Source of the DNA: a bacterium
Lineage (GTDB): Bacteria; BMS3Abin14
DNA: 50,394 bases
Assembly: GCA_029210965.1 (NCBI GenBank)
Contig: JARGFZ010000018.1
Location: 1-50,394 of the forward strand
Direction of reading: 5' to 3'
In this document: piece by piece, positions 1 to 50,394 of the stretch
Layout: the number at the start of each line of letters is the position of its first letter
Numbering within the stretch: position 1 is the first letter of the stretch
Made by a program: the position numbers and the translations under genes
Notes under the pieces: generated by a model
Told to the model about the DNA's origin: nothing
Databases searched by the model: none
Seen by the model: the letters and a program-made list of their open reading frames with translations, nothing else

Positions 1-40
1 TCTTACACGGAGAGGATACACCTTAAGTTCAAAGGAAAGT

Positions 41-638
41 GGTCTTGACATTGGGGTCCACTGCACAACATCAGTCGCCCCAACCAGGTCTGGTGCGCTG
101 ACATTACTTATATCCCCATGAGGCGCGGATTTTTATACCTGGTGGCGATCATGGATTGGCACAGTCGCAAAGTCCTTAGCTGGAAGCTGTCCAATACCCT
201 TGACGCTGACTTTTGCGTGGCGGCTCTTGAAGGGGCCCTGTTCAAGTATGGCGCCCCTGAAATCTTCAACACAGACCAGGGTTGCCAGTTTACGAGCTTC
301 GAGTTTACACAGGTTTTAAAGGATGCCGGGATCAGGATCTCCATGGACGGCAAGGGCCGTTGGATGGATAACGTCATGATCGAACGGCTTTGGCGCTCAA
401 TGAAGTATGAATGTGTTTATCTGAACGCGTTTGAGACGGGAAGCGAAACCAGGGATGGGATCGGAAACTGGATCAACCTGTACAACGAGAAACGGCCCCA
501 CTCCAAACTGGACGACAGAACACCTCATGAGGCATACTTCGATCTGCCTCTGCCCGGCTACAACGGGAAAAAGGCGGCATAAACCATGAACCTTTCCACC
601 TTAAAACTGCCGCCAACCTGTCCAACCAATGGGGTCCA
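41..638 (+). mobile_element. IS3-family insertion sequence remnant
   Basis: The stretch holds a 5'-truncated IS3-type transposase gene followed by about 55 bp of non-coding sequence ending at TGGGGTCCA (630-638). That end resembles the right terminal inverted repeat of many IS3-family elements. A very similar end, cattggggtcca, occurs in the same orientation at 49-60, directly before the surviving transposase codons. The simplest reading is two nested or recombined IS copies, with the right end of one fused to the internal part of another. No left end (TGGACCCC) is seen in the window, so the element cannot be mobile by itself. Confidence 0.6.
61..582 (+). pseudogene. IS3-family transposase OrfB, 5'-truncated (DDE integrase core)
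   Basis: This is the catalytic part of an IS3-type OrfB transposase (rve superfamily). In frame from position 61 the sequence reads RPNQVWCADITYIP, which is the segment around the first catalytic Asp. The second Asp lies in NTDQGCQF and the Glu in MIERLWRS, with exactly 35 residues between them, as expected for DD(35)E. The C-terminal NEKRPHSKLDDRTPHEAY motif is intact. The N-terminal helix-turn-helix half and OrfA are missing. An in-frame TGA stands at 46-48, just before IS-end-like sequence, so the first ATG at 118 is only the start of the leftover open frame. It is probably inactive unless complemented. Confidence 0.85.
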
Positions 639-833
639 CCTCTCACCGGCGAGGAGGTGTATCTCCCCCGCAGCCTCAGTGAAAGGCGTATGCAGAAAAG
701 TGTCCTTCTCTGGCACCTTCCGGAGAACCGCGCCGCCGTGTCCGAAGCGTTGCGGATCACCGGTAGGGAGAAGGAGGGGAGGAAGCTGCTGGATATAATT
801 TGCTTTTTTCAAAACCGGGGGTATAATTTGTAA
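639..833 (+). pseudogene. C-terminal remnant of a YgiQ-type radical SAM protein (UPF0313)
   Basis: Directly after the IS end, one frame (codons from 642, TAA at 831-833) reads LTGEEVYLPRSLSERRMQKS, then LLWHLPENRAAVSEALRITG. From memory of the family this resembles the extreme C terminus of YgiQ-like radical SAM proteins (DUF3362 region), where a basic helix precedes a WHRPEN-like motif and an EAL..AGR helix. There is no start codon and everything upstream is the insertion sequence, so this is the surviving 3' end of a disrupted gene. The final residues do not look like the family end and may be drifting. The family name is a recollection without an alignment. Confidence 0.5.
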
Positions 834-865
834 TAAATGCAGTTTAGAAAGCCAAAAAGCCCCTG

Positions 866-889
866 CCTTCCGTGTTGCGGAAGGTTTTT
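866..889 (+). terminator. Rho-independent terminator
   Basis: CCTTCCG (866-872), loop tgttg, CGGAAGG (878-884), then five T. It lies 33 bp after the stop of the truncated ygiQ-like gene and is probably that gene's original terminator. It also insulates the lipoprotein gene at 939 from the insertion sequence. Confidence 0.8.
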
Positions 890-938
890 CGTAGGGGGTG
901 GAAAATAACGATATTGGAGAAGAAAAGGGAGGTTGGGA

Positions 939-2612
939 ATGGAAATCAGGAGGTATTGGGGGAACTTACTTTCAATTGTTCTGGTGACAGGATTGCTCGG
1001 TGCCTGCGCCGGACCAAAACTCATGGTTGAGCCTGTTTCAGTGCCCCAGGACCCGGCAGTGGCCATGGCGCAGCTGGAGGCTAAACTGGTGGAAGGTCGT
1101 CAGGACCAGTTGAATGTTCTTTCGCCAACGTGGTTCGCCAAGGCAGAAAATTCCCTCGGCGAGGCTCGCAAGATCAATGAATCCAAAGGTGAGATCGCCC
1201 GTATCGGCGATGCTGCGTCCCGAGGGTTAACGGAGATCAGACAGGCCGAGGAGATCGGGCGTATCGTCAGGACCGCGATCCCGGAAGCAGTGGAGGCAAG
1301 GAAAATGGCGAGGACTGCCGGAGCCACCAGTTTCGGCCAGGACTACGCCGATGTTGAAACGCGGTTTCTGGGTCTGACCAGGGACGTGGAGAATAATGAC
1401 CTTAAAAGTGCGAAAAAGGACCAGAAGGGGGTTGTGGTAGCGTTCCATGTTCTGGAGATAAAGGCCATCAAGGAGACCATTCTCGGTGATACGCGCAAGA
1501 TCCTGAAACAGGCGGAGGAAGAAGGCGCGCGGAAGCTGGCTCCGGAGCAGTACGCCGAAGCCCAGCAGGAATTTAACAGTGTGGAAGAGTTTATCGCCGC
1601 GAACCCTTACGAAACCGAGGATATGAAAAGGCGAGGTACCGTGGCCCTTTTCAAGGCGAACCGCCTCCTTGAGATCACCAGACAGACAGAGCGTCTGCGT
1701 GGTATGGAACCCCTTGAAACAGCCCTCTGGTTCGAAGGCTACCTGCGGCAGGCCTCAGAGGCCCTTGGCGCCCCGGATATGCGCGACAAGACCTTTGATC
1801 TGCAGGAAAGCAACATCGTTGGCTCCATCACTTCGCTGGTGGAGGACCGCGATTTCCTGGCACAGAAGGCCGACGCCCAGCAGGAGGCGATGGACATAAT
1901 GCGGTCACGCTATCCGGAGGAGATAGAGGCGCTAAGGAAGACAAACGCCAGCGACCAGAGTGCCATGAAGCAGCGGTATGATAAGGAGATCGAGGGTCTT
2001 ATGGGACGCATCGCCTCCCTTGAGGGACAGAGCCGTGAAGAGGCTGCCAGGCTGGTCGCCCTTCAGGGTGAGCAGCGCGCGGAAAGAGAGCGGATCGAGG
2101 CTGAGCGCATTGCCGAGCGAGAGCGCATTGAAGCCCAAAAGAGAGCGGCTGAGGAACGGCTGGCCGCGGAACGACGCTTCAACGAGCTGTACAACGAGGT
2201 CCAGGCCCTGTTCACAAAAGACGAAGCCGAGTGTTACAAACAGGGAAACCGCATGGTGATCCGTCTCAGGGGAATGACCTTCCCGGTGGGACAGGCCGTC
2301 ATCATGCCAGAGAACTACCCTCTGCTCAGCAAGGTCCAAAGGGCAGTCCGTACTTTCACAGAGCCCCAGGTGACCATCGAGGGCCACACCGATTCCACGG
2401 GAACTTCGGAATTCAATGAGCATCTTTCCCAACAGCGCGCTGAATCGGTTCGCGAATATCTTCTGGCTAACAATGTTGTGGCACCGGAGCACGTGGTAGC
2501 GGCCGGTTTCGGGTCATCCCGTCCGCTGGCTCCAAACATAACAGCAGCCGGCAGGGCGGCCAACCGCCGTATTGACGTCGTGATCACACCCGGGGACATG
2601 CCCGTGATGTAG
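939..2612 (+). CDS. OmpA-domain outer-membrane lipoprotein with long helical stalk
   Basis: Probable peptidoglycan-binding lipoprotein that tethers the outer membrane to the cell wall. ATG at 939 has GGGAGG (927-932) at 6 nt spacing; the TTG at 933 abuts that site and is unlikely to be the start. Residues 1-22 form a signal peptide ending in a lipobox (L-G-A-C, Cys23). Residues about 30-370 are helical and rich in Glu, Lys and Ala, like DUF4398-type helical regions. A highly charged coiled coil with repeated ERIEAER/ERERIEA units covers about 380-415. Residues about 448-555 form an OmpA/MotB C-terminal domain with TIEGHTDSTG, the conserved Arg in QQRAESV, and NRRIDVVI. At 557 residues it is far longer than Pal. 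It is monocistronic, followed by a strong hairpin. The precise partner is unknown. Confidence 0.85.
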   Translation: MEIRRYWGNLLSIVLVTGLLGACAGPKLMVEPVSVPQDPAVAMAQLEAKLVEGRQDQLNVLSPTWFAKAENSLGEARKINESKGEIARIGDAASRGLTEIRQAEEIGRIVRTAIPEAVEARKMARTAGATSFGQDYADVETRFLGLTRDVENNDLKSAKKDQKGVVVAFHVLEIKAIKETILGDTRKILKQAEEEGARKLAPEQYAEAQQEFNSVEEFIAANPYETEDMKRRGTVALFKANRLLEITRQTERLRGMEPLETALWFEGYLRQASEALGAPDMRDKTFDLQESNIVGSITSLVEDRDFLAQKADAQQEAMDIMRSRYPEEIEALRKTNASDQSAMKQRYDKEIEGLMGRIASLEGQSREEAARLVALQGEQRAERERIEAERIAERERIEAQKRAAEERLAAERRFNELYNEVQALFTKDEAECYKQGNRMVIRLRGMTFPVGQAVIMPENYPLLSKVQRAVRTFTEPQVTIEGHTDSTGTSEFNEHLSQQRAESVREYLLANNVVAPEHVVAAGFGSSRPLAPNITAAGRAANRRIDVVITPGDMPVM

Positions 2613-3000
2613 AACAGATATTGAACGGTGTATAAAGGTTACACAGAGGCTCCCGGACGGTCAGGTCCGGGAGCCTCTTTACAATCAAGTTCTTGTCCTG
2701 TTCCTGTGTTTGATAAACTTTCACTTTTTTCCACGGCCGATATCCTGCCGTGATGACTATAAACCCGCTCTCTTTGTTCCCAGCCAGGAGCGAGGGGAAC
2801 CCGGTGACGCCCAGGCGGCGGGATGTCTCGAAATCCCTCCACGTCGCCCTTGCAGTCTCCTCTGTTTTGAATCCGACGGCGAACTGTTCCCGGTTTACTC
2901 CGCACCCTTGAGCGATATCGGCTAATAGCTCGGGGGCGGTGACATCCCGGTTCATGGCATAGAAGGCTTCCTGAACTCTTTTCAGGAATTCAAATCCATG
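2584..3000 (-). pseudogene. C-terminal fragment of a DsbA-family (FrnE-like) thioredoxin-fold protein
   Basis: On the minus strand the frame reads HGFEFLKRVQEAFYAMNRDV, then TAPELLADIAQGCGVNREQF and LGVTGFPSLLAGNKESGF. This matches what I know of the helical insert and cis-Pro (GFPSL) part of DsbA/FrnE-like oxidoreductases. The recognisable sequence runs upstream of the first in-frame ATG (2955) and breaks off near 3000, where a GTGAACC heptad array begins. The N-terminal thioredoxin half with the CxxC motif is absent. The frame ends inside the 3' end of the neighbouring lipoprotein gene, so the natural C terminus is also lost. It is most likely a decayed gene truncated by repeat expansion or deletion. 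Confidence 0.6.
2646..2680 (+). terminator. Strong hairpin terminator after the lipoprotein gene
   Basis: A perfect 13-bp stem (GAGGCTCCCGGAC at 2646-2658 with its complement at 2665-2677), a 6-nt loop and a short TTT run, 33 bp after the lipoprotein stop. Confidence 0.75.
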
Positions 3001-3006
3001 TGTAAG

Positions 3007-3117
3007 GTGAACCGTGAACCGTGAAACGTGAACCGAAAACCGTTCATAAATTCCAATTCATGTTTCGTGGTCTACGGGTTTTGAATGAGCTTAACGGTTC
3101 ACAGTTCACTGTTCACG
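3007..3117. repeat. Heptad array, word GTGAACN, with inverted arm
   Basis: Five 7-bp units (gtgaacc, gtgaacc, gtgaaac, gtgaacc, gaaaacc) at 3007-3041 are answered by inverted units (ggttcac, agttcac, tgttcac) at 3096-3116. Together they can form a hairpin with a 54-nt loop. The left arm starts exactly where the DsbA-like fragment loses homology. The same word recurs at 17960-18028. Confidence 0.85.
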
Positions 3118-3133
3118 AAATGTGGCAAATACG

Positions 3134-3160
3134 AAACCCCCTCGCATTTCTGCAAGGGGG
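3134..3160 (-). terminator. Terminator of the TRAP operon
   Basis: On the minus strand a 10-bp stem (CCCCCTTGCA paired with TGCGAGGGGG, one G-T pair) is closed by a GAAA tetraloop and followed by TTT, about 30 bp downstream of the dctP stop. Confidence 0.8.
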
Positions 3161-3189
3161 CCCCGATCATTGCAGGTACAACGAGTCAT

Positions 3190-4308
3190 TTACATTTTTA
3201 ATTTAAACTTATCCGCGATGACGTTGTAGTAAGCGTTCTCGGACACCGATCCCCAGACGCCCACCTGCTCCTTGAATTTCTTGAAAGTATCGTGGACCTT
3301 GCGCGCCACAGGATCCTTGGACGCCTCTTCCTCCATGGTCTCCTTGGCCATCTTGCGAAGGCTGTTGAGGAGGGATTCCGGGAACCGCACCAGGTTAACG
3401 TTGTGCTTGGTGATGAGTTCCTGAAGCGCTGCACCGTTGGTGGCTTCGAACTCGCTCAGGCTCCACATGTTCGTCTCGGCCGCAATGGCATCCAGGGTGA
3501 TCTGGAGGTCCTTTGGAAGAGCGTCGTAGGCTGTCTTGTTGAAGATGACCTCAAGGCAGGTTCCCGGCTCATGCCAGCCGGGATAGTAATAGTACTTGGC
3601 GGCCTTGTAGAACCCCATCCTCAGGTCGTGCATGGGCCCGACCCACTCGGTGGCGTCGATGACACCCCGCTCGAGGGATGTGAAGATCTCACCGCCGGGC
3701 AGCAGGACAACGGTGCCGCCGGCCTTGGCGATGACCTTTCCTCCCAGGCCCGGAATGCGCATCTTAAGGCCCTTATAGTCATCTATAGTATTCATTTCCT
3801 TGTTGAACCAGCCCCCCATCTGAACTCCGGTGTTCCCCTGGGGCCGCGGCACCAGGTTAAAGGGAGCATAGACCTCCTCCCACAGCTTAAGGCCGCCACC
3901 GCTGTAGAACCAGGCGTTGATCCCTTGGGCGTTGAGGCCGAAGGGTACCGTCGTAAACCACTGGGCCGCCGGTGTCTTTCCACCCCAATAGTAGGCCGCC
4001 CCGCTGCCGCACTCCACCGAACCTTCGGATACGGCATCGAAAACTCCCAGACCTGGCACCAATTCGCCGGCGGCAAAAACTTTTATCTTTATGCGACCGC
4101 CTGTGGCCTCCTCCACACGCTGGGCGAACCGTTCTGCCCCGGTCTGGAGGACTGGCAGGTTGGGAGGCCAGGTGGTCACCATCTTCCATTCGTAGGTTTT
4201 GGTGACTGCCTGTTTCGGTGCCTCCTTGGCCTTTGCGCATCCCGTTCCCACAACCGCAGCGACAGCCGCGACTTTTCCCGCTTTCTTCAAAAAATCTCGT
4301 CTTTCCAT
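3190..4308 (-). CDS. dctP: TRAP transporter solute-binding protein, DctP family (TakP-like)
   Basis: Periplasmic binding component of a tripartite ATP-independent transporter. The N terminus carries a twin-arginine signal (MERRDFLKKAGK, then a hydrophobic Ala/Val stretch), so export may be by Tat; the following GTGC is only a weak lipobox. The mature protein has the DctP-family signatures WKMVTTWPPNLPVLQTGAER, GGRIKIKVFAAGELVPG, DYKGLKMRIPGLGGK and GVIDATEWVGPMHD. This pattern is typical of the subgroup binding 2-oxo acids or lactate (TakP, TTHA0766), so the substrate is probably a small monocarboxylate; that is inference. Length 372 is normal. It is the last gene of dctQ-dctM-dctP, 193 bp after dctM, and ends just before a terminator. 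Confidence 0.9.
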   Translation of the reverse strand: MERRDFLKKAGKVAAVAAVVGTGCAKAKEAPKQAVTKTYEWKMVTTWPPNLPVLQTGAERFAQRVEEATGGRIKIKVFAAGELVPGLGVFDAVSEGSVECGSGAAYYWGGKTPAAQWFTTVPFGLNAQGINAWFYSGGGLKLWEEVYAPFNLVPRPQGNTGVQMGGWFNKEMNTIDDYKGLKMRIPGLGGKVIAKAGGTVVLLPGGEIFTSLERGVIDATEWVGPMHDLRMGFYKAAKYYYYPGWHEPGTCLEVIFNKTAYDALPKDLQITLDAIAAETNMWSLSEFEATNGAALQELITKHNVNLVRFPESLLNSLRKMAKETMEEEASKDPVARKVHDTFKKFKEQVGVWGSVSENAYYNVIADKFKLKM

Positions 4309-4501
4309 GGTTCACCGTGTCCTTTCCTGGGAAAGGTGTTTGAAAGAACCATCGACACCCCCAGATGGGCCGACGGTCTGGATATTTTAATTCTATAAAA
4401 AAGCGTTCTATAATTTCAAGACCCAAATTAAAAAGGCAATACCGTTTTATACAGATCGACCTGATCTTGCATTCAGAATGTCCACTCGGCCGCAGGCATG
4501 A

Positions 4502-5827
4502 TCAATTTCCGTAAACCACTGTGGGTAGCCATGTCACCAGGGCGGGGAATGACAGGACGATGAGCAGCCCGATGAGCTGGAAGATCACAAAGGGAATGAT
4601 GCCCCGGTAGATGTGGCCGGTCTCTATCTCGGGGGGAGTAACGGCCTTAAGATAGAACAGGGAGAACCCGAAGGGCGGTGTCATGAAGGAGGTCTGGAGG
4701 TTTACGGCCAACAGGATGCAGAACCAGGCCGGGTCGAATCCGAAATCGATGATGATGGGGGCGAGAACCGGCACGTGGATGAAGGTGATCTCGATAAAAT
4801 CCAGAAAGAACCCGATGATGAAAATAAGCCCCATAACGATGGCCATAACAAACCATTTCCCGTGGTCCGCGGCGATGCCCCCAAGGAATCCGCGTACCAG
4901 GTCATCGCCGTTCAGACCGCGGAAAACAAGCCCGAAGGCGGCCGCGCCCACCAGGATAATGAAGACCATGCAGGTCAGGATCATCGTAGAGTGCATGACG
5001 TCGCGAAGCATCTGCATGTTGAATTTGCGGTTGAGCACAGTCAGGCCTGTAGCCCCAACGGCCCCCACCGCCGCTGCCTCCGTGGGGGAGGCGATGCCGG
5101 CGAAGATGGATCCCAGGACTGCTACCATAAGAAACAGCGTCGGGACCAGGGCGCGCATGATACGGCCAAGCAACACCTGTCGGGTCAGGGCATCCAACTC
5201 ACTTTTAGAAATAGGAGGGGCCCACTCGGGCTTGAGATGGGCAACGATGAGGATGTACAGGATGTAGAGCCCCACGAGCACCAGTCCCGGAAGGACCGCT
5301 CCCATGAACAGGTCGCCCACAGGAACGCCCACGATATCGCCGATGAGGACAAGGACAATACTCGGCGGGATGATCTGCCCCAGGGTGCCCGAGGCCGATA
5401 CGGTGCCGGTGACCAGCTCCTTCTGGTATCCGCGTTTGAGCATGGTGGGCACGGCCAGAAGCCCCATGGTGACCACTGTGGCGCCCACGATCCCTGTGGA
5501 GGCCCCCAGGAGCGCACCGACAACGACTACGGAGATGGCAAGGCCGCCCTTGAGCCTACCGAACACCAGGCCCATGGTGTCCAGGAGGTCCTCGGCCAGC
5601 CCCGAGCGTTCCAGCATGACCCCCATGAAAACGAAGAGTGGAACAGCCAACAGGGTGACGTTGGTCATGACGCCGAAGATGCGAAGGGGCAAGAGGTTAA
5701 AAAGGTTCCACCCGAAGCCTATGAGGCCGAAGAAAATGGCCGTTCCCATGAGGGTGAAGGTCACTGGGAAACCCGCCATGAGCAGGATCGTCAGTGCGAG
5801 GAACATCCAGCCGGCGAGATAATCCAT
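4502..5827 (-). CDS. dctM: TRAP transporter large permease, DctM
   Basis: Large membrane subunit that moves the substrate with Na+ co-transport. The 441 residues are almost entirely hydrophobic helices (about 11-12). They carry family motifs such as GASTGIVGATVVTMGLLAVP, SGTLGQIIPPSIVLVLIG, SPTEAAAVGAVGA and FMTPPFGFSLFYLK. The start overlaps the dctQ stop in an ATGA arrangement, which indicates translational coupling. Length and motif order are normal. The neighbouring DctQ and DctP fix its role. On the opposite strand a 418-codon frame is open, but its composition is that of an antisense shadow. Confidence 0.93.
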   Translation of the reverse strand: MDYLAGWMFLALTILLMAGFPVTFTLMGTAIFFGLIGFGWNLFNLLPLRIFGVMTNVTLLAVPLFVFMGVMLERSGLAEDLLDTMGLVFGRLKGGLAISVVVVGALLGASTGIVGATVVTMGLLAVPTMLKRGYQKELVTGTVSASGTLGQIIPPSIVLVLIGDIVGVPVGDLFMGAVLPGLVLVGLYILYILIVAHLKPEWAPPISKSELDALTRQVLLGRIMRALVPTLFLMVAVLGSIFAGIASPTEAAAVGAVGATGLTVLNRKFNMQMLRDVMHSTMILTCMVFIILVGAAAFGLVFRGLNGDDLVRGFLGGIAADHGKWFVMAIVMGLIFIIGFFLDFIEITFIHVPVLAPIIIDFGFDPAWFCILLAVNLQTSFMTPPFGFSLFYLKAVTPPEIETGHIYRGIIPFVIFQLIGLLIVLSFPALVTWLPTVVYGN

Positions 5828-6360
5828 CAGATGTTCTCTCCGGTGTCCAGGTCACGGCCCCTGATATGATAGTAACTCCGGATGCCCAGGGCGACCCCCT
5901 GCATCAGGACGAGGGTAAACCCTGCCGGGATGCACGACTTGAGGATAAAGCGGTAGGGGATTCCCCCGGGATCCGGTGAGCTCTCCATTATCATAAAAGA
6001 GGTGGAGACGAATTTCAGGGAAGTGAGGATGATCATGAGACAGCCCGGGATGAGGAAGAAGAAAACTCCGATGAGGTTGATCCATGCCCGGTGCCTGTAG
6101 CTGAACCGCTGGTAGAAGATGTCGACCCGGACGTGGCCGTCCTTGAGGAGGGTGGCCCCGGCCCCCATGAGGAAGACGAAGCCGAAGAGATGCCACTCCA
6201 GTTCCTGGGTGGCCACGAAACTGGTGTTGAAGACGTAGCGCATGATCACGTCCACGAAAACCACCACCACGACGACGGCAGTGGCCCATGAAACCACATG
6301 GCCGACCCAGTCGTTTACAGCATCGATTCTCTGGCAAAGTTTGCGGAAAAAGCCGGTCAT
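5827..6360 (-). CDS. dctQ: TRAP transporter small permease, DctQ
   Basis: Small membrane subunit (177 residues, four predicted helices) that pairs with DctM. The open frame extends upstream to a TTG at 6399, but ATG at 6360 has GGAG at 6 nt spacing and gives the usual N terminus (MTGFFRKLCQRIDAVNDWVG). Typical DctQ features are the amphipathic start, VVVVFVDVIMRYVFN in helix 1, and the WHLFGFVFLMGAGATLLKDG segment with the conserved E-W and H-V-R-V-D context. It is first in the operon. A structured 149-bp repeat lies 127 bp upstream. No convincing sigma-70 promoter was found. Confidence 0.88.
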   Translation of the reverse strand: MTGFFRKLCQRIDAVNDWVGHVVSWATAVVVVVVFVDVIMRYVFNTSFVATQELEWHLFGFVFLMGAGATLLKDGHVRVDIFYQRFSYRHRAWINLIGVFFFLIPGCLMIILTSLKFVSTSFMIMESSPDPGGIPYRFILKSCIPAGFTLVLMQGVALGIRSYYHIRGRDLDTGENI

Positions 6361-6486
6361 TTCACACTCCGAAAAATGTCCGGAAAACGAGGGATACAAC
6401 TATTTCATGAGATGCGAATCATACCCACAACAGCCCCGACAGGTTATATTACCAGGTCGTTCAATTCAACATTCAAAATTGTTAGA

Positions 6487-6635
6487 GTCGCAAAAAGTCC
6501 AATCCGGGACTTTTCGCTCCACGGAAAGGGAAAAGCGTCGTTTTCCCTTTCCTTACAAATCAATGACTTACGGAGTGAGTCATTGATTTGGGCGCCCCGC
6601 GCGCAGCGCATTGATGACTTTTTGCGAAGTCATCA
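6487..6635 (+). repeat. 149-bp structured dispersed repeat, copy 1
   Basis: Starts GTCGCAAAAAGTCC and ends TTTTTGCGAAGTCATCA, so TCGCAAAAAGTC and GACTTTTTGCGA form terminal inverted repeats. Inside are successive hairpins: GGAAAGGGAAAAGCG with CGTTTTCCCTTTCC; CAATGACT with AGTCATTG; a GGGCGCCCC GC-rich hairpin; and TGATGACTT with AAGTCATCA at the end. It sits upstream of dctQ, on the opposite strand to it. Further copies lie at 7593, 9051 (inverted) and 44500. Confidence 0.9.
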
Positions 6636-6653
6636 AAGTTTGTGATTCAAAAA

Positions 6654-6949
6654 GGATCCAAGATCCAAGAATGCTTGTCATCGCGAGCCGTCATTCGGGC
6701 GAAGCGATCTCGGGTTCTGTAAAAGCGGCAAAAGCCTTAACGCAGAGGGCCACCCTTTGACTGGGCTCAGGGCAGGCAGATTGGATCGCTGGTAGGCTGC
6801 TCGTACCACAGAAGGCCGCAGAGGAAGGCTTAAATCCGGGTAATGGAACTGTTCCTGTAAATGCATTAAAATCAGCCTCACACAAAAACACCATTCGACA
6901 AGCTTATGGTAGGCAGTGCTCCGGAGAATTACCTTTTGGATCTTGGATC
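6654..6949. repeat. Composite repeat region between the TRAP operon and nitroreductase
   Basis: No gene is seen in 6636-6999. GGATCCA/AGATCCA heptads at 6654-6667 are matched by inverted TTGGATC units at 6936-6949. Between them lie a CATCGCGAG...GCGAAGCGATCTCG repeat (6677-6714), related to the one at 48064; a CCTTAACGCAGAGG...GCAGAGGAAGGC repeat (6738-6870), related to 42236-42303; and GGCTCAGGGCAGGC (also at 47950). A second heptad run (ttctcaa, tcctcaa, tcaggaa, tactcaa) at 6971-6998 reaches the nitroreductase stop codon. Confidence 0.7.
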
Positions 6950-6999
6950 AACCTGTTCGCGTTTCACTTATTCTCAATCCTCAATCAGGAATACTCAAT

Positions 7000-7566
7000 T
7001 TACACGATGATCTCCTCCAAATTCCTCTTCGGCACGTGGTGGACTCCCTGCTCATCGCGCCAGTACTTCATGTCCCCGTCCTGGCCCACCGGCACGAGGT
7101 GAACCTCCTCTACCGGTTTACCCAGGGGCAGGACGAGCAGGACATGCAGGTGCTCACCGATCCCCAGGCCGCTCCTCAGGCCGTCCATGTCGAGGTTGCC
7201 GATCATACAGCCGCCCAGTCCCTTCTCGACGGCACCGAGAAGGATCGTCTGGGATGCTATGCCGTGGTCGCAGCTGTCTGCTTTAAAGATCGTGGTGTCC
7301 CTCAGAACGATGATATAGGCCGAAGGCCTTTCCCCCTCAACTGGCCCGGGCCAGTCCTTCAGATACCCTGCCCACTTCAGGTGGGGGAAGATGAGTTCGT
7401 TCCGAACGGGCTCTGAGGAGATCATATATTTTAACGGCTGCAGGTTGGCTGAAGAGGGTGTTAGCCTGGCGAGGTCCACCAGTTCCATAAGGGTTGCCTC
7501 ATCGATTCTGTGACTTTCATCGAACCGCCGGTAACTGCGGTTCCTTTCCACGAGTTGTTTGAACAT
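7000..7566 (-). CDS. Nitroreductase-family FMN oxidoreductase
   Basis: Probable flavin-dependent NAD(P)H oxidoreductase; the true substrate cannot be told from sequence. Start at 7566 follows AGGAGG at 7 nt spacing. The N terminus LVERNRSYRRFDESHRID has the paired Arg typical of FMN phosphate contacts. TPSSANLQPLKYMI matches the family SANxQPW-type FMN motif, and GLGGCMIGNLD is the usual G-L-G-C segment. At 188 residues it is of normal length. Just 26 bp upstream of the start lies copy 2 of the structured 148-bp repeat, so any transcript from further upstream carries that structure in its 5' leader. No operon partner. Confidence 0.85.
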   Translation of the reverse strand: MFKQLVERNRSYRRFDESHRIDEATLMELVDLARLTPSSANLQPLKYMISSEPVRNELIFPHLKWAGYLKDWPGPVEGERPSAYIIVLRDTTIFKADSCDHGIASQTILLGAVEKGLGGCMIGNLDMDGLRSGLGIGEHLHVLLVLPLGKPVEEVHLVPVGQDGDMKYWRDEQGVHHVPKRNLEEIIV

Positions 7567-7592
7567 TTTTTGCCTCCTTTATCTTTGATATG

Positions 7593-7740
7593 GTCGCAAA
7601 AAGTCCATTATTGGCTTTTTGCTTCACGGAAAGCGAAACGTGTCATTTTCGCTTTCCTTACAAATCAATGACTTATACTGCAGGTCATTGATTTGGGCGC
7701 CCCGACAGGGGCGCATTGATGACTTTTTGCGAAGTCATCA
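7593..7740 (+). repeat. 148-bp structured dispersed repeat, copy 2
   Basis: Same ends and same order of hairpins as copy 1. In the second hairpin the stem reads GGAAAGCGAAA with TTTCGCTTTCC, a compensated change from GGAAAGGGAAA with TTTCCCTTTCC in copy 1. The GTCGC end faces the nitroreductase start codon. Confidence 0.9.
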
Positions 7741-7886
7741 TCTTTAGGCGGAAAACTGTTTCCGAGGTACCTGGCCCCCTTTTAGTCATAATAGTTTAAG
7801 CGAGATGGAGATGTTTATCGAGGGGGGAATTTTCCCACTGGGAAATTTTCCCACAGTGCTCTGATACCGCAGGTTATCCACATAAA

Positions 7887-7914
7887 GGAAGGAGGAAGGA
7901 GGAAGGACGAAAGA
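7887..7914. repeat. Heptad array, word GGAAGGA
   Basis: Three GGAAGGA units plus CGAAAGA at exact 7-bp spacing. The rest of 7741-8066 has no convincing gene. It holds a tandem TTTTCCCACTGGGAAA-type inverted repeat (about 7830-7857) and one TTATCCACA box at 7874. The same word, with an inverted arm, recurs at 47253-47334. Confidence 0.75.
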
Positions 7915-8026
7915 GGAATACCCCCGCAGCCCCATACCATGATTCTCCATCCGGTGAGCCTTTGATAAGCGTTCAGCATTGCGCATGGTTCACTACTCGG
8001 TGATATTTCGCCCACCGCCCTTCATT

Positions 8027-8047
8027 CTCTACACTCTGCACTCACAG
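8027..8047. repeat. Heptad array, word CTCTACA/CTCTGCA
   Basis: ctctaca, ctctgca, ctcacag at 7-bp spacing, 20 bp before the pseudopilin start. The same word forms the right arm of the array after this gene (8905-8932), so the pseudopilin gene is bracketed by matching arrays. Confidence 0.75.
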
Positions 8048-8066
8048 TGCTGGAAGATGTCCTGGA

Positions 8067-8735
8067 ATGTGGTATCTTCATATCATGCAAAAGAGAAAAT
8101 CCAGCACTGTGGCCGGCTTTACCTTAATAGAGGTCATGACGGCCGTAACCATCCTGGCCATAATGGCCACAGTCGCCTTTACCATCGTGTTCGGGGCGGT
8201 GAAGAGATCACGGCATATCGACCGGCGTGGGGGACTTACCACGGAGGCTGCTGCAATCGTCAACATTGTCTCCGAAGATCTTCGAGGAGCCTTCGTCCGT
8301 GATGGCGTTGTTCCGTTCTTCCAGGGTATTGATAATTTTAAAGCAGAGGATCCTGCCGATTGCCTTTCCCTTCTCACTACCGCTGTCCTTCCGGTAAACC
8401 CGGAAATACCCGCTGGCGGCGTTGGGGAGGTGGAGTATTCGATCATCGAGGGCGAAAATGGAGCCCTTCTGCTCCTGAGAAGGGAGCAGATCCCTGCTCG
8501 TTCCCCCTATGACGAGGGCGGCGCGGCCATCGTTATCACAGATCGCATCAAGTCCCTGAACCTTGAATTTTCAGACGGTGAAGATTGGTTCGAAAGGTGG
8601 GATACCGAAAGCGTCGGGGGGCACGAAGATGGAAAGCTCCCCAGACAGGTGAGGATCGAGCTGGTTCTGGAGGATGGTGAACTGTCTGTGACCCACCGCG
8701 GTTCCGTTGCGCCGATAATGGCGGTGGGGAGATGA
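8067..8735 (+). CDS. Orphan pseudopilin, GspJ-like (prepilin N-terminal methylation motif)
   Basis: Predicted minor pseudopilin of a type II secretion or type IV pilus-like machine, processed by prepilin peptidase and carried in the inner membrane before assembly. The N terminus shows a short basic leader, the cleavage motif G-FTLIEVM with the conserved Glu5, then a hydrophobic helix (TAVTILAIMATVAFTIVFGA). The globular part ends like GspJ-type proteins (IKSLNLEFSDGEDWFERWD, then PRQVRIELVLEDG). Start may be ATG 8067 (GGAAG about 10 nt upstream) or ATG 8085. At 222 residues the length fits GspJ, but no other gsp or pil gene is nearby, so it either works with genes elsewhere or is a relic. Confidence 0.8.
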   Translation: MWYLHIMQKRKSSTVAGFTLIEVMTAVTILAIMATVAFTIVFGAVKRSRHIDRRGGLTTEAAAIVNIVSEDLRGAFVRDGVVPFFQGIDNFKAEDPADCLSLLTTAVLPVNPEIPAGGVGEVEYSIIEGENGALLLLRREQIPARSPYDEGGAAIVITDRIKSLNLEFSDGEDWFERWDTESVGGHEDGKLPRQVRIELVLEDGELSVTHRGSVAPIMAVGR

Positions 8736-8757
8736 GAAAGTGTAGAGGGATAAATCA

Positions 8758-8942
8758 GTGTAGGGTGCAGGGTGCAGAGTGTATTATTTTTGTAAGATCC
8801 ATTCGTGCGTGCGTGTGTGCGTTAAGCGTGCATGCGAAAGGTTTTACGCACGTACTCAGGTACGCTTTACTTAGTCGGAATTTATCTGTTTCCAGCAGAT
8901 TTTTCTCTACACTTTGCACTCTACACGCTACATACGCTACAC
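8758..8942. repeat. Heptad array, word GTGCAGG/GTGTAGG with inverted arm
   Basis: Left units gtgtagg, gtgcagg, gtgcaga, gtgtatt (8758-8785). Right inverted units ctctaca, ctttgca, ctctaca, cgctaca (8905-8932). The loop contains its own GTGCG/CGCAC-rich inverted sequence (about 8803-8870). No gene is seen in 8736-9236. Confidence 0.85.
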
Positions 8943-8947
8943 TTCTA

Positions 8948-8976
8948 TTGACACAAAGAGCCTGACCTATTATTGT
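8948..8976 (+). promoter_or_regulatory. Candidate sigma-70 promoter for guaB
   Basis: TTGACA (8948-8953), 17-bp spacer, TATTGT (8971-8976). Transcription would start near 8983, giving a leader of about 250 nt that crosses a terminator-like hairpin and the structured repeat before guaB. Confidence 0.55.
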
Positions 8977-9016
8977 CATAAATTAATTTTCTGCCTGGCC
9001 CGATCTCAAAAACCGA

Positions 9017-9037
9017 CCCCGCCCTGTGCGGGGTTTT
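9017..9037 (+). terminator. Terminator-like hairpin in the guaB leader
   Basis: CCCCGC, loop cctgt, GCGGGG, then TTTT. It lies about 35 nt after the predicted start of the guaB transcript and has no gene just upstream, so it may act as an attenuator or end a short leader RNA. Confidence 0.65.
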
Positions 9038-9050
9038 CGAAATCTGCAGG

Positions 9051-9206
9051 TGATGACTTCGTAAAAAGTCATCAACGCGCCCCGATGGGGCGCCCGGAGC
9101 GATGACCGATAGTGATGACCGATAGTCATGTCATCGATCCGTGAGGAAACCCAAAACCACGCTTTTGGGTTTCCCTAGAGCAAAAGTCCACAAGGACTTT
9201 TGCGAC
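9051..9206 (-). repeat. 156-bp structured dispersed repeat, copy 3 (inverted)
   Basis: Reverse-complement copy, ending in TTTTGCGAC 30 bp before guaB ATG. Its second hairpin has AAACCCAAAA paired with TTTTGGGTTT, where copies 1 and 4 have AAGGGAAAA with TTTTCCCTT. The sequence changed but pairing was kept. Most diverged of the four copies. Confidence 0.85.
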
Positions 9207-9236
9207 CTTTTCAATGCCAGTCCAAGGAGGCGTTAA

Positions 9237-10712
<1,476 letters not shown>

Positions 10713-10716
10713 AAGC

Positions 10717-10809
10717 GATCTCAGATCTCAGATCTCACATCTCAAAGGGTAAGCGCACCCGTTTCAGGGTCTAGATCTTTCTGAGATCTAAGATTTGAGA
10801 TATGAGATC
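10717..10809. repeat. Heptad array, word GATCTCA, with inverted arm
   Basis: gatctca, gatctca, gatctca, catctca (10717-10744), beginning 4 bp after the guaB stop. Inverted arm tgagatc, taagatt, tgagata, tgagatc (10782-10809), ending 14 bp before guaA. It can form a hairpin between the two genes. Confidence 0.9.
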
Positions 10810-10823
10810 AAGCGAGGAACTCT

Positions 10824-12392
10824 GTGACGAGCGTTGACATTCACGACGAAAAGATCCTGATCCTGGACTTCGGGAGCCAGTACACTCAGCTCATCGCTCG
10901 CCGCGTTCGGGAACTCAAGGTTTACTGCGAGATCCACCCCTGCACGGAACCATTGGAAAAGATAAGGGAATTTTCACCGAGAGGCGTCATCCTTTCCGGA
11001 GGACCGGCGAGCGTAACTGATGAGGGCGCGCCCCTTGTGCCAAGGGAACTGTTCGATTTGGATGTTCCTTTTCTGGGTATTTGTTACGGCATGCAGCTGT
11101 TTACGCACCTGATGGGTGGTAAGGTCGGCAAGGCTGAGCGGCGGGAATACGGCCACGCCATGCTCCAGATCGACGACAACTCTGACCTGTTCAACGGTTT
11201 TGAAACCGGGGCGGAGAACCTGAACAAGGTCTGGATGAGCCACGGCGACAAGATCGAATCGGCTCCGCCCGGTTTTGTCCCTATTGCTCACACGGAGAAC
11301 TCCCACGTCGCAGCCATGAGGGACGAGTCCGGCAAATTCTTTGCCGTCCAATTTCACCCAGAGGTGGTTCATACGCCTCGCGGCACCGAGATTTTTGAGA
11401 ACTTTCTGTTTAAAATCTGTGACCTGAGGCCTCTGTGGACAGCAAAATCCTACATCGACATGGCTGTGGAGCAGATACAGGAGACCGTGGGTAAAGATGG
11501 GAAGGTTCTCTGCGGTCTTTCAGGCGGTGTAGACTCATCTGTTGTTGCTGTCCTTGTACACAAAGCCATTGGGGACAGGCTTACATGTGTATTCGTGGAC
11601 AACGGGCTGTTGCGTAAAGGGGAGAGGGAAAGGGTTGAGGCCGTTTTCACTGACTACTACCATATCCCCCTGATTGTACTCGACGCTGGAAAGGGATTTG
11701 TGGATAAACTTGCAGGTGTTGAGGATCCGGAAAGAAAGCGAGTCATCATCGGCAACGAGTTCATCAGGCTTTTCGAGATCGAGGCCAAAAATATAGGAGA
11801 TGTCAAGTTTCTCGCCCAGGGAACCCTTTACCCGGACGTCATCGAGAGCGTTTCCTTCAAGGGCCCCTCAGCTACCATAAAGACCCACCACAACGTGGGC
11901 GGGTTGCCTGAAAAGATGGATTTAATGCTCGTTGAACCTCTCAGGGAACTGTTCAAGGACGAGGTGCGGGAAGTGGGTAGGGAATTGGGGATGCCCGACC
12001 AGATGGTAAAGCGCCACCCGTTCCCCGGTCCGGGTCTCGGGATTCGCGTTCTCGGTGAGGTAACCCAGGAGAGACTCCACGTCCTGCGGGAAGCGGATGC
12101 CATTGTTCGGGAAGAGATCCGGGCGGCGGGGCTCTACGACCATATCTGGCAGCTTTTCGCCGTTCTGCTCCCCATTAAAACAGTGGGCGTTATGGGGGAT
12201 GAAAGGACCTACGAAAACGTGGTTGCCGTAAGAGCCGTTCATAGCCTCGACGGGATGACCGCAGACTGGGTCCATCTGCCCTATGACCTGCTCAACCGCA
12301 TCTCCAACCGCATTATCAATGAAGTGCGAGGTGTCAACCGGGTGGTGTACGACATCAGCTCCAAACCTCCTGCTACGATCGAATGGGAATAG
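10824..12392 (+). CDS. guaA: GMP synthase (glutamine-hydrolysing)
   Basis: Aminates XMP to GMP with ATP and glutamine. GTG start with GAGG 6 nt upstream. The class I glutamine amidotransferase domain covers about 1-200, with nucleophile Cys87 in [10 protein letters not shown] and the catalytic His/Glu in FHPEVVHT. The ATP-pyrophosphatase domain has the P-loop [13 protein letters not shown] at about residue 232. The C-terminal dimerisation and XMP-binding domain ends in [18 protein letters not shown], the usual terminus. At 522 residues it is full length. Second gene after guaB. Confidence 0.97.
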
Positions 12393-12458
12393 AAGAAGCC
12401 GAGGGGAGAGGGGGCGAGTGGGTGAAGGGGAGAAAAATCGTTTCCATGTTTCTTAACC

Positions 12459-12486
12459 GATCACGGATCACGGATAACTAATCACT
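12459..12486. repeat. Heptad array, word GATCACG
   Basis: gatcacg, gatcacg, gataact, aatcact at 7-bp spacing. The array stops 6 bp before the dnaE ATG and takes the place where a ribosome binding site would be expected. Confidence 0.75.
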
Positions 12487-12492
12487 GTCTTT

Positions 12493-15400
12493 ATGAAACA
12501 CGCCAATTTCGTTCATCTCCATGTCCATACTTCCTACAGCCTCCTCGACGGGGCCTGCCGCGTTTCCGATTTGACCCGTTACGCCGCCGATCTCAAGTTT
12601 CCGGCCCTTGCTATTACCGACCATGGGGCAATGTTCGGTGCCATCGATTTCTACAAAAGCGCTCGCGCAGCCGGAATAAAGCCGATTATCGGCCAGGAGT
12701 TCTATATTGCTCCCGAAAGCCGGTTTGATCGGAAACTTGATGAGTACGGGGAATCGGCCTATCACATCGTCCTTCTTGCGCGAAACCTTGAAGGTTATTC
12801 CAACCTGGTAAAGCTGTCCTCTATCTCTTATCTCGAGGGTTTCTACCGGAAGCCGCGTATCGACAAGGAGGTTCTTTCCCGTTACTCCGATGGCCTGGTA
12901 GCCCTGTCCGCCTGCCTGAAGGGAGAAGTTGCCTATCTGATCAGACAGGGTAATTACGAAAGTGCCAGGGAAACCGTGTCCTGGTACAAAGACCTGTTCG
13001 GCGAGAATTACTTCCTGGAAGTTCAGCATAACGGTCTTGCAGATCAGGACAAGGCCAACGAAGGGATGCTCAGGCTGGCTAAAGAAACCGGTGTCGGACT
13101 GGTAGCGACCAACGATATTCACTACCTGCGTAGAGAGGACACAAGGATGCATGATGTCCTCCTTTGCATCCAGACTGGGAAAACGGTTCAAGACGAGAAC
13201 CGGATGAGAATGGACACCGACGAGCTCTACGTCAAGTCGGCCGAAGAGATGGAGATGTATTTCAAGGACTACCCCGACGCCCTGTCCAATACCCTTGCCA
13301 TCGCTGAGAGATGCAACCTTGAGATCGCTATCGGTGAAACACACCTTCCCCGTTTTCCCATACCTGAAGGGATGACGGAGGAGTCTTTCCTTTACACCAA
13401 GGTTCGTGCCGGATTCGACAAGCGAATGGAGATCATTCTGGATGGGACTCCGGAGGATCAAAGGGAGGAGGTGCTGGAGAAGTACCAGGCCAGGCTGGGC
13501 ACCGAATTGGAGGTGATCACCAATATGGGGTTCCCGGGCTACTTCCTTATTGTATGGGACTTCATACAATATGCGAGGGAGCAGGGCATCCCCGTTGGCC
13601 CGGGGAGAGGTTCAGCAGCTGGTTCCCTCGTGGCCTATTCCCTGAGAATCACCGATATCGACCCTATCAGGTATGGACTTCTCTTTGAACGTTTCCTCAA
13701 CCCTGAGAGAATCAGTCTTCCGGATATCGATGTGGATTTCTGCATGGTGAGACGGGACGAGGTCATCCGTTATGTGACGAATAAGTATGGTGAAGACAAA
13801 GTCGCCCAGATAATTACTTTCGGAACCATGGCCGCCAGGGGCGCCATCCGGGATGTTGGCAGGGCTCTTGATATGAATTATGCCGAGGTGGACAGGATCG
13901 CCAAGTTGGTCCCGGAAATTCTGGGTATCAAGTTGAATAAAGCCATCGAGCAGGAACCTCAGCTCAAAGATGCCATGAAAAACGACAAGAAGGTGGCCGA
14001 TCTCCTTGAGTTGGCCCAGAAAATGGAGGGTCTCCATCGCCACGCATCTACCCATGCTGCGGGAGTGGTGATCAGTGACCTGCCCCTTTCCAGCCACGTT
14101 CCCCTTTACAGGAATATCAAGGACGACAGCGTTCTGACCCAATACGCCATGAAGGAACTGGAAAACATCGGGCTTGTGAAGTTTGATTTCCTGGGGCTCC
14201 GGACGCTGACCCTTTTGAGTAATGCCATAAAGCTTGTCAACAGGAAGAGGTCGGATCAGGGACAGGAACCTTTCGAGATGGAAAGGCTGGACCTTTCGGA
14301 CCAGAAGACCTACGAACTTTTATCCACCGGGGATACGGATGGAGTTTTCCAACTGGAAAGTTCCGGGATGAAGGATCTTCTGGTCAAGATGAAACCGGGG
14401 TGCTTTGAGGATCTCATCGCCCTTGTGGCCCTCTACCGTCCGGGGCCCCTCGGGTCAGGGATGGTGACCGATTTTATCAACCGGAAGCAGGGTCGGCAGC
14501 AGATCACCTACGACACCAAGGAGTTGGAAAAGATCCTGTCGGAGACCTACGGTGTTATCGTCTATCAGGAGCAGGTTATGCAGGTGGCCAGCGAACTGGC
14601 CGGCTATAGCATGGGTGAGGCGGACAACCTTCGTCGTGCCATGGGCAAGAAGATGCCCGAGGAGATGGAAAAGGAAAGGGTTCGTTTCCTGGAGGGGTGC
14701 CAAAGAAACAGTATCCCGGACAAGAAGGCGGCAGGTATTTTTGAAAACCTCGCATTTTTTGCGGGATACGGGTTCAACAAGTCCCACAGTGCTGCCTACG
14801 CTCTCATCGCTTACCAGACAGCCTATCTGAAGGCACACTACCCAATGGAGTTCATGGCCGCCCTTCTCACCAGTGAGATGGATAATTCGGACAAGGTTAC
14901 CCAGCACATCGGCGTTTGCAAGGAGATGGGTGTCAATTTACAGCCCCCCGACATAACGCACTCGGAGATCCCGTTCACCGTTGAAGAGGGCGGGATCCGT
15001 TTCGGGCTCGGTGCAGTGAAGAACGTGGGGGTTTCGGCCCTGGAAGAGATCCTGAGTAAGCGTAGTGATGGCGGGACCTTCAAGTCTGTAAACGAATTTT
15101 GCAGCAGGGTGGATCTGAGAAAAGTCAATCGAAGGGTCATAGAGAGTTTGATCAAATCGGGGGCCTTTGATTGCTGCGGGGATCACAGAGCCCAGCTGCT
15201 GGCTTCCCTGGACCAGGCCATGGAACGAGGACAAAAGGCTCAAAGGGATCGAGACAGCGGGCAGATAACCATGTTCGAGGGAGCCCTTGCATCCGAGAGT
15301 GAGGATTCCATATCCCAGGTTGAACCGTGGTCGGAGCACCAGCGGCTGGCTTTTGAGAAAGAGTGCCTGGGCTTTTATATTACCGGACATCCCCTTGAAA

Positions 15401-15966
15401 AGTATCGCAAAGAGCTTGAGAGGTACATTACCGCGGATCTGGGGCGCCTTGTGGAGATGTCTGAAGGACAAGAGGTCAAGGTCGCGGGAATGAAACAGAG
15501 CATGCGGGAAATAAGTACAAGGAGAGGGGACCGCATGGCTTTCCTGACTCTGGAGGACCTGCACGGCAGCGCCGAGGTGATCGTTTTTTCTGATGCCTTT
15601 ACCAAGGCAGGCCATATCCTGTCTTCCGAAGGTCCCTTCGTTGTTCAGGGGGTTATCGATTCTAACGGAGACAAACCAAAGATCAAGGCCTCTGATGTGG
15701 AGCTGTTGGAAGAATACCGGCAGAGGGTTACAAGTGAGATCCTTATCAACCTGTCCACCATCGGGCTTTCCGGGGACGATCTCGCTAGACTGAAGGATGT
15801 TCTTTTGCAGCACAAGGGTGATTGTGCTGTCAGGTTAAAGCTTACGATCCCCACCAAGGCCGAATCTGTTATAGCCCTTTCAGACATATTCAAAGTGGGG
15901 TCTTCCGATGAGATGGTCAACGATGTGGAGAGGATATTCGGCACCGGGACGGTGACCTTTGTTTGA
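12493..15966 (+). CDS. dnaE: DNA polymerase III subunit alpha
   Basis: Replicative polymerase, 1157 residues, close to the E. coli DnaE length. The N-terminal PHP domain keeps metal-ligand motifs (HLHVHTSYSLLDGA, ALAITDHGAMFG), so it may be catalytically intact. The polymerase carboxylates are in LPDIDVDFCMVRRD and in LVKFDFLGLRTLT. Further family motifs are PVGPGRGSAAGSLVAYSL and YGVIVYQEQVMQVA. A QITMF pentapeptide at residues 924-928 fits a beta-clamp binding site. An OB-fold follows (KVAGMKQSMREIS, then FLTLEDLHGSAEVIVF). No Shine-Dalgarno sequence is seen before the ATG; a heptad array occupies that place. Confidence 0.97.
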   Translation: MKHANFVHLHVHTSYSLLDGACRVSDLTRYAADLKFPALAITDHGAMFGAIDFYKSARAAGIKPIIGQEFYIAPESRFDRKLDEYGESAYHIVLLARNLEGYSNLVKLSSISYLEGFYRKPRIDKEVLSRYSDGLVALSACLKGEVAYLIRQGNYESARETVSWYKDLFGENYFLEVQHNGLADQDKANEGMLRLAKETGVGLVATNDIHYLRREDTRMHDVLLCIQTGKTVQDENRMRMDTDELYVKSAEEMEMYFKDYPDALSNTLAIAERCNLEIAIGETHLPRFPIPEGMTEESFLYTKVRAGFDKRMEIILDGTPEDQREEVLEKYQARLGTELEVITNMGFPGYFLIVWDFIQYAREQGIPVGPGRGSAAGSLVAYSLRITDIDPIRYGLLFERFLNPERISLPDIDVDFCMVRRDEVIRYVTNKYGEDKVAQIITFGTMAARGAIRDVGRALDMNYAEVDRIAKLVPEILGIKLNKAIEQEPQLKDAMKNDKKVADLLELAQKMEGLHRHASTHAAGVVISDLPLSSHVPLYRNIKDDSVLTQYAMKELENIGLVKFDFLGLRTLTLLSNAIKLVNRKRSDQGQEPFEMERLDLSDQKTYELLSTGDTDGVFQLESSGMKDLLVKMKPGCFEDLIALVALYRPGPLGSGMVTDFINRKQGRQQITYDTKELEKILSETYGVIVYQEQVMQVASELAGYSMGEADNLRRAMGKKMPEEMEKERVRFLEGCQRNSIPDKKAAGIFENLAFFAGYGFNKSHSAAYALIAYQTAYLKAHYPMEFMAALLTSEMDNSDKVTQHIGVCKEMGVNLQPPDITHSEIPFTVEEGGIRFGLGAVKNVGVSALEEILSKRSDGGTFKSVNEFCSRVDLRKVNRRVIESLIKSGAFDCCGDHRAQLLASLDQAMERGQKAQRDRDSGQITMFEGALASESEDSISQVEPWSEHQRLAFEKECLGFYITGHPLEKYRKELERYITADLGRLVEMSEGQEVKVAGMKQSMREISTRRGDRMAFLTLEDLHGSAEVIVFSDAFTKAGHILSSEGPFVVQGVIDSNGDKPKIKASDVELLEEYRQRVTSEILINLSTIGLSGDDLARLKDVLLQHKGDCAVRLKLTIPTKAESVIALSDIFKVGSSDEMVNDVERIFGTGTVTFV

Positions 15967-16001
15967 CAGACAGGATATTTGCAGGAATACTTAAAAGCGA
16001 T

Positions 16002-16078
16002 GGAATGAAGGATGTAAAATGTAGAACAGGGAAAAAGGAACAGCATCCGAAACCCGAAAACTAACCGCAAAACGGAAT
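16002..16078. repeat. Degenerate heptad arrays between dnaE and accA
   Basis: ggaatga, aggatgt, aaaatgt, agaacag, ggaaaaa, ggaacag in 7-bp register (16002-16043), followed by catccga, aacccga, aaactaa, ccgcaaa, acggaat. The first run resembles the GTAGAAT word at 27607. No ribosome binding site for accA is obvious beyond it. Confidence 0.55.
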
Positions 16079-16083
16079 ATATT

Positions 16084-17055
16084 ATGGTAAACAACCTGCT
16101 GGAATTTGAAAAGCCTCTGGCCGAACTGGAACGGCGTATCGGCGAACTGAAGCACATGGATCTGGACCAGCCCGGAGTGGACCTGTCTGACGATATCTCC
16201 AGGCTCGAAAAAAAGCTCAACAAAATGCGCCGTGATGTTTATTCAGACCTTAGCCGGTGGCAGAAAACCCAGATTGCCAGGCACCCCCAAAGGCCTTACA
16301 CCCTGGATTACATAGAGTCCATCATGGAGGATTTTGTGGAACTCCACGGGGACAGGACTTTCGCTGACGACAAAGCCATTGTGGGGGGAGTGGCGTGGTT
16401 CAACGGGAGACCGGTCATGGTGATCGGGCATCAGAAGGGACGCAACACCAAGGAGAAGGTGGAGCGGAACTTCGGTATGCCCAATCCAGAGGGGTATCGC
16501 AAGGCTCTCAGGCTGATGAAGCTGGCTGAAAGGTTCAACATCCCTGTCATTACCCTGGTCGACACACCCGGTGCCTTCCCGGGGATCGGAGCCGAGGAGA
16601 GGGGACAGGCGGAGGCCATCGCGAGGAACCTTATAGAGATGGCTGACCTCACAGTTCCCATAATAACTGTCGTGACAGGGGAAGGGGGCAGTGGCGGAGC
16701 TTTGGCCCTTGCAGTCTCCAACTGGGTCATGATGCTGGAAAACAGTATCTATTCGGTGATCTCACCCGAGGGTTGTGCGGCTATTTTGTGGAAGAACCAG
16801 GATTACGCCCAGGACGCTGCGGAAGCGATGAAACTGACGGCCCAGGACAGCCTCAAGAACGGGATCATCGAAGAGATCATCCCCGAACCACTTGGCGGTG
16901 CCCATCTTGAACCGGCGACTGCGGCCAAATCTATGGGTGCCTCCATTCAGGTACAACTTGACAGGTTGTCTGCCATGGGGCCCGAAGAACTTGTCACCGA
17001 CAGGTGGGCTAAATTCAGGAAAATAGGTGTCTTCAAGGATGAACCAGGTGGCTGA
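16084..17055 (+). CDS. accA: Acetyl-CoA carboxylase carboxyltransferase subunit alpha
   Basis: Transfers CO2 from carboxybiotin to acetyl-CoA, together with AccD, in fatty-acid synthesis. The N terminus [18 protein letters not shown] is the usual helical start. [20 protein letters not shown] and [20 protein letters not shown] are typical, as are [19 protein letters not shown] and [20 protein letters not shown] (oxyanion region). Length 323 is normal. accD is not in the window. The 3' end overlaps the start of pheA by 29 bp, suggesting co-translation. dnaE directly followed by accA is a common bacterial arrangement. Confidence 0.96.
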
Positions 17056-17890
17056 CCAGCTCAGGATAGCTTATCTGGGACCAGAGGCTACCTTCACCCA
17101 TCAAGCTGCCCGCCAGACCTTCGGGCGCGGCGCCAGATACCTTGCTGCCGAGACCATAGGGGACGTTTTTAGCATGGTTGGGCAAGGGTACGCGGACATG
17201 GGGGTAGCGCCAGTTGAAAACTCCAATGAGGGTGTCGTTACCTCGACCCTTGACCTGCTGGTGGACTCCGATCAGCAGATTGCCGGGGAGATCATCCTTC
17301 CCATCAGGCTCATGCTCATGTCCAGGGAGCAAAGTCTCAATACCGTGCGGACGGTTTACTCCCATCCCCATGTTTGGGGGCAATGCCGGCAATGGCTGGG
17401 AAGGAACCTGAGCGAAGCTAAACTGAAGGACGCCAGGAGCACCGCGGAAGCGGTGACCCTGAGTGCTGAGGTTGCCGGAACGGCCGCGGTAGGCGGGGAG
17501 CTGGCCGCGGAGCTTTATGAAGTCCCGATCCTGGTTGAAAATATCGGTGACTGGACGGAGAACCTTACCCGGTTTCTTATCTTTTCCAACCGAAAATCCG
17601 ACCTTACCGGAGATGACAAGACTTCCATCGTTCTGTCCATCAAGGACCGTGTCGGGGCTCTTTATGAGATCCTTAAACCTTTTGGCGACAACGATATTTC
17701 TCTCACCAAGATCGAATCGCGCCCGTCGAAGAGAAAAGCCTGGGATTACCTCTTTTTTGTCGATCTGGAAGGCCATAGGGGCGAACCGAAAGTGAAGGAG
17801 ACCCTGGAGAGGGTAAGGGAGTTTTGTGAGGATATGAAAATATTGGGCAGTTATCCTAAAGGCACCGTGATTGGGGGGGACACACAATAA
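17027..17890 (+). CDS. pheA: Prephenate dehydratase (no chorismate mutase domain)
   Basis: Converts prephenate to phenylpyruvate for phenylalanine synthesis. GTG 17027 with AGGA at 6 nt spacing is preferred to ATG 17039, where AAGG abuts the codon. The PDT domain starts at once ([20 protein letters not shown]) and includes [14 protein letters not shown] and the catalytic Thr region [13 protein letters not shown]. The ACT regulatory domain (about 200-280) has [19 protein letters not shown] and [20 protein letters not shown], the phenylalanine-binding ESRP motif. The N-terminal chorismate mutase domain common in P-proteins of related bacteria is missing; accA lies directly upstream, so it was not simply misannotated. 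Chorismate mutase must be encoded elsewhere. Confidence 0.93.
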
Positions 17891-17959
17891 CAGGCCATCT
17901 GTCACGCCGATGGCGTGATTGTCGGGGTTCGGCAATCCTCGACGTATGTTACTCGTGAA

Positions 17960-18065
17960 GTGAACAGTGAACTGTGAACGGTGAAAAGTATGATGTTTCC
18001 ATTCACTCTTCACGGTTCACCTTTCACTGCTCTTTTTGAGATCTGAGATCTGAGATCTGAGATTA
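17960..18065. repeat. Two heptad arrays in series (GTGAACN hairpin, then GAGATCT)
   Basis: gtgaaca, gtgaact, gtgaacg, gtgaaaa from 17960, with inverted units attcact, cttcacg, gttcacc, tttcact at 18001-18028. This is followed at 18038-18065 by gagatct three times plus gagatta. The first word is that of 3007 and the second that of 10717. It fills most of the pheA-hisC gap. Confidence 0.9.
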
Positions 18066-18087
18066 ATTCATACACGGAGTCAACAAT

Positions 18088-19287
18088 ATGACCATAACCT
18101 ACCGACCCGCATATAGTTCAGTGGAGGATCTTGTTCCCTATAGCGCCGGAAAACCCATCGAGGAAGTTGCACGGGAGATGGGGCTTACCAGGATCGTGAA
18201 GCTGGCCTCAAACGAGAATCCCATGGGTATGTCACCCCTGGCTGTCGAAGCGATGAATCGGGCTGCTGCCGGTGTAAACAGGTACCCTGATGGCGCTGGC
18301 TGGGATCTGAAGGGAAAACTTTCTGAAATGCTGGAAGTACCTCGGGAGAATATCGTACTGGGGAACGGATCCAACGAGATCCTGGAACTCCTTGCGCAAC
18401 TGCTTCTCACAGAAGGGGACGAGACACTTTATGCCTGGCCTGCTTTCGTAGTCTATAGGTTGGCTACTTTGGCTCACGGGGGAAAAGGGATCGAGGTGCC
18501 CCTGGACAGGAACCTCAAACACGATCTGGACGCCATGGCAGACGCTCTGACAGATCGGACCAGGATCGTTTATATAGCCAACCCCAACAACCCTACCGGG
18601 ACCTATGTCGGGCGGGATGAGTTGGAACGGTTAATGGACAGGGTTCCGGAAAATGTCCCGTTGGTGCTCGATGAAGCTTATTTTGAGTTTGCCAGTCATA
18701 TCGAAGATTTTCCAGACGGGATGGAGTACTTCAGACAGGGCAGGCCCATTGTAGTGGTAAGGACCTTTTCCAAGGCCCACGGACTGGCAGGTCTTCGTGT
18801 GGGCTACGCTGTAATGCCTGAACCCCTGGCGGACCTTCTGAACCGTGTTCGCCAGCCGTTTAATGTCAACAGTATGGCTCAGGCTGCGGCTATAGCCGCT
18901 CTTGATGATAATGATTTTGTTCAAAGAGGACTCGACCACAACCGGAAGGAATTGAGACGTATCCAGGACGCTGTGGAAAGTATTGGTCTTACGGTTACCC
19001 CGTCATTTACCAACTTTATCCTCATTGATCTGGGGGGACGGTCCGGTCAGGATGTTTATGAGGGGCTGATGAAGAAGGGCGTTATCGTAAGATCCATGGC
19101 GCCCTACGGGTTGCCGGGCACCATCCGGGTCACTGCCGGGCTTACCGAAGAGAACGATATGTTTCTGGAGGCGCTCCAAGAAGTAATAGGAGAAATGCGT
19201 GATTCGAAACTGGTAATTCGTAATTCGCAAACAGCAGATTTACCAATCACGAGTCACGATTCACAAATCGCGGTAATTAAGAGGTAA
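18088..19287 (+). CDS. hisC: Histidinol-phosphate / aromatic aminotransferase
   Basis: PLP-dependent fold type I transaminase. ATG with GGAG 9 nt upstream. Key motifs are LASNENPMGMSPLAVEAM, NANPNNPTGTYVGRDE-like substrate and PLP contacts (IANPNNPTGTYVG), LDEAYFEF, and the Schiff-base Lys in VRTFSKAHGLAGLRVGYAV. Its place between pheA and aroF suggests it works as the aromatic aminotransferase for Phe/Tyr, or serves both pathways; that is inference. The enzyme proper ends near residue 370 (EEVIGEM-like end). The remaining codons come from a heptad repeat array (19199-19272), giving a tail of about 28 residues not expected in the family. Confidence 0.9.
   Translation: MTITYRPAYSSVEDLVPYSAGKPIEEVAREMGLTRIVKLASNENPMGMSPLAVEAMNRAAAGVNRYPDGAGWDLKGKLSEMLEVPRENIVLGNGSNEILELLAQLLLTEGDETLYAWPAFVVYRLATLAHGGKGIEVPLDRNLKHDLDAMADALTDRTRIVYIANPNNPTGTYVGRDELERLMDRVPENVPLVLDEAYFEFASHIEDFPDGMEYFRQGRPIVVVRTFSKAHGLAGLRVGYAVMPEPLADLLNRVRQPFNVNSMAQAAAIAALDDNDFVQRGLDHNRKELRRIQDAVESIGLTVTPSFTNFILIDLGGRSGQDVYEGLMKKGVIVRSMAPYGLPGTIRVTAGLTEENDMFLEALQEVIGEMRDSKLVIRNSQTADLPITSHDSQIAVIKR
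19199..19272. repeat. Heptad array inside the hisC 3' end
   Basis: gtgattc, gaaactg, gtaattc, gtaattc (19199-19226) with an inverted arm aatcacg, agtcacg, attcaca, aatcgcg (19245-19272). It is translated as the extra C-terminal tail of HisC. Confidence 0.8.
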
Positions 19288-19292
19288 CAGCC

Positions 19293-20306
19293 ATGATCAT
19301 CGTACTGAAATCCGGTTCGACCCAATCAGACATTGATTACATCAAGGGAAAACTTCACGGCAAGGGTCTTAAGGTCCACGTCTCCCAGGGGGAGGAGAGG
19401 ACTATCATAGGCGCTATCGGCGACGAACGTATTCTCAGGGAAGCTGCCCTGGCGGCCTACCCGGCAGTGGAAGCGGTTCTTCCCATTTTAAAGCCGTTTA
19501 AACTGGCAAGCCGCGATTTCCACAAGGAGGATACCCGCGTCACAGTGGGTGATGCGATTATCGGCAGCGACGACGTAATCGTCATTGCCGGTCCGTGCAG
19601 TGTGGAAACAAGGGAGGGTCTCCTTGAAGTGGCCAGGTCCGTGAAGAAATCCGGTGCCAAGCTGCTCCGGGGAGGAGCGTTCAAGCCCAGGTCCTCCCCT
19701 TACGCGTTCCAGGGGTTGGGTGAGGAAGGGCTCAAGTACCTTGCCGAGGCCCGGGATGAGACAGGCCTTAAGATCGTCACCGAGCTAATGGATCCCCGAG
19801 ACGCGGAACTGGTGGATAAATACGCTGACATGATACAGATCGGTGCGCGAAATATGTCCAATTTCAACCTTCTCAAAGAGGTTGGTAAAATGAAAAAACC
19901 AGTCCTTCTCAAGAGGGGTTTGTCCTCTACGGTCAAGGAGTGGCTCATGTCTGCCGAATATATCCTTAACGAGGGAAATATGGAGGTCATCCTTTGTGAA
20001 CGGGGTGTCAGGACCTTTGAGACCGAAACCCGAAACACCCTTGACCTTTCGTGCGTACCGCTGGTCCAGAGCATGAGCCATTTGCCGATTATTGTTGATC
20101 CCAGCCACGCTGTCGGGCGTGCCGACCTCGTGACCCCCATGTCCATGGCCGCTGTGGCCGCCGGTACTGACGGACTCCTTATAGAGGTCCACGAGAACCC
20201 CGAAGAAGCCAGGTGTGACGGGCCGCAGTCTCTCCGATTAGACGATTTCGCTTCTCTCATGAAGAGCCTCCGATCTCTGGCAAAGGCCCTCGGCAGGGAA
20301 TTGTGA
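19293..20306 (+). CDS. aroF: 3-deoxy-7-phosphoheptulonate (DAHP) synthase with N-terminal regulatory domain
   Basis: First enzyme of the shikimate pathway (PEP plus erythrose 4-phosphate). Residues 1-70 form a ferredoxin-like domain (MIIVLKSGSTQSDIDYIKGK), as in the feedback-regulated Thermotoga-type enzymes. The barrel follows with IAGPCSVETREGL, LRGGAFKPRSSPYAFQGLG, MIQIGARNMSNFNLLKEVG, KPVLLKRGLSSTVKEWLMSA and IVDPSHAVGRADLV. This is the type I-beta architecture, so inhibition by aromatic amino acids through the N-terminal domain is likely. Length 337 is normal. The stop overlaps the tyrA start in GTGA. Confidence 0.95.
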   Translation: MIIVLKSGSTQSDIDYIKGKLHGKGLKVHVSQGEERTIIGAIGDERILREAALAAYPAVEAVLPILKPFKLASRDFHKEDTRVTVGDAIIGSDDVIVIAGPCSVETREGLLEVARSVKKSGAKLLRGGAFKPRSSPYAFQGLGEEGLKYLAEARDETGLKIVTELMDPRDAELVDKYADMIQIGARNMSNFNLLKEVGKMKKPVLLKRGLSSTVKEWLMSAEYILNEGNMEVILCERGVRTFETETRNTLDLSCVPLVQSMSHLPIIVDPSHAVGRADLVTPMSMAAVAAGTDGLLIEVHENPEEARCDGPQSLRLDDFASLMKSLRSLAKALGREL

Positions 20307-21169
20307 ACCGTTCAACCTCCCCACCCCCCCCTTTCAAACGGGTGTATCTGCTGGGGACCGGTCTCATCGGCGGCTCCCTGGCACTGGACCTGAAGGCCAG
20401 TGGACTGGTTGAAACTGTTGTCGGATCCGATTCCTTTCCGGAGAGGTCCGAGTCAGCCTTGTCCATCGGCATTCTGGATGAAATTCTGCCCATGGTGCCG
20501 GAAGTCGTAAGTTGCTGCGACCTGGTTATCCTGGCAGTACCCGTAATCAACATCAGAGAGATTCTCAGCGTTGGATTTGAAAGGGACACCCTTGTCACCG
20601 ATGCGGGAAGTGTGAAGAGTGATGCTATCCGTGGGTATCGCGAGGCAGTTGCCGCTGGCAAGGGCTATCGCTACGTCCCCGGGCACCCCATAGCGGGAGA
20701 TGAAAAATCAGGACCTGAAGCCGCCAGGAAGGGACTTTTCATCGGGGCAAGGGTCATCCTTACCCCTGTAGATGCTTCCCAGGAGGATGTGTCCGATATC
20801 AGCGCCATGTGGGAAGGTGTTGGCGCAAAGATCAAGATCATGGATCCGGATGAGCACGATGAAGTGTTCGCCTGGGTCAGCCACATGCCTCACATGGCGG
20901 CCTATGCCATAATTGACAGTGTGTTGGCGCAAGATCCGGACATGGTGGACCTTTCCGGTGGAGGGCTGAGGGATTATACACGTATCGCTGCGAGCAACCC
21001 CCGCATGTGGGCGGACATCGCTGTGGCCAACCGGGAGAAGCTCCTCATCGCCACCAGGGGCCTGGGTGATTCGCTGAACAAGATCATTTCCGCACTTGAG
21101 GAGGGTGACCACGATCGTCTTGAGAGCGTTTTTCAAAGGATCGCGTCTGTCAGGAGGTCACTGGATTGA
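20303..21169 (+). CDS. tyrA: Prephenate dehydrogenase
   Basis: Oxidatively decarboxylates prephenate to 4-hydroxyphenylpyruvate for tyrosine. GTG start overlaps aroF (GTGA). The Rossmann motif is LLGTGLIGGSLALDLKASG near the N terminus. VTDAGSVKSDAIRGY, VPGHPIAGDEKSGPEAAR and the catalytic-His motif WVSHMPHMAAYAII follow. At 288 residues it is the short monofunctional type with neither an ACT nor a chorismate mutase domain. The stop overlaps the aroA start (TTGA). Confidence 0.94.
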   Translation: MNRSTSPPPPFKRVYLLGTGLIGGSLALDLKASGLVETVVGSDSFPERSESALSIGILDEILPMVPEVVSCCDLVILAVPVINIREILSVGFERDTLVTDAGSVKSDAIRGYREAVAAGKGYRYVPGHPIAGDEKSGPEAARKGLFIGARVILTPVDASQEDVSDISAMWEGVGAKIKIMDPDEHDEVFAWVSHMPHMAAYAIIDSVLAQDPDMVDLSGGGLRDYTRIAASNPRMWADIAVANREKLLIATRGLGDSLNKIISALEEGDHDRLESVFQRIASVRRSLD

Positions 21170-22467
21170 GCTGGGTGATCAAACCAGGAGGATCTCTCCA
21201 TGGTGATATTATTGTTCCGGGGGACAAGTCCGTTACCCAAAGGGCTTATATCTTTGCCGCCATGGCCAAAGGGACTTCCCAAATAATCGCGCCCCTTCGC
21301 GCAGAGGACACGGACAGCACCCTCAACGCCGTGAGAGCCCTGGGTCCAATTATAGACGACAGGGTTCAGGAGGTGTCCGTAACAGGGGGCGGAACACAAT
21401 CCTTCACTGAGCCTGGTGATGTAATAAACCTTGGAAACAGCGGTACGGGTGCCCGTCTCATGGCAGGCCTTCTCGCGGCTTGTCCCTTTCTTTCTGTACT
21501 TACGGGTGACGAATCCCTGCGCCGGCGTCCCATGGCCCGGGTGACAGAACCACTTCGGCTCATGGGGGCTGTTATCGATGGACGTGCCGACGGTACCCTT
21601 CTTCCTCTTGCTATCAGGGGTGGGTTTCTGAAGGGTGTTAACTACACTAGCCCGGTCGCCAGCGCTCAAGTCAAATCAAGCGTGCTTATCGCTGCCCTGG
21701 GGGCCCATGGAAAAACCATATTTACGGAGCCGGCTTTGAGCAGGGACCACACGGAAAGAATGCTCACAGCCATGGGCGTTCATATTTCCACTCAAGGAGG
21801 GTCTCTCGTTGTGGAGGGAGGGCAGGTTCCCACAGCTGCCACCATAAAGGTCCCCGGTGATATATCTTCTGCCGCCTATTTCTTTGTCGCCGCCACCGTT
21901 ATGGATGGGTCTGACATCGTTGTGCACAACGTGGGTATTAACCCGACGCGAACCGGGATACTGCAGCTGCTCGAAGCCATGGGTGCCCGGATCTCAGTCG
22001 TGCCTTATGATGGTGATGGAGAACCAATGGCTGACATACGGGTGCAGGGAAACGGTACCCTCAAGGGGGTGAGCATCCCTGAGGAATGGATCCCGGCGAT
22101 CATTGACGAGCTTCCCCTGGCGGCTGTCCTGGCGGCCGCGGCCGACGGCGTGACAGAACTGCGTGGGGCCAGTGAACTGCGTGTTAAGGAATCGGACAGG
22201 ATCACGACCACTGTTCAGATGCTCCAACGGGCCGGTGTTAAGGTTGAGGAGCTCAGTGACGGTTTCAGGATCCACGGTCCGGCCGCCGTAACCGGTTATG
22301 CTCACGAGAGCCACGGTGACCACCGTATTGCCATGAGTTCCACCATCTTGTCTCTTCTGGCAAAGGACGAGAGTGAGATCCTGGAAACAGGGTGTGTGGC
22401 AACCTCCTTCCCCGGTTTTGTTAAACTCATGAACGATCTTCTGCCCGGTTCGGTGAGTGTTACCTGA
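21166..22467 (+). CDS. aroA: 3-phosphoshikimate 1-carboxyvinyltransferase (EPSP synthase)
   Basis: Joins shikimate 3-phosphate and PEP. TTG start with AGGAGG 8 nt upstream, overlapping the tyrA stop by 4 bp. PGDKSVTQRAYIFAAMAKG is the N-terminal signature (SVTQRA where SISHRA is common). LGNSGTGARLMAGLLAACPF, LRRRPMARVTEPLRLMGA and LRVKESDRI are the other hallmarks. RPMxRV and the SGTxxR form fit the class II enzymes, some of which tolerate glyphosate; sensitivity cannot be read from sequence alone. Length 433 is normal. Confidence 0.95.
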   Translation: MSWVIKPGGSLHGDIIVPGDKSVTQRAYIFAAMAKGTSQIIAPLRAEDTDSTLNAVRALGPIIDDRVQEVSVTGGGTQSFTEPGDVINLGNSGTGARLMAGLLAACPFLSVLTGDESLRRRPMARVTEPLRLMGAVIDGRADGTLLPLAIRGGFLKGVNYTSPVASAQVKSSVLIAALGAHGKTIFTEPALSRDHTERMLTAMGVHISTQGGSLVVEGGQVPTAATIKVPGDISSAAYFFVAATVMDGSDIVVHNVGINPTRTGILQLLEAMGARISVVPYDGDGEPMADIRVQGNGTLKGVSIPEEWIPAIIDELPLAAVLAAAADGVTELRGASELRVKESDRITTTVQMLQRAGVKVEELSDGFRIHGPAAVTGYAHESHGDHRIAMSSTILSLLAKDESEILETGCVATSFPGFVKLMNDLLPGSVSVT

Positions 22468-22472
22468 GTGTT

Positions 22473-23150
22473 ATGAAACAGATCGTGGCAATAGATGGTC
22501 CATCGGGTTCCGGCAAGAGCACAGTGGCCGCCATGCTGGCAACGAAGCTTGGTTACATGCATCTGGACACAGGTGCTATGTACAGGGCGGTGGCTCTGGC
22601 AGCTGCTCTTGGCAACATCCCCTACGACGATGCGAAGGGTCTGGATGAGCTGTGTGAGCAGATCCGGATCGAGATGCGTCGGAACGAAGGCGTCGTGTCG
22701 GTATACCTTAACGGGCAGGATGTCACGGAAAAGATCAGATCACCCGAGATGAGTCTCGGGTCATCCGCCGTCTCGGCGGTTTCGGAGGTCCGGTCTCATA
22801 TGGTGAGGCTGCAGCGTGAAATTGGGAGTTCGGGTGGAATTGTGGCTGAGGGTCGGGATATGGGCAGTGTGGTCTTCCCTGACACTCCGGCAAAATTCTA
22901 CCTGGACGCTTCACCTGAGGAGCGCGCAAGACGAAGATGGCTGCAGCTTAAAGAGATGGGAATTGACGAGGCACCGGAAAAGGTCCGAAGAGAGATGGAT
23001 GAAAGGGATCAAAATGACACATCAAGGGAGCATTCGCCTCTTAAGAAAGCTGATGACGCCATCATTGTAGACACCACAGGAATGTCTGTCGACCAGGTTA
23101 TCGAAAAACTTGCAGACAAGGTGAAGGAGCTGGAGGAATCCGGTGCATGA
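22473..23150 (+). CDS. cmk: Cytidylate kinase
   Basis: Phosphorylates CMP and dCMP with ATP. P-loop GPSGSGKSTVAAML at the N terminus, then LDTGAMYRAVALAA, VAEGRDMGSVVFPDTPAKFY and ERARRRWLQLKEMG with LID arginines, and DERDQNDTSREHSPL. The 225 residues match the bacterial family. It begins 5 bp after aroA and its 3' end overlaps ispH by 8 bp, so it is part of the aro-cmk-ispH run. Confidence 0.95.
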   Translation: MKQIVAIDGPSGSGKSTVAAMLATKLGYMHLDTGAMYRAVALAAALGNIPYDDAKGLDELCEQIRIEMRRNEGVVSVYLNGQDVTEKIRSPEMSLGSSAVSAVSEVRSHMVRLQREIGSSGGIVAEGRDMGSVVFPDTPAKFYLDASPEERARRRWLQLKEMGIDEAPEKVRREMDERDQNDTSREHSPLKKADDAIIVDTTGMSVDQVIEKLADKVKELEESGA

Positions 23151-23982
23151 GGTGAAGCTGGCTGTATCAGCGGGGTTCTGCTTCGGTGTTGAAAGGGCCG
23201 TCAAAATGGCAGTCCTGGCCCTCGATGAGTTAGGGGGGCCGGTATACACCCTGGGCCCTATTATCCATAACCCTCAAGAGGTACTTCGGCTTCAGAACAT
23301 AGGGATAAAGATGGCTCATACCCTTGATGAAATACCGGGAGGTACGGTGGTAATCCGTTCCCACGGCGCTCCAAAGGGAGTGATCGAGGAGGCCGAAAAG
23401 AGAGGTCTCAAGGTCGTTGACGCCACCTGTCCCCTTGTGCAGCGGCTTACGGAAAGAGTCAGGGAACTGGCAGAGGATGGGTACCAGGTTGTTGTCGTGG
23501 GGGAATCTGATCACCCGGAGGTCATGGCGGTTCTCAGTTATGCCCCTGACTCATGTTTCGTTGTCAGTGGCCCGGAAAGTGTGGAATCTGCAAATTTAAA
23601 TAAAAAAGTGGGTCTTGTAGCCCAGACGACACAGTCCCTGGAAAACCTGCGAGATGTGGCCTCCCTATGTATATGTTATTGCCAGGAGGTGAGGACCTAC
23701 AACACGATCTGTCATGCGACACACAAGCGGGGCGCTGAGGCGCTGGAACTTGCCAGACAGGTTCAGGTCATGATCGTGGTTGGCGGGAAGAACAGCGCCA
23801 ACACGACACGACTGGCGAAGGCTGTCATCCAGGGAGGCACTAAGACATACCATATCGAGAGTGCGGATGAGTTAAACAGTATTGAGGTTCCCTTGGGAGT
23901 GCCCATAGGAGTCACAGCCGGTGCCTCAACACCCGGTTGGGTCATAGAGGAAGTTATGGTGGCGTTAAAGGACATGGACTAA
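23143..23982 (+). CDS. ispH: 4-hydroxy-3-methylbut-2-enyl diphosphate reductase
   Basis: Last step of the MEP isoprenoid pathway, a [4Fe-4S] enzyme giving IPP and DMAPP. GTG start with GGAGG 6 nt upstream, overlapping cmk. The three cluster cysteines are present in SAGFCFGVERAV, VDATCPLVQRL and TICHATHKRGAEAL. The substrate histidines are in IIHNPQEV, RSHGAP and GESDHPEV. Residues GASTPGWVIEEV close the domain. At 279 residues it is the single-domain form; in some Firmicutes it is fused to ribosomal protein S1, which here is the next gene. Confidence 0.95.
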   Translation: MHEVKLAVSAGFCFGVERAVKMAVLALDELGGPVYTLGPIIHNPQEVLRLQNIGIKMAHTLDEIPGGTVVIRSHGAPKGVIEEAEKRGLKVVDATCPLVQRLTERVRELAEDGYQVVVVGESDHPEVMAVLSYAPDSCFVVSGPESVESANLNKKVGLVAQTTQSLENLRDVASLCICYCQEVRTYNTICHATHKRGAEALELARQVQVMIVVGGKNSANTTRLAKAVIQGGTKTYHIESADELNSIEVPLGVPIGVTAGASTPGWVIEEVMVALKDMD

Positions 23983-23986
23983 ATAC

Positions 23987-24028
23987 TATCTCAAATCTCA
24001 TATCTCAAATCTCATATTTCATATCTCA
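23987..24028. repeat. Heptad array, word TATCTCA/AATCTCA
   Basis: Six units in perfect 7-bp register, starting 4 bp after the ispH stop. No inverted arm is seen. Word related to 10717 and 18038. Confidence 0.85.
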
Positions 24029-24135
24029 AAAAGTCCTAAAATCTCTTTGACTCCAGTTACATAGGATGCTCCTTTCCACAGGTTGTTTATCGATCATCCC
24101 CAATATAACAGACCGAAGGCGGAATCCTGGAAGCG

Positions 24136-24177
24136 AATTTCAATTTCCAATCCTCAATTCATAATTTACCATTTCCC
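24136..24177. repeat. Heptad array, word AATTTCA/ATTTCCA
   Basis: aatttca, atttcca, atcctca, attcata, atttacc, atttccc in 7-bp register. Together with 23987-24028 it occupies much of the 332-bp ispH-rpsA gap; the remainder holds the rpsA promoter. Confidence 0.65.
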
Positions 24178-24239
24178 CCTAATTATGAAACAAATGTTGG
24201 AAACCCACTATTTTCAAGGCTTGCGAGCCGGGTATTGAA

Positions 24240-24268
24240 TTGACATGGGGTATCAAATATAGGATAAT
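24240..24268 (+). promoter_or_regulatory. Sigma-70 promoter of rpsA
   Basis: TTGACA (24240-24245), 17-bp spacer, GATAAT (24263-24268). Transcription would start near 24275, about 40 nt before the ATG. This is the best promoter match in the window and suits a strongly expressed ribosomal gene. Confidence 0.75.
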
Positions 24269-24314
24269 CCGCAACCGTTCAGCATGAATAAAATTCGAGG
24301 AGGTCACACAGCGT

Positions 24315-26342
24315 ATGACGATGGAAGAGATTGAAGAAACGGAAGAGAATAGTCTCAATAGCGATGGGACGCCTGTGGTGGTAGACGATGACACCATGAC
24401 AGACAGCGGAGATGCCGGTGAGGAATTCGGTGAGGAACTGGATGACGATGACGATGACAGTGAGGATTTCGCCAAGATGTACGAAGCGAGTATCCGAGAT
24501 CTGAGAGAGAGGGAGGTTGTCACCGGTACGGTAGTCGGAATCTCAAAGGATGGTGTTCTGGTGGACGTGGGCTACAAGTCCGAAGGCATTATTCCGAGGG
24601 TGCAGTTCCAGGATGAAAATGGAGAACTCACCATAGAAGAAGGCGATACCGTTGAGGTGTTCCTTGAGAAAAAGGAAGACTCAGAAGGTCTGATCTATCT
24701 GTCCAAAGAGAAGGCAGACAAGATGAAGGTCTGGAACGACATCGGCCAGTCCTACGAGGACAATGAGCCTATTCGGGGTAAGATCATCAGTCGGATAAAG
24801 GGTGGTCTCACAGTGGATATCGGCGTGAGGGCCTTCCTGCCCGGTTCTCAGGTTGACATCAGGCCGATCAGAAACCTTGATCGTCTCGTTGGTGAAGATT
24901 TCTTTTTCAAAATAATTAAATTTAACCCCAGACGAGGGAATGTTGTACTTTCCCGGCGTGTTCTGCTTGAGGAGGAGAGGGAAACCAAGAAGGAAGATAC
25001 CCTCAAGGTACTCGAGGAAGGTTCGGTGATGGAAGGGATCGTTAAAAATATCACCGATTACGGCGCCTTTATTGATCTGGGTGGAATAGATGGTCTTTTG
25101 CATATCACAGATCTTTCCTGGGGAAGACTGCAGCATCCTTCGGAAATGTTGACAGTTGGTGACAGTATCCAGGTCAAGGTCCTGAAGTTTGACAAGGAGA
25201 AGGAACGTGTCTCCCTTGGAATGAAGCAGTTGTCCGAAGACCCATGGGAAGGTGTACCTGACAGGTACCCCCTCAACGGGAGGGTTAACGGCAAGGTTAT
25301 GAGCGTCACCGATTACGGCGCCTTCATAAAGCTTGAGGATGGTGTGGAAGGACTTGTTCACATCAGCGAAATGACCTGGAACCGCAAGATCAAGCACCCT
25401 TCCAAAATTGTTGAAGTTGGGGATTCGGTGGAAGCAGAAGTTCTTAGCATCGACAGGGAAAACAGACGTATCTCCCTGGGTATGAAGCAGATCGAACCCA
25501 ACCCCTGGGATATCGTTGCTGAGAACTATCCCATCGGCAGCGTTATCGAAGGAAAGGTCAGGACCCTCACCGACTTCGGCGCATTTATCGGGTTGGAGGA
25601 AGGCATTGACGGTCTTATCCATGTTAGCGATATGTCATGGACCCAGAAGATTAACCATCCCTCCGAGGTCATAAAAAAGGGTGATTCTGTCAAGGCAGTC
25701 GTCCTGAGTGTTGACAAGGGCAGGGAGCGCCTGTCACTGGGTTTGAAACAGCTGACCACAAACCCATGGGAAGAGCTTGCCGCCAAACATCCGGTCGGAA
25801 CAATAGTTACCGGGAAGGTTGTCAACCATGCTGATTTCGGCACTTTTGTTGAACTGATGGAAGGTGTTGAGGGGCTCATACACGTTTCCGAAATTGATGT
25901 ACGTGACGGTCAAAGCTCTGAGGATGCATACCCCTCCGGTACTGAGGTGACTGTCAAGATCCTGAACATCGATTCCGAGGAACGGAAAGTCAGTCTCAGC
26001 ATGAAAGCTGCCAAGGAAGGCGGCTCTTCTCCTGCTCCTTACAAGAGCTATCTGAACAATGACAGCGGTGGCGGGACCCTGGGAGACATTCTGGGAGCAT
26101 CCCTGGCAGCGGCCAAGAGCAGCGGGGAATCCCAGGAGCAGGAAACTGAGCCAGCGGTAGAGATCGAAGCTGTCCCTGAAGAAGTTGATGAATCTCCGGA
26201 GGAGGAGGTTGAGGCTTCCCTGGCGGAAGTCGAAGAAGATCTTCAGCCTGAAACGGAAGAGGATGTTGAAGCTTCCGCCCCTGAGACTGAGGAAGAAGAA
26301 ACCTCTGAGGAAACCGAACCAGAGGAAGAGAAAGCCGACTAA
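24315..26342 (+). CDS. rpsA: 30S ribosomal protein S1
   Basis: Binds mRNA on the small ribosomal subunit. AGGAGG lies about 11 nt before the ATG. Six S1 (OB-fold) repeats can be followed at about residues 60-130, 145-215, 230-300, 315-388, 402-475 and 489-560. The last four show the classic pattern, for example ITDYGAFIDLGGIDGLLHIT with RVSLGMKQL. It is longer than the 557-residue E. coli protein (675) because of an acidic N-terminal extension (about 1-55, with runs of Asp) and an acidic Glu/Pro/Ala tail (about 595-675). Order ispH-rpsA-sppA-ihfB is typical. It is followed by a long palindrome and two terminator hairpins. Confidence 0.95.
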   Translation: MTMEEIEETEENSLNSDGTPVVVDDDTMTDSGDAGEEFGEELDDDDDDSEDFAKMYEASIRDLREREVVTGTVVGISKDGVLVDVGYKSEGIIPRVQFQDENGELTIEEGDTVEVFLEKKEDSEGLIYLSKEKADKMKVWNDIGQSYEDNEPIRGKIISRIKGGLTVDIGVRAFLPGSQVDIRPIRNLDRLVGEDFFFKIIKFNPRRGNVVLSRRVLLEEERETKKEDTLKVLEEGSVMEGIVKNITDYGAFIDLGGIDGLLHITDLSWGRLQHPSEMLTVGDSIQVKVLKFDKEKERVSLGMKQLSEDPWEGVPDRYPLNGRVNGKVMSVTDYGAFIKLEDGVEGLVHISEMTWNRKIKHPSKIVEVGDSVEAEVLSIDRENRRISLGMKQIEPNPWDIVAENYPIGSVIEGKVRTLTDFGAFIGLEEGIDGLIHVSDMSWTQKINHPSEVIKKGDSVKAVVLSVDKGRERLSLGLKQLTTNPWEELAAKHPVGTIVTGKVVNHADFGTFVELMEGVEGLIHVSEIDVRDGQSSEDAYPSGTEVTVKILNIDSEERKVSLSMKAAKEGGSSPAPYKSYLNNDSGGGTLGDILGASLAAAKSSGESQEQETEPAVEIEAVPEEVDESPEEEVEASLAEVEEDLQPETEEDVEASAPETEEEETSEETEPEEEKAD

Positions 26343-26520
26343 CCCGCATTTCTCACAAGGGTTCGTCGCGAGGCGGTGTAGACGGGTGTGGATACAAGGC
26401 GCGCGATCGAGGGCCCCGGAGGCGTAGTTGACACTACGTCGAGGAGTCCGACCGAGCGCAACGCAGTAGACATGCCCGTATCCGCCGCCGCAGTAGAAGG
26501 CTGGTGAGAAGTGCGGGCTA
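26342..26520. repeat. Imperfect palindrome of about 180 bp after rpsA
   Basis: The two halves are diverged reverse complements with arms of about 88 bp. The outer ends are CCCGCATTTCTCAC and GTGAGAAGTGCGGG; the inner parts are GGCGTAGT and ACTACGTC around a central TGAC. Mismatches are spread along the arms. It starts at the rpsA stop codon. It encodes nothing recognisable. Confidence 0.8.
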
Positions 26521-26541
26521 TTACCGGCAACGGTAATTTTT
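26521..26541 (+). terminator. Terminator hairpin 1 after rpsA
   Basis: TTACCG, GCAA tetraloop, CGGTAA, then a T run. Confidence 0.6.
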
Positions 26542-26552
26542 GTTTGATTATA

Positions 26553-26590
26553 GCCGTGTGTATTCTCGATGAGATGCCACGGCCTTTTTT
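26553..26590 (+). terminator. Terminator hairpin 2 after rpsA
   Basis: GCCGTG (26553-26558) pairs with CACGGC (26578-26583), with an inner TCTC-GAT-GAGA stem, followed by six T. Confidence 0.7.
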
Positions 26591-26618
26591 GTGATAGATT
26601 AAAGAGAAAATAGAAAGT

Positions 26619-26707
26619 GGATAGGGGATAAGGGATAAGGGACAAGGGCGGAAAGCCAGCCCGGAAGCTCGAAACTCAAAAGCGCAAACCTCAAACCTCA
26701 AACTTTG
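26619..26707. repeat. Heptad arrays GGATAAG and AACCTCA before sppA
   Basis: ggatagg, ggataag, ggataag, ggacaag (26619-26646), then aactcaa, aagcgca, aacctca, aacctca, aactttg (26673-26707). The second run ends 9 bp before the sppA ATG, leaving no room for a normal ribosome binding site. Confidence 0.75.
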
Positions 26708-26716
26708 GTTAAGCTT

Positions 26717-27604
26717 ATGAAACGTGGATATAAAATATTTATAATCATCACTTTGGTTCTGCTCGTGGTGGCTTTTGCCGTCGGACGATCAGACAGATAT
26801 GGCCCCGGAGGTTTTGGCGGGGATACCATTGCCCTGCTGCGTGTTGAGGGTCCTATAGTCGATGTTAGATGGCATATGGACCAGGTCCGTGATCTTATGG
26901 AAGATGACAGGATCAAAGGTGTTGTGCTTCGAATAGACAGCCCTGGAGGTGCAGTCGCCCCCACCCAGGAACTTTACATGGAACTGCTTAAGTTACGAAA
27001 GATCAAACCGATCGTGACTTCAATGGGAACTGTGGCAGCTTCAGGTGGATATTATGTCAGCTGCGCCACTGACTGGATCGTTTCCAACCCTGGTACCATC
27101 ACCGGAAGCATCGGTGTCATTATGGAGTTCAGCAATCTGGAGGGCTTGTTCGGGAAACTGGGCATCAGCAGCCGAACCATCAAAAGTGGAAAGTTCAAGG
27201 ATACTGGCAATCCAATGCGTCAAATGACTGAAGAAGAGGAAAAACTGCTTCAGGCTATGATAATGGATACATACGAACAGTTCGTCGAAGCGGTGCTCGA
27301 GGGGCGGCCAGTGGAAGAGGACCTGGTGCGTCCTTACCTTGATGGCAGGGTCTTTACTGGCCGGCAAGCGCATGAACTGGGTCTCGTGGACCAATTGGGT
27401 AACATAAATGACGCCATTGAAAAGGTATCTGAAATGGCAGGGTTGAAGGAAGTACCTGATGAAATTTACGAACCAGAACGGGAACGCCCTGGGATTTTTT
27501 CGATCTTGTTCGGTGAATCGGCCGCCAGAGCCCTGGCCAGCCTGTCTGATTCTGTAAATGATCAAAGCAGCGACAGGTGGCTGCAGCTGTGGAGAGCGTT
27601 TTAA
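26717..27604 (+). CDS. sppA: Signal peptide peptidase SppA, short form
   Basis: Membrane-anchored serine protease (S49) that degrades cleaved signal peptides. One N-terminal helix (YKIFIIITLVLLVVAFAVG) is followed by a periplasmic protease domain. The catalytic Ser109 is in GTVAASGGYYVSCA and the general-base Lys159 in TIKSGKFKDTGNP, 50 residues apart, as in the Bacillus-type single-domain enzyme. VVLRIDSPGGAV and PGTITGSIGVI are further hallmarks. ATG 26717 is preferred to TTG 26705 because it precedes the membrane helix directly. Neither has a clear ribosome binding site; repeat units fill that place. At 295 residues it is normal for the short form. Confidence 0.93.
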   Translation: MKRGYKIFIIITLVLLVVAFAVGRSDRYGPGGFGGDTIALLRVEGPIVDVRWHMDQVRDLMEDDRIKGVVLRIDSPGGAVAPTQELYMELLKLRKIKPIVTSMGTVAASGGYYVSCATDWIVSNPGTITGSIGVIMEFSNLEGLFGKLGISSRTIKSGKFKDTGNPMRQMTEEEEKLLQAMIMDTYEQFVEAVLEGRPVEEDLVRPYLDGRVFTGRQAHELGLVDQLGNINDAIEKVSEMAGLKEVPDEIYEPERERPGIFSILFGESAARALASLSDSVNDQSSDRWLQLWRAF

Positions 27605-27606
27605 GA

Positions 27607-27722
27607 GCAGAATGCAGAATGTAGAATCCAGAACGTAGAAGAAAGACACTTTGGCTTCGCCAATATACACAGGTGGTCTGGATTGGTATTCTACGTTCTA
27701 CATTCTCGATTCTACATTCTGC
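27607..27722. repeat. Heptad array, word GTAGAAT/GCAGAAT, with inverted arm
   Basis: gcagaat, gcagaat, gtagaat, ccagaac, gtagaag (27607-27641), starting 2 bp after the sppA stop. Inverted arm attctac, gttctac, attctcg, attctac, attctgc (27688-27722). Five units against five, the clearest example of the two-armed design. The remaining 84 bp before ihfB shows nothing firm. Confidence 0.92.
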
Positions 27723-27806
27723 CTTTCCTAACCTCTTGACTTTCATAGCTATTTTAGTTAGCCTTTCTTTTATATTTCAACTTCATATTTCATTCTGGGA
27801 GGGATC

Positions 27807-28085
27807 ATGACCAAGGCTGAACTCATTGAAGCTCTCGTAGACCGAATAGACAGACTGACCAAAAAAGAAGCGGAACTTATCGTCAACACGGTTCTCAAGA
27901 GCATTGCTGACTCCCTTTCGACTGGCGGTAAAGTGGAACTCAGAGGGTTTGGCAGCTTCAAGGTCAAGGACAGGCGGTCCAGGGAGGGCAGGAACCCAAA
28001 GACCGGTGACAAGGTTTCGGTGGATGCGAAACGTGTTCCTTATTTTAAGGCAGGCAAGGAGTTGAGGGAACGGGTTAATAATTAG
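27807..28085 (+). CDS. ihfB: Integration host factor beta / HU-family DNA-binding protein
   Basis: Small DNA-bending protein (92 residues). Start ATG has GGGAGGG a few bases upstream. The fold is complete: the N-terminal helices MTKAELIEALVDRIDRLTKK, the core VELRGFGSFKVKDRRSREGR, and the beta-arm tip with Arg-Asn-Pro (RNPKTGDKVSV), whose Pro intercalates in DNA. The conserved end is FKAGKELRERVN. HU and IHF subunits are hard to separate by sequence; placement shortly after rpsA, as for ihfB in E. coli, favours IHF beta. A strong terminator follows. Confidence 0.88.
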   Translation: MTKAELIEALVDRIDRLTKKEAELIVNTVLKSIADSLSTGGKVELRGFGSFKVKDRRSREGRNPKTGDKVSVDAKRVPYFKAGKELRERVNN

Positions 28086-28107
28086 CTTGAGCAAACAAAT
28101 AATATTG

Positions 28108-28138
28108 AACGGCTGGAGATCATCCAGCCGTTTTTTTT
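28108..28138 (+). terminator. Rho-independent terminator of ihfB
   Basis: AACGGCTGG, 7-nt loop, CCAGCCGTT, followed by a run of T. A textbook structure 22 bp after the ihfB stop. Confidence 0.92.
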
Positions 28139-28160
28139 GTGTGCTCAAGGCAATTACTAA

Positions 28161-28239
28161 GTAACGGGGTATCGGCGAAAGAACTTATATACGCATTTAA
28201 CTTTTCCCCGATACGCCGACACTCCGACACTCCGATACC
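28161..28239. repeat. Octad array, word CCGATACC/CCGACACT, with inverted arm
   Basis: The right arm ccgatacg, ccgacact, ccgacact, ccgatacc (28208-28239) repeats every 8 bp. The left arm gtaacggg, gtatcggc (28161-28176) is its inverse. Same word as 30154-30252. Confidence 0.85.
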
Positions 28240-28242
28240 TGC

Positions 28243-28270
28243 TTTACAATCCCTCCTTCCCGTGTAAAAT
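28243..28270 (+). promoter_or_regulatory. Sigma-70 promoter of yebC
   Basis: TTTACA (28243-28248), 16-bp spacer, TAAAAT (28265-28270). Start of transcription near 28277, about 25 nt before the ATG, which has AGGAGG upstream. Confidence 0.6.
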
Positions 28271-28301
28271 TAAATCCAAAATTAATCCTTTAGGAGGGCA
28301 C

Positions 28302-29045
28302 ATGGCTGGACATTCAAAATGGGCTAATATAAAGCACAGAAAAGGTGCGCAGGATGTGGTAAGAGGCAAGATCTTTACCAAGCTCAACCGCGAGATAATG
28401 GTTGCCGCCAAGATGGGAGGCGGTGAGGTGGAAGCCAATCCTCGGCTCAGACAGGCTATTGCCAAGGCAAGATCGGCCAACATGCCCATGCAGAACATCG
28501 AACGTGCGATCAAAAAAGGTACCGGTGATCTTGAGGGCGTCAACTACGAGGAGATCCTCTACGAGGGGTACGGCCCGGCAGGCGTTGCCATTCTTGTGGA
28601 AACCCTGACTGACAACAGGAACAGGACCGTTTCGGATGTTCGTAGCGCCTTTACGAAAAATAACGGTAACCTGGGTGAAGCAGGGTGCGTTTCCTGGATC
28701 TTCCAGATGAGCTCATATTTTGTTTTTCCCAAAGAGGGGATAGAGGGGGACCACCTTGTGGAAGTAGCTCTGGAGGCTGGTGCTGAGGACATTAACGAAG
28801 AAGGGTCCGAATACGAAGTGACCGGTCCTCCGGAAAAATTCGATGCGTTAAAGGATGCTTTTACGGATGCCGGCCTTGAGTTTCAGGTTGGGGAGGTTAC
28901 CATGCTGCCCCAGAACGTCATCAAGCTTGATGACCGACAGGCAGAGCAGACCCTTAAACTGGTGGAGGCCCTGGAGGATAGCGACGATGTTCAGAAGGTC
29001 TTCGCCAACTTCGACATTCCAGACGATGTTATGGAAAACCTCTGA
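28302..29045 (+). CDS. yebC: YebC/PmpR family protein
   Basis: Conserved protein described in the literature both as a DNA-binding regulator and, more recently for some members, as a translation factor relieving ribosome stalling. AGGAGG precedes the ATG. The N terminus MAGHSKWANIKHRKGAQD is the family hallmark; YEEILYEGYGPAGVAILVET, NRTVSDVRSAFTKNNGNLGE and GCVSWIFQ follow. Length 247 is normal. It is first in the yebC-ruvC-ruvA-ruvB order, which is widely conserved. Confidence 0.95.
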   Translation: MAGHSKWANIKHRKGAQDVVRGKIFTKLNREIMVAAKMGGGEVEANPRLRQAIAKARSANMPMQNIERAIKKGTGDLEGVNYEEILYEGYGPAGVAILVETLTDNRNRTVSDVRSAFTKNNGNLGEAGCVSWIFQMSSYFVFPKEGIEGDHLVEVALEAGAEDINEEGSEYEVTGPPEKFDALKDAFTDAGLEFQVGEVTMLPQNVIKLDDRQAEQTLKLVEALEDSDDVQKVFANFDIPDDVMENL

Positions 29046-29053
29046 TAGATATC

Positions 29054-29539
29054 ATGCGCATCCTCGGTGTCGACCCGAGCCTTCGGTCAACAGGTTATGC
29101 GATCGTTGAAGGGGACCGGAAGAAGCAGAGGATTATCGAGTTCGGTCTTATTAAAACGCGCAGTTCAGAATCTCTGGAAGATTCCCTGAAGCATATAGCG
29201 GATGCCATTGAAGAAGTCGTTCGAATACACACGCCTGACAGCCTCGCCATTGAGAATATCTTCACGGCCAGAAATAGCCGTGTGGCGCTTCAGCTTGGTC
29301 ACGTCAGGGGAGTTGTGATACAGGTTTGCACACGTTGTGGACTACAAATTTTCCACTATGCTGCTACACGGATAAAGGAGACTGTCGCCGGGTATGGGCG
29401 GGCGTCCAAGGAACAGGTGCAGAACATGGTGGTGCGAACCTTTGGGCTTACCGAAACTCCTCCCCACGACGCTGCTGACGCAATAGCTGCCGCCTTGACA
29501 CATTTCTACTGGTACCGGCCGGAGGAGGAAAACAGGTGA
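29054..29539 (+). CDS. ruvC: Holliday junction endonuclease RuvC
   Basis: Resolves Holliday junctions with RuvAB. All four catalytic acidic residues are visible: Asp7 in GVDPSLRSTGYA, Glu in LAIENIF, and two Asp in PPHDAADAIAAAL. HVRGVVIQVC and the AGYGRASKEQVQNMV DNA-binding segment are typical. Length 161 is slightly shorter than E. coli RuvC (173). It starts 8 bp after yebC without a clear ribosome binding site, and its stop overlaps ruvA (GTGA). Confidence 0.95.
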   Translation: MRILGVDPSLRSTGYAIVEGDRKKQRIIEFGLIKTRSSESLEDSLKHIADAIEEVVRIHTPDSLAIENIFTARNSRVALQLGHVRGVVIQVCTRCGLQIFHYAATRIKETVAGYGRASKEQVQNMVVRTFGLTETPPHDAADAIAAALTHFYWYRPEEENR

Positions 29540-30144
29540 TCGCCCTTATCAGCGGACGTCTTGCGGTTAAGGATCCAGGTGGCACAGTGGTGGTGGACAC
29601 AGGAAATGTGGGCTACCGCATCTTTGTTTCCTTAAACACCCTCATACGCCTTCCCGAGGTAGGGGAGGAACTGATCCTGCACACTGTGACGGTGGTTCGG
29701 GACGACGCCATGCACCTTTTCGGGTTCGGAGACACCCAGGAAAAAGACCTGTTTAATCTCCTTGTGCAGGTTAAAGGTATCGGTCCCAAAGTCGCCCTGT
29801 CCCTTCTCGGAGGGTTAAAACCCGTCGATTTGAAGAACGCTATCTACCGTGAGGATGCAGGATGGATCAGCACGGTGCCGGGGGTAGGCAAGAAGACTGC
29901 TGAAAGGATCGTTCTGGAACTGAAGGACAAGGTGCAGCCAGCAGGGGAAGACCCTGCAGCGGTTGATGTCGGTGTGGAGGAACAGATAATCTCCGATGTT
30001 GTGTCCGCCCTGGCCAATCTTGGCTACCCTGCGTCACAGAGCAGGAAAGCGGTACAGGATATCCTTGAAAAAGATGGCGGGCCCGAAGACTTTACGGGCA
30101 TCATCCGTGAATCGCTTAAAGTGCTTTCCGGGAGGAAAGCATGA
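29536..30144 (+). CDS. ruvA: Holliday junction DNA helicase subunit RuvA
   Basis: Binds four-way junctions and loads RuvB. GTG start overlapping ruvC. The N-terminal OB domain begins [20 protein letters not shown], followed by [11 protein letters not shown] with the acidic-pin context. Two helix-hairpin-helix motifs are [16 protein letters not shown] and [19 protein letters not shown]. The C-terminal domain III ([19 protein letters not shown]) contacts RuvB. At 202 residues it is normal. An octad repeat array begins 9 bp after its stop, separating it from ruvB. Confidence 0.95.
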
Positions 30145-30153
30145 AAACCCGCA

Positions 30154-30252
30154 CGTGTCGGCGTGTCGGCGTGTCGACGTGTCGGGGAAAAACCGCTGTT
30201 ATGAACGTCTTTTTCACCGATACCCCGTTACCCCGATACCCCGATACCCGGG
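30154..30252. repeat. Octad array between ruvA and ruvB, with inverted arm
   Basis: cgtgtcgg, cgtgtcgg, cgtgtcga, cgtgtcgg (30154-30185), and an inverted arm of ccgata/ccccgata units every 8 bp (30215-30252). It inserts about 140 bp in a gene pair that is usually tightly spaced. Same word as 28161-28239. Confidence 0.88.
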
Positions 30253-30286
30253 AAAACGAGGTCCGCAGAGAGGACCAGAACTTCTT

Positions 30287-31315
30287 ATGACCGACGATCG
30301 CATCGTAAATCCGGAACAGACCAACGACGAAGCTGCTTTCGAGGCCAATATCAGGCCCAGGAGGCTGACTGAATACGTGGGACAGTCTCGGGTCAAGGAT
30401 AACCTCAGTGTCTTCATCAGGGCTGCCCAGGACAGGGGGGAAGCCCTGGATCACGTTCTCCTCTTCGGCCCTCCAGGCCTCGGCAAAACAACCCTGGCTA
30501 ACATCCTGGCCAACGAACTGGGGGTAGACATCCGTTCCACCTCGGGGCCGGCAATGGAACGGTCCGGGGATCTGGCGGCCATCCTCACCAACCTGGACGA
30601 AAAGGGTGTACTCTTTATCGATGAGATCCACCGAATGAACAGGGTCGTGGAGGAAGTCCTTTATCCGGCTATGGAGGATTTTTCCCTGGATCTTATCATC
30701 GGTAAAGGTCCGGGAGCCCGCACTGTCAAACTGGATTTGCCGAAATTTACCTTGATCGGCGCAACGACTCGTATGGGGCTTCTCTCCTCTCCCTTCCGGG
30801 ACCGCTTCGGAGTTGTCTGCCGGCTTGAATTCTACTCAGTAGATGAGTTGAAACAGATCATCACCCGTGCGGCCAGGATCCTTGATGTAGAGCTTTCCGG
30901 GGATGCCGCAGACGAAATAGCCATGCGCTCAAGAGGAACACCCAGGGTGGCCAACAGGCTGCTCAGAAGAGCCAGGGATTTCGCCCAGGTCCAGGCCGAA
31001 GGTGTCATCACCCTGGAAGTTGCTCGTCATACCCTGGAGAGGCTACAGATCGACGAGGTGGGGTTGGATGCCCTGGACAGGGCAGTGCTCCTCACCATTA
31101 TAGACAAGTTCTCCGGAGGGCCTGTGGGTATCGATACCATCGCTGCCTCCATAGGAGAAGAACGGGACACCATCGAGGACATCTGCGAGCCGTATCTGCT
31201 GCAGGAGGGATATATACAGCGCACGCCGCGGGGTCGAACCGCTACAGAGGCAGCATATCGGCACCTCGGGCGAAAAATGGGACAGGGCGGCCCGCAGAAA
31301 GATTTGTTCGAGTAG
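30287..31315 (+). CDS. ruvB: Holliday junction branch-migration ATPase RuvB
   Basis: Hexameric AAA+ motor. The open frame runs up to 29996, but that extension passes through ruvA and the repeat array. ATG 30287 gives the normal start ([20 protein letters not shown]) with GAGAGGA upstream. [12 protein letters not shown] opens the domain, Walker A is [13 protein letters not shown], Walker [11 protein letters not shown], sensor 1 GATTRMGLL, and [17 protein letters not shown] carries the arginine finger. The C-terminal winged helix follows ([20 protein letters not shown]). At 342 residues it is normal. Confidence 0.95.
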
Positions 31316-31414
31316 GTTCGGCTGCAGGCGTGCGCTGGCTTGCCAGACCGTAGCTTCAGCCAAAGCTGGTGAACCCTGTGTTGGATTAAACGCCGCCTCC
31401 TTCTCTAAAAGCAA

Positions 31415-31442
31415 TTGTCAAAAGTCAAATAGCAGTTATGAT
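31415..31442 (+). promoter_or_regulatory. Candidate sigma-70 promoter for the psiE-like gene
   Basis: TTGTCA (31415-31420), 16-bp spacer, TATGAT (31437-31442). No other clear signal in the 165-bp gap after ruvB. Confidence 0.5.
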
Positions 31443-31480
31443 ATCCGGGTAGTGAGTATGGTTGAACATAGAATGATTAT

Positions 31481-31989
31481 GTGAAAGGCAAAGAGATGAA
31501 ACCTGAACCCTCTGCTCCGGAAATAATGGAAAAATCAAAAATTACCCTGCTTAGCGTTCTCAAGAAGTTCGAGACGCTCATCATCTCCATCCTCATGATG
31601 CTGATGATCACCATCCTCCTTTTTCCACCATCGACCTGGGCTATATCATCGGCAAGGATATCATTTCACCGCCCATGTTCATAATCAGCATGTCCCGTCT
31701 TCAGGAGATGTTCGGTCTTATAATGCTGATCCTCATCGGCATCGAGATCCTCGAGGCCATCAAGGCCTACCTGGTCCACCAGGAGATCCACGTGGAGGTT
31801 GTGCTCATGGTGGCTGTCATCGCCATCGCACACAAGGTGATCATAATTGATTTCAAGGGGCTGCCCAACTACACGCTCGTGGGCATCGGGATCATTATCG
31901 TGTCCCTGTCCATTTCCTACTATCTGATCAAGAAGGTACGGCTGGAAAAAAAGAAGGCGTACCAGGACATCACCATGGGGGATAACTAG
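31481..31989 (+). pseudogene. PsiE-family membrane protein, frameshifted
   Basis: Phosphate-starvation-inducible E family (PF06146), four membrane helices, function poorly known. The first frame gives MEKSKITLLSVLKKFETLII, then SILMMLMITILLF, and loses sense at about 31620. The second frame continues with STIDLGYIIGKDIISPPMFI, then the conserved MSRLQEMFGLIMLILIGIEI and HVEVVLMVAVIAIAHKVIII. The switch falls at a run of five T (about 31618-31622). One added T, or a -1 shift there, restores the complete protein of about 160 residues. It is a recent mutation, a sequencing or assembly error, or slippage-dependent expression. Start may be GTG 31481 or ATG 31496. Confidence 0.75.
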
Positions 31990-32135
31990 CCCGCATTATT
32001 CATGATGGTGATGAGATGTGAGCTAACTGTGTGGCAAATATGGATAAATGGGAATGGCACGATAAACATCATGAATTATGCGTACCAGGAAACACGGGAC
32101 ACATCAACGCCAACTCCTGATATTTTTTCCAAAGG

Positions 32136-32164
32136 AAAAGGCGGAACCAGGTCCCGCCTTTTTT
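32136..32164. terminator. Bidirectional terminator between psiE-like and mscL genes
   Basis: AAAAGGCGG, 9-nt loop, CCGCCTTTT with further T. It also works on the minus strand, so it can end both convergent transcripts. Otherwise 31990-32208 holds nothing recognisable. Confidence 0.8.
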
Positions 32165-32208
32165 CTTTGCAGGTGAAAATCTCCGAAAAGCAATATCAGT
32201 GGCGCTTG

Positions 32209-32607
32209 CTATAGCTCAGACGTGCAGTTCGGGCAGCGCGTTGCCTGCAGGGCGATGGTGGTAAAGCAGTAGGAGCACTCTTTTGTGGTCGGATCCGCCG
32301 CGGGAGCCTCCTCCTGGCGCTTCATCTTGTTGAGGGATTTTATGACCATGAACACCGCCACGGCGACGATGAGAAAGCTTATGACTGTATTGACAAAAAG
32401 TCCGTAATTCAGGGTCACCGCTCCGGCGGCCCGGGCATTTGCGATGGAAGAAAAGGGCCCTGCCTGGGAACCAGCCTTCAGGACGATGAAGAAATTGGAA
32501 AAATCCACGTTTCCCAGCAATAGTCCGATGGGCGGCATGAGGATGTCGCTCACAAAGGACTTGACGATAGTCCCGAACGCGGCGCCGATGACGATACCCA
32601 CAGCCAT
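32209..32607 (-). CDS. mscL: Large-conductance mechanosensitive channel MscL, N-terminally short, with C-terminal zinc ribbon
   Basis: Pentameric channel that releases solutes on hypo-osmotic shock. The first recognisable residues are D-MAVGIVIGAAFGTIVKSFVSD (helix 1), where complete MscL proteins have about 15-19 residues before this point, including the amphipathic N-terminal helix. Here they are replaced by a perfect 17-bp inverted repeat and an in-frame stop. Helix 2 is LNYGLFVNTVISFLIVAVAV. After the cytoplasmic linker a tail has two Cys pairs (ECSYC and CPNC), a zinc-ribbon-like module; I recall similar tails on some deltaproteobacterial MscL. Whether the shortened protein gates normally is doubtful. 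Confidence 0.82.
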   Translation of the reverse strand: MAVGIVIGAAFGTIVKSFVSDILMPPIGLLLGNVDFSNFFIVLKAGSQAGPFSSIANARAAGAVTLNYGLFVNTVISFLIVAVAVFMVIKSLNKMKRQEEAPAADPTTKECSYCFTTIALQATRCPNCTSEL

Positions 32608-32613
32608 GTCGAA

Positions 32614-32651
32614 GCTTTAAAGAGAGGGTGGGCGCACCCTCTCTTTAAAGC
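32614..32651. repeat. Perfect 17-bp inverted repeat at the mscL 5' end
   Basis: GCTTTAAAGAGAGGGTG (32614-32630), loop ggcg, and its exact complement (32635-32651). It begins 6 bp upstream of the truncated mscL start. It could also serve as a weak terminator for the phosphoketolase gene. Confidence 0.9.
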
Positions 32652-32670
32652 GGCTTTTGACCTTATTGGG

Positions 32671-32698
32671 CGTTCTACGTTCCTCGTTTAACATTCTG
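32671..32698. repeat. Heptad array, word CGTTCTA
   Basis: cgttcta, cgttcct, cgtttaa, cattctg in 7-bp register, 18 bp beyond the phosphoketolase stop. Word related to the right arm at 27688-27722. Confidence 0.65.
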
Positions 32699-32716
32699 CC
32701 GTTACAGTCCCAGACG

Positions 32717-35095
32717 CTAAATTTTCCCTTCCCATTTCCATTTTCTGATCTCCGGAAGGTCCTGACCCTCCCTGTGGATATATTCCCGGTGCTTAACACG
32801 CTTGCTGTGGACAAATTTCTTGATATAGGCGGCCTTCGGGGACAGCTTATCGACCCGGTCAGCCACATCGGCCATAAGGTGAAACCGGTCGATGTCGTTT
32901 AAAACCGCCATGTCAAAAGGCGTTGTGGTCGTTCCCTCCTCCTTGTATCCCCGTACGTGAAGGTTCCGGTGGTTGGTCCTTCTGTAAGTCAGCCGGTGTA
33001 TGAGCCATGGGTAGCCGTGGTAGACGAAAATGATGGGCCGGTCGGTGGTAAATATCGTATCGAAATCCCTGTCCGAAAGCCCGTGGGGGTGCTCTTCCTC
33101 CGGCTGCAGGGTCATGAGGTCAACCACGTTGACCACCCTGACTTTGAGATCCGGCGCGTGCTCCCTGAGCAGCTGAACTGCTGCCAGGGTCTCCACGGAA
33201 GGAACGTCTCCGCAGCAGGCCATGACCACGTCCGGCTGGGCACCACGATCACTGCTGGCCCATTCCCATATTCCGAGGCCCGCGCTGCAGTGCTCGATGG
33301 CTGTTTCCATATCCATCAACTGAAGGTGCTCCTGTTTCCCTGCCACGATGACGTTGACGAAATCACGGCTGCGCAGGCACTTGTCCGCCACATACAGGAG
33401 GGAGTTGGCGTCCGGCGGGAAGTAAACCCTTATAACGTCCGCCTTTTTATTTATGACATGGTCGATGAAGCCTGGATCCTGGTGGCTGAACCCGTTGTGG
33501 TCCTGCCTCCAGACATGGGAGGTGAGGAGATAGTTCAGGGAAGCTATCGGCCGTCTCCAGGGGATCTCGCGGCTGGCTGATTTCAGCCACTTGGCGTGCT
33601 GGTTGAACATGGAGTCGACAATGTGAATAAAGGCTTCGTAGCAGGAGAAGAACCCATGCCTGCCAGTGAGGAGGTACCCCTCGAGCCACCCCTGGCAGGT
33701 GTGCTCACTGAGGATCTCCATGACACGCCCGTCGGGGGAAAGATGCTCGTCAACGGGGAGGATCTCCTCCATCCAGGTCTTGCCGGTCACCTCGTAGAGT
33801 GCGTCCAGGCGGTTGGAGGCGGTCTCGTCGGGGCCGAAGACCCTGAAATTGCGTTGGCCGGAGTTGTACTTCATCACATCCCGGAGGTATTGTCCGAGGA
33901 TTTTTGTCGCCTGCGCCGTACTTTGCCCGGGAAGGGGCACCTCCACAGCGTATTTACGATAATCAGGCAGCCGCAGGTCCCTGAGCAGCTGACCTCCGTT
34001 GGCGTGAGGGTTGGAGCCCATCCGTCGCGGCCCCGTGGGGACCCAGGCTGTGATGCTTTCGAAAGGCGCGCCGTCTCCGTCAAAAAGCTCCTCGGGGCGG
34101 TAGCTCCTCATCCACTTTTCAAGGAGCGCGACATGCTCCGGGTCGCTGCCCAGGCCGGAGAGGGGTACCTGGTGGGACCTCCATGTTCCCTCGACCTTCA
34201 GACCGTCAACCTCGGCGGGACCGGTCCAACCCTTGGGTGTTCTGAGGACGATCATGGGCCAGCGTGGCCTTCCGGCCAATGCACCTGTCCTGGCTCGATC
34301 CTGGATCTCGCGGATCTCATCGAAAACACTGTCCAGAGTTACGGCCATGAGTTGGTGCATCGTTTCCGGTTCGTCACCTTCCACAAACCGCGGTTGGTAA
34401 CCATAACCTTTCATGAGGTTTTCGAGTTCCGCCTTTTCCATGCGCGCGAGGATAGCCGGGTTGGCAATCTTGTACCCGTTGAGGTGAAGGATGGGGAGAA
34501 CCGCGCCATCGCCGGCCGGGTTCAGGAACTTGTTGGAGTGCCAGGAAGCCGCCAGTGGCCCCGTTTCCGCTTCTCCGTCCCCCACGACACAGGCGGCTAT
34601 GAGGCCGGGATTGTCGAAAACCGCGCCGAAGGCGTGGGAAAGGGAGTAGCCCAGTTCCCCCCCCTCATGTATGGAACCAGGCACCTCCGGGGCGACGTGG
34701 CTCGGGATTCCGCCGGGGAAAGAAAACTGGGTGAACAGCTTATTCATCCCCTCCTCGTCCATGGAAACGGCGGGGTAGGTCTCGGTCCAGGTCCCCTCCA
34801 GCCATGTGTTCGCAACCAGGGCGGGTCCGCCGTGTCCCGGGCCTGTTATGAAGATAATGCTCAGATCACGTTCCCTGATGGCCCTGTTGAGATGGGCGTA
34901 GATGAAATTGAGCCCCGGCGTCGTGCCCCAGTGTCCCAGGAGGCGTGGTTTGATGTGATCGTAAGAAAGGGGTTTCTTCAGGAGGGCATTGTCGTAAAGG
35001 TAAATTTGTCCAACTGAGAGATAATTGGCAGCCCTCCAGTAGGCGTCCAGCTGGGCCAGCTTCTCCTCGGTGAGAGGCTGCGGTGACGGCGTCAT
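32717..35095 (-). CDS. xfp: Xylulose-5-phosphate / fructose-6-phosphate phosphoketolase
   Basis: Thiamine-diphosphate enzyme splitting xylulose 5-phosphate or fructose 6-phosphate with phosphate to acetyl phosphate plus an aldose phosphate. ATG with AAGGAGG 8 nt upstream. Family motifs are [33 protein letters not shown], the TPP-binding [19 protein letters not shown] with [12 protein letters not shown], and [20 protein letters not shown]. At 792 residues it is full length. It stands alone; no acetate kinase, phosphotransacetylase or transketolase is adjacent, so whether it feeds acetyl-CoA or substrate-level ATP cannot be said. A 473-codon antisense frame is a shadow. Confidence 0.95.
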
Positions 35096-35145
35096 GATAA
35101 ATGCCTCCTTCAGGACATGTTTCCCGGAAATGGGTTACTGTTTAA

Positions 35146-35173
35146 AGTTTAGGCTATAAAGGTGCGGCGTCAA
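35146..35173 (-). promoter_or_regulatory. Candidate promoter of the phosphoketolase gene
   Basis: On the minus strand TTGACG, 16-bp spacer, TAAACT. Start of transcription would be about 45 nt before the ATG. Confidence 0.45.
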
Positions 35174-35260
35174 GGATAAGAAAAATTCTATGTAAGAAAG
35201 TTCTATCTCGGAGTATCAACGTGCCAGAGTGCCGGAGGTGGAAAAGTGCCCACGGTCCGG

Positions 35261-38200
35261 TCATCTTTCTATGGTGTAAAGGAGATCGGTACCCGTCTCT
35301 TCCCCTGATTCCCCCTGGAGAAGCAGATGGTCGTTGATCTTATACTCGAACTGGAACACGCTGAAACTCTGGAATATACCGACACCGTAGCGGACATAAA
35401 CGCTAGGTGTGAGGTACTTGCCCACAACCAGGGAGGACTGTTCCACGTCCGCTTCGGTTTGTACCGTAACCTCCTCGAAACCGAAGCTGTTGCCGATGCG
35501 CTTGGCCAGGGACTCACCCTGATTCAACCCCATGGAAAGGGCCGCTGTAGCCAGTGCATTTCCCTCTTCCCCTGATGTACGACTCAATGGCTTTCCATTA
35601 ACCAGGTAGGAAAGGGCCTCGGCCTGGTCCATTGGGGGATCCGAAAAAAGGGAAATAACCGGTTCCATGAGGGTACCACCCACATTTATGCCCGCCAGGA
35701 TATCGTCTATACGTCTCACAGCCCTGACGTCCAGTCCGGGGTTCTCCAGGGGGCCGCCAGAGAAGGTCAGTTTGCCCCGTTCGATGGTGAGCCTCCGTCC
35801 GAAGGCACGGTACAGTCCGTCAGTAATTCTCAACTCTCCTGTGGCTGATGTCACCGTCCCGGGTTCGTCGATTATGCGGACGGAACCACTCACACGCCCG
35901 GTAAGTCCGAATCCGTCAACTGTGACCTTGTCCCCAAGGTTCAAACGCACATCACCACGGACTTTCAGGGGCGGTTTGGGCGTGGTGTCAGAACCGGGAG
36001 CGATGACAACGACGTCCGGAGAAGGTCTCTGTGTTACGGAGATTTCCACTGGATTAAAGGACGCCTCTGGCACGTTGACTGATCCTTTCAGAGTGAAGAG
36101 ATTATCTTCGGCTGTGAGGATAAGGTCCGGAGATATCACCAGACTGATAACAGGGGTTCTGGCAGCCGTAACCTCTTCTCCCTTGAACCGCAACTCCATG
36201 GCCCTCGACTTTGTTAAAGGGTTTCTGACGCTTCCCTGAATATGAAGGCGTCCACGACCTGAACCTGCCGTAGCATCCAGTGTGAAACCTTCAGGTTTGC
36301 CTGCCGTCAGCCGACCTTCAACTGGTTTCAGGGAAAGTCCCAAAAGAGGTACACCGGCAGAACCATCCTGCAGGTTAACGAAGCCTTCGGTTACGGGGGT
36401 ACCCAAAGTACCCTTGATGTCCAGTGTGGCCGTTAGAAGACCGGCAGGTCCATCCACGTCAGGAGCAAGGGCCTGGATAAAACCCATTTCAGCTAATTGA
36501 GCTACGAATCGCCCCTGGACGGGTTGATCCTGATAGGAGGAGCCTTCCGGGCGAGGAAACAATATACCGGGAAGAGAGAGGGTCCCAAGGACATGGTCCT
36601 GGCTGCCTTCAGGGCCCAGTTGGGCCTGAAATGATCCTTGCAAGCCAGTGCTGTCGAAAGTTGTGGACAAATCTGTTTCTCTTAAATTGAAGGAAACCCA
36701 CTTTCCCGATCCATTCTGATAAAGGATGGATCCGGCTAAAGTGGACAGCCTGGCGGACCCCCACCAGCGACCTTCCGACCTCCCCCCTTTGATGATACCG
36801 TCCGAAAAACCCTCTATCTTTAGAGCGGAGACGGTGCCGGCCGTCAAAAGGGAGAGGGGCAACCGGTGGATCTGGAGGGATCCTTTACCCTCACCTTCTT
36901 TCCAGAGTGCTTCAGCGCAAAGGCGGCTTCCGTCCGAGATCACACAAAATGGGTGGATATTCCCTTCGGTTGTGGAGATCACCAGTTCAGCTTTATTTTC
37001 CAGCGACCAGCGGCCCCTCAGTGGGTGGTCCAGGTACGTTGACACAAGCACGCCATTCCAGGTGTCTCCAACCATCGCCCCTTCAACGAGCACTGACGCT
37101 TTTCCTCCCGGGTAATCCAACGAAACTGTCAAGTCGTGCTCTCCCGCTGTCCCGGTAGCCGACAGGGCGGCCTGATCTAGCCATGATCCGCCAAACAAGA
37201 TCCCCGTTGCGCGTCCGGTGATGCTTCCTGGAATGCGCTGGATGTCAGATATCTGAGTATCAAAAGAGACCGTTTCGGCAGACCAGTTTCCACCGCCGAG
37301 GGTGGTACCGATAAGGGATGCCATGATGCTTGGATGTGAGGGTGTACCGCCAAGGGCCCCGGTGCTTCGGAGGGAGCCCCTCAGGATGGACATGAAATGG
37401 GAAAGGTTCGGAACGTCCAGTGTCCATGTGCCGTTAAGGGCATCTCCTGTCTCAAGGGTGGCCTTCAGGGTGGATGTTCCCACCTGCAAATTCGGAACCC
37501 TGACTTTCGTTTCGCCGGAATCCAGGAGGATCCTGGCCGAACCCAGAACCTCCTGTCCGAGAAAAGTACCGCTGAGTTTCACAATATTCAGATCGCTTTG
37601 GAGCTTATCCCCCGCAAGGAAACCGTCCAGGGTGATCCCCGTGGTGAGACTTCCGTGAAATTGCTGGAGAACCTTGCCTGGATCCAGTTGATCACCCCGT
37701 ATAGCAGCATGCCAGCTCATCTTCTCGCCCCACTGGAATTTTCCGTCAGCCTCCAGGGGCCCTTCGAGGAGATTCGTCAGCAAGGAACCTTCCCATGTGT
37801 TGGGGGTGATGCTCCCGTTTATGTCCACGGAGATAGGGGATCCATCGGGATTTTGCGTGATCATGTGAAGTTCGTGGTCCGTTCTGTTCCCGCTGCCTGT
37901 AATTTTGATCTCATCGGTGGTGAAGCTTCCCGTGGCCACCGGTGCCACGTGAATCATCAGGTTAAAGGGGTACAATTCGTCAATCCTGATGCTGGCTGTA
38001 GCTGTAACATCGCTGGTGCCGATCTTCCCAAAAAACAGGTCTTCCCCATCCAGGGAGATCTCCAGATCGGGGATTCCCCTGGGACCTGATATCTTTCCCC
38101 TGCTTATGACCTTTCCCCTGGATCCTTCCACAAAAGAGGCGAAGTCACCAATCTCAAGATCCCAAGAGGCGTTCCATGATTTCTCAAGGACTCCCGATGC

Positions 38201-40261
38201 TCCAAGGTGGGCGGACCCCCAGGTTAGATCAACTCCACGGAGTTCGATGCTCTCTCCCCGGATCCCGAGGCCCGCCTCCCCCTCGAAGGGCATGGAACGA
38301 TAGTGCCCCTGAAGGTTGGATAAAAACACATCCGTTTTCAGGAGACCCTCGTCGTAGGAGCCGGAAAAAACAGCTTCCAGCTCGAGGTCGTCAGGCGAAC
38401 CGTTCCACAGCAGGGCCGTATTCAACTCAGTGGCGTTCAGGGAGCCGTTCCAGACCAGGGTGTCCTTCCAGGCCAACCTTCCTGTCATGGATAGAATTCC
38501 ATCGAGCCCTTTCACCACCCCCGTCCCTTCCCATGTCCCGTCATCTATACCACCATCAATGAGCGCTTCAATCGAAAGGTCACTACTCTGGACGCTTGTG
38601 CGGATGGAGTGGGAAAGGAAGTTTCCTTTGCCTGTCAACCCCACCCGGTCCATGTGGAAACCTTCAACCTTCAAACCCGTTAAGGAAAGGTCCAGTTCTG
38701 TTTCCGTACCCTGATTCAGGGTCGTAAGTACAGTTCCCGTCAATGACTGAAGGGTAACGCCATTGGAAAAAAGATCCCAACCGGTCAATTGGGCATACAG
38801 GCTGGGTGAAGCCGCTTCCCCCGATACGGTTCCTGAGATCTCCAGGCTCCCGCCGGCTGAAGGCATGACAGCCCCGATATCAGCTGCCTCCAAAAGCCAA
38901 TTTACATCCCATTTGTCCTTGAGGCTTCCCCTGGCGTGAACTGACACAGCCTCCAGGGATATTTGAGCCTCGTGGATCGTGATTTCCCGCCCCTTTCCCG
39001 AGGCCCGGATCAGGAACGGTCCCGGCGGGAGCACTTTTGCTCCAAGGGTCCCACTCACTTGGGCGCTGTAGGTATCGCCTTGAAGATTGAAATCGATCCT
39101 GCCCGAAGGCGAGGCAAAAATCGGTTCCGCTTCCTTGAGAGGCCACCTTATATCATTCCAGACGGTCTCCAGAACAAGTACCGGTCCAGATCCCATAATT
39201 TCATAGCGTCCGCTGGTTTCGAGACTGGCAGTGTTACCTGTAGCCATAACATCGAATTTTTTGAGCTCCCATCGGTCGGCATCACGCTGTCCATTGATCT
39301 TTGCCTGAAGGGTTTCGTTGCCCAATCCGGGAAGACCGGACACGGAAAGATCCCCCCTGAAGTCGAAAGTCGCGAAAGTTCCACCACCTGTAAGATTGCC
39401 CTTTACCGAGCCTTTGATCCGGTCCAGAAAGGTGCCCCCTGGATGGAGATCGTTGACCAGGACCGACGCGTTCCAGCTGTTTACACCCCCGGCACTGCTG
39501 AGAGTTCCTCTGATGGAACCTTCAAGCAAACCGGTCACATCCTGATTTATCCGGAGTTCAGAAAGTGTTCCCTCAAGATTACCACTGCCCTGAACCCGAG
39601 GCAGTCCCGGAGGGTCGAATGACCACCGGACATCGGCATTCAAGGCATGGTCGCCCTCCATCTTCATGTCAGCAATGACAGTTATTTCGCCCAACGGGTC
39701 CCGGATCCCGAAATGCCGGATAATCAAATTTTTCCGGTCGATCCTCCCGGAAAATTCGATAGTGTCGATGCTCACAGGGGCTTTGGAGTCAGGCATCGTC
39801 AAAGCCAGGTCCCTGACTGACAGCTGACCTATTTCGATGCCCAGGGGGAGTGGATATCCGAATGAAGAAAAGGAGTCGGAAGTAGCTTCGGCGGTATTCT
39901 GGTTCGCCTCAACCCTGATGATCACCTTGTCTACAGATGCTGTCCCAAAAGTCAGGGATATCCTGAAGAGGCCGGCGGGAACAAGTTGAAAACCTACCAG
40001 ATCTGCAGAAAAGTACAGGGTCTGAGTGCGGACCTCTACTCCCTGAAGCAATACCTTTCCGCCCAGCCGCCCCTGAATCTTCCCTACGGCAAAAACCCCA
40101 TGAGACATACGGGTACCTGTGCCGACGATCCAGTTAAGGCCGGATTCTGTAAAGAACAACCATACCCCAAGGCTGAATGAAACAGCGGCGAGAAGGACGG
40201 CCAGGATACCGAGGCGCCGCCAGTTCACAGGTCGGGTCCGATGTTCAGGTGTATCCGCCAA
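35261..40261 (-). CDS. tamB: TamB-family translocation and assembly module protein
   Basis: Very long periplasm-spanning protein (1666 residues) anchored in the inner membrane. With TamA it takes part in outer-membrane protein assembly, and the wider family is implicated in phospholipid transport. One N-terminal helix (LGILAVLLAAVSFSLGVWLF, about 17-37) is followed by a long series of beta-rich segments with no internal domain boundary visible. This matches the hydrophobic-groove beta-taco fold known for the family. The C-terminal TamB (DUF490) domain is at about 1300-1666, with GELRITDGLYRAFGRRLTIE, GLDVRAVRRIDDI and SYLVNGKPLSRTSG. The N terminus overlaps tamA by 37 bp. Confidence 0.92.
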   Translation of the reverse strand: MADTPEHRTRPVNWRRLGILAVLLAAVSFSLGVWLFFTESGLNWIVGTGTRMSHGVFAVGKIQGRLGGKVLLQGVEVRTQTLYFSADLVGFQLVPAGLFRISLTFGTASVDKVIIRVEANQNTAEATSDSFSSFGYPLPLGIEIGQLSVRDLALTMPDSKAPVSIDTIEFSGRIDRKNLIIRHFGIRDPLGEITVIADMKMEGDHALNADVRWSFDPPGLPRVQGSGNLEGTLSELRINQDVTGLLEGSIRGTLSSAGGVNSWNASVLVNDLHPGGTFLDRIKGSVKGNLTGGGTFATFDFRGDLSVSGLPGLGNETLQAKINGQRDADRWELKKFDVMATGNTASLETSGRYEIMGSGPVLVLETVWNDIRWPLKEAEPIFASPSGRIDFNLQGDTYSAQVSGTLGAKVLPPGPFLIRASGKGREITIHEAQISLEAVSVHARGSLKDKWDVNWLLEAADIGAVMPSAGGSLEISGTVSGEAASPSLYAQLTGWDLFSNGVTLQSLTGTVLTTLNQGTETELDLSLTGLKVEGFHMDRVGLTGKGNFLSHSIRTSVQSSDLSIEALIDGGIDDGTWEGTGVVKGLDGILSMTGRLAWKDTLVWNGSLNATELNTALLWNGSPDDLELEAVFSGSYDEGLLKTDVFLSNLQGHYRSMPFEGEAGLGIRGESIELRGVDLTWGSAHLGASGVLEKSWNASWDLEIGDFASFVEGSRGKVISRGKISGPRGIPDLEISLDGEDLFFGKIGTSDVTATASIRIDELYPFNLMIHVAPVATGSFTTDEIKITGSGNRTDHELHMITQNPDGSPISVDINGSITPNTWEGSLLTNLLEGPLEADGKFQWGEKMSWHAAIRGDQLDPGKVLQQFHGSLTTGITLDGFLAGDKLQSDLNIVKLSGTFLGQEVLGSARILLDSGETKVRVPNLQVGTSTLKATLETGDALNGTWTLDVPNLSHFMSILRGSLRSTGALGGTPSHPSIMASLIGTTLGGGNWSAETVSFDTQISDIQRIPGSITGRATGILFGGSWLDQAALSATGTAGEHDLTVSLDYPGGKASVLVEGAMVGDTWNGVLVSTYLDHPLRGRWSLENKAELVISTTEGNIHPFCVISDGSRLCAEALWKEGEGKGSLQIHRLPLSLLTAGTVSALKIEGFSDGIIKGGRSEGRWWGSARLSTLAGSILYQNGSGKWVSFNLRETDLSTTFDSTGLQGSFQAQLGPEGSQDHVLGTLSLPGILFPRPEGSSYQDQPVQGRFVAQLAEMGFIQALAPDVDGPAGLLTATLDIKGTLGTPVTEGFVNLQDGSAGVPLLGLSLKPVEGRLTAGKPEGFTLDATAGSGRGRLHIQGSVRNPLTKSRAMELRFKGEEVTAARTPVISLVISPDLILTAEDNLFTLKGSVNVPEASFNPVEISVTQRPSPDVVVIAPGSDTTPKPPLKVRGDVRLNLGDKVTVDGFGLTGRVSGSVRIIDEPGTVTSATGELRITDGLYRAFGRRLTIERGKLTFSGGPLENPGLDVRAVRRIDDILAGINVGGTLMEPVISLFSDPPMDQAEALSYLVNGKPLSRTSGEEGNALATAALSMGLNQGESLAKRIGNSFGFEEVTVQTEADVEQSSLVVGKYLTPSVYVRYGVGIFQSFSVFQFEYKINDHLLLQGESGEETGTDLLYTIER

Positions 40262-42051
40262 GGTTTATCCTCACGACTCAAGGCCCAGGCCAGGTCCAGC
40301 CGGACCAATCCGATCAGTGACTTCCACCTCACTCCAACACCTGCCCCACTCTCCAGGGAATCCTTCATGCTTTCGAGGGAGTTTCCGGTGTCACTGAAAA
40401 CAGCTGCGCTCCAGGAACGGGAAAGGCTGTGTTCGTATTCGGCGCTCCCAACTACCAGGTAGCGCCCTCCCACTGCCTCTCCTGCCGCATCCAGGGGGCT
40501 CAGTGATTTATAAGCAAAACCCCGGACGCTCTGATCTCCTCCGGCGAAGTACCTGAGGGAAGCGGGAAGAACATCAAAATCCTCGATCCAGGTGGTGGCT
40601 CTCTCTCCTCTCAGGATCACCCGGCCCCAATGGCCGACGGGTGTGATCAGCTTGGCTTTCGCCCTGGCCTGGAGGAAGGAAAATTGGGAAAAGAAGCCCT
40701 CCTGAGAACCCTGAAGTTCGAGGTCCAGCCTGAAACCCCACCTTGTGTTGACCCGATCATCGGCCCGGACATAACTGAAACCCAAACCGGGGTACAGCAG
40801 AGCGGTTTGCCCCTCCTCGGTGGCAATGTCATAATCTTCCCACAGGTAGCTAAGATTTTCCGAAAAAGATGAGGAGCCCCGCAAACGCACATGCTTCAGC
40901 CTCAGGAGTGCTTTCCTGGAGTCGATATCGTCTACACGTTCTCGCTCGAAGGCCAGGGAATAGTCTAGGTGGTCCGTTCGCGCACGTTTCAGAGGTACGG
41001 TATAGAGCCCGGACAGACCGGTTTTCACCGTGGAGAGCAACAGGTCCGTCCGGAAACGGTGCACTTTCCGGTTTACCCTGTGGTGCTCCCACCCCGTCCG
41101 AAACCTCGGCCCTGTGTCGGTACCGTAGCCGACCCCCGCAGTAAACTTTCTCGCCGGGCCGGGCTCCAGGGTGACCCTGACCGGAACGAAAAGGCCATCA
41201 GCCTCTTCCCTTGGGGCTGAAACCTCGACAAGGCTGAACTGATTGGAATCATAAATAGCTTTCTGAAGCTCCAGTAAGGCATTCTGTTCGTAAGGGTCCC
41301 CCTCGCTGATGTTAACAAAATCGTCCAGATAGGCCGGTGAAAGAAGATCCTGAACAAGAGTCACCCTTCCGAAACTGAAGCGGGGTCCGGTTTCAAGGTG
41401 CAGTACTATTTCGGCCGATGCATTTTCCCTTTTAACATAGACGCGATTTTCCATGTACCGGGCGTCGAGGTATCCCAATTGGACCGCAGTGATGATGAGG
41501 GCTTTTTTCCCCTGCTCATAACTGTGGTGAACGAGGATAGCTCCCTTCGTCAAAGGGAAATTTTTCAGTTGTAATAGCAGCTGGGGAGATTCGGAACCTT
41601 CCCCGTCTATTCGGATATCCAGGTGCGACACCGTGACGGGATTTCCTTTATCGACGGCGTACAGAGCATTGTACTTGTCTCCTTCCACTTTGAGTTGCGG
41701 GTCCACCGTTGCACCATAGAAACCGAAGGGTTCGAGGGCTTTCTTGATCTCTTCGGGTACCTGACCGTGGAGGCGCCGGACCAGGGAATCGTTGAGATAA
41801 GGGTGATCTTTCTGTTTTTCCAGAGTCAGGACTGAGAGAACGGACTTCAGCATATCCCCATCCAACCCCTCTACATTGATCGTCACCGAAACCGCTTCGG
41901 CGGTCCCGGGAAGAACGAAAAGCAGGAAAAATAAGAGGAGGCATGACAGGAACGGATTTCGGCCGGGTGCGTCGGACGAAAAAATGGTGTACGTGGGCCG
42001 GTTGCCGACGTGAATTTGGGGCCCGGCACGCTGATCAGTTTTTTCCCACAT
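40225..42051 (-). CDS. tamA: TamA/BamA-like outer-membrane assembly protein (Omp85)
   Basis: Outer-membrane beta-barrel with periplasmic POTRA domains. After an unusually long N-terminal stretch, residues about 30-53 form a signal peptide (FLSCLLLFFLLFVLPGTAEA). POTRA-like segments occupy about 55-300, for example EIVLHLETGPRFSFGRVTLV and LEPGPARKFTAGVGYGTDTG at the junction. The barrel includes VILRGERATTWIEDFDVLPA and the Omp85 motif RYFAGGDQSVRGFAYKSLSP (conserved V-R-G-F/Y). ATG 42051 is the only plausible start, though its ribosome binding site is weak. 608 residues, close to E. coli TamA (577). Confidence 0.92.
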   Translation of the reverse strand: MWEKTDQRAGPQIHVGNRPTYTIFSSDAPGRNPFLSCLLLFFLLFVLPGTAEAVSVTINVEGLDGDMLKSVLSVLTLEKQKDHPYLNDSLVRRLHGQVPEEIKKALEPFGFYGATVDPQLKVEGDKYNALYAVDKGNPVTVSHLDIRIDGEGSESPQLLLQLKNFPLTKGAILVHHSYEQGKKALIITAVQLGYLDARYMENRVYVKRENASAEIVLHLETGPRFSFGRVTLVQDLLSPAYLDDFVNISEGDPYEQNALLELQKAIYDSNQFSLVEVSAPREEADGLFVPVRVTLEPGPARKFTAGVGYGTDTGPRFRTGWEHHRVNRKVHRFRTDLLLSTVKTGLSGLYTVPLKRARTDHLDYSLAFERERVDDIDSRKALLRLKHVRLRGSSSFSENLSYLWEDYDIATEEGQTALLYPGLGFSYVRADDRVNTRWGFRLDLELQGSQEGFFSQFSFLQARAKAKLITPVGHWGRVILRGERATTWIEDFDVLPASLRYFAGGDQSVRGFAYKSLSPLDAAGEAVGGRYLVVGSAEYEHSLSRSWSAAVFSDTGNSLESMKDSLESGAGVGVRWKSLIGLVRLDLAWALSREDKPWRIHLNIGPDL

Positions 42052-42235
42052 GGCTCACAGTATTAATAATCCGCCAGAATCTACGACATGATTTTTTGGC
42101 CGTGGGGAAAATTATTTTTTGTAAGATATCGTTCATGAAACGGACTTCTCGATCCACACATCATATTTCAGATTCCAAATGATAAACAGGAGCAATTGCT
42201 CCCGGCTTTCTGTTCCTGTAAAAAACGTTTAAAAA

Positions 42236-42338
42236 CTTTAACGCAGAGAGTTTCACCCAGGATTTAGCCTTCCTCTGCGTCCTTCGCGTCCTCTGCGTTA
42301 AAGCTTTTGATCTTCTCCTGCGTCCTGCGTTCTGCGTG
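42236..42338. repeat. Hairpin and tandem repeats (ACGCAGAG family, then CTGCGTT heptads)
   Basis: CTTTAACGCAGAG (42236-42248) is the perfect complement of CTCTGCGTTAAAG (42291-42303). The right arm is made of 9-bp units (cctctgcgt, ccttcgcgt, cctctgcgt). Heptads ctgcgtc, ctgcgtt, ctgcgtg follow at 42318-42338. A related hairpin lies at 6738-6870. The rest of 42052-42352 has only a short GGAGCAATTGCTCC palindrome. Confidence 0.8.
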
Positions 42339-42352
42339 CTAGGATGTAACCC

Positions 42353-43636
42353 CTACTTCCAGACTTCAAGTTCGAGGGAAGTAGGAGTTACCTCCTCTAC
42401 AAACACCTTCAAACTTCCGAAGTCGATCCCCAGGATCTCGTCGGCAAACCCCTGGGAGGATGTGTAGACCTCAAAGATCTGTGATGTTGAGGTGGAGGTG
42501 AAAACAGGGTTCTCAAAACGGCCGATGTATTTGGAACTGTTTAAGAGGGAACCTAAAAACTCTTTCTGGTCCAGGCGGCTCATGTTCACGTAGGTAAAGG
42601 TGATTTTCAGCGGTTCAAAGAGGAAGCCGAAGGATTCCAGAGCACTTGACAGGTTGTCTATGGATACGCGGACCTGACGAGTCGTGTAATATGTTTTGTC
42701 GATGAGCATCTCCTGTTCTTCGATGGTCTCGAAGAATTCAGAGTAGTTCAAGAGGTTCAGCAGGTTGCTGGTAGGGTCCTTCGTATCGAAGGGATCCCGG
42801 GACAGGTGGATCCCGTTGGGGCTTATACATCCTTTCATCGGATCTTGTGAATGGAGTTTGATCCCGAGCATCCGCAAGGACTCGGTGGCTGTCTGCCGGG
42901 TTGCGGTACGTCTTGCCAGGTCCCTCGTCCGCTCCAACTCCTGCTGGAGGCTGTCACTGCCGCTGAAACTTTTTCGCCAACCACTGCTGTCGAAAAAACC
43001 GCAAAGAGCCGCTTCGCCCTGAACGGTGATGAATTCACTTCTAACTTTCGGCTGCCCGGCAACCGTAGTTGTCTGCACATCCTCACCTTTGACGAGGGTT
43101 TCGACGCGGGCGAGAAGCTCCTGCTCTCCATCGGAATCGAAACCGTGGGAATATTCGTTTATCCGGCCCTTTTTGTCAATGAGGATCAGAGTGGGTAAGG
43201 TGGAGACACCAAAAATGTTGAATACCCTGGAGTCCTCGTCATAGAGGAGGGGGTATGTTATCTTCCCACGAAACTTCTCGAGCCTCTCTATGAAGCGGCG
43301 GATTCTATCCATGGGAACCTGGATGTCTTCATTGACAGCCATGATAATGAGACCCTCACCCTCATACTTGTCTTCAAGCTTCTGAAGTGAGAGCATCTCG
43401 TCAACGCATGAATCGCAATAGATGGACCAGAAGCTCAGAACGATGGGAGACTTCCCGAGGTACTGCTCTACGTCCACCTGTTGGCCCAGGATGTCGGGGA
43501 GGGAAAAGACGGGGGTTGCAGTCCCGGTAGAGAGAAGTTTGGAAGAGGGTTCGCTGGTCGCGTTCTGCCCCTCGGCATGCAGCGGGAGAAGGCAAATGAC
43601 AGCCAGGAAAGAGTACATCAAAAATTTCTTATACAT
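42353..43636 (-). CDS. TlpA-like thioredoxin-domain protein with long uncharacterised C-terminal region
   Basis: Exported thiol-disulfide protein. The frame is open to 43771, but ATG 43636 has AAGG at a proper 8-10 nt distance and gives a clean signal peptide (YKKFLMYSFLAVICLLPLHA). Residues about 38-185 form a TlpA/ResA-like thioredoxin domain with redox motif C-D-S-C (Cys74, Cys77) in LSFWSIYCDSCVDEM and cis-Pro in GVSTLPTLILIDKKG. Residues about 190-427 are soluble, contain a further Cys pair region and the heptad-like stretch around SLQQELERTRDLARRTA, and match no family I can name. It is divergent from the nuclease gene with a 61-bp gap, so the two may share control. Confidence 0.8.
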   Translation of the reverse strand: MYKKFLMYSFLAVICLLPLHAEGQNATSEPSSKLLSTGTATPVFSLPDILGQQVDVEQYLGKSPIVLSFWSIYCDSCVDEMLSLQKLEDKYEGEGLIIMAVNEDIQVPMDRIRRFIERLEKFRGKITYPLLYDEDSRVFNIFGVSTLPTLILIDKKGRINEYSHGFDSDGEQELLARVETLVKGEDVQTTTVAGQPKVRSEFITVQGEAALCGFFDSSGWRKSFSGSDSLQQELERTRDLARRTATRQTATESLRMLGIKLHSQDPMKGCISPNGIHLSRDPFDTKDPTSNLLNLLNYSEFFETIEEQEMLIDKTYYTTRQVRVSIDNLSSALESFGFLFEPLKITFTYVNMSRLDQKEFLGSLLNSSKYIGRFENPVFTSTSTSQIFEVYTSSQGFADEILGIDFGSLKVFVEEVTPTSLELEVWK

Positions 43637-43657
43637 AATCATGTCCTTTTCTGCGGG

Positions 43658-43689
43658 TTGACGGTTAATAAGTTGCAACAGGATATTAT
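43658..43689 (+). promoter_or_regulatory. Weak promoter for the nuclease gene
   Basis: TTGACG (43658-43663), then GATATT at 18 bp or TATTAT at 20 bp. Either would start transcription within about 10 nt of the ATG at 43698, and no ribosome binding site is seen, so the mRNA could be nearly leaderless. Confidence 0.3.
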
Positions 43690-43697
43690 ACTTTGCC

Positions 43698-44495
43698 ATG
43701 ATATCACACGCCAAAAAACTGTTCCTATACACTTTAACAGCTCTCACTGTCCTTACAGCATCCTTTGCCAACGGTCAGGATGGCAGGTTCGTCAGGGAAA
43801 CGGTCCTTCGTGTCATAGATGGGGACACCGTTGAGATCTCTGGTGGTGATCGAGTAAGGCTTCTGGGGATCGATGCTCCCGAAAAGGGCGAGCCCATATC
43901 CGCTCTCGCAACGGATAGGCTCAAAGAATTAACTGCATCCGGGGTTGTGACCCTTGAGGTGTGTGAGGACCGTGATATTTATGGCCGAATCCTTGCCACG
44001 GTCAGGGTGGACAGTTCCAACATTAACCGTATCATGTTGACGGAAGGCATGGCTCTTCCCGTGCTGATCCCTCCGTGTGGTCGTCCTGTGGCAGGGGATG
44101 TTCTCAAGGCTGCTGTCCAGGGCGCTCTGTCGGGGAAGGGAATATATTCCCTCAAAGAATACGTGATCGTTCCACACGGTGAGGCCGGTGAGCACATTGG
44201 CGAAAATTCCGTTGTAAGGGGGAAGATCCTGAATCTGCACAGGGGGAAAAATGCCCTGCAGCTTAACTTCGGTGTGGACTGGAAGACAGATTTTACAGCT
44301 GTTCTTTTCAGAGAAGGACAGCAGAGGTTCAGGGATCTGGGCATTGATCCGGCCGATCTCGTCGGGTTTGAAGTGCTGGTCATCGGGAAGATGAAACGAT
44401 ATAACGGTCCCGAGATAATAATTCGAGGTCCGGATCAGATACTTCCGCTGGATGGAATTACGGTCCAGGATCCAGGATCCAGGATCCAACATTGA
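43698..44495 (+). CDS. Exported thermonuclease-like (SNase) protein with extra C-terminal domain
   Basis: Probable secreted or periplasmic calcium-dependent nuclease. Signal peptide at 1-26 (LFLYTLTALTVLTASFANGQ). The SNase domain (about 32-155) keeps the catalytic set: Asp41 in VIDGDTVEI, Arg54, Asp59 and Glu62 in VRLLGIDAPE, and Arg97 in DIYGRILATV. Residues about 170-255 form a second beta-rich part (VVRGKILNLHRGKNALQLNF, then GFEVLVIGKMKRYNGPEIII), like an OB-fold nucleic-acid-binding domain. The last ten residues (from VQDPGSRIQH) are encoded by a GGATCCA-type heptad array and are unlikely to be part of the original protein. Confidence 0.88.
   Translation: MISHAKKLFLYTLTALTVLTASFANGQDGRFVRETVLRVIDGDTVEISGGDRVRLLGIDAPEKGEPISALATDRLKELTASGVVTLEVCEDRDIYGRILATVRVDSSNINRIMLTEGMALPVLIPPCGRPVAGDVLKAAVQGALSGKGIYSLKEYVIVPHGEAGEHIGENSVVRGKILNLHRGKNALQLNFGVDWKTDFTAVLFREGQQRFRDLGIDPADLVGFEVLVIGKMKRYNGPEIIIRGPDQILPLDGITVQDPGSRIQH
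44463..44490. repeat. Heptad array ATCCAGG at the nuclease 3' end
   Basis: gtccagg, atccagg, atccagg, atccaac in 7-bp register, translated as the last residues of the nuclease. Word shared with 6654-6667. Confidence 0.8.
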
Positions 44496-44499
44496 CAGG

Positions 44500-44647
44500 G
44501 TCGCAAAAAGTCCGTAATCGGCTTTTTGCTCCTCGGAAAGGGAAAAGCGTGGTTTTCCCTTTCCTCACAAATCAATGACTTACGGTGCGAGTCCTTGATT
44601 TGGGCGCCCCGCGCGGGACGCGTTGATGACTTTTTGCGAAGTCATCA
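44500..44647 (+). repeat. 148-bp structured dispersed repeat, copy 4
   Basis: Ends and hairpins as in copy 1. It begins 4 bp after the nuclease stop and ends 51 bp before the peptidase ATG. Second hairpin GGAAAGGGAAAAGCG with GGTTTTCCCTTTCC. Distal GC hairpin GGGCGCCCC...GGGACGCG. Confidence 0.9.
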
Positions 44648-44698
44648 ACATTACAACATGAAAAACTGATATATGAAAATTCAGAGCCAGACAGGTTG

Positions 44699-45925
44699 AT
44701 GTATTTGGAGAAAGCTTTGAAAAAATTCATAACCCTGTTCATACTTCTGTTCCTCGTAGTAGCCGGTGTGTATTTGCTGGGGGTCTTTTCTGAATCGCCC
44801 ATAGACAGTGTGTTCAGGATAGACAGTCTGGTCAGGCGCGGCCAGGCTGCAGGGCCCGGACAAGAGCTGAACGCAGCGGGCATCGTTGAACTTGACTCCG
44901 GAGATCTGAAAGGGGCAGTTACAGCACTGCGTGAGGCGAGCCGGATGGAGCCGGAAAACCCGGTTATCACACGGAACCTGAGTATTGCTCTGGCACGGAT
45001 GGCCAACGACCTGCCTGATGATGAGCAGACCGCCATCAGTCTGCTGGAAGAAGCTCTTGAACTGTGGCCAAAAAACCCCGAGGGCCTGGATGGTCTATCA
45101 ACCATCCATTTTAAGGCAACCAGGTATAAGGCTGCTCTCGAGTCGGCCATGATACTACAGGAAATGATGCCGGACCGTGCAGACCTTGGGGAGTACGTCA
45201 GGCACCTTCAGGGAAAAGTCGCTGACGAACAGGGTATGGCCACCGAAAAAGGAGACCACTTTCGACTCCTTTACAGTAACGAGAAGGGGTTGGAGTACAG
45301 CGGGGAGCTTCTGGCATTACTACAAACCCAGCTGGACTCCTTGACGGCGGCTCTGGGTGTCTTTCCGGAGAAACCCATAGATGTGTTGCTGCTTACCGAC
45401 GACCTCGGGACCAGGGCCGCCCCCCTTGACCCATCACTCGAAGGACTTTATAACGGCCAGATACGACTTTATCTAGGTGACGGTATCTTTGACACCCCGA
45501 AACTCATACTCACTGTGCGGCACGAGATGGTACACGCTCTTCTTCACCAGGGGGCTGGAAACCTTCCAGGGTGGGTCCAGGAGGGGTTGGCCCAGAAAGC
45601 AGGAGAGGAGCCGGATGAGGACCAAATTGTGGCCGCCAGAAGGTATATCGCCAATAAGATCAGGGATGGGTACAGTGTGGATCTCTCAAAGATGGGAATC
45701 AGCTTTATCAATTTGGACAACGAATCACGCACAATAGCCTATGCAACCAGTCTGCTTTTCATGGATTACCTTTCCCTGAATTATGGCAGCGGTTTTATTC
45801 CCAGGTTCGTCTCCGAGTTGGTCTCCGAGGCGTCCCCTCGCGATGCACTCAGGACACTGACGGGCTTAACTTTCGCCCAGCTGCAGGTATCCTTTTCCGA
45901 GGACCTGGAAAAGGAGTACAGATAA
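44699..45925 (+). CDS. Membrane-anchored metallopeptidase, MA-like (HExxH) with TPR-like helices
   Basis: One N-terminal membrane helix (FITLFILLFLVVAGVYLLGV) with the rest probably periplasmic. Residues about 55-165 are helical TPR-type repeats (GIVELDSGDLKGAVTALREA, then SLLEEALELWPKNPEGLDGL). The C-terminal half is a peptidase-MA-like domain: H275-E-M-V-H279 followed by Glu295 in GWVQEGLAQ, the gluzincin pattern of two His and a distal Glu. ATG 44699 is used; the TTG just before it is less likely. The TAATG overlap with der suggests coupled translation. Substrate unknown. Confidence 0.85.
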   Translation: MYLEKALKKFITLFILLFLVVAGVYLLGVFSESPIDSVFRIDSLVRRGQAAGPGQELNAAGIVELDSGDLKGAVTALREASRMEPENPVITRNLSIALARMANDLPDDEQTAISLLEEALELWPKNPEGLDGLSTIHFKATRYKAALESAMILQEMMPDRADLGEYVRHLQGKVADEQGMATEKGDHFRLLYSNEKGLEYSGELLALLQTQLDSLTAALGVFPEKPIDVLLLTDDLGTRAAPLDPSLEGLYNGQIRLYLGDGIFDTPKLILTVRHEMVHALLHQGAGNLPGWVQEGLAQKAGEEPDEDQIVAARRYIANKIRDGYSVDLSKMGISFINLDNESRTIAYATSLLFMDYLSLNYGSGFIPRFVSELVSEASPRDALRTLTGLTFAQLQVSFSEDLEKEYR

Positions 45926-47247
45926 TGTCTTATGTTGCCATCGTTGGAAGGCCAAACGTCGGAAAATCAACCCTGTTTAACCGGATCCTGGGAAAACGTC
46001 AGGCCATCGTGGAGGATATAGATGGGGTCACAAGGGATCGAAACTACGGTGCTGCCAGTTGGCTGGGTCGTGACTTCACTCTGGTGGATACGGGAGGACT
46101 GGATCCCCTGGTGGAAGAGGGACTTTTCACACTGACGCGGGAACAGGCCATGGTGGCCATCGAGGAGGCCGATATGATCCTTTTCGTGGTGGACACCCGT
46201 TCAGGCATAGCTCCCGCGGACGATGAAGTGGCGAAGATACTGAGGCGCACCGATAAGCCGGTCCTCCTTGTGGCCAATAAATCCGAAGGTAAGGGAGGAG
46301 AGCTGGAGGCCGCTGACTTCTACAGGCTTGGGCTGGGTGAGGTCTACCCTGTCTCGGCCCTTCACGGGTCCGGCGTGGCGGATCTTCTTGACGAAATTAT
46401 CTTCAAGCTTCCGGAAAAGGAGCCTGTAACAGAGGTTGAGCACGATATGCGTGTGGCAGTGATCGGAAAGCCCAATACCGGCAAATCAACTCTGGTCAAC
46501 AGGGTTCTGGGTTATGAACGGGTCCTTGTATCAGACATTCCCGGGACCACTGCCGACACGGTGGACAGTCTTGTGGAAAGGAACGGTAAGCGTTACCTGC
46601 TGGTGGACACCGCTGGAGTCCGGAGGAAAGCCAGGGTCACCGGGGCGATCGAACACTTCTCGGTTCTGCGGACGCTAAACGCAGTGGAGCGCTGCCACGT
46701 GTGTCTCCTCCTCGTGGACAGCTCGGAAGGGCTGGTGGACCAGGACCTGCGCATTGCCGGTCTTGTGAATGAGGCTGGCCGAGGTCTGGTGGTTTGCCTT
46801 AACAAATGGGACCTGGTGGAAAAGGACCACAGGACCTTCGACGAAACGGTGAAGGATATCAGGGAAAAACTGTTTTTTTACCCCGGTGTTCCGGTCATCT
46901 CTATCTCCGGCCTCACCGGCCTGAGGGTCGAAAAGGTTTTTGAAGTCGTGGATCAAGTCTACCAGGATGCCAGGAAGGAACTTACTACAAGACAGGTGAA
47001 CGACACCCTGGAAAAAGCGATCGAGGGGCACCAGCCGCACCTGGTGCGTGGCCAGCGCCTCAAGTTCTACTACGCCACTCAAGTGGGCACCAACCCTCCG
47101 CGCTTCGTGATCTTTACCAACCGTCCGAAGGACATTAAAGACCATTATACCCGGTACATCGAGAGGGTCTTCAGGGAGGAACACGGTTTCGCGGGATCCC
47201 CTGTCAGGCTCATTTTTAAACGGGGTAGGGAGGATAGGCATAAATAA
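45925..47247 (+). CDS. der: Ribosome-assembly GTPase Der (EngA)
   Basis: Double-GTPase needed for maturation of the 50S subunit. First G domain: GRPNVGKSTLFN, DTGG, and G4 written NKSE (NKxD is commoner). Second G domain from about residue 177: GKPNTGKSTLVN, DTAGVRRKARV, NKWD. The C-terminal KH-like domain is at about 350-440 (LKFYYATQVGTNPPRFVIFT). At 440 residues it is normal. It starts on the A of the preceding stop (TAATG). A GGAAGGA heptad array begins 5 bp after its stop. Confidence 0.96.
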   Translation: MSYVAIVGRPNVGKSTLFNRILGKRQAIVEDIDGVTRDRNYGAASWLGRDFTLVDTGGLDPLVEEGLFTLTREQAMVAIEEADMILFVVDTRSGIAPADDEVAKILRRTDKPVLLVANKSEGKGGELEAADFYRLGLGEVYPVSALHGSGVADLLDEIIFKLPEKEPVTEVEHDMRVAVIGKPNTGKSTLVNRVLGYERVLVSDIPGTTADTVDSLVERNGKRYLLVDTAGVRRKARVTGAIEHFSVLRTLNAVERCHVCLLLVDSSEGLVDQDLRIAGLVNEAGRGLVVCLNKWDLVEKDHRTFDETVKDIREKLFFYPGVPVISISGLTGLRVEKVFEVVDQVYQDARKELTTRQVNDTLEKAIEGHQPHLVRGQRLKFYYATQVGTNPPRFVIFTNRPKDIKDHYTRYIERVFREEHGFAGSPVRLIFKRGREDRHK

Positions 47248-47252
47248 TAATG

Positions 47253-47334
47253 AAGGAAGAAGGAGGAAGGAGGAAGGATGGAGGATGGAGCTATGCCTGT
47301 GTCCTGTTCTCTTCCTCCTTCCTCCCTCCTCCTT
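47253..47334. repeat. Heptad array, word AAGGAGG, with inverted arm
   Basis: aaggaag, aaggagg, aaggagg, aaggatg, gaggatg (47253-47287). Inverted units ttctctt, cctcctt, cctccct, cctcctt (47307-47334). It fills the der-yprB gap and ends 15 bp before the next ATG. Confidence 0.88.
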
Positions 47335-47349
47335 CACTATTCTGATTTT

Positions 47350-47850
47350 ATGAAAGCCTACCTTGACATCGAAACCACCTTTGACAACACCATTTCCCTC
47401 GTGGGCGTTCACATCCCTGGGAGGGATATGGTACAGCTCATGGGGTCTCAGGTAACCGACGTGGCTATTGCCCTTGCCCTGGAGGGAGTAAACACCGTTG
47501 TGACCTTCAACGGCGCCAGCTTCGATCTTCCCTACATTCGACGTATAACAGGCCTGGATATCAAGGACATGGTTGAACACCGGGATCTGCTTCAGATCCG
47601 CCGCAAAAGAGGCCTCAGGGGAGGCCTGAAAAGGGTAGAGGTGCTCCTGGGCATAAGTCGTGGTTCCGGTATCACAGACGGACGCCTGGCGCCGCGCCTG
47701 TGGCAGCGCTGGGAGAACGACGGCGACAAGGAAGCGCTGAGGGTGCTGCTTCAGTACAATAAAGAAGATTGTGTGAATCTTGAGATCCTCGAATCCATCC
47801 TCGACAGTACAGAGGACCAGGGCGGAGGGCGAAGGGCGAAGGGCGGGTGA
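47350..47850 (+). CDS. YprB-like ribonuclease H-fold exonuclease domain protein
   Basis: Small protein of the RNase_H_2 (YprB) group, predicted 3'-5' exonuclease of the DEDD type. The frame extends upstream to 47278, but that part is repeat array; ATG 47350 gives MKAYLDIETTFDN. Acidic residues are seen at Asp6 and Glu8 (DIET), Asp59 in FNGASFDLPYI, and Asp140 in YNKEDCVNLEIL. About 145 residues carry the domain, and the last ones (EDQGGGRRAKGG) come from a heptad array. No helicase or Cas4-like partner is near; larger YprB proteins have a TPR tail that is missing here. Confidence 0.8.
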   Translation: MKAYLDIETTFDNTISLVGVHIPGRDMVQLMGSQVTDVAIALALEGVNTVVTFNGASFDLPYIRRITGLDIKDMVEHRDLLQIRRKRGLRGGLKRVEVLLGISRGSGITDGRLAPRLWQRWENDGDKEALRVLLQYNKEDCVNLEILESILDSTEDQGGGRRAKGG

Positions 47851-47891
47851 AGCAGGAGCCAGTACCCAGAAGCCAGGAGTCAGGAGAAGAG
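47822..47891. repeat. Degenerate heptad run across the yprB stop codon
   Basis: gcggagg, gcgaagg, gcgaagg, gcgggtg, aagcagg, agccagt, acccaga, agccagg, agtcagg, agaagag: ten units in one 7-bp register. The first three are translated. Confidence 0.75.
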
Positions 47892-48000
47892 CTGTATCGG
47901 GGCAGAAGGACCTGTTCCTTTGTAACGAAACGGTGAAACCCTTCGACAGGCTCAGGGCAGGCGGTGAACCGGTGAAACGGGGATGGGGACAGGATCTTTT

Positions 48001-48032
48001 GCATGGGTGCTTGGGAGCACGGGTGCATGGAA
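48001..48032. repeat. Octad array, word GCATGGGT
   Basis: gcatgggt, gcttggga, gcacgggt, gcatggaa at 8-bp spacing. No gene is seen in 47851-48214; GGCTCAGGGCAGGC at 47950 is shared with 6764. Confidence 0.65.
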
Positions 48033-48063
48033 GAAGCGCTTACGAAGAATATAAAAACCCTTT

Positions 48064-48111
48064 GTCATTGCGAGGAGCATCGTGGGAAACGAGAGCGACG
48101 CGGCAATCCCG
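48064..48111. repeat. CATTGCGAGGAGC-type dispersed repeat
   Basis: GTCATTGCGAGGAGC at the left and GCGACGCGGCAATCCC at the right form an imperfect inverted repeat. A shorter relative is at 6677-6714. I recall this kind of repeat from many bacterial genomes. Confidence 0.6.
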
Positions 48112-48143
48112 AAGTTAAAGCTTTTCGCCGCTTTCACAAAAAC

Positions 48144-48166
48144 AAAAAAATCGGAGCACCGCTCCG
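48144..48166 (-). terminator. Terminator of the receptor gene
   Basis: On the minus strand CGGAGC, loop GGT, GCTCCG, then A and seven T, about 50 bp after the stop. Confidence 0.8.
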
Positions 48167-48180
48167 GTAACGCTATCCTC

Positions 48181-48208
48181 CTGCGTTCTGCGTGCTGCGT
48201 TCTGCGTG
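48181..48208. repeat. Heptad array, word CTGCGTT/CTGCGTG
   Basis: Four units alternate ctgcgtt and ctgcgtg in 7-bp register, ending 6 bp from the receptor stop codon (which is on the minus strand). Same word as 42318-42338. Confidence 0.8.
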
Positions 48209-48214
48209 CTGCTC

Positions 48215-50224
48215 TTAAACTCCGAAGGTTTCCAGTTCCTTGAGCATCTCTTTGCCCAGCTCCCTCCACTCCGCCAGGCTCACGAACAGCGTCTCAAAGA
48301 TCTGCTCCGATTCGCTGACGGTAAGAAGCAAAGCCCGGCTGCCATCCTGGTTAACCTTTGCTGTCTGGGTGAGACGGTAGCTTATCTCTGTCATACTTTC
48401 GGCCGATGCGGAGATAACGGTCGTTTTCTCTCTTTGCCGCTGAGCACCCTCCTTGAGTCTGGCAGCCATCTCGTTAAGGCTCACAGTCGTGTCGACAACG
48501 CTTCCGGCGGCATCAGCCTGCTTAACCGTTTCATCCCTGATAGCGATACTAATGTCCCGGGAGTGTCTGAAACTCTCATCAATGCGGTTCAGCACCTCCT
48601 CGGCCTTGCCTGTGTTTTCAACAGCCGATTTTACTGCTTCACTGATCAGATCCGTACCACCCATTACCGTTTCGATATCCCTTTCAAAATGGTCCATGGC
48701 CTGGCGTATGTCGCTGGTTGATTCTTCAACATCGCGGGACAGCTTACTGATCTCCTCGGCCACTACTGCGAAACTTCTTCCGTGGGCCCCGGCCTGGGCG
48801 GCAATGATGCTGGCGTTTAATGCCAGGAGGCGCGTCTGGTCCATGACCTCGTCGATGATCTTGATCGTTTCTTTTACAGTAACGGAACGGGTTTTAAGGT
48901 CATTCATGGTATGGGTAAAATCCACGGTGATCTTTTCCAGAGATCGTATGCCTTCCCTGGCATTGCTGAATACCTTTTTACCGGAGTCCACTTCCACTGC
49001 GGCCTGGTCGTCTGCTTTGGCCGACTCATTCGATTTCTCATTGATCTCAACGAGGATCTGCCGCATGTTACGCACGACGCCGGCGATCTCTTCCATGGAG
49101 GAGACCAGTTCGTCCATTCCCTCATTGACTTCCTTGCCCACATTGTCCAGCTCTTTGGCGGTGGCGGTACCATCGTCAGAAGAGGCCAGGATCTGCCCTC
49201 CGTCGGCCGCAAGGGAATCGGCGGCCTCACGCAACTGGGTGGTCGATTCGGCCAGCTTCTGGATCTGTCCTGAATAGCGGTCCCGTTTTTCCTGGATGGT
49301 GACGAATATCTGCTCCATAAGGTCATCCATACGGCGAATCCCGTGTATGAGCCTTATGTTGGAAATAGCCACTGAAATCTGGTCGGCCATAACCTTTATA
49401 ATGGCAACCTCTTCATCGTTGATGTGAGTTTTCTTGAACTTGTTGTCAACGGCGAAAAGACCGATAGCCTCCTTCCCGTCATGAAAGGGGAGCAGCATAA
49501 AGGATGTGCTCCGTATCGCCTTGATCGAGTCATAGGGAGGTCTTAGACGTTGTTCCGGCTTCAGGTCAGAAGAGTTTTTGATCCTTATGGGTGTGTCATC
49601 CCTCAGGGCCTGCCAGATGATCCCGCCCTCATCGTTCATGGGTACACGTATGCTATCGAGGGGTTCATGAAGGTTGCCGCGCGTCTCGACGCATTCCAGC
49701 ATACCGTTTTCCCGATTGGCCAGGAATATGTTCGCCCTGTCAAAACCCAGGGTTTCGTGTATCCCGTCAGCAACGATCCGAAAAACTTCATCTAAATCAG
49801 CAGATCGCTGAATGGAGGCGCTGACATTGGTGATCCCGTTCATTCTTCCCTGAAGGGTGAAGAGCCTTTGTTCAAACATTTCTTCTTTAGCCATGAACAG
49901 TTTATAGGTTTCCGACATCCTCTGCTGCTCATTTACAAGTTTTGTGTCCTTTCGTCCAATGAGGTATCCAAAGACCGCCATGACAGTGGAGGTGCCCAGA
50001 GCCATGTAAAGGGCTGTCAAAGTGTTGCGTGGATTCCCGAAGAAGAAACTTTTGATATAGAGAATAACGGAAGTTCCGTCCGGTCTTGAAATCAGAATGT
50101 CGAGTGCAAGCCAACCCAGAGGGGTGAAAAGGCCGAGCACCAATCCCGTCAGGGCGTAACGGAACGGCCGCTCATTTGCACTGGTGTGGTTGCCTGAAGA
50201 TGAGGGTGTGGGTTTTATTTTCAT
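48215..50224 (-). CDS. Methyl-accepting chemotaxis-like receptor with GAF sensor domain
   Basis: Inner-membrane signalling protein (669 residues). Two N-terminal helices (YALTGLVLGLFTPLGWLALD and ALYMALGTSTVMAVFGYLIG) enclose only a short loop, so sensing is probably by the cytoplasmic GAF domain (about 135-295; FDRANIFLANRENGMLECVE). A long coiled coil follows. The hairpin tip reads LLALNASIIAAQAGAHGRSF, then AVVAEEISKLS, where canonical receptors have AAIEAARAGEQGRGFAVVA, so several residues known to contact CheA/CheW or neighbouring dimers are changed. No che genes are nearby. It may signal in a divergent chemosensory or c-di-GMP-type pathway; that is inference. Confidence 0.88.
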   Translation of the reverse strand: MKIKPTPSSSGNHTSANERPFRYALTGLVLGLFTPLGWLALDILISRPDGTSVILYIKSFFFGNPRNTLTALYMALGTSTVMAVFGYLIGRKDTKLVNEQQRMSETYKLFMAKEEMFEQRLFTLQGRMNGITNVSASIQRSADLDEVFRIVADGIHETLGFDRANIFLANRENGMLECVETRGNLHEPLDSIRVPMNDEGGIIWQALRDDTPIRIKNSSDLKPEQRLRPPYDSIKAIRSTSFMLLPFHDGKEAIGLFAVDNKFKKTHINDEEVAIIKVMADQISVAISNIRLIHGIRRMDDLMEQIFVTIQEKRDRYSGQIQKLAESTTQLREAADSLAADGGQILASSDDGTATAKELDNVGKEVNEGMDELVSSMEEIAGVVRNMRQILVEINEKSNESAKADDQAAVEVDSGKKVFSNAREGIRSLEKITVDFTHTMNDLKTRSVTVKETIKIIDEVMDQTRLLALNASIIAAQAGAHGRSFAVVAEEISKLSRDVEESTSDIRQAMDHFERDIETVMGGTDLISEAVKSAVENTGKAEEVLNRIDESFRHSRDISIAIRDETVKQADAAGSVVDTTVSLNEMAARLKEGAQRQREKTTVISASAESMTEISYRLTQTAKVNQDGSRALLLTVSESEQIFETLFVSLAEWRELGKEMLKELETFGV

Positions 50225-50317
50225 AAAATTCGAGTCCGTTTAGCCACAGGTGGTCTTCTTTGCACAAAGGAGGAGAATATAACATTTGAATGGAGTCGAC
50301 AAAGAAAATGTTGGGGT

Positions 50318-50353
50318 CTAGCAGCGTGTCGGGAAACCTGCGCACGCTGCTAG
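50318..50353. other. Perfect 11-bp inverted repeat near the window edge
   Basis: CTAGCAGCGTG (50318-50328), 14-nt loop, CACGCTGCTAG (50343-50353). There is no T run, so it is not a typical terminator. The motif ggtctagcagcgtgtcgg recalls ends of some insertion sequences, but the rest lies outside the window. No gene is seen in 50225-50394. Confidence 0.4.
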
Positions 50354-50394
50354 CTGGTTTGTCGGAAGACGCGCTTTTCCTGTTTCGTAATTTG

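Follow-up and report, generated by a model that had tools for sequence, protein, structure and literature searches.

The window analyzed here (the whole stretch of 50,394 nucleotides of a bacterial contig, JARGFZ010000018.1) carries a long palindrome between rpsA and sppA that begins right at the stop codon of rpsA. What is such a palindrome, why does it start at a stop codon, and is its pairing maintained? A preliminary description placed it at 26342–26520. The palindrome is indeed there, but its exact limits are 26343–26517 (175 bp), and 26342 is the last nucleotide of the TAA that ends rpsA; as described, the left edge falls at this stop codon (CTAA at 26339–26342). The features of the region are the following.

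24315–26342, plus strand: rpsA, 30S ribosomal protein S1 type, 675 amino acids (Pfam S1 domains, E 2e-94)
26339–26342, plus strand: left target duplication CTAA, i.e., the last C of a GAC codon and the stop TAA (CTAA on both sides in the sister species)
26343–26517, plus strand: very probable non-autonomous IS1380-type palindromic element (MITE), 175 bp (fold, repeat copies, alignment, covariance model)
26343–26356, plus strand: left terminal inverted repeat CCCGCATTTCTCAC (the same 14 bp at both ends of L290 and L291)
26361–26502, plus strand: hairpin core found by model R2 (E 2.2e-14, whole genome)
26421–26440, plus strand: central stem–loop GGCGTAG..CTACGTC, the best conserved inner motif
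26504–26517, minus strand: right terminal inverted repeat CCCGCACTTCTCAC, in minus-strand reading
26518–26521, plus strand: right target duplication, which reads CTAT here and CTAA in the sister species
26520–26545, plus strand: first terminator-like hairpin with T-run, outside the element (terminator scan)
26553–26591, plus strand: second terminator-like hairpin with T-run, native (by eye; counterparts in element-free relatives)
26705–27604, plus strand: sppA-like signal peptide peptidase, the downstream neighbor (Peptidase_S49, E 3e-47)

Between these limits, the arms pair over nearly their full length and the palindrome is real. The minimum free energy predicted for the RNA is −94.5 kcal/mol versus −67.0 ± 3.8 for 200 dinucleotide shuffles, none of which is as low (z −7.3); on the opposite strand, the fold is at z −4.9. 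An ungapped repeat finder applied to the window did not report the 175-bp palindrome because the arms are imperfect. The element matches a covariance model with 162 bits (the window copy is among the 16 elements that built the model). According to the ORF list of the window, there is no ORF of at least 60 amino acids inside the 175 bp, so that the element is without a transposase gene of its own. The two terminator hairpins described behind the palindrome are also present: the first (26520–26537 with its T-run) passes the terminator scan, with 0.8 such sites expected in shuffles; the second (GCCGTG..CACGGC with a T-run, 26553–26591) is unreported by the scan, is recognized by eye, and has by-eye counterparts in relatives without the palindrome. 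Further on, before sppA (26618–26715), there are low-complexity direct repeats of GGGATAAGGGATAAGGGACAAGGG and CAAACCTCAAACCTCAAAC, with repeats of GAAATTTGAAATTTG instead in the sister species (genome G001; the window genome is G000).

Copies of the palindrome terminate in CCCGCAYTTCTCAC and its complement and are flanked by 4-bp YTAR duplications. At rpsA, the flanks are CTAA/CTAA in the sister species and CTAA/CTAT in the window, where the right end (CCCGCACTTCTCAC) is one transition away from CCCGCATTTCTCAC. Elsewhere, CTAG/CTAG (L003, L004, L017, L019) and TTAA/TTAA (L021) occur, as do unequal flanks (L010, L013, L015). A larger collection of 152 elements has YTAR at 230 of its 304 ends, with equal 4-mers outside both ends in 57 elements and unequal ones in 95. 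Among 23 equal or complementary pairs of non-palindromic flanks, direct repeats outnumber inverted ones by 20 to 3 (p 0.0005), as expected of a target duplication but not of a longer palindrome. A target of the IS630/TA type, guessed from the TAR..YTA ends, was dropped on the same count of directly duplicated non-palindromic 4-mers. The end sequence GCCCGCATTTCTCAC does not occur in any of 5.39 million open papers searched and, among 293 papers matched by two short inner motifs and the end as strings, the 12 that were listed look unrelated.

The 14-bp CCCGCATTTCTCAC is found, identical, at both ends of the IS1380-family elements L290 (plasmid pKF715A of P. putida) and L291 (Stutzerimonas), which are complete, 1655 bp long, and have CCCGCATTTCTCACAG preceded by a CTAG duplication. 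L294 (Bradyrhizobium) and L292 (Rhizobium) have one such end each, with a few base changes in the other. The ends of L199, also a complete IS, match at 12 of 14 bases. IS1380A (L293) stands further off, with ends CGCGGAAATCTCAC and CGCGGATTTCTCAC and a TCGA duplication. The transposases match PF13701 (E 1.4e-153 for L290, 3.1e-157 for L199). In a Sedimenticola genome (G070; loci L203 and L221), an identical end lies 95 bp ahead of an IS1380 transposase start, and the same end lies behind a transposase end in L168; a transposase start next to these ends gives matches in 3 of 114 genomes, of the class of G070. Beyond the ends, the interior of the element has no evident likeness to IS1380 (by impression only). 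We did not find an intact IS1380 with these ends in G000 or G001, both fragmented assemblies: the first has transposase pieces only, without matching ends, and the second no PF13701 match. Single TIR-like sites (in G000, G001, G006, and G046) were considered as remains of autonomous elements and set aside, since they have no partner end in the stretches scanned; at L055, which has one TIR-like site and for which ORFs were listed, no transposase was recognized. A classic deletion-derived MITE is seen at L086:5825–6181, where a 357-bp internally deleted IS1380 stands between ends of the same type.

From the comparison of sequences, the palindrome is very probably a non-autonomous MITE of IS1380 type, moved in trans by a DDE transposase of that family, that sits on the stop codon of rpsA. 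From the identical ends and the duplications, we infer that such a transposase would carry out the transposition. It would recognize CCCGCAYTTCTCAC at both ends, insert the element into a 4-bp YTAR site, and duplicate the site. At rpsA, the target would be CTAA, the last coding base with the stop codon (the TAA at 26340–26342 belongs to the target site), so that the duplication would regenerate the stop and leave the protein and the native terminators intact; the rpsA reading frame and the terminators are indeed intact. The start of the palindrome at a stop codon would follow because YTAR contains TAA or TAG and is duplicated. The interior is a long imperfect hairpin. Its core makes up a structured family in its own right, with pairing retained across phyla, and the window element is one carrier of it. 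After insertion, the rpsA copy seems to drift like its surroundings, and it is presumably transcribed as a hairpin in the 3′ untranslated region of rpsA. A striking palindrome at a ribosomal gene can in this way be explained without special pleading, and the duplication of a stop-containing YTAR target would be a general trick by which an element lands on a gene end and leaves the protein unharmed.

The preliminary description had offered two possibilities, a mobile palindromic element or a protection of the 3′ end of the rpsA mRNA. The first is borne out by dispersed copies, by the 4-bp target duplication, by empty sites in relatives, and by ends identical to those of the IS1380 family. DNA matches occur in 5 of 61 genomes: 2 in the window genome, 15 in the sister species, 3 in G006, 10 in G046, and 1 in G054, with 11 near-full-length copies that align at a mean column identity of 98%. 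The second copy in the window genome (contig C15, 25435–25608) has 96% identity. The sequence is thus neither single copy nor, as set out below, without conserved pairing across phyla, and a chance or decayed palindrome without history has a negligible probability, given that the element recurs, has structure, and is recognized by a model built from other elements. In G001, the C15 copy corresponds to a rearranged remnant (contig C148, L060:401–480) in which the left end runs into part of the right arm in inverted orientation, as a strand switch within the hairpin might produce. The element gave no blastn match among plasmids, and viral contigs have 10 single end-matches, one of them with a second, weaker end 2.9 kb off.

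The same insertion, at the same base behind rpsA, is present in G000 and in its sister species and, most simply, predates the split of these two species of the genus. Twelve genomes of the family were compared at rpsA; one ends inside rpsA (G007) and two have only weak S1 matches (G004, G011). Of the nine that can be assessed, seven have an rpsA spacer without the element, by eye and by model R1 (G002, G003, G005, G006, G008, G009, and G010). The idea that the hairpin protects the rpsA mRNA thus loses its ground, since the spacer lacks it in most of the assessable family genomes and other copies lie beside other genes. A host hairpin, regulatory or protective and kept by selection at rpsA, would fit its great stability, its position directly behind the stop of a gene that is presumably expressed at a high level, and its retention in two species. 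It would also fit a report (PMC12306157) that translation in E. coli is lowered by REPs lying no more than 15 nt from stop codons. Against those seven empty spacers, the presence of the same sequence elsewhere in the genomes, and the absence of compensatory changes among copies, it is quite unlikely. The rate of change at the locus also speaks against it: when G000 is compared with G001, there are 7 differences over the 175 positions of the element at rpsA, 9 (one of them a gap) over the 90 columns that follow, and 4 over the final 110 columns of the gene itself.

Landing on stop codons is not restricted to rpsA. Outside the family of the window, which is excluded from this count, the TAR of the YTAR is an in-frame stop (of an ORF of at least 100 amino acids) at 37 of 200 element ends. 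Among control sites from these loci, which are also YTAR because the end pattern requires TAR beside the end, the figure is 181 of 7807. Limited to positions outside genes, the figures are 37 of 166 ends versus 181 of 2475 comparable sites. The odds ratio is 3.6 (p 6e-7) relative to sites more than 100 nt behind a gene and 0.85 (p 0.7) relative to sites 1–15 nt behind one. Tolerance at gene 3′ ends therefore suffices and, with sites 1–15 nt behind stops equally enriched, an insertion preference specific for stop codons is unsupported; the stop codon is one frequent landing place among the tolerated gene 3′ ends. Ends that are not YTAR or lie less than 700 bases from a locus edge are dropped from these counts. 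Two sets of loci give 202 YTAR ends when treated separately and 200 when made jointly non-redundant (the sets overlap in one organism) and ends without a flanking gene are dropped; genes, here and for the core positions given below, come from a simple ORF caller.

The mismatches scattered between the arms had been taken as a sign that the palindrome is old but still paired, and hence maintained. For the rpsA copy, this does not hold: the mismatches are common to the copies and therefore part of the source element, not decay, and no compensatory double change is found among the 11 copies. The 49 unpaired positions carry only 10 substitutions in these 11 copies, and the private substitutions fall on paired sites in 34 of 44 cases (72% expected, p 0.5). 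Of those 34, 16 break a pair and 14 give a wobble pair; if one particular transition bias is assumed, 64% and 31% would be expected. The shortage of pair breaks is small. The claim of maintenance stands at the level of the family, across phyla. An HMM of the f1 interior matches elements of Fermentibacteria (3e-19), UBA2219 (5e-17), and a deltaproteobacterium (5e-11). In a cross-lineage alignment of 16 elements, 92.2% of 806 cells are paired, versus 76.9% after shuffling and 33%–45% with slid partners; changes on both sides occur in 31 of 51 pairs, and 130 cells are changed on both sides versus 45 in shuffles. Between the covarying helices, TTCGT.GCGAG and CAGTAGA, largely unpaired, are nearly constant. 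The hairpin has changed in a compensatory fashion across phyla, and single copies are without clear maintenance.

A mutational process (template switching or conversion from arm to arm) could keep such pairing without selection for a folded RNA or DNA. The lack of compensatory change within the 11 near-identical copies of the family agrees with it, as does the inverted right-arm piece of the C148 copy, which shows that arm exchange happens. The subfamily to which the window copy belongs also has nearly as many A.C as G.T mismatches over its 11 copies (38 and 40). But arm conversion would erase mismatches, and between helices that covary, the same internal loops persist from phylum to phylum. 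In addition, counted per element in one strand sense, G.T mismatches exceed A.C in 11 elements versus 3 of set A5 (2 ties) and in 16 versus 4 of set A7 (1 tie; for A7, the strand was set by an RNA model favoring G.U). In total, and with a count blind to G.T, there are 83 G.T versus 36 A.C mismatches in A5 and 82 versus 62 in A7. The pair counts lean on the choice of elements, since R1 served to find the A7 members and those of A5 were picked for their ends and a similar interior; the shuffle and slide controls remain. The excess of G.T leans, without proof, toward a folded RNA, and the mutational process is a possible but rather doubtful alternative.

Two covariance models were used, R1 from cross-lineage elements and R2 from core-only elements alone. 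The inner ~124 nt of the element occur also without IS1380 ends: R1 finds such core-only elements in G000, G002, G009, and G054, matching from about positions 28–31 to 148–152, and in G000 14 of its 18 rows are core-only; the remaining four come from the two palindromes, each matched on both strands. Beside the core, in 58 core-only loci, we did not observe paired IS1380-type ends (three strings with two mismatches occur, unpaired). In 21 aligned core-only elements, 96.5% of 734 cells are paired, versus 77.1% shuffled and 34%–47% slid. Applied to 30 loci with IS1380-type elements from elsewhere, R2 matches 9 at E ≤ 0.01, 8 of them at ≤1e-5 (Phycisphaerae, Holophagae twice, Thermoanaerobaculales, Fermentibacteria, a deltaproteobacterium, and G046 twice); the ninth, in Myxococcales, is weak (E 0.0024). 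R2 has no match in five Acanthopleuribacter loci, UBA2219 (L127), the other myxobacterial loci, or seven gammaproteobacterial loci, the interiors of which are therefore diverged or different; R1 does match the Acanthopleuribacter, UBA2219, and myxobacterial elements. Over 61 genomes and with stricter filters, R2 matches all 12 of the window's family (between 1 and 33 rows each, counting IS1380-type copies) as well as 5 of the other 49. The distant G054 has 41 R2 matches, with other outer arms, and lacks the end pattern even with two mismatches allowed. Rfam gives nothing at gathering score for 25900–27000 of the window (two weak matches lie outside the element) and, for 10 loci (9 with core hairpins), only two tRNAs at curated score, with a pan motif below it and elsewhere.

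Forty-five core-only elements were inspected in G000, G001, G002, and G009 (30 loci from 70 R2 rows, and 15 of the 18 R1 rows of G002 and G009). In 18, the right end is within 40 nt of a start codon in the same sense; in 15, it is equally close to where an opposing gene ends. The left end is within 40 nt of a gene in 1 (9 of the 45 are called inside an ORF by the simple ORF caller). Genes behind the core reach NCBIfam cut-offs for selB (in two genera), a NifU-type gene, panC, rimO, transketolase, purB, and argG and, below the cut-off, are etfB-like and tRNA nucleotidyltransferase-like. Cores before the starts of selB, argG, transketolase, and tRNA nucleotidyltransferase-like genes are seen at L345, L316, L297, L323, L335, L304, L346, L320, and L330. 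Orthologous inheritance of the leader copies was considered and set aside: where a gene carries a core in more than one genome, these cores are usually not each other's closest relatives (exceptions are gene X and, partly, tkt), and common descent at those genes is therefore unsupported. Head-to-tail arrays of cores with ~140-bp spacing occur in G001 (C553:2695–3236, also C125, C554, and C629), and in G007 a core-only hairpin lies upstream of rpsA (L039:1082–1205, contig C286), the spacer behind rpsA not being visible there.

Tentatively, then, the core might be a portable structured RNA or single-stranded DNA with two forms, one borne by IS1380-type ends between phyla and dropped at YTAR sites, often at stops, the other a leader RNA in fixed orientation a few bases before the starts of housekeeping genes in the window's family. 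In this same tentative reading, selB, argG, tkt, panC, purB, rimO, the etfB-like gene, the NifU-type gene, and the tRNA nucleotidyltransferase-like gene would be the candidate leader genes; the hairpin would be transcribed and might have a regulatory role. The element is of a known kind but with an unusual interior, a conserved hairpin family with two life styles, common to mobile elements and candidate leader regions across phyla and without an Rfam match here. Should the core act as RNA, bacterial MITEs would be linked directly to the origin of regulatory RNAs.

Among known systems, the IS1380 family (PF13701, with the pKF715A element) shares with the element the 14-bp ends CCCGCATTTCTCAC and the 4-bp CTAG/TTAG duplication. 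The element differs in being without a transposase gene, 175 bp versus about 1.65 kb, palindromic over its full length, and without evident likeness to the IS inside. Bacterial MITEs (Correia/NEMIS, RUP, ERIC, MITEAba12; PMC10969869 and PMC2229807) are likewise small and non-coding, with TIRs, target duplications, and many intergenic copies, but the hairpin core of the element is common to several phyla and exists also without IS ends. The main text of PMC10969869 does not contain the word IS1380. The same review gives the Chunjie MITE of Geobacter uraniireducens as 178–235 bp long, with dozens of mostly intergenic copies, so that by description, not by sequence, its size, copy number, and placing are like those of the element. 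In PMC10813416 and PMC12732532, IS1380 transposases serve as an outgroup for piggyBac, which targets TTAA (PMC7351741); piggyBac is eukaryotic and uses only the TTAA version of YTAR, whereas the element uses YTAR.

REPs are far shorter than 175 bp. A palindrome of REP/REPIN type, spread by a RAYT (a Y1 HUH transposase) and not by a DDE transposase, would also be intergenic and near gene ends, and Y1_Tnp genes are present in 7 of 10 genomes examined; but R2 finds no core hairpin within 14 Y1_Tnp loci, on which this identity was rejected, and the 4-bp target duplications and IS1380 ends make it highly improbable. REP/BIME palindromes lie, as here, close behind stop codons, with a possible effect on translation (PMC12306157). 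The element differs from them in its length, its IS1380 ends, its target duplication, and the absence of a RAYT nearby.

The IS1380-type ends occur in distant lineages. With one mismatch allowed, the end pattern occurs in 14 of 14 genomes, which were chosen for having a match, so that this is not a frequency; the sites per genome (forward plus reverse) range from 10 + 7 (G074) to 297 + 280 (Acanthopleuribacter pedis, G061), and the reversed control pattern has none in 13 genomes and one in G073. Among the matches listed (at least 120 stretches) are, according to record titles, Gammaproteobacteria, Acidobacteria, Planctomycetota, Myxococcales, Deltaproteobacteria, Fermentibacteria, Verrucomicrobia, the cyanobacteria Calothrix and Nostoc, and others. 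Cultured carriers exist, such as A. pedis, so that a role as RNA is testable. In that species (regions L226–L284), 577 ends occur in 10.8 Mb and, among 62 elements read, there are ten minimal palindromes of 58 bp and, by eye, some elements with short internal tandem units.
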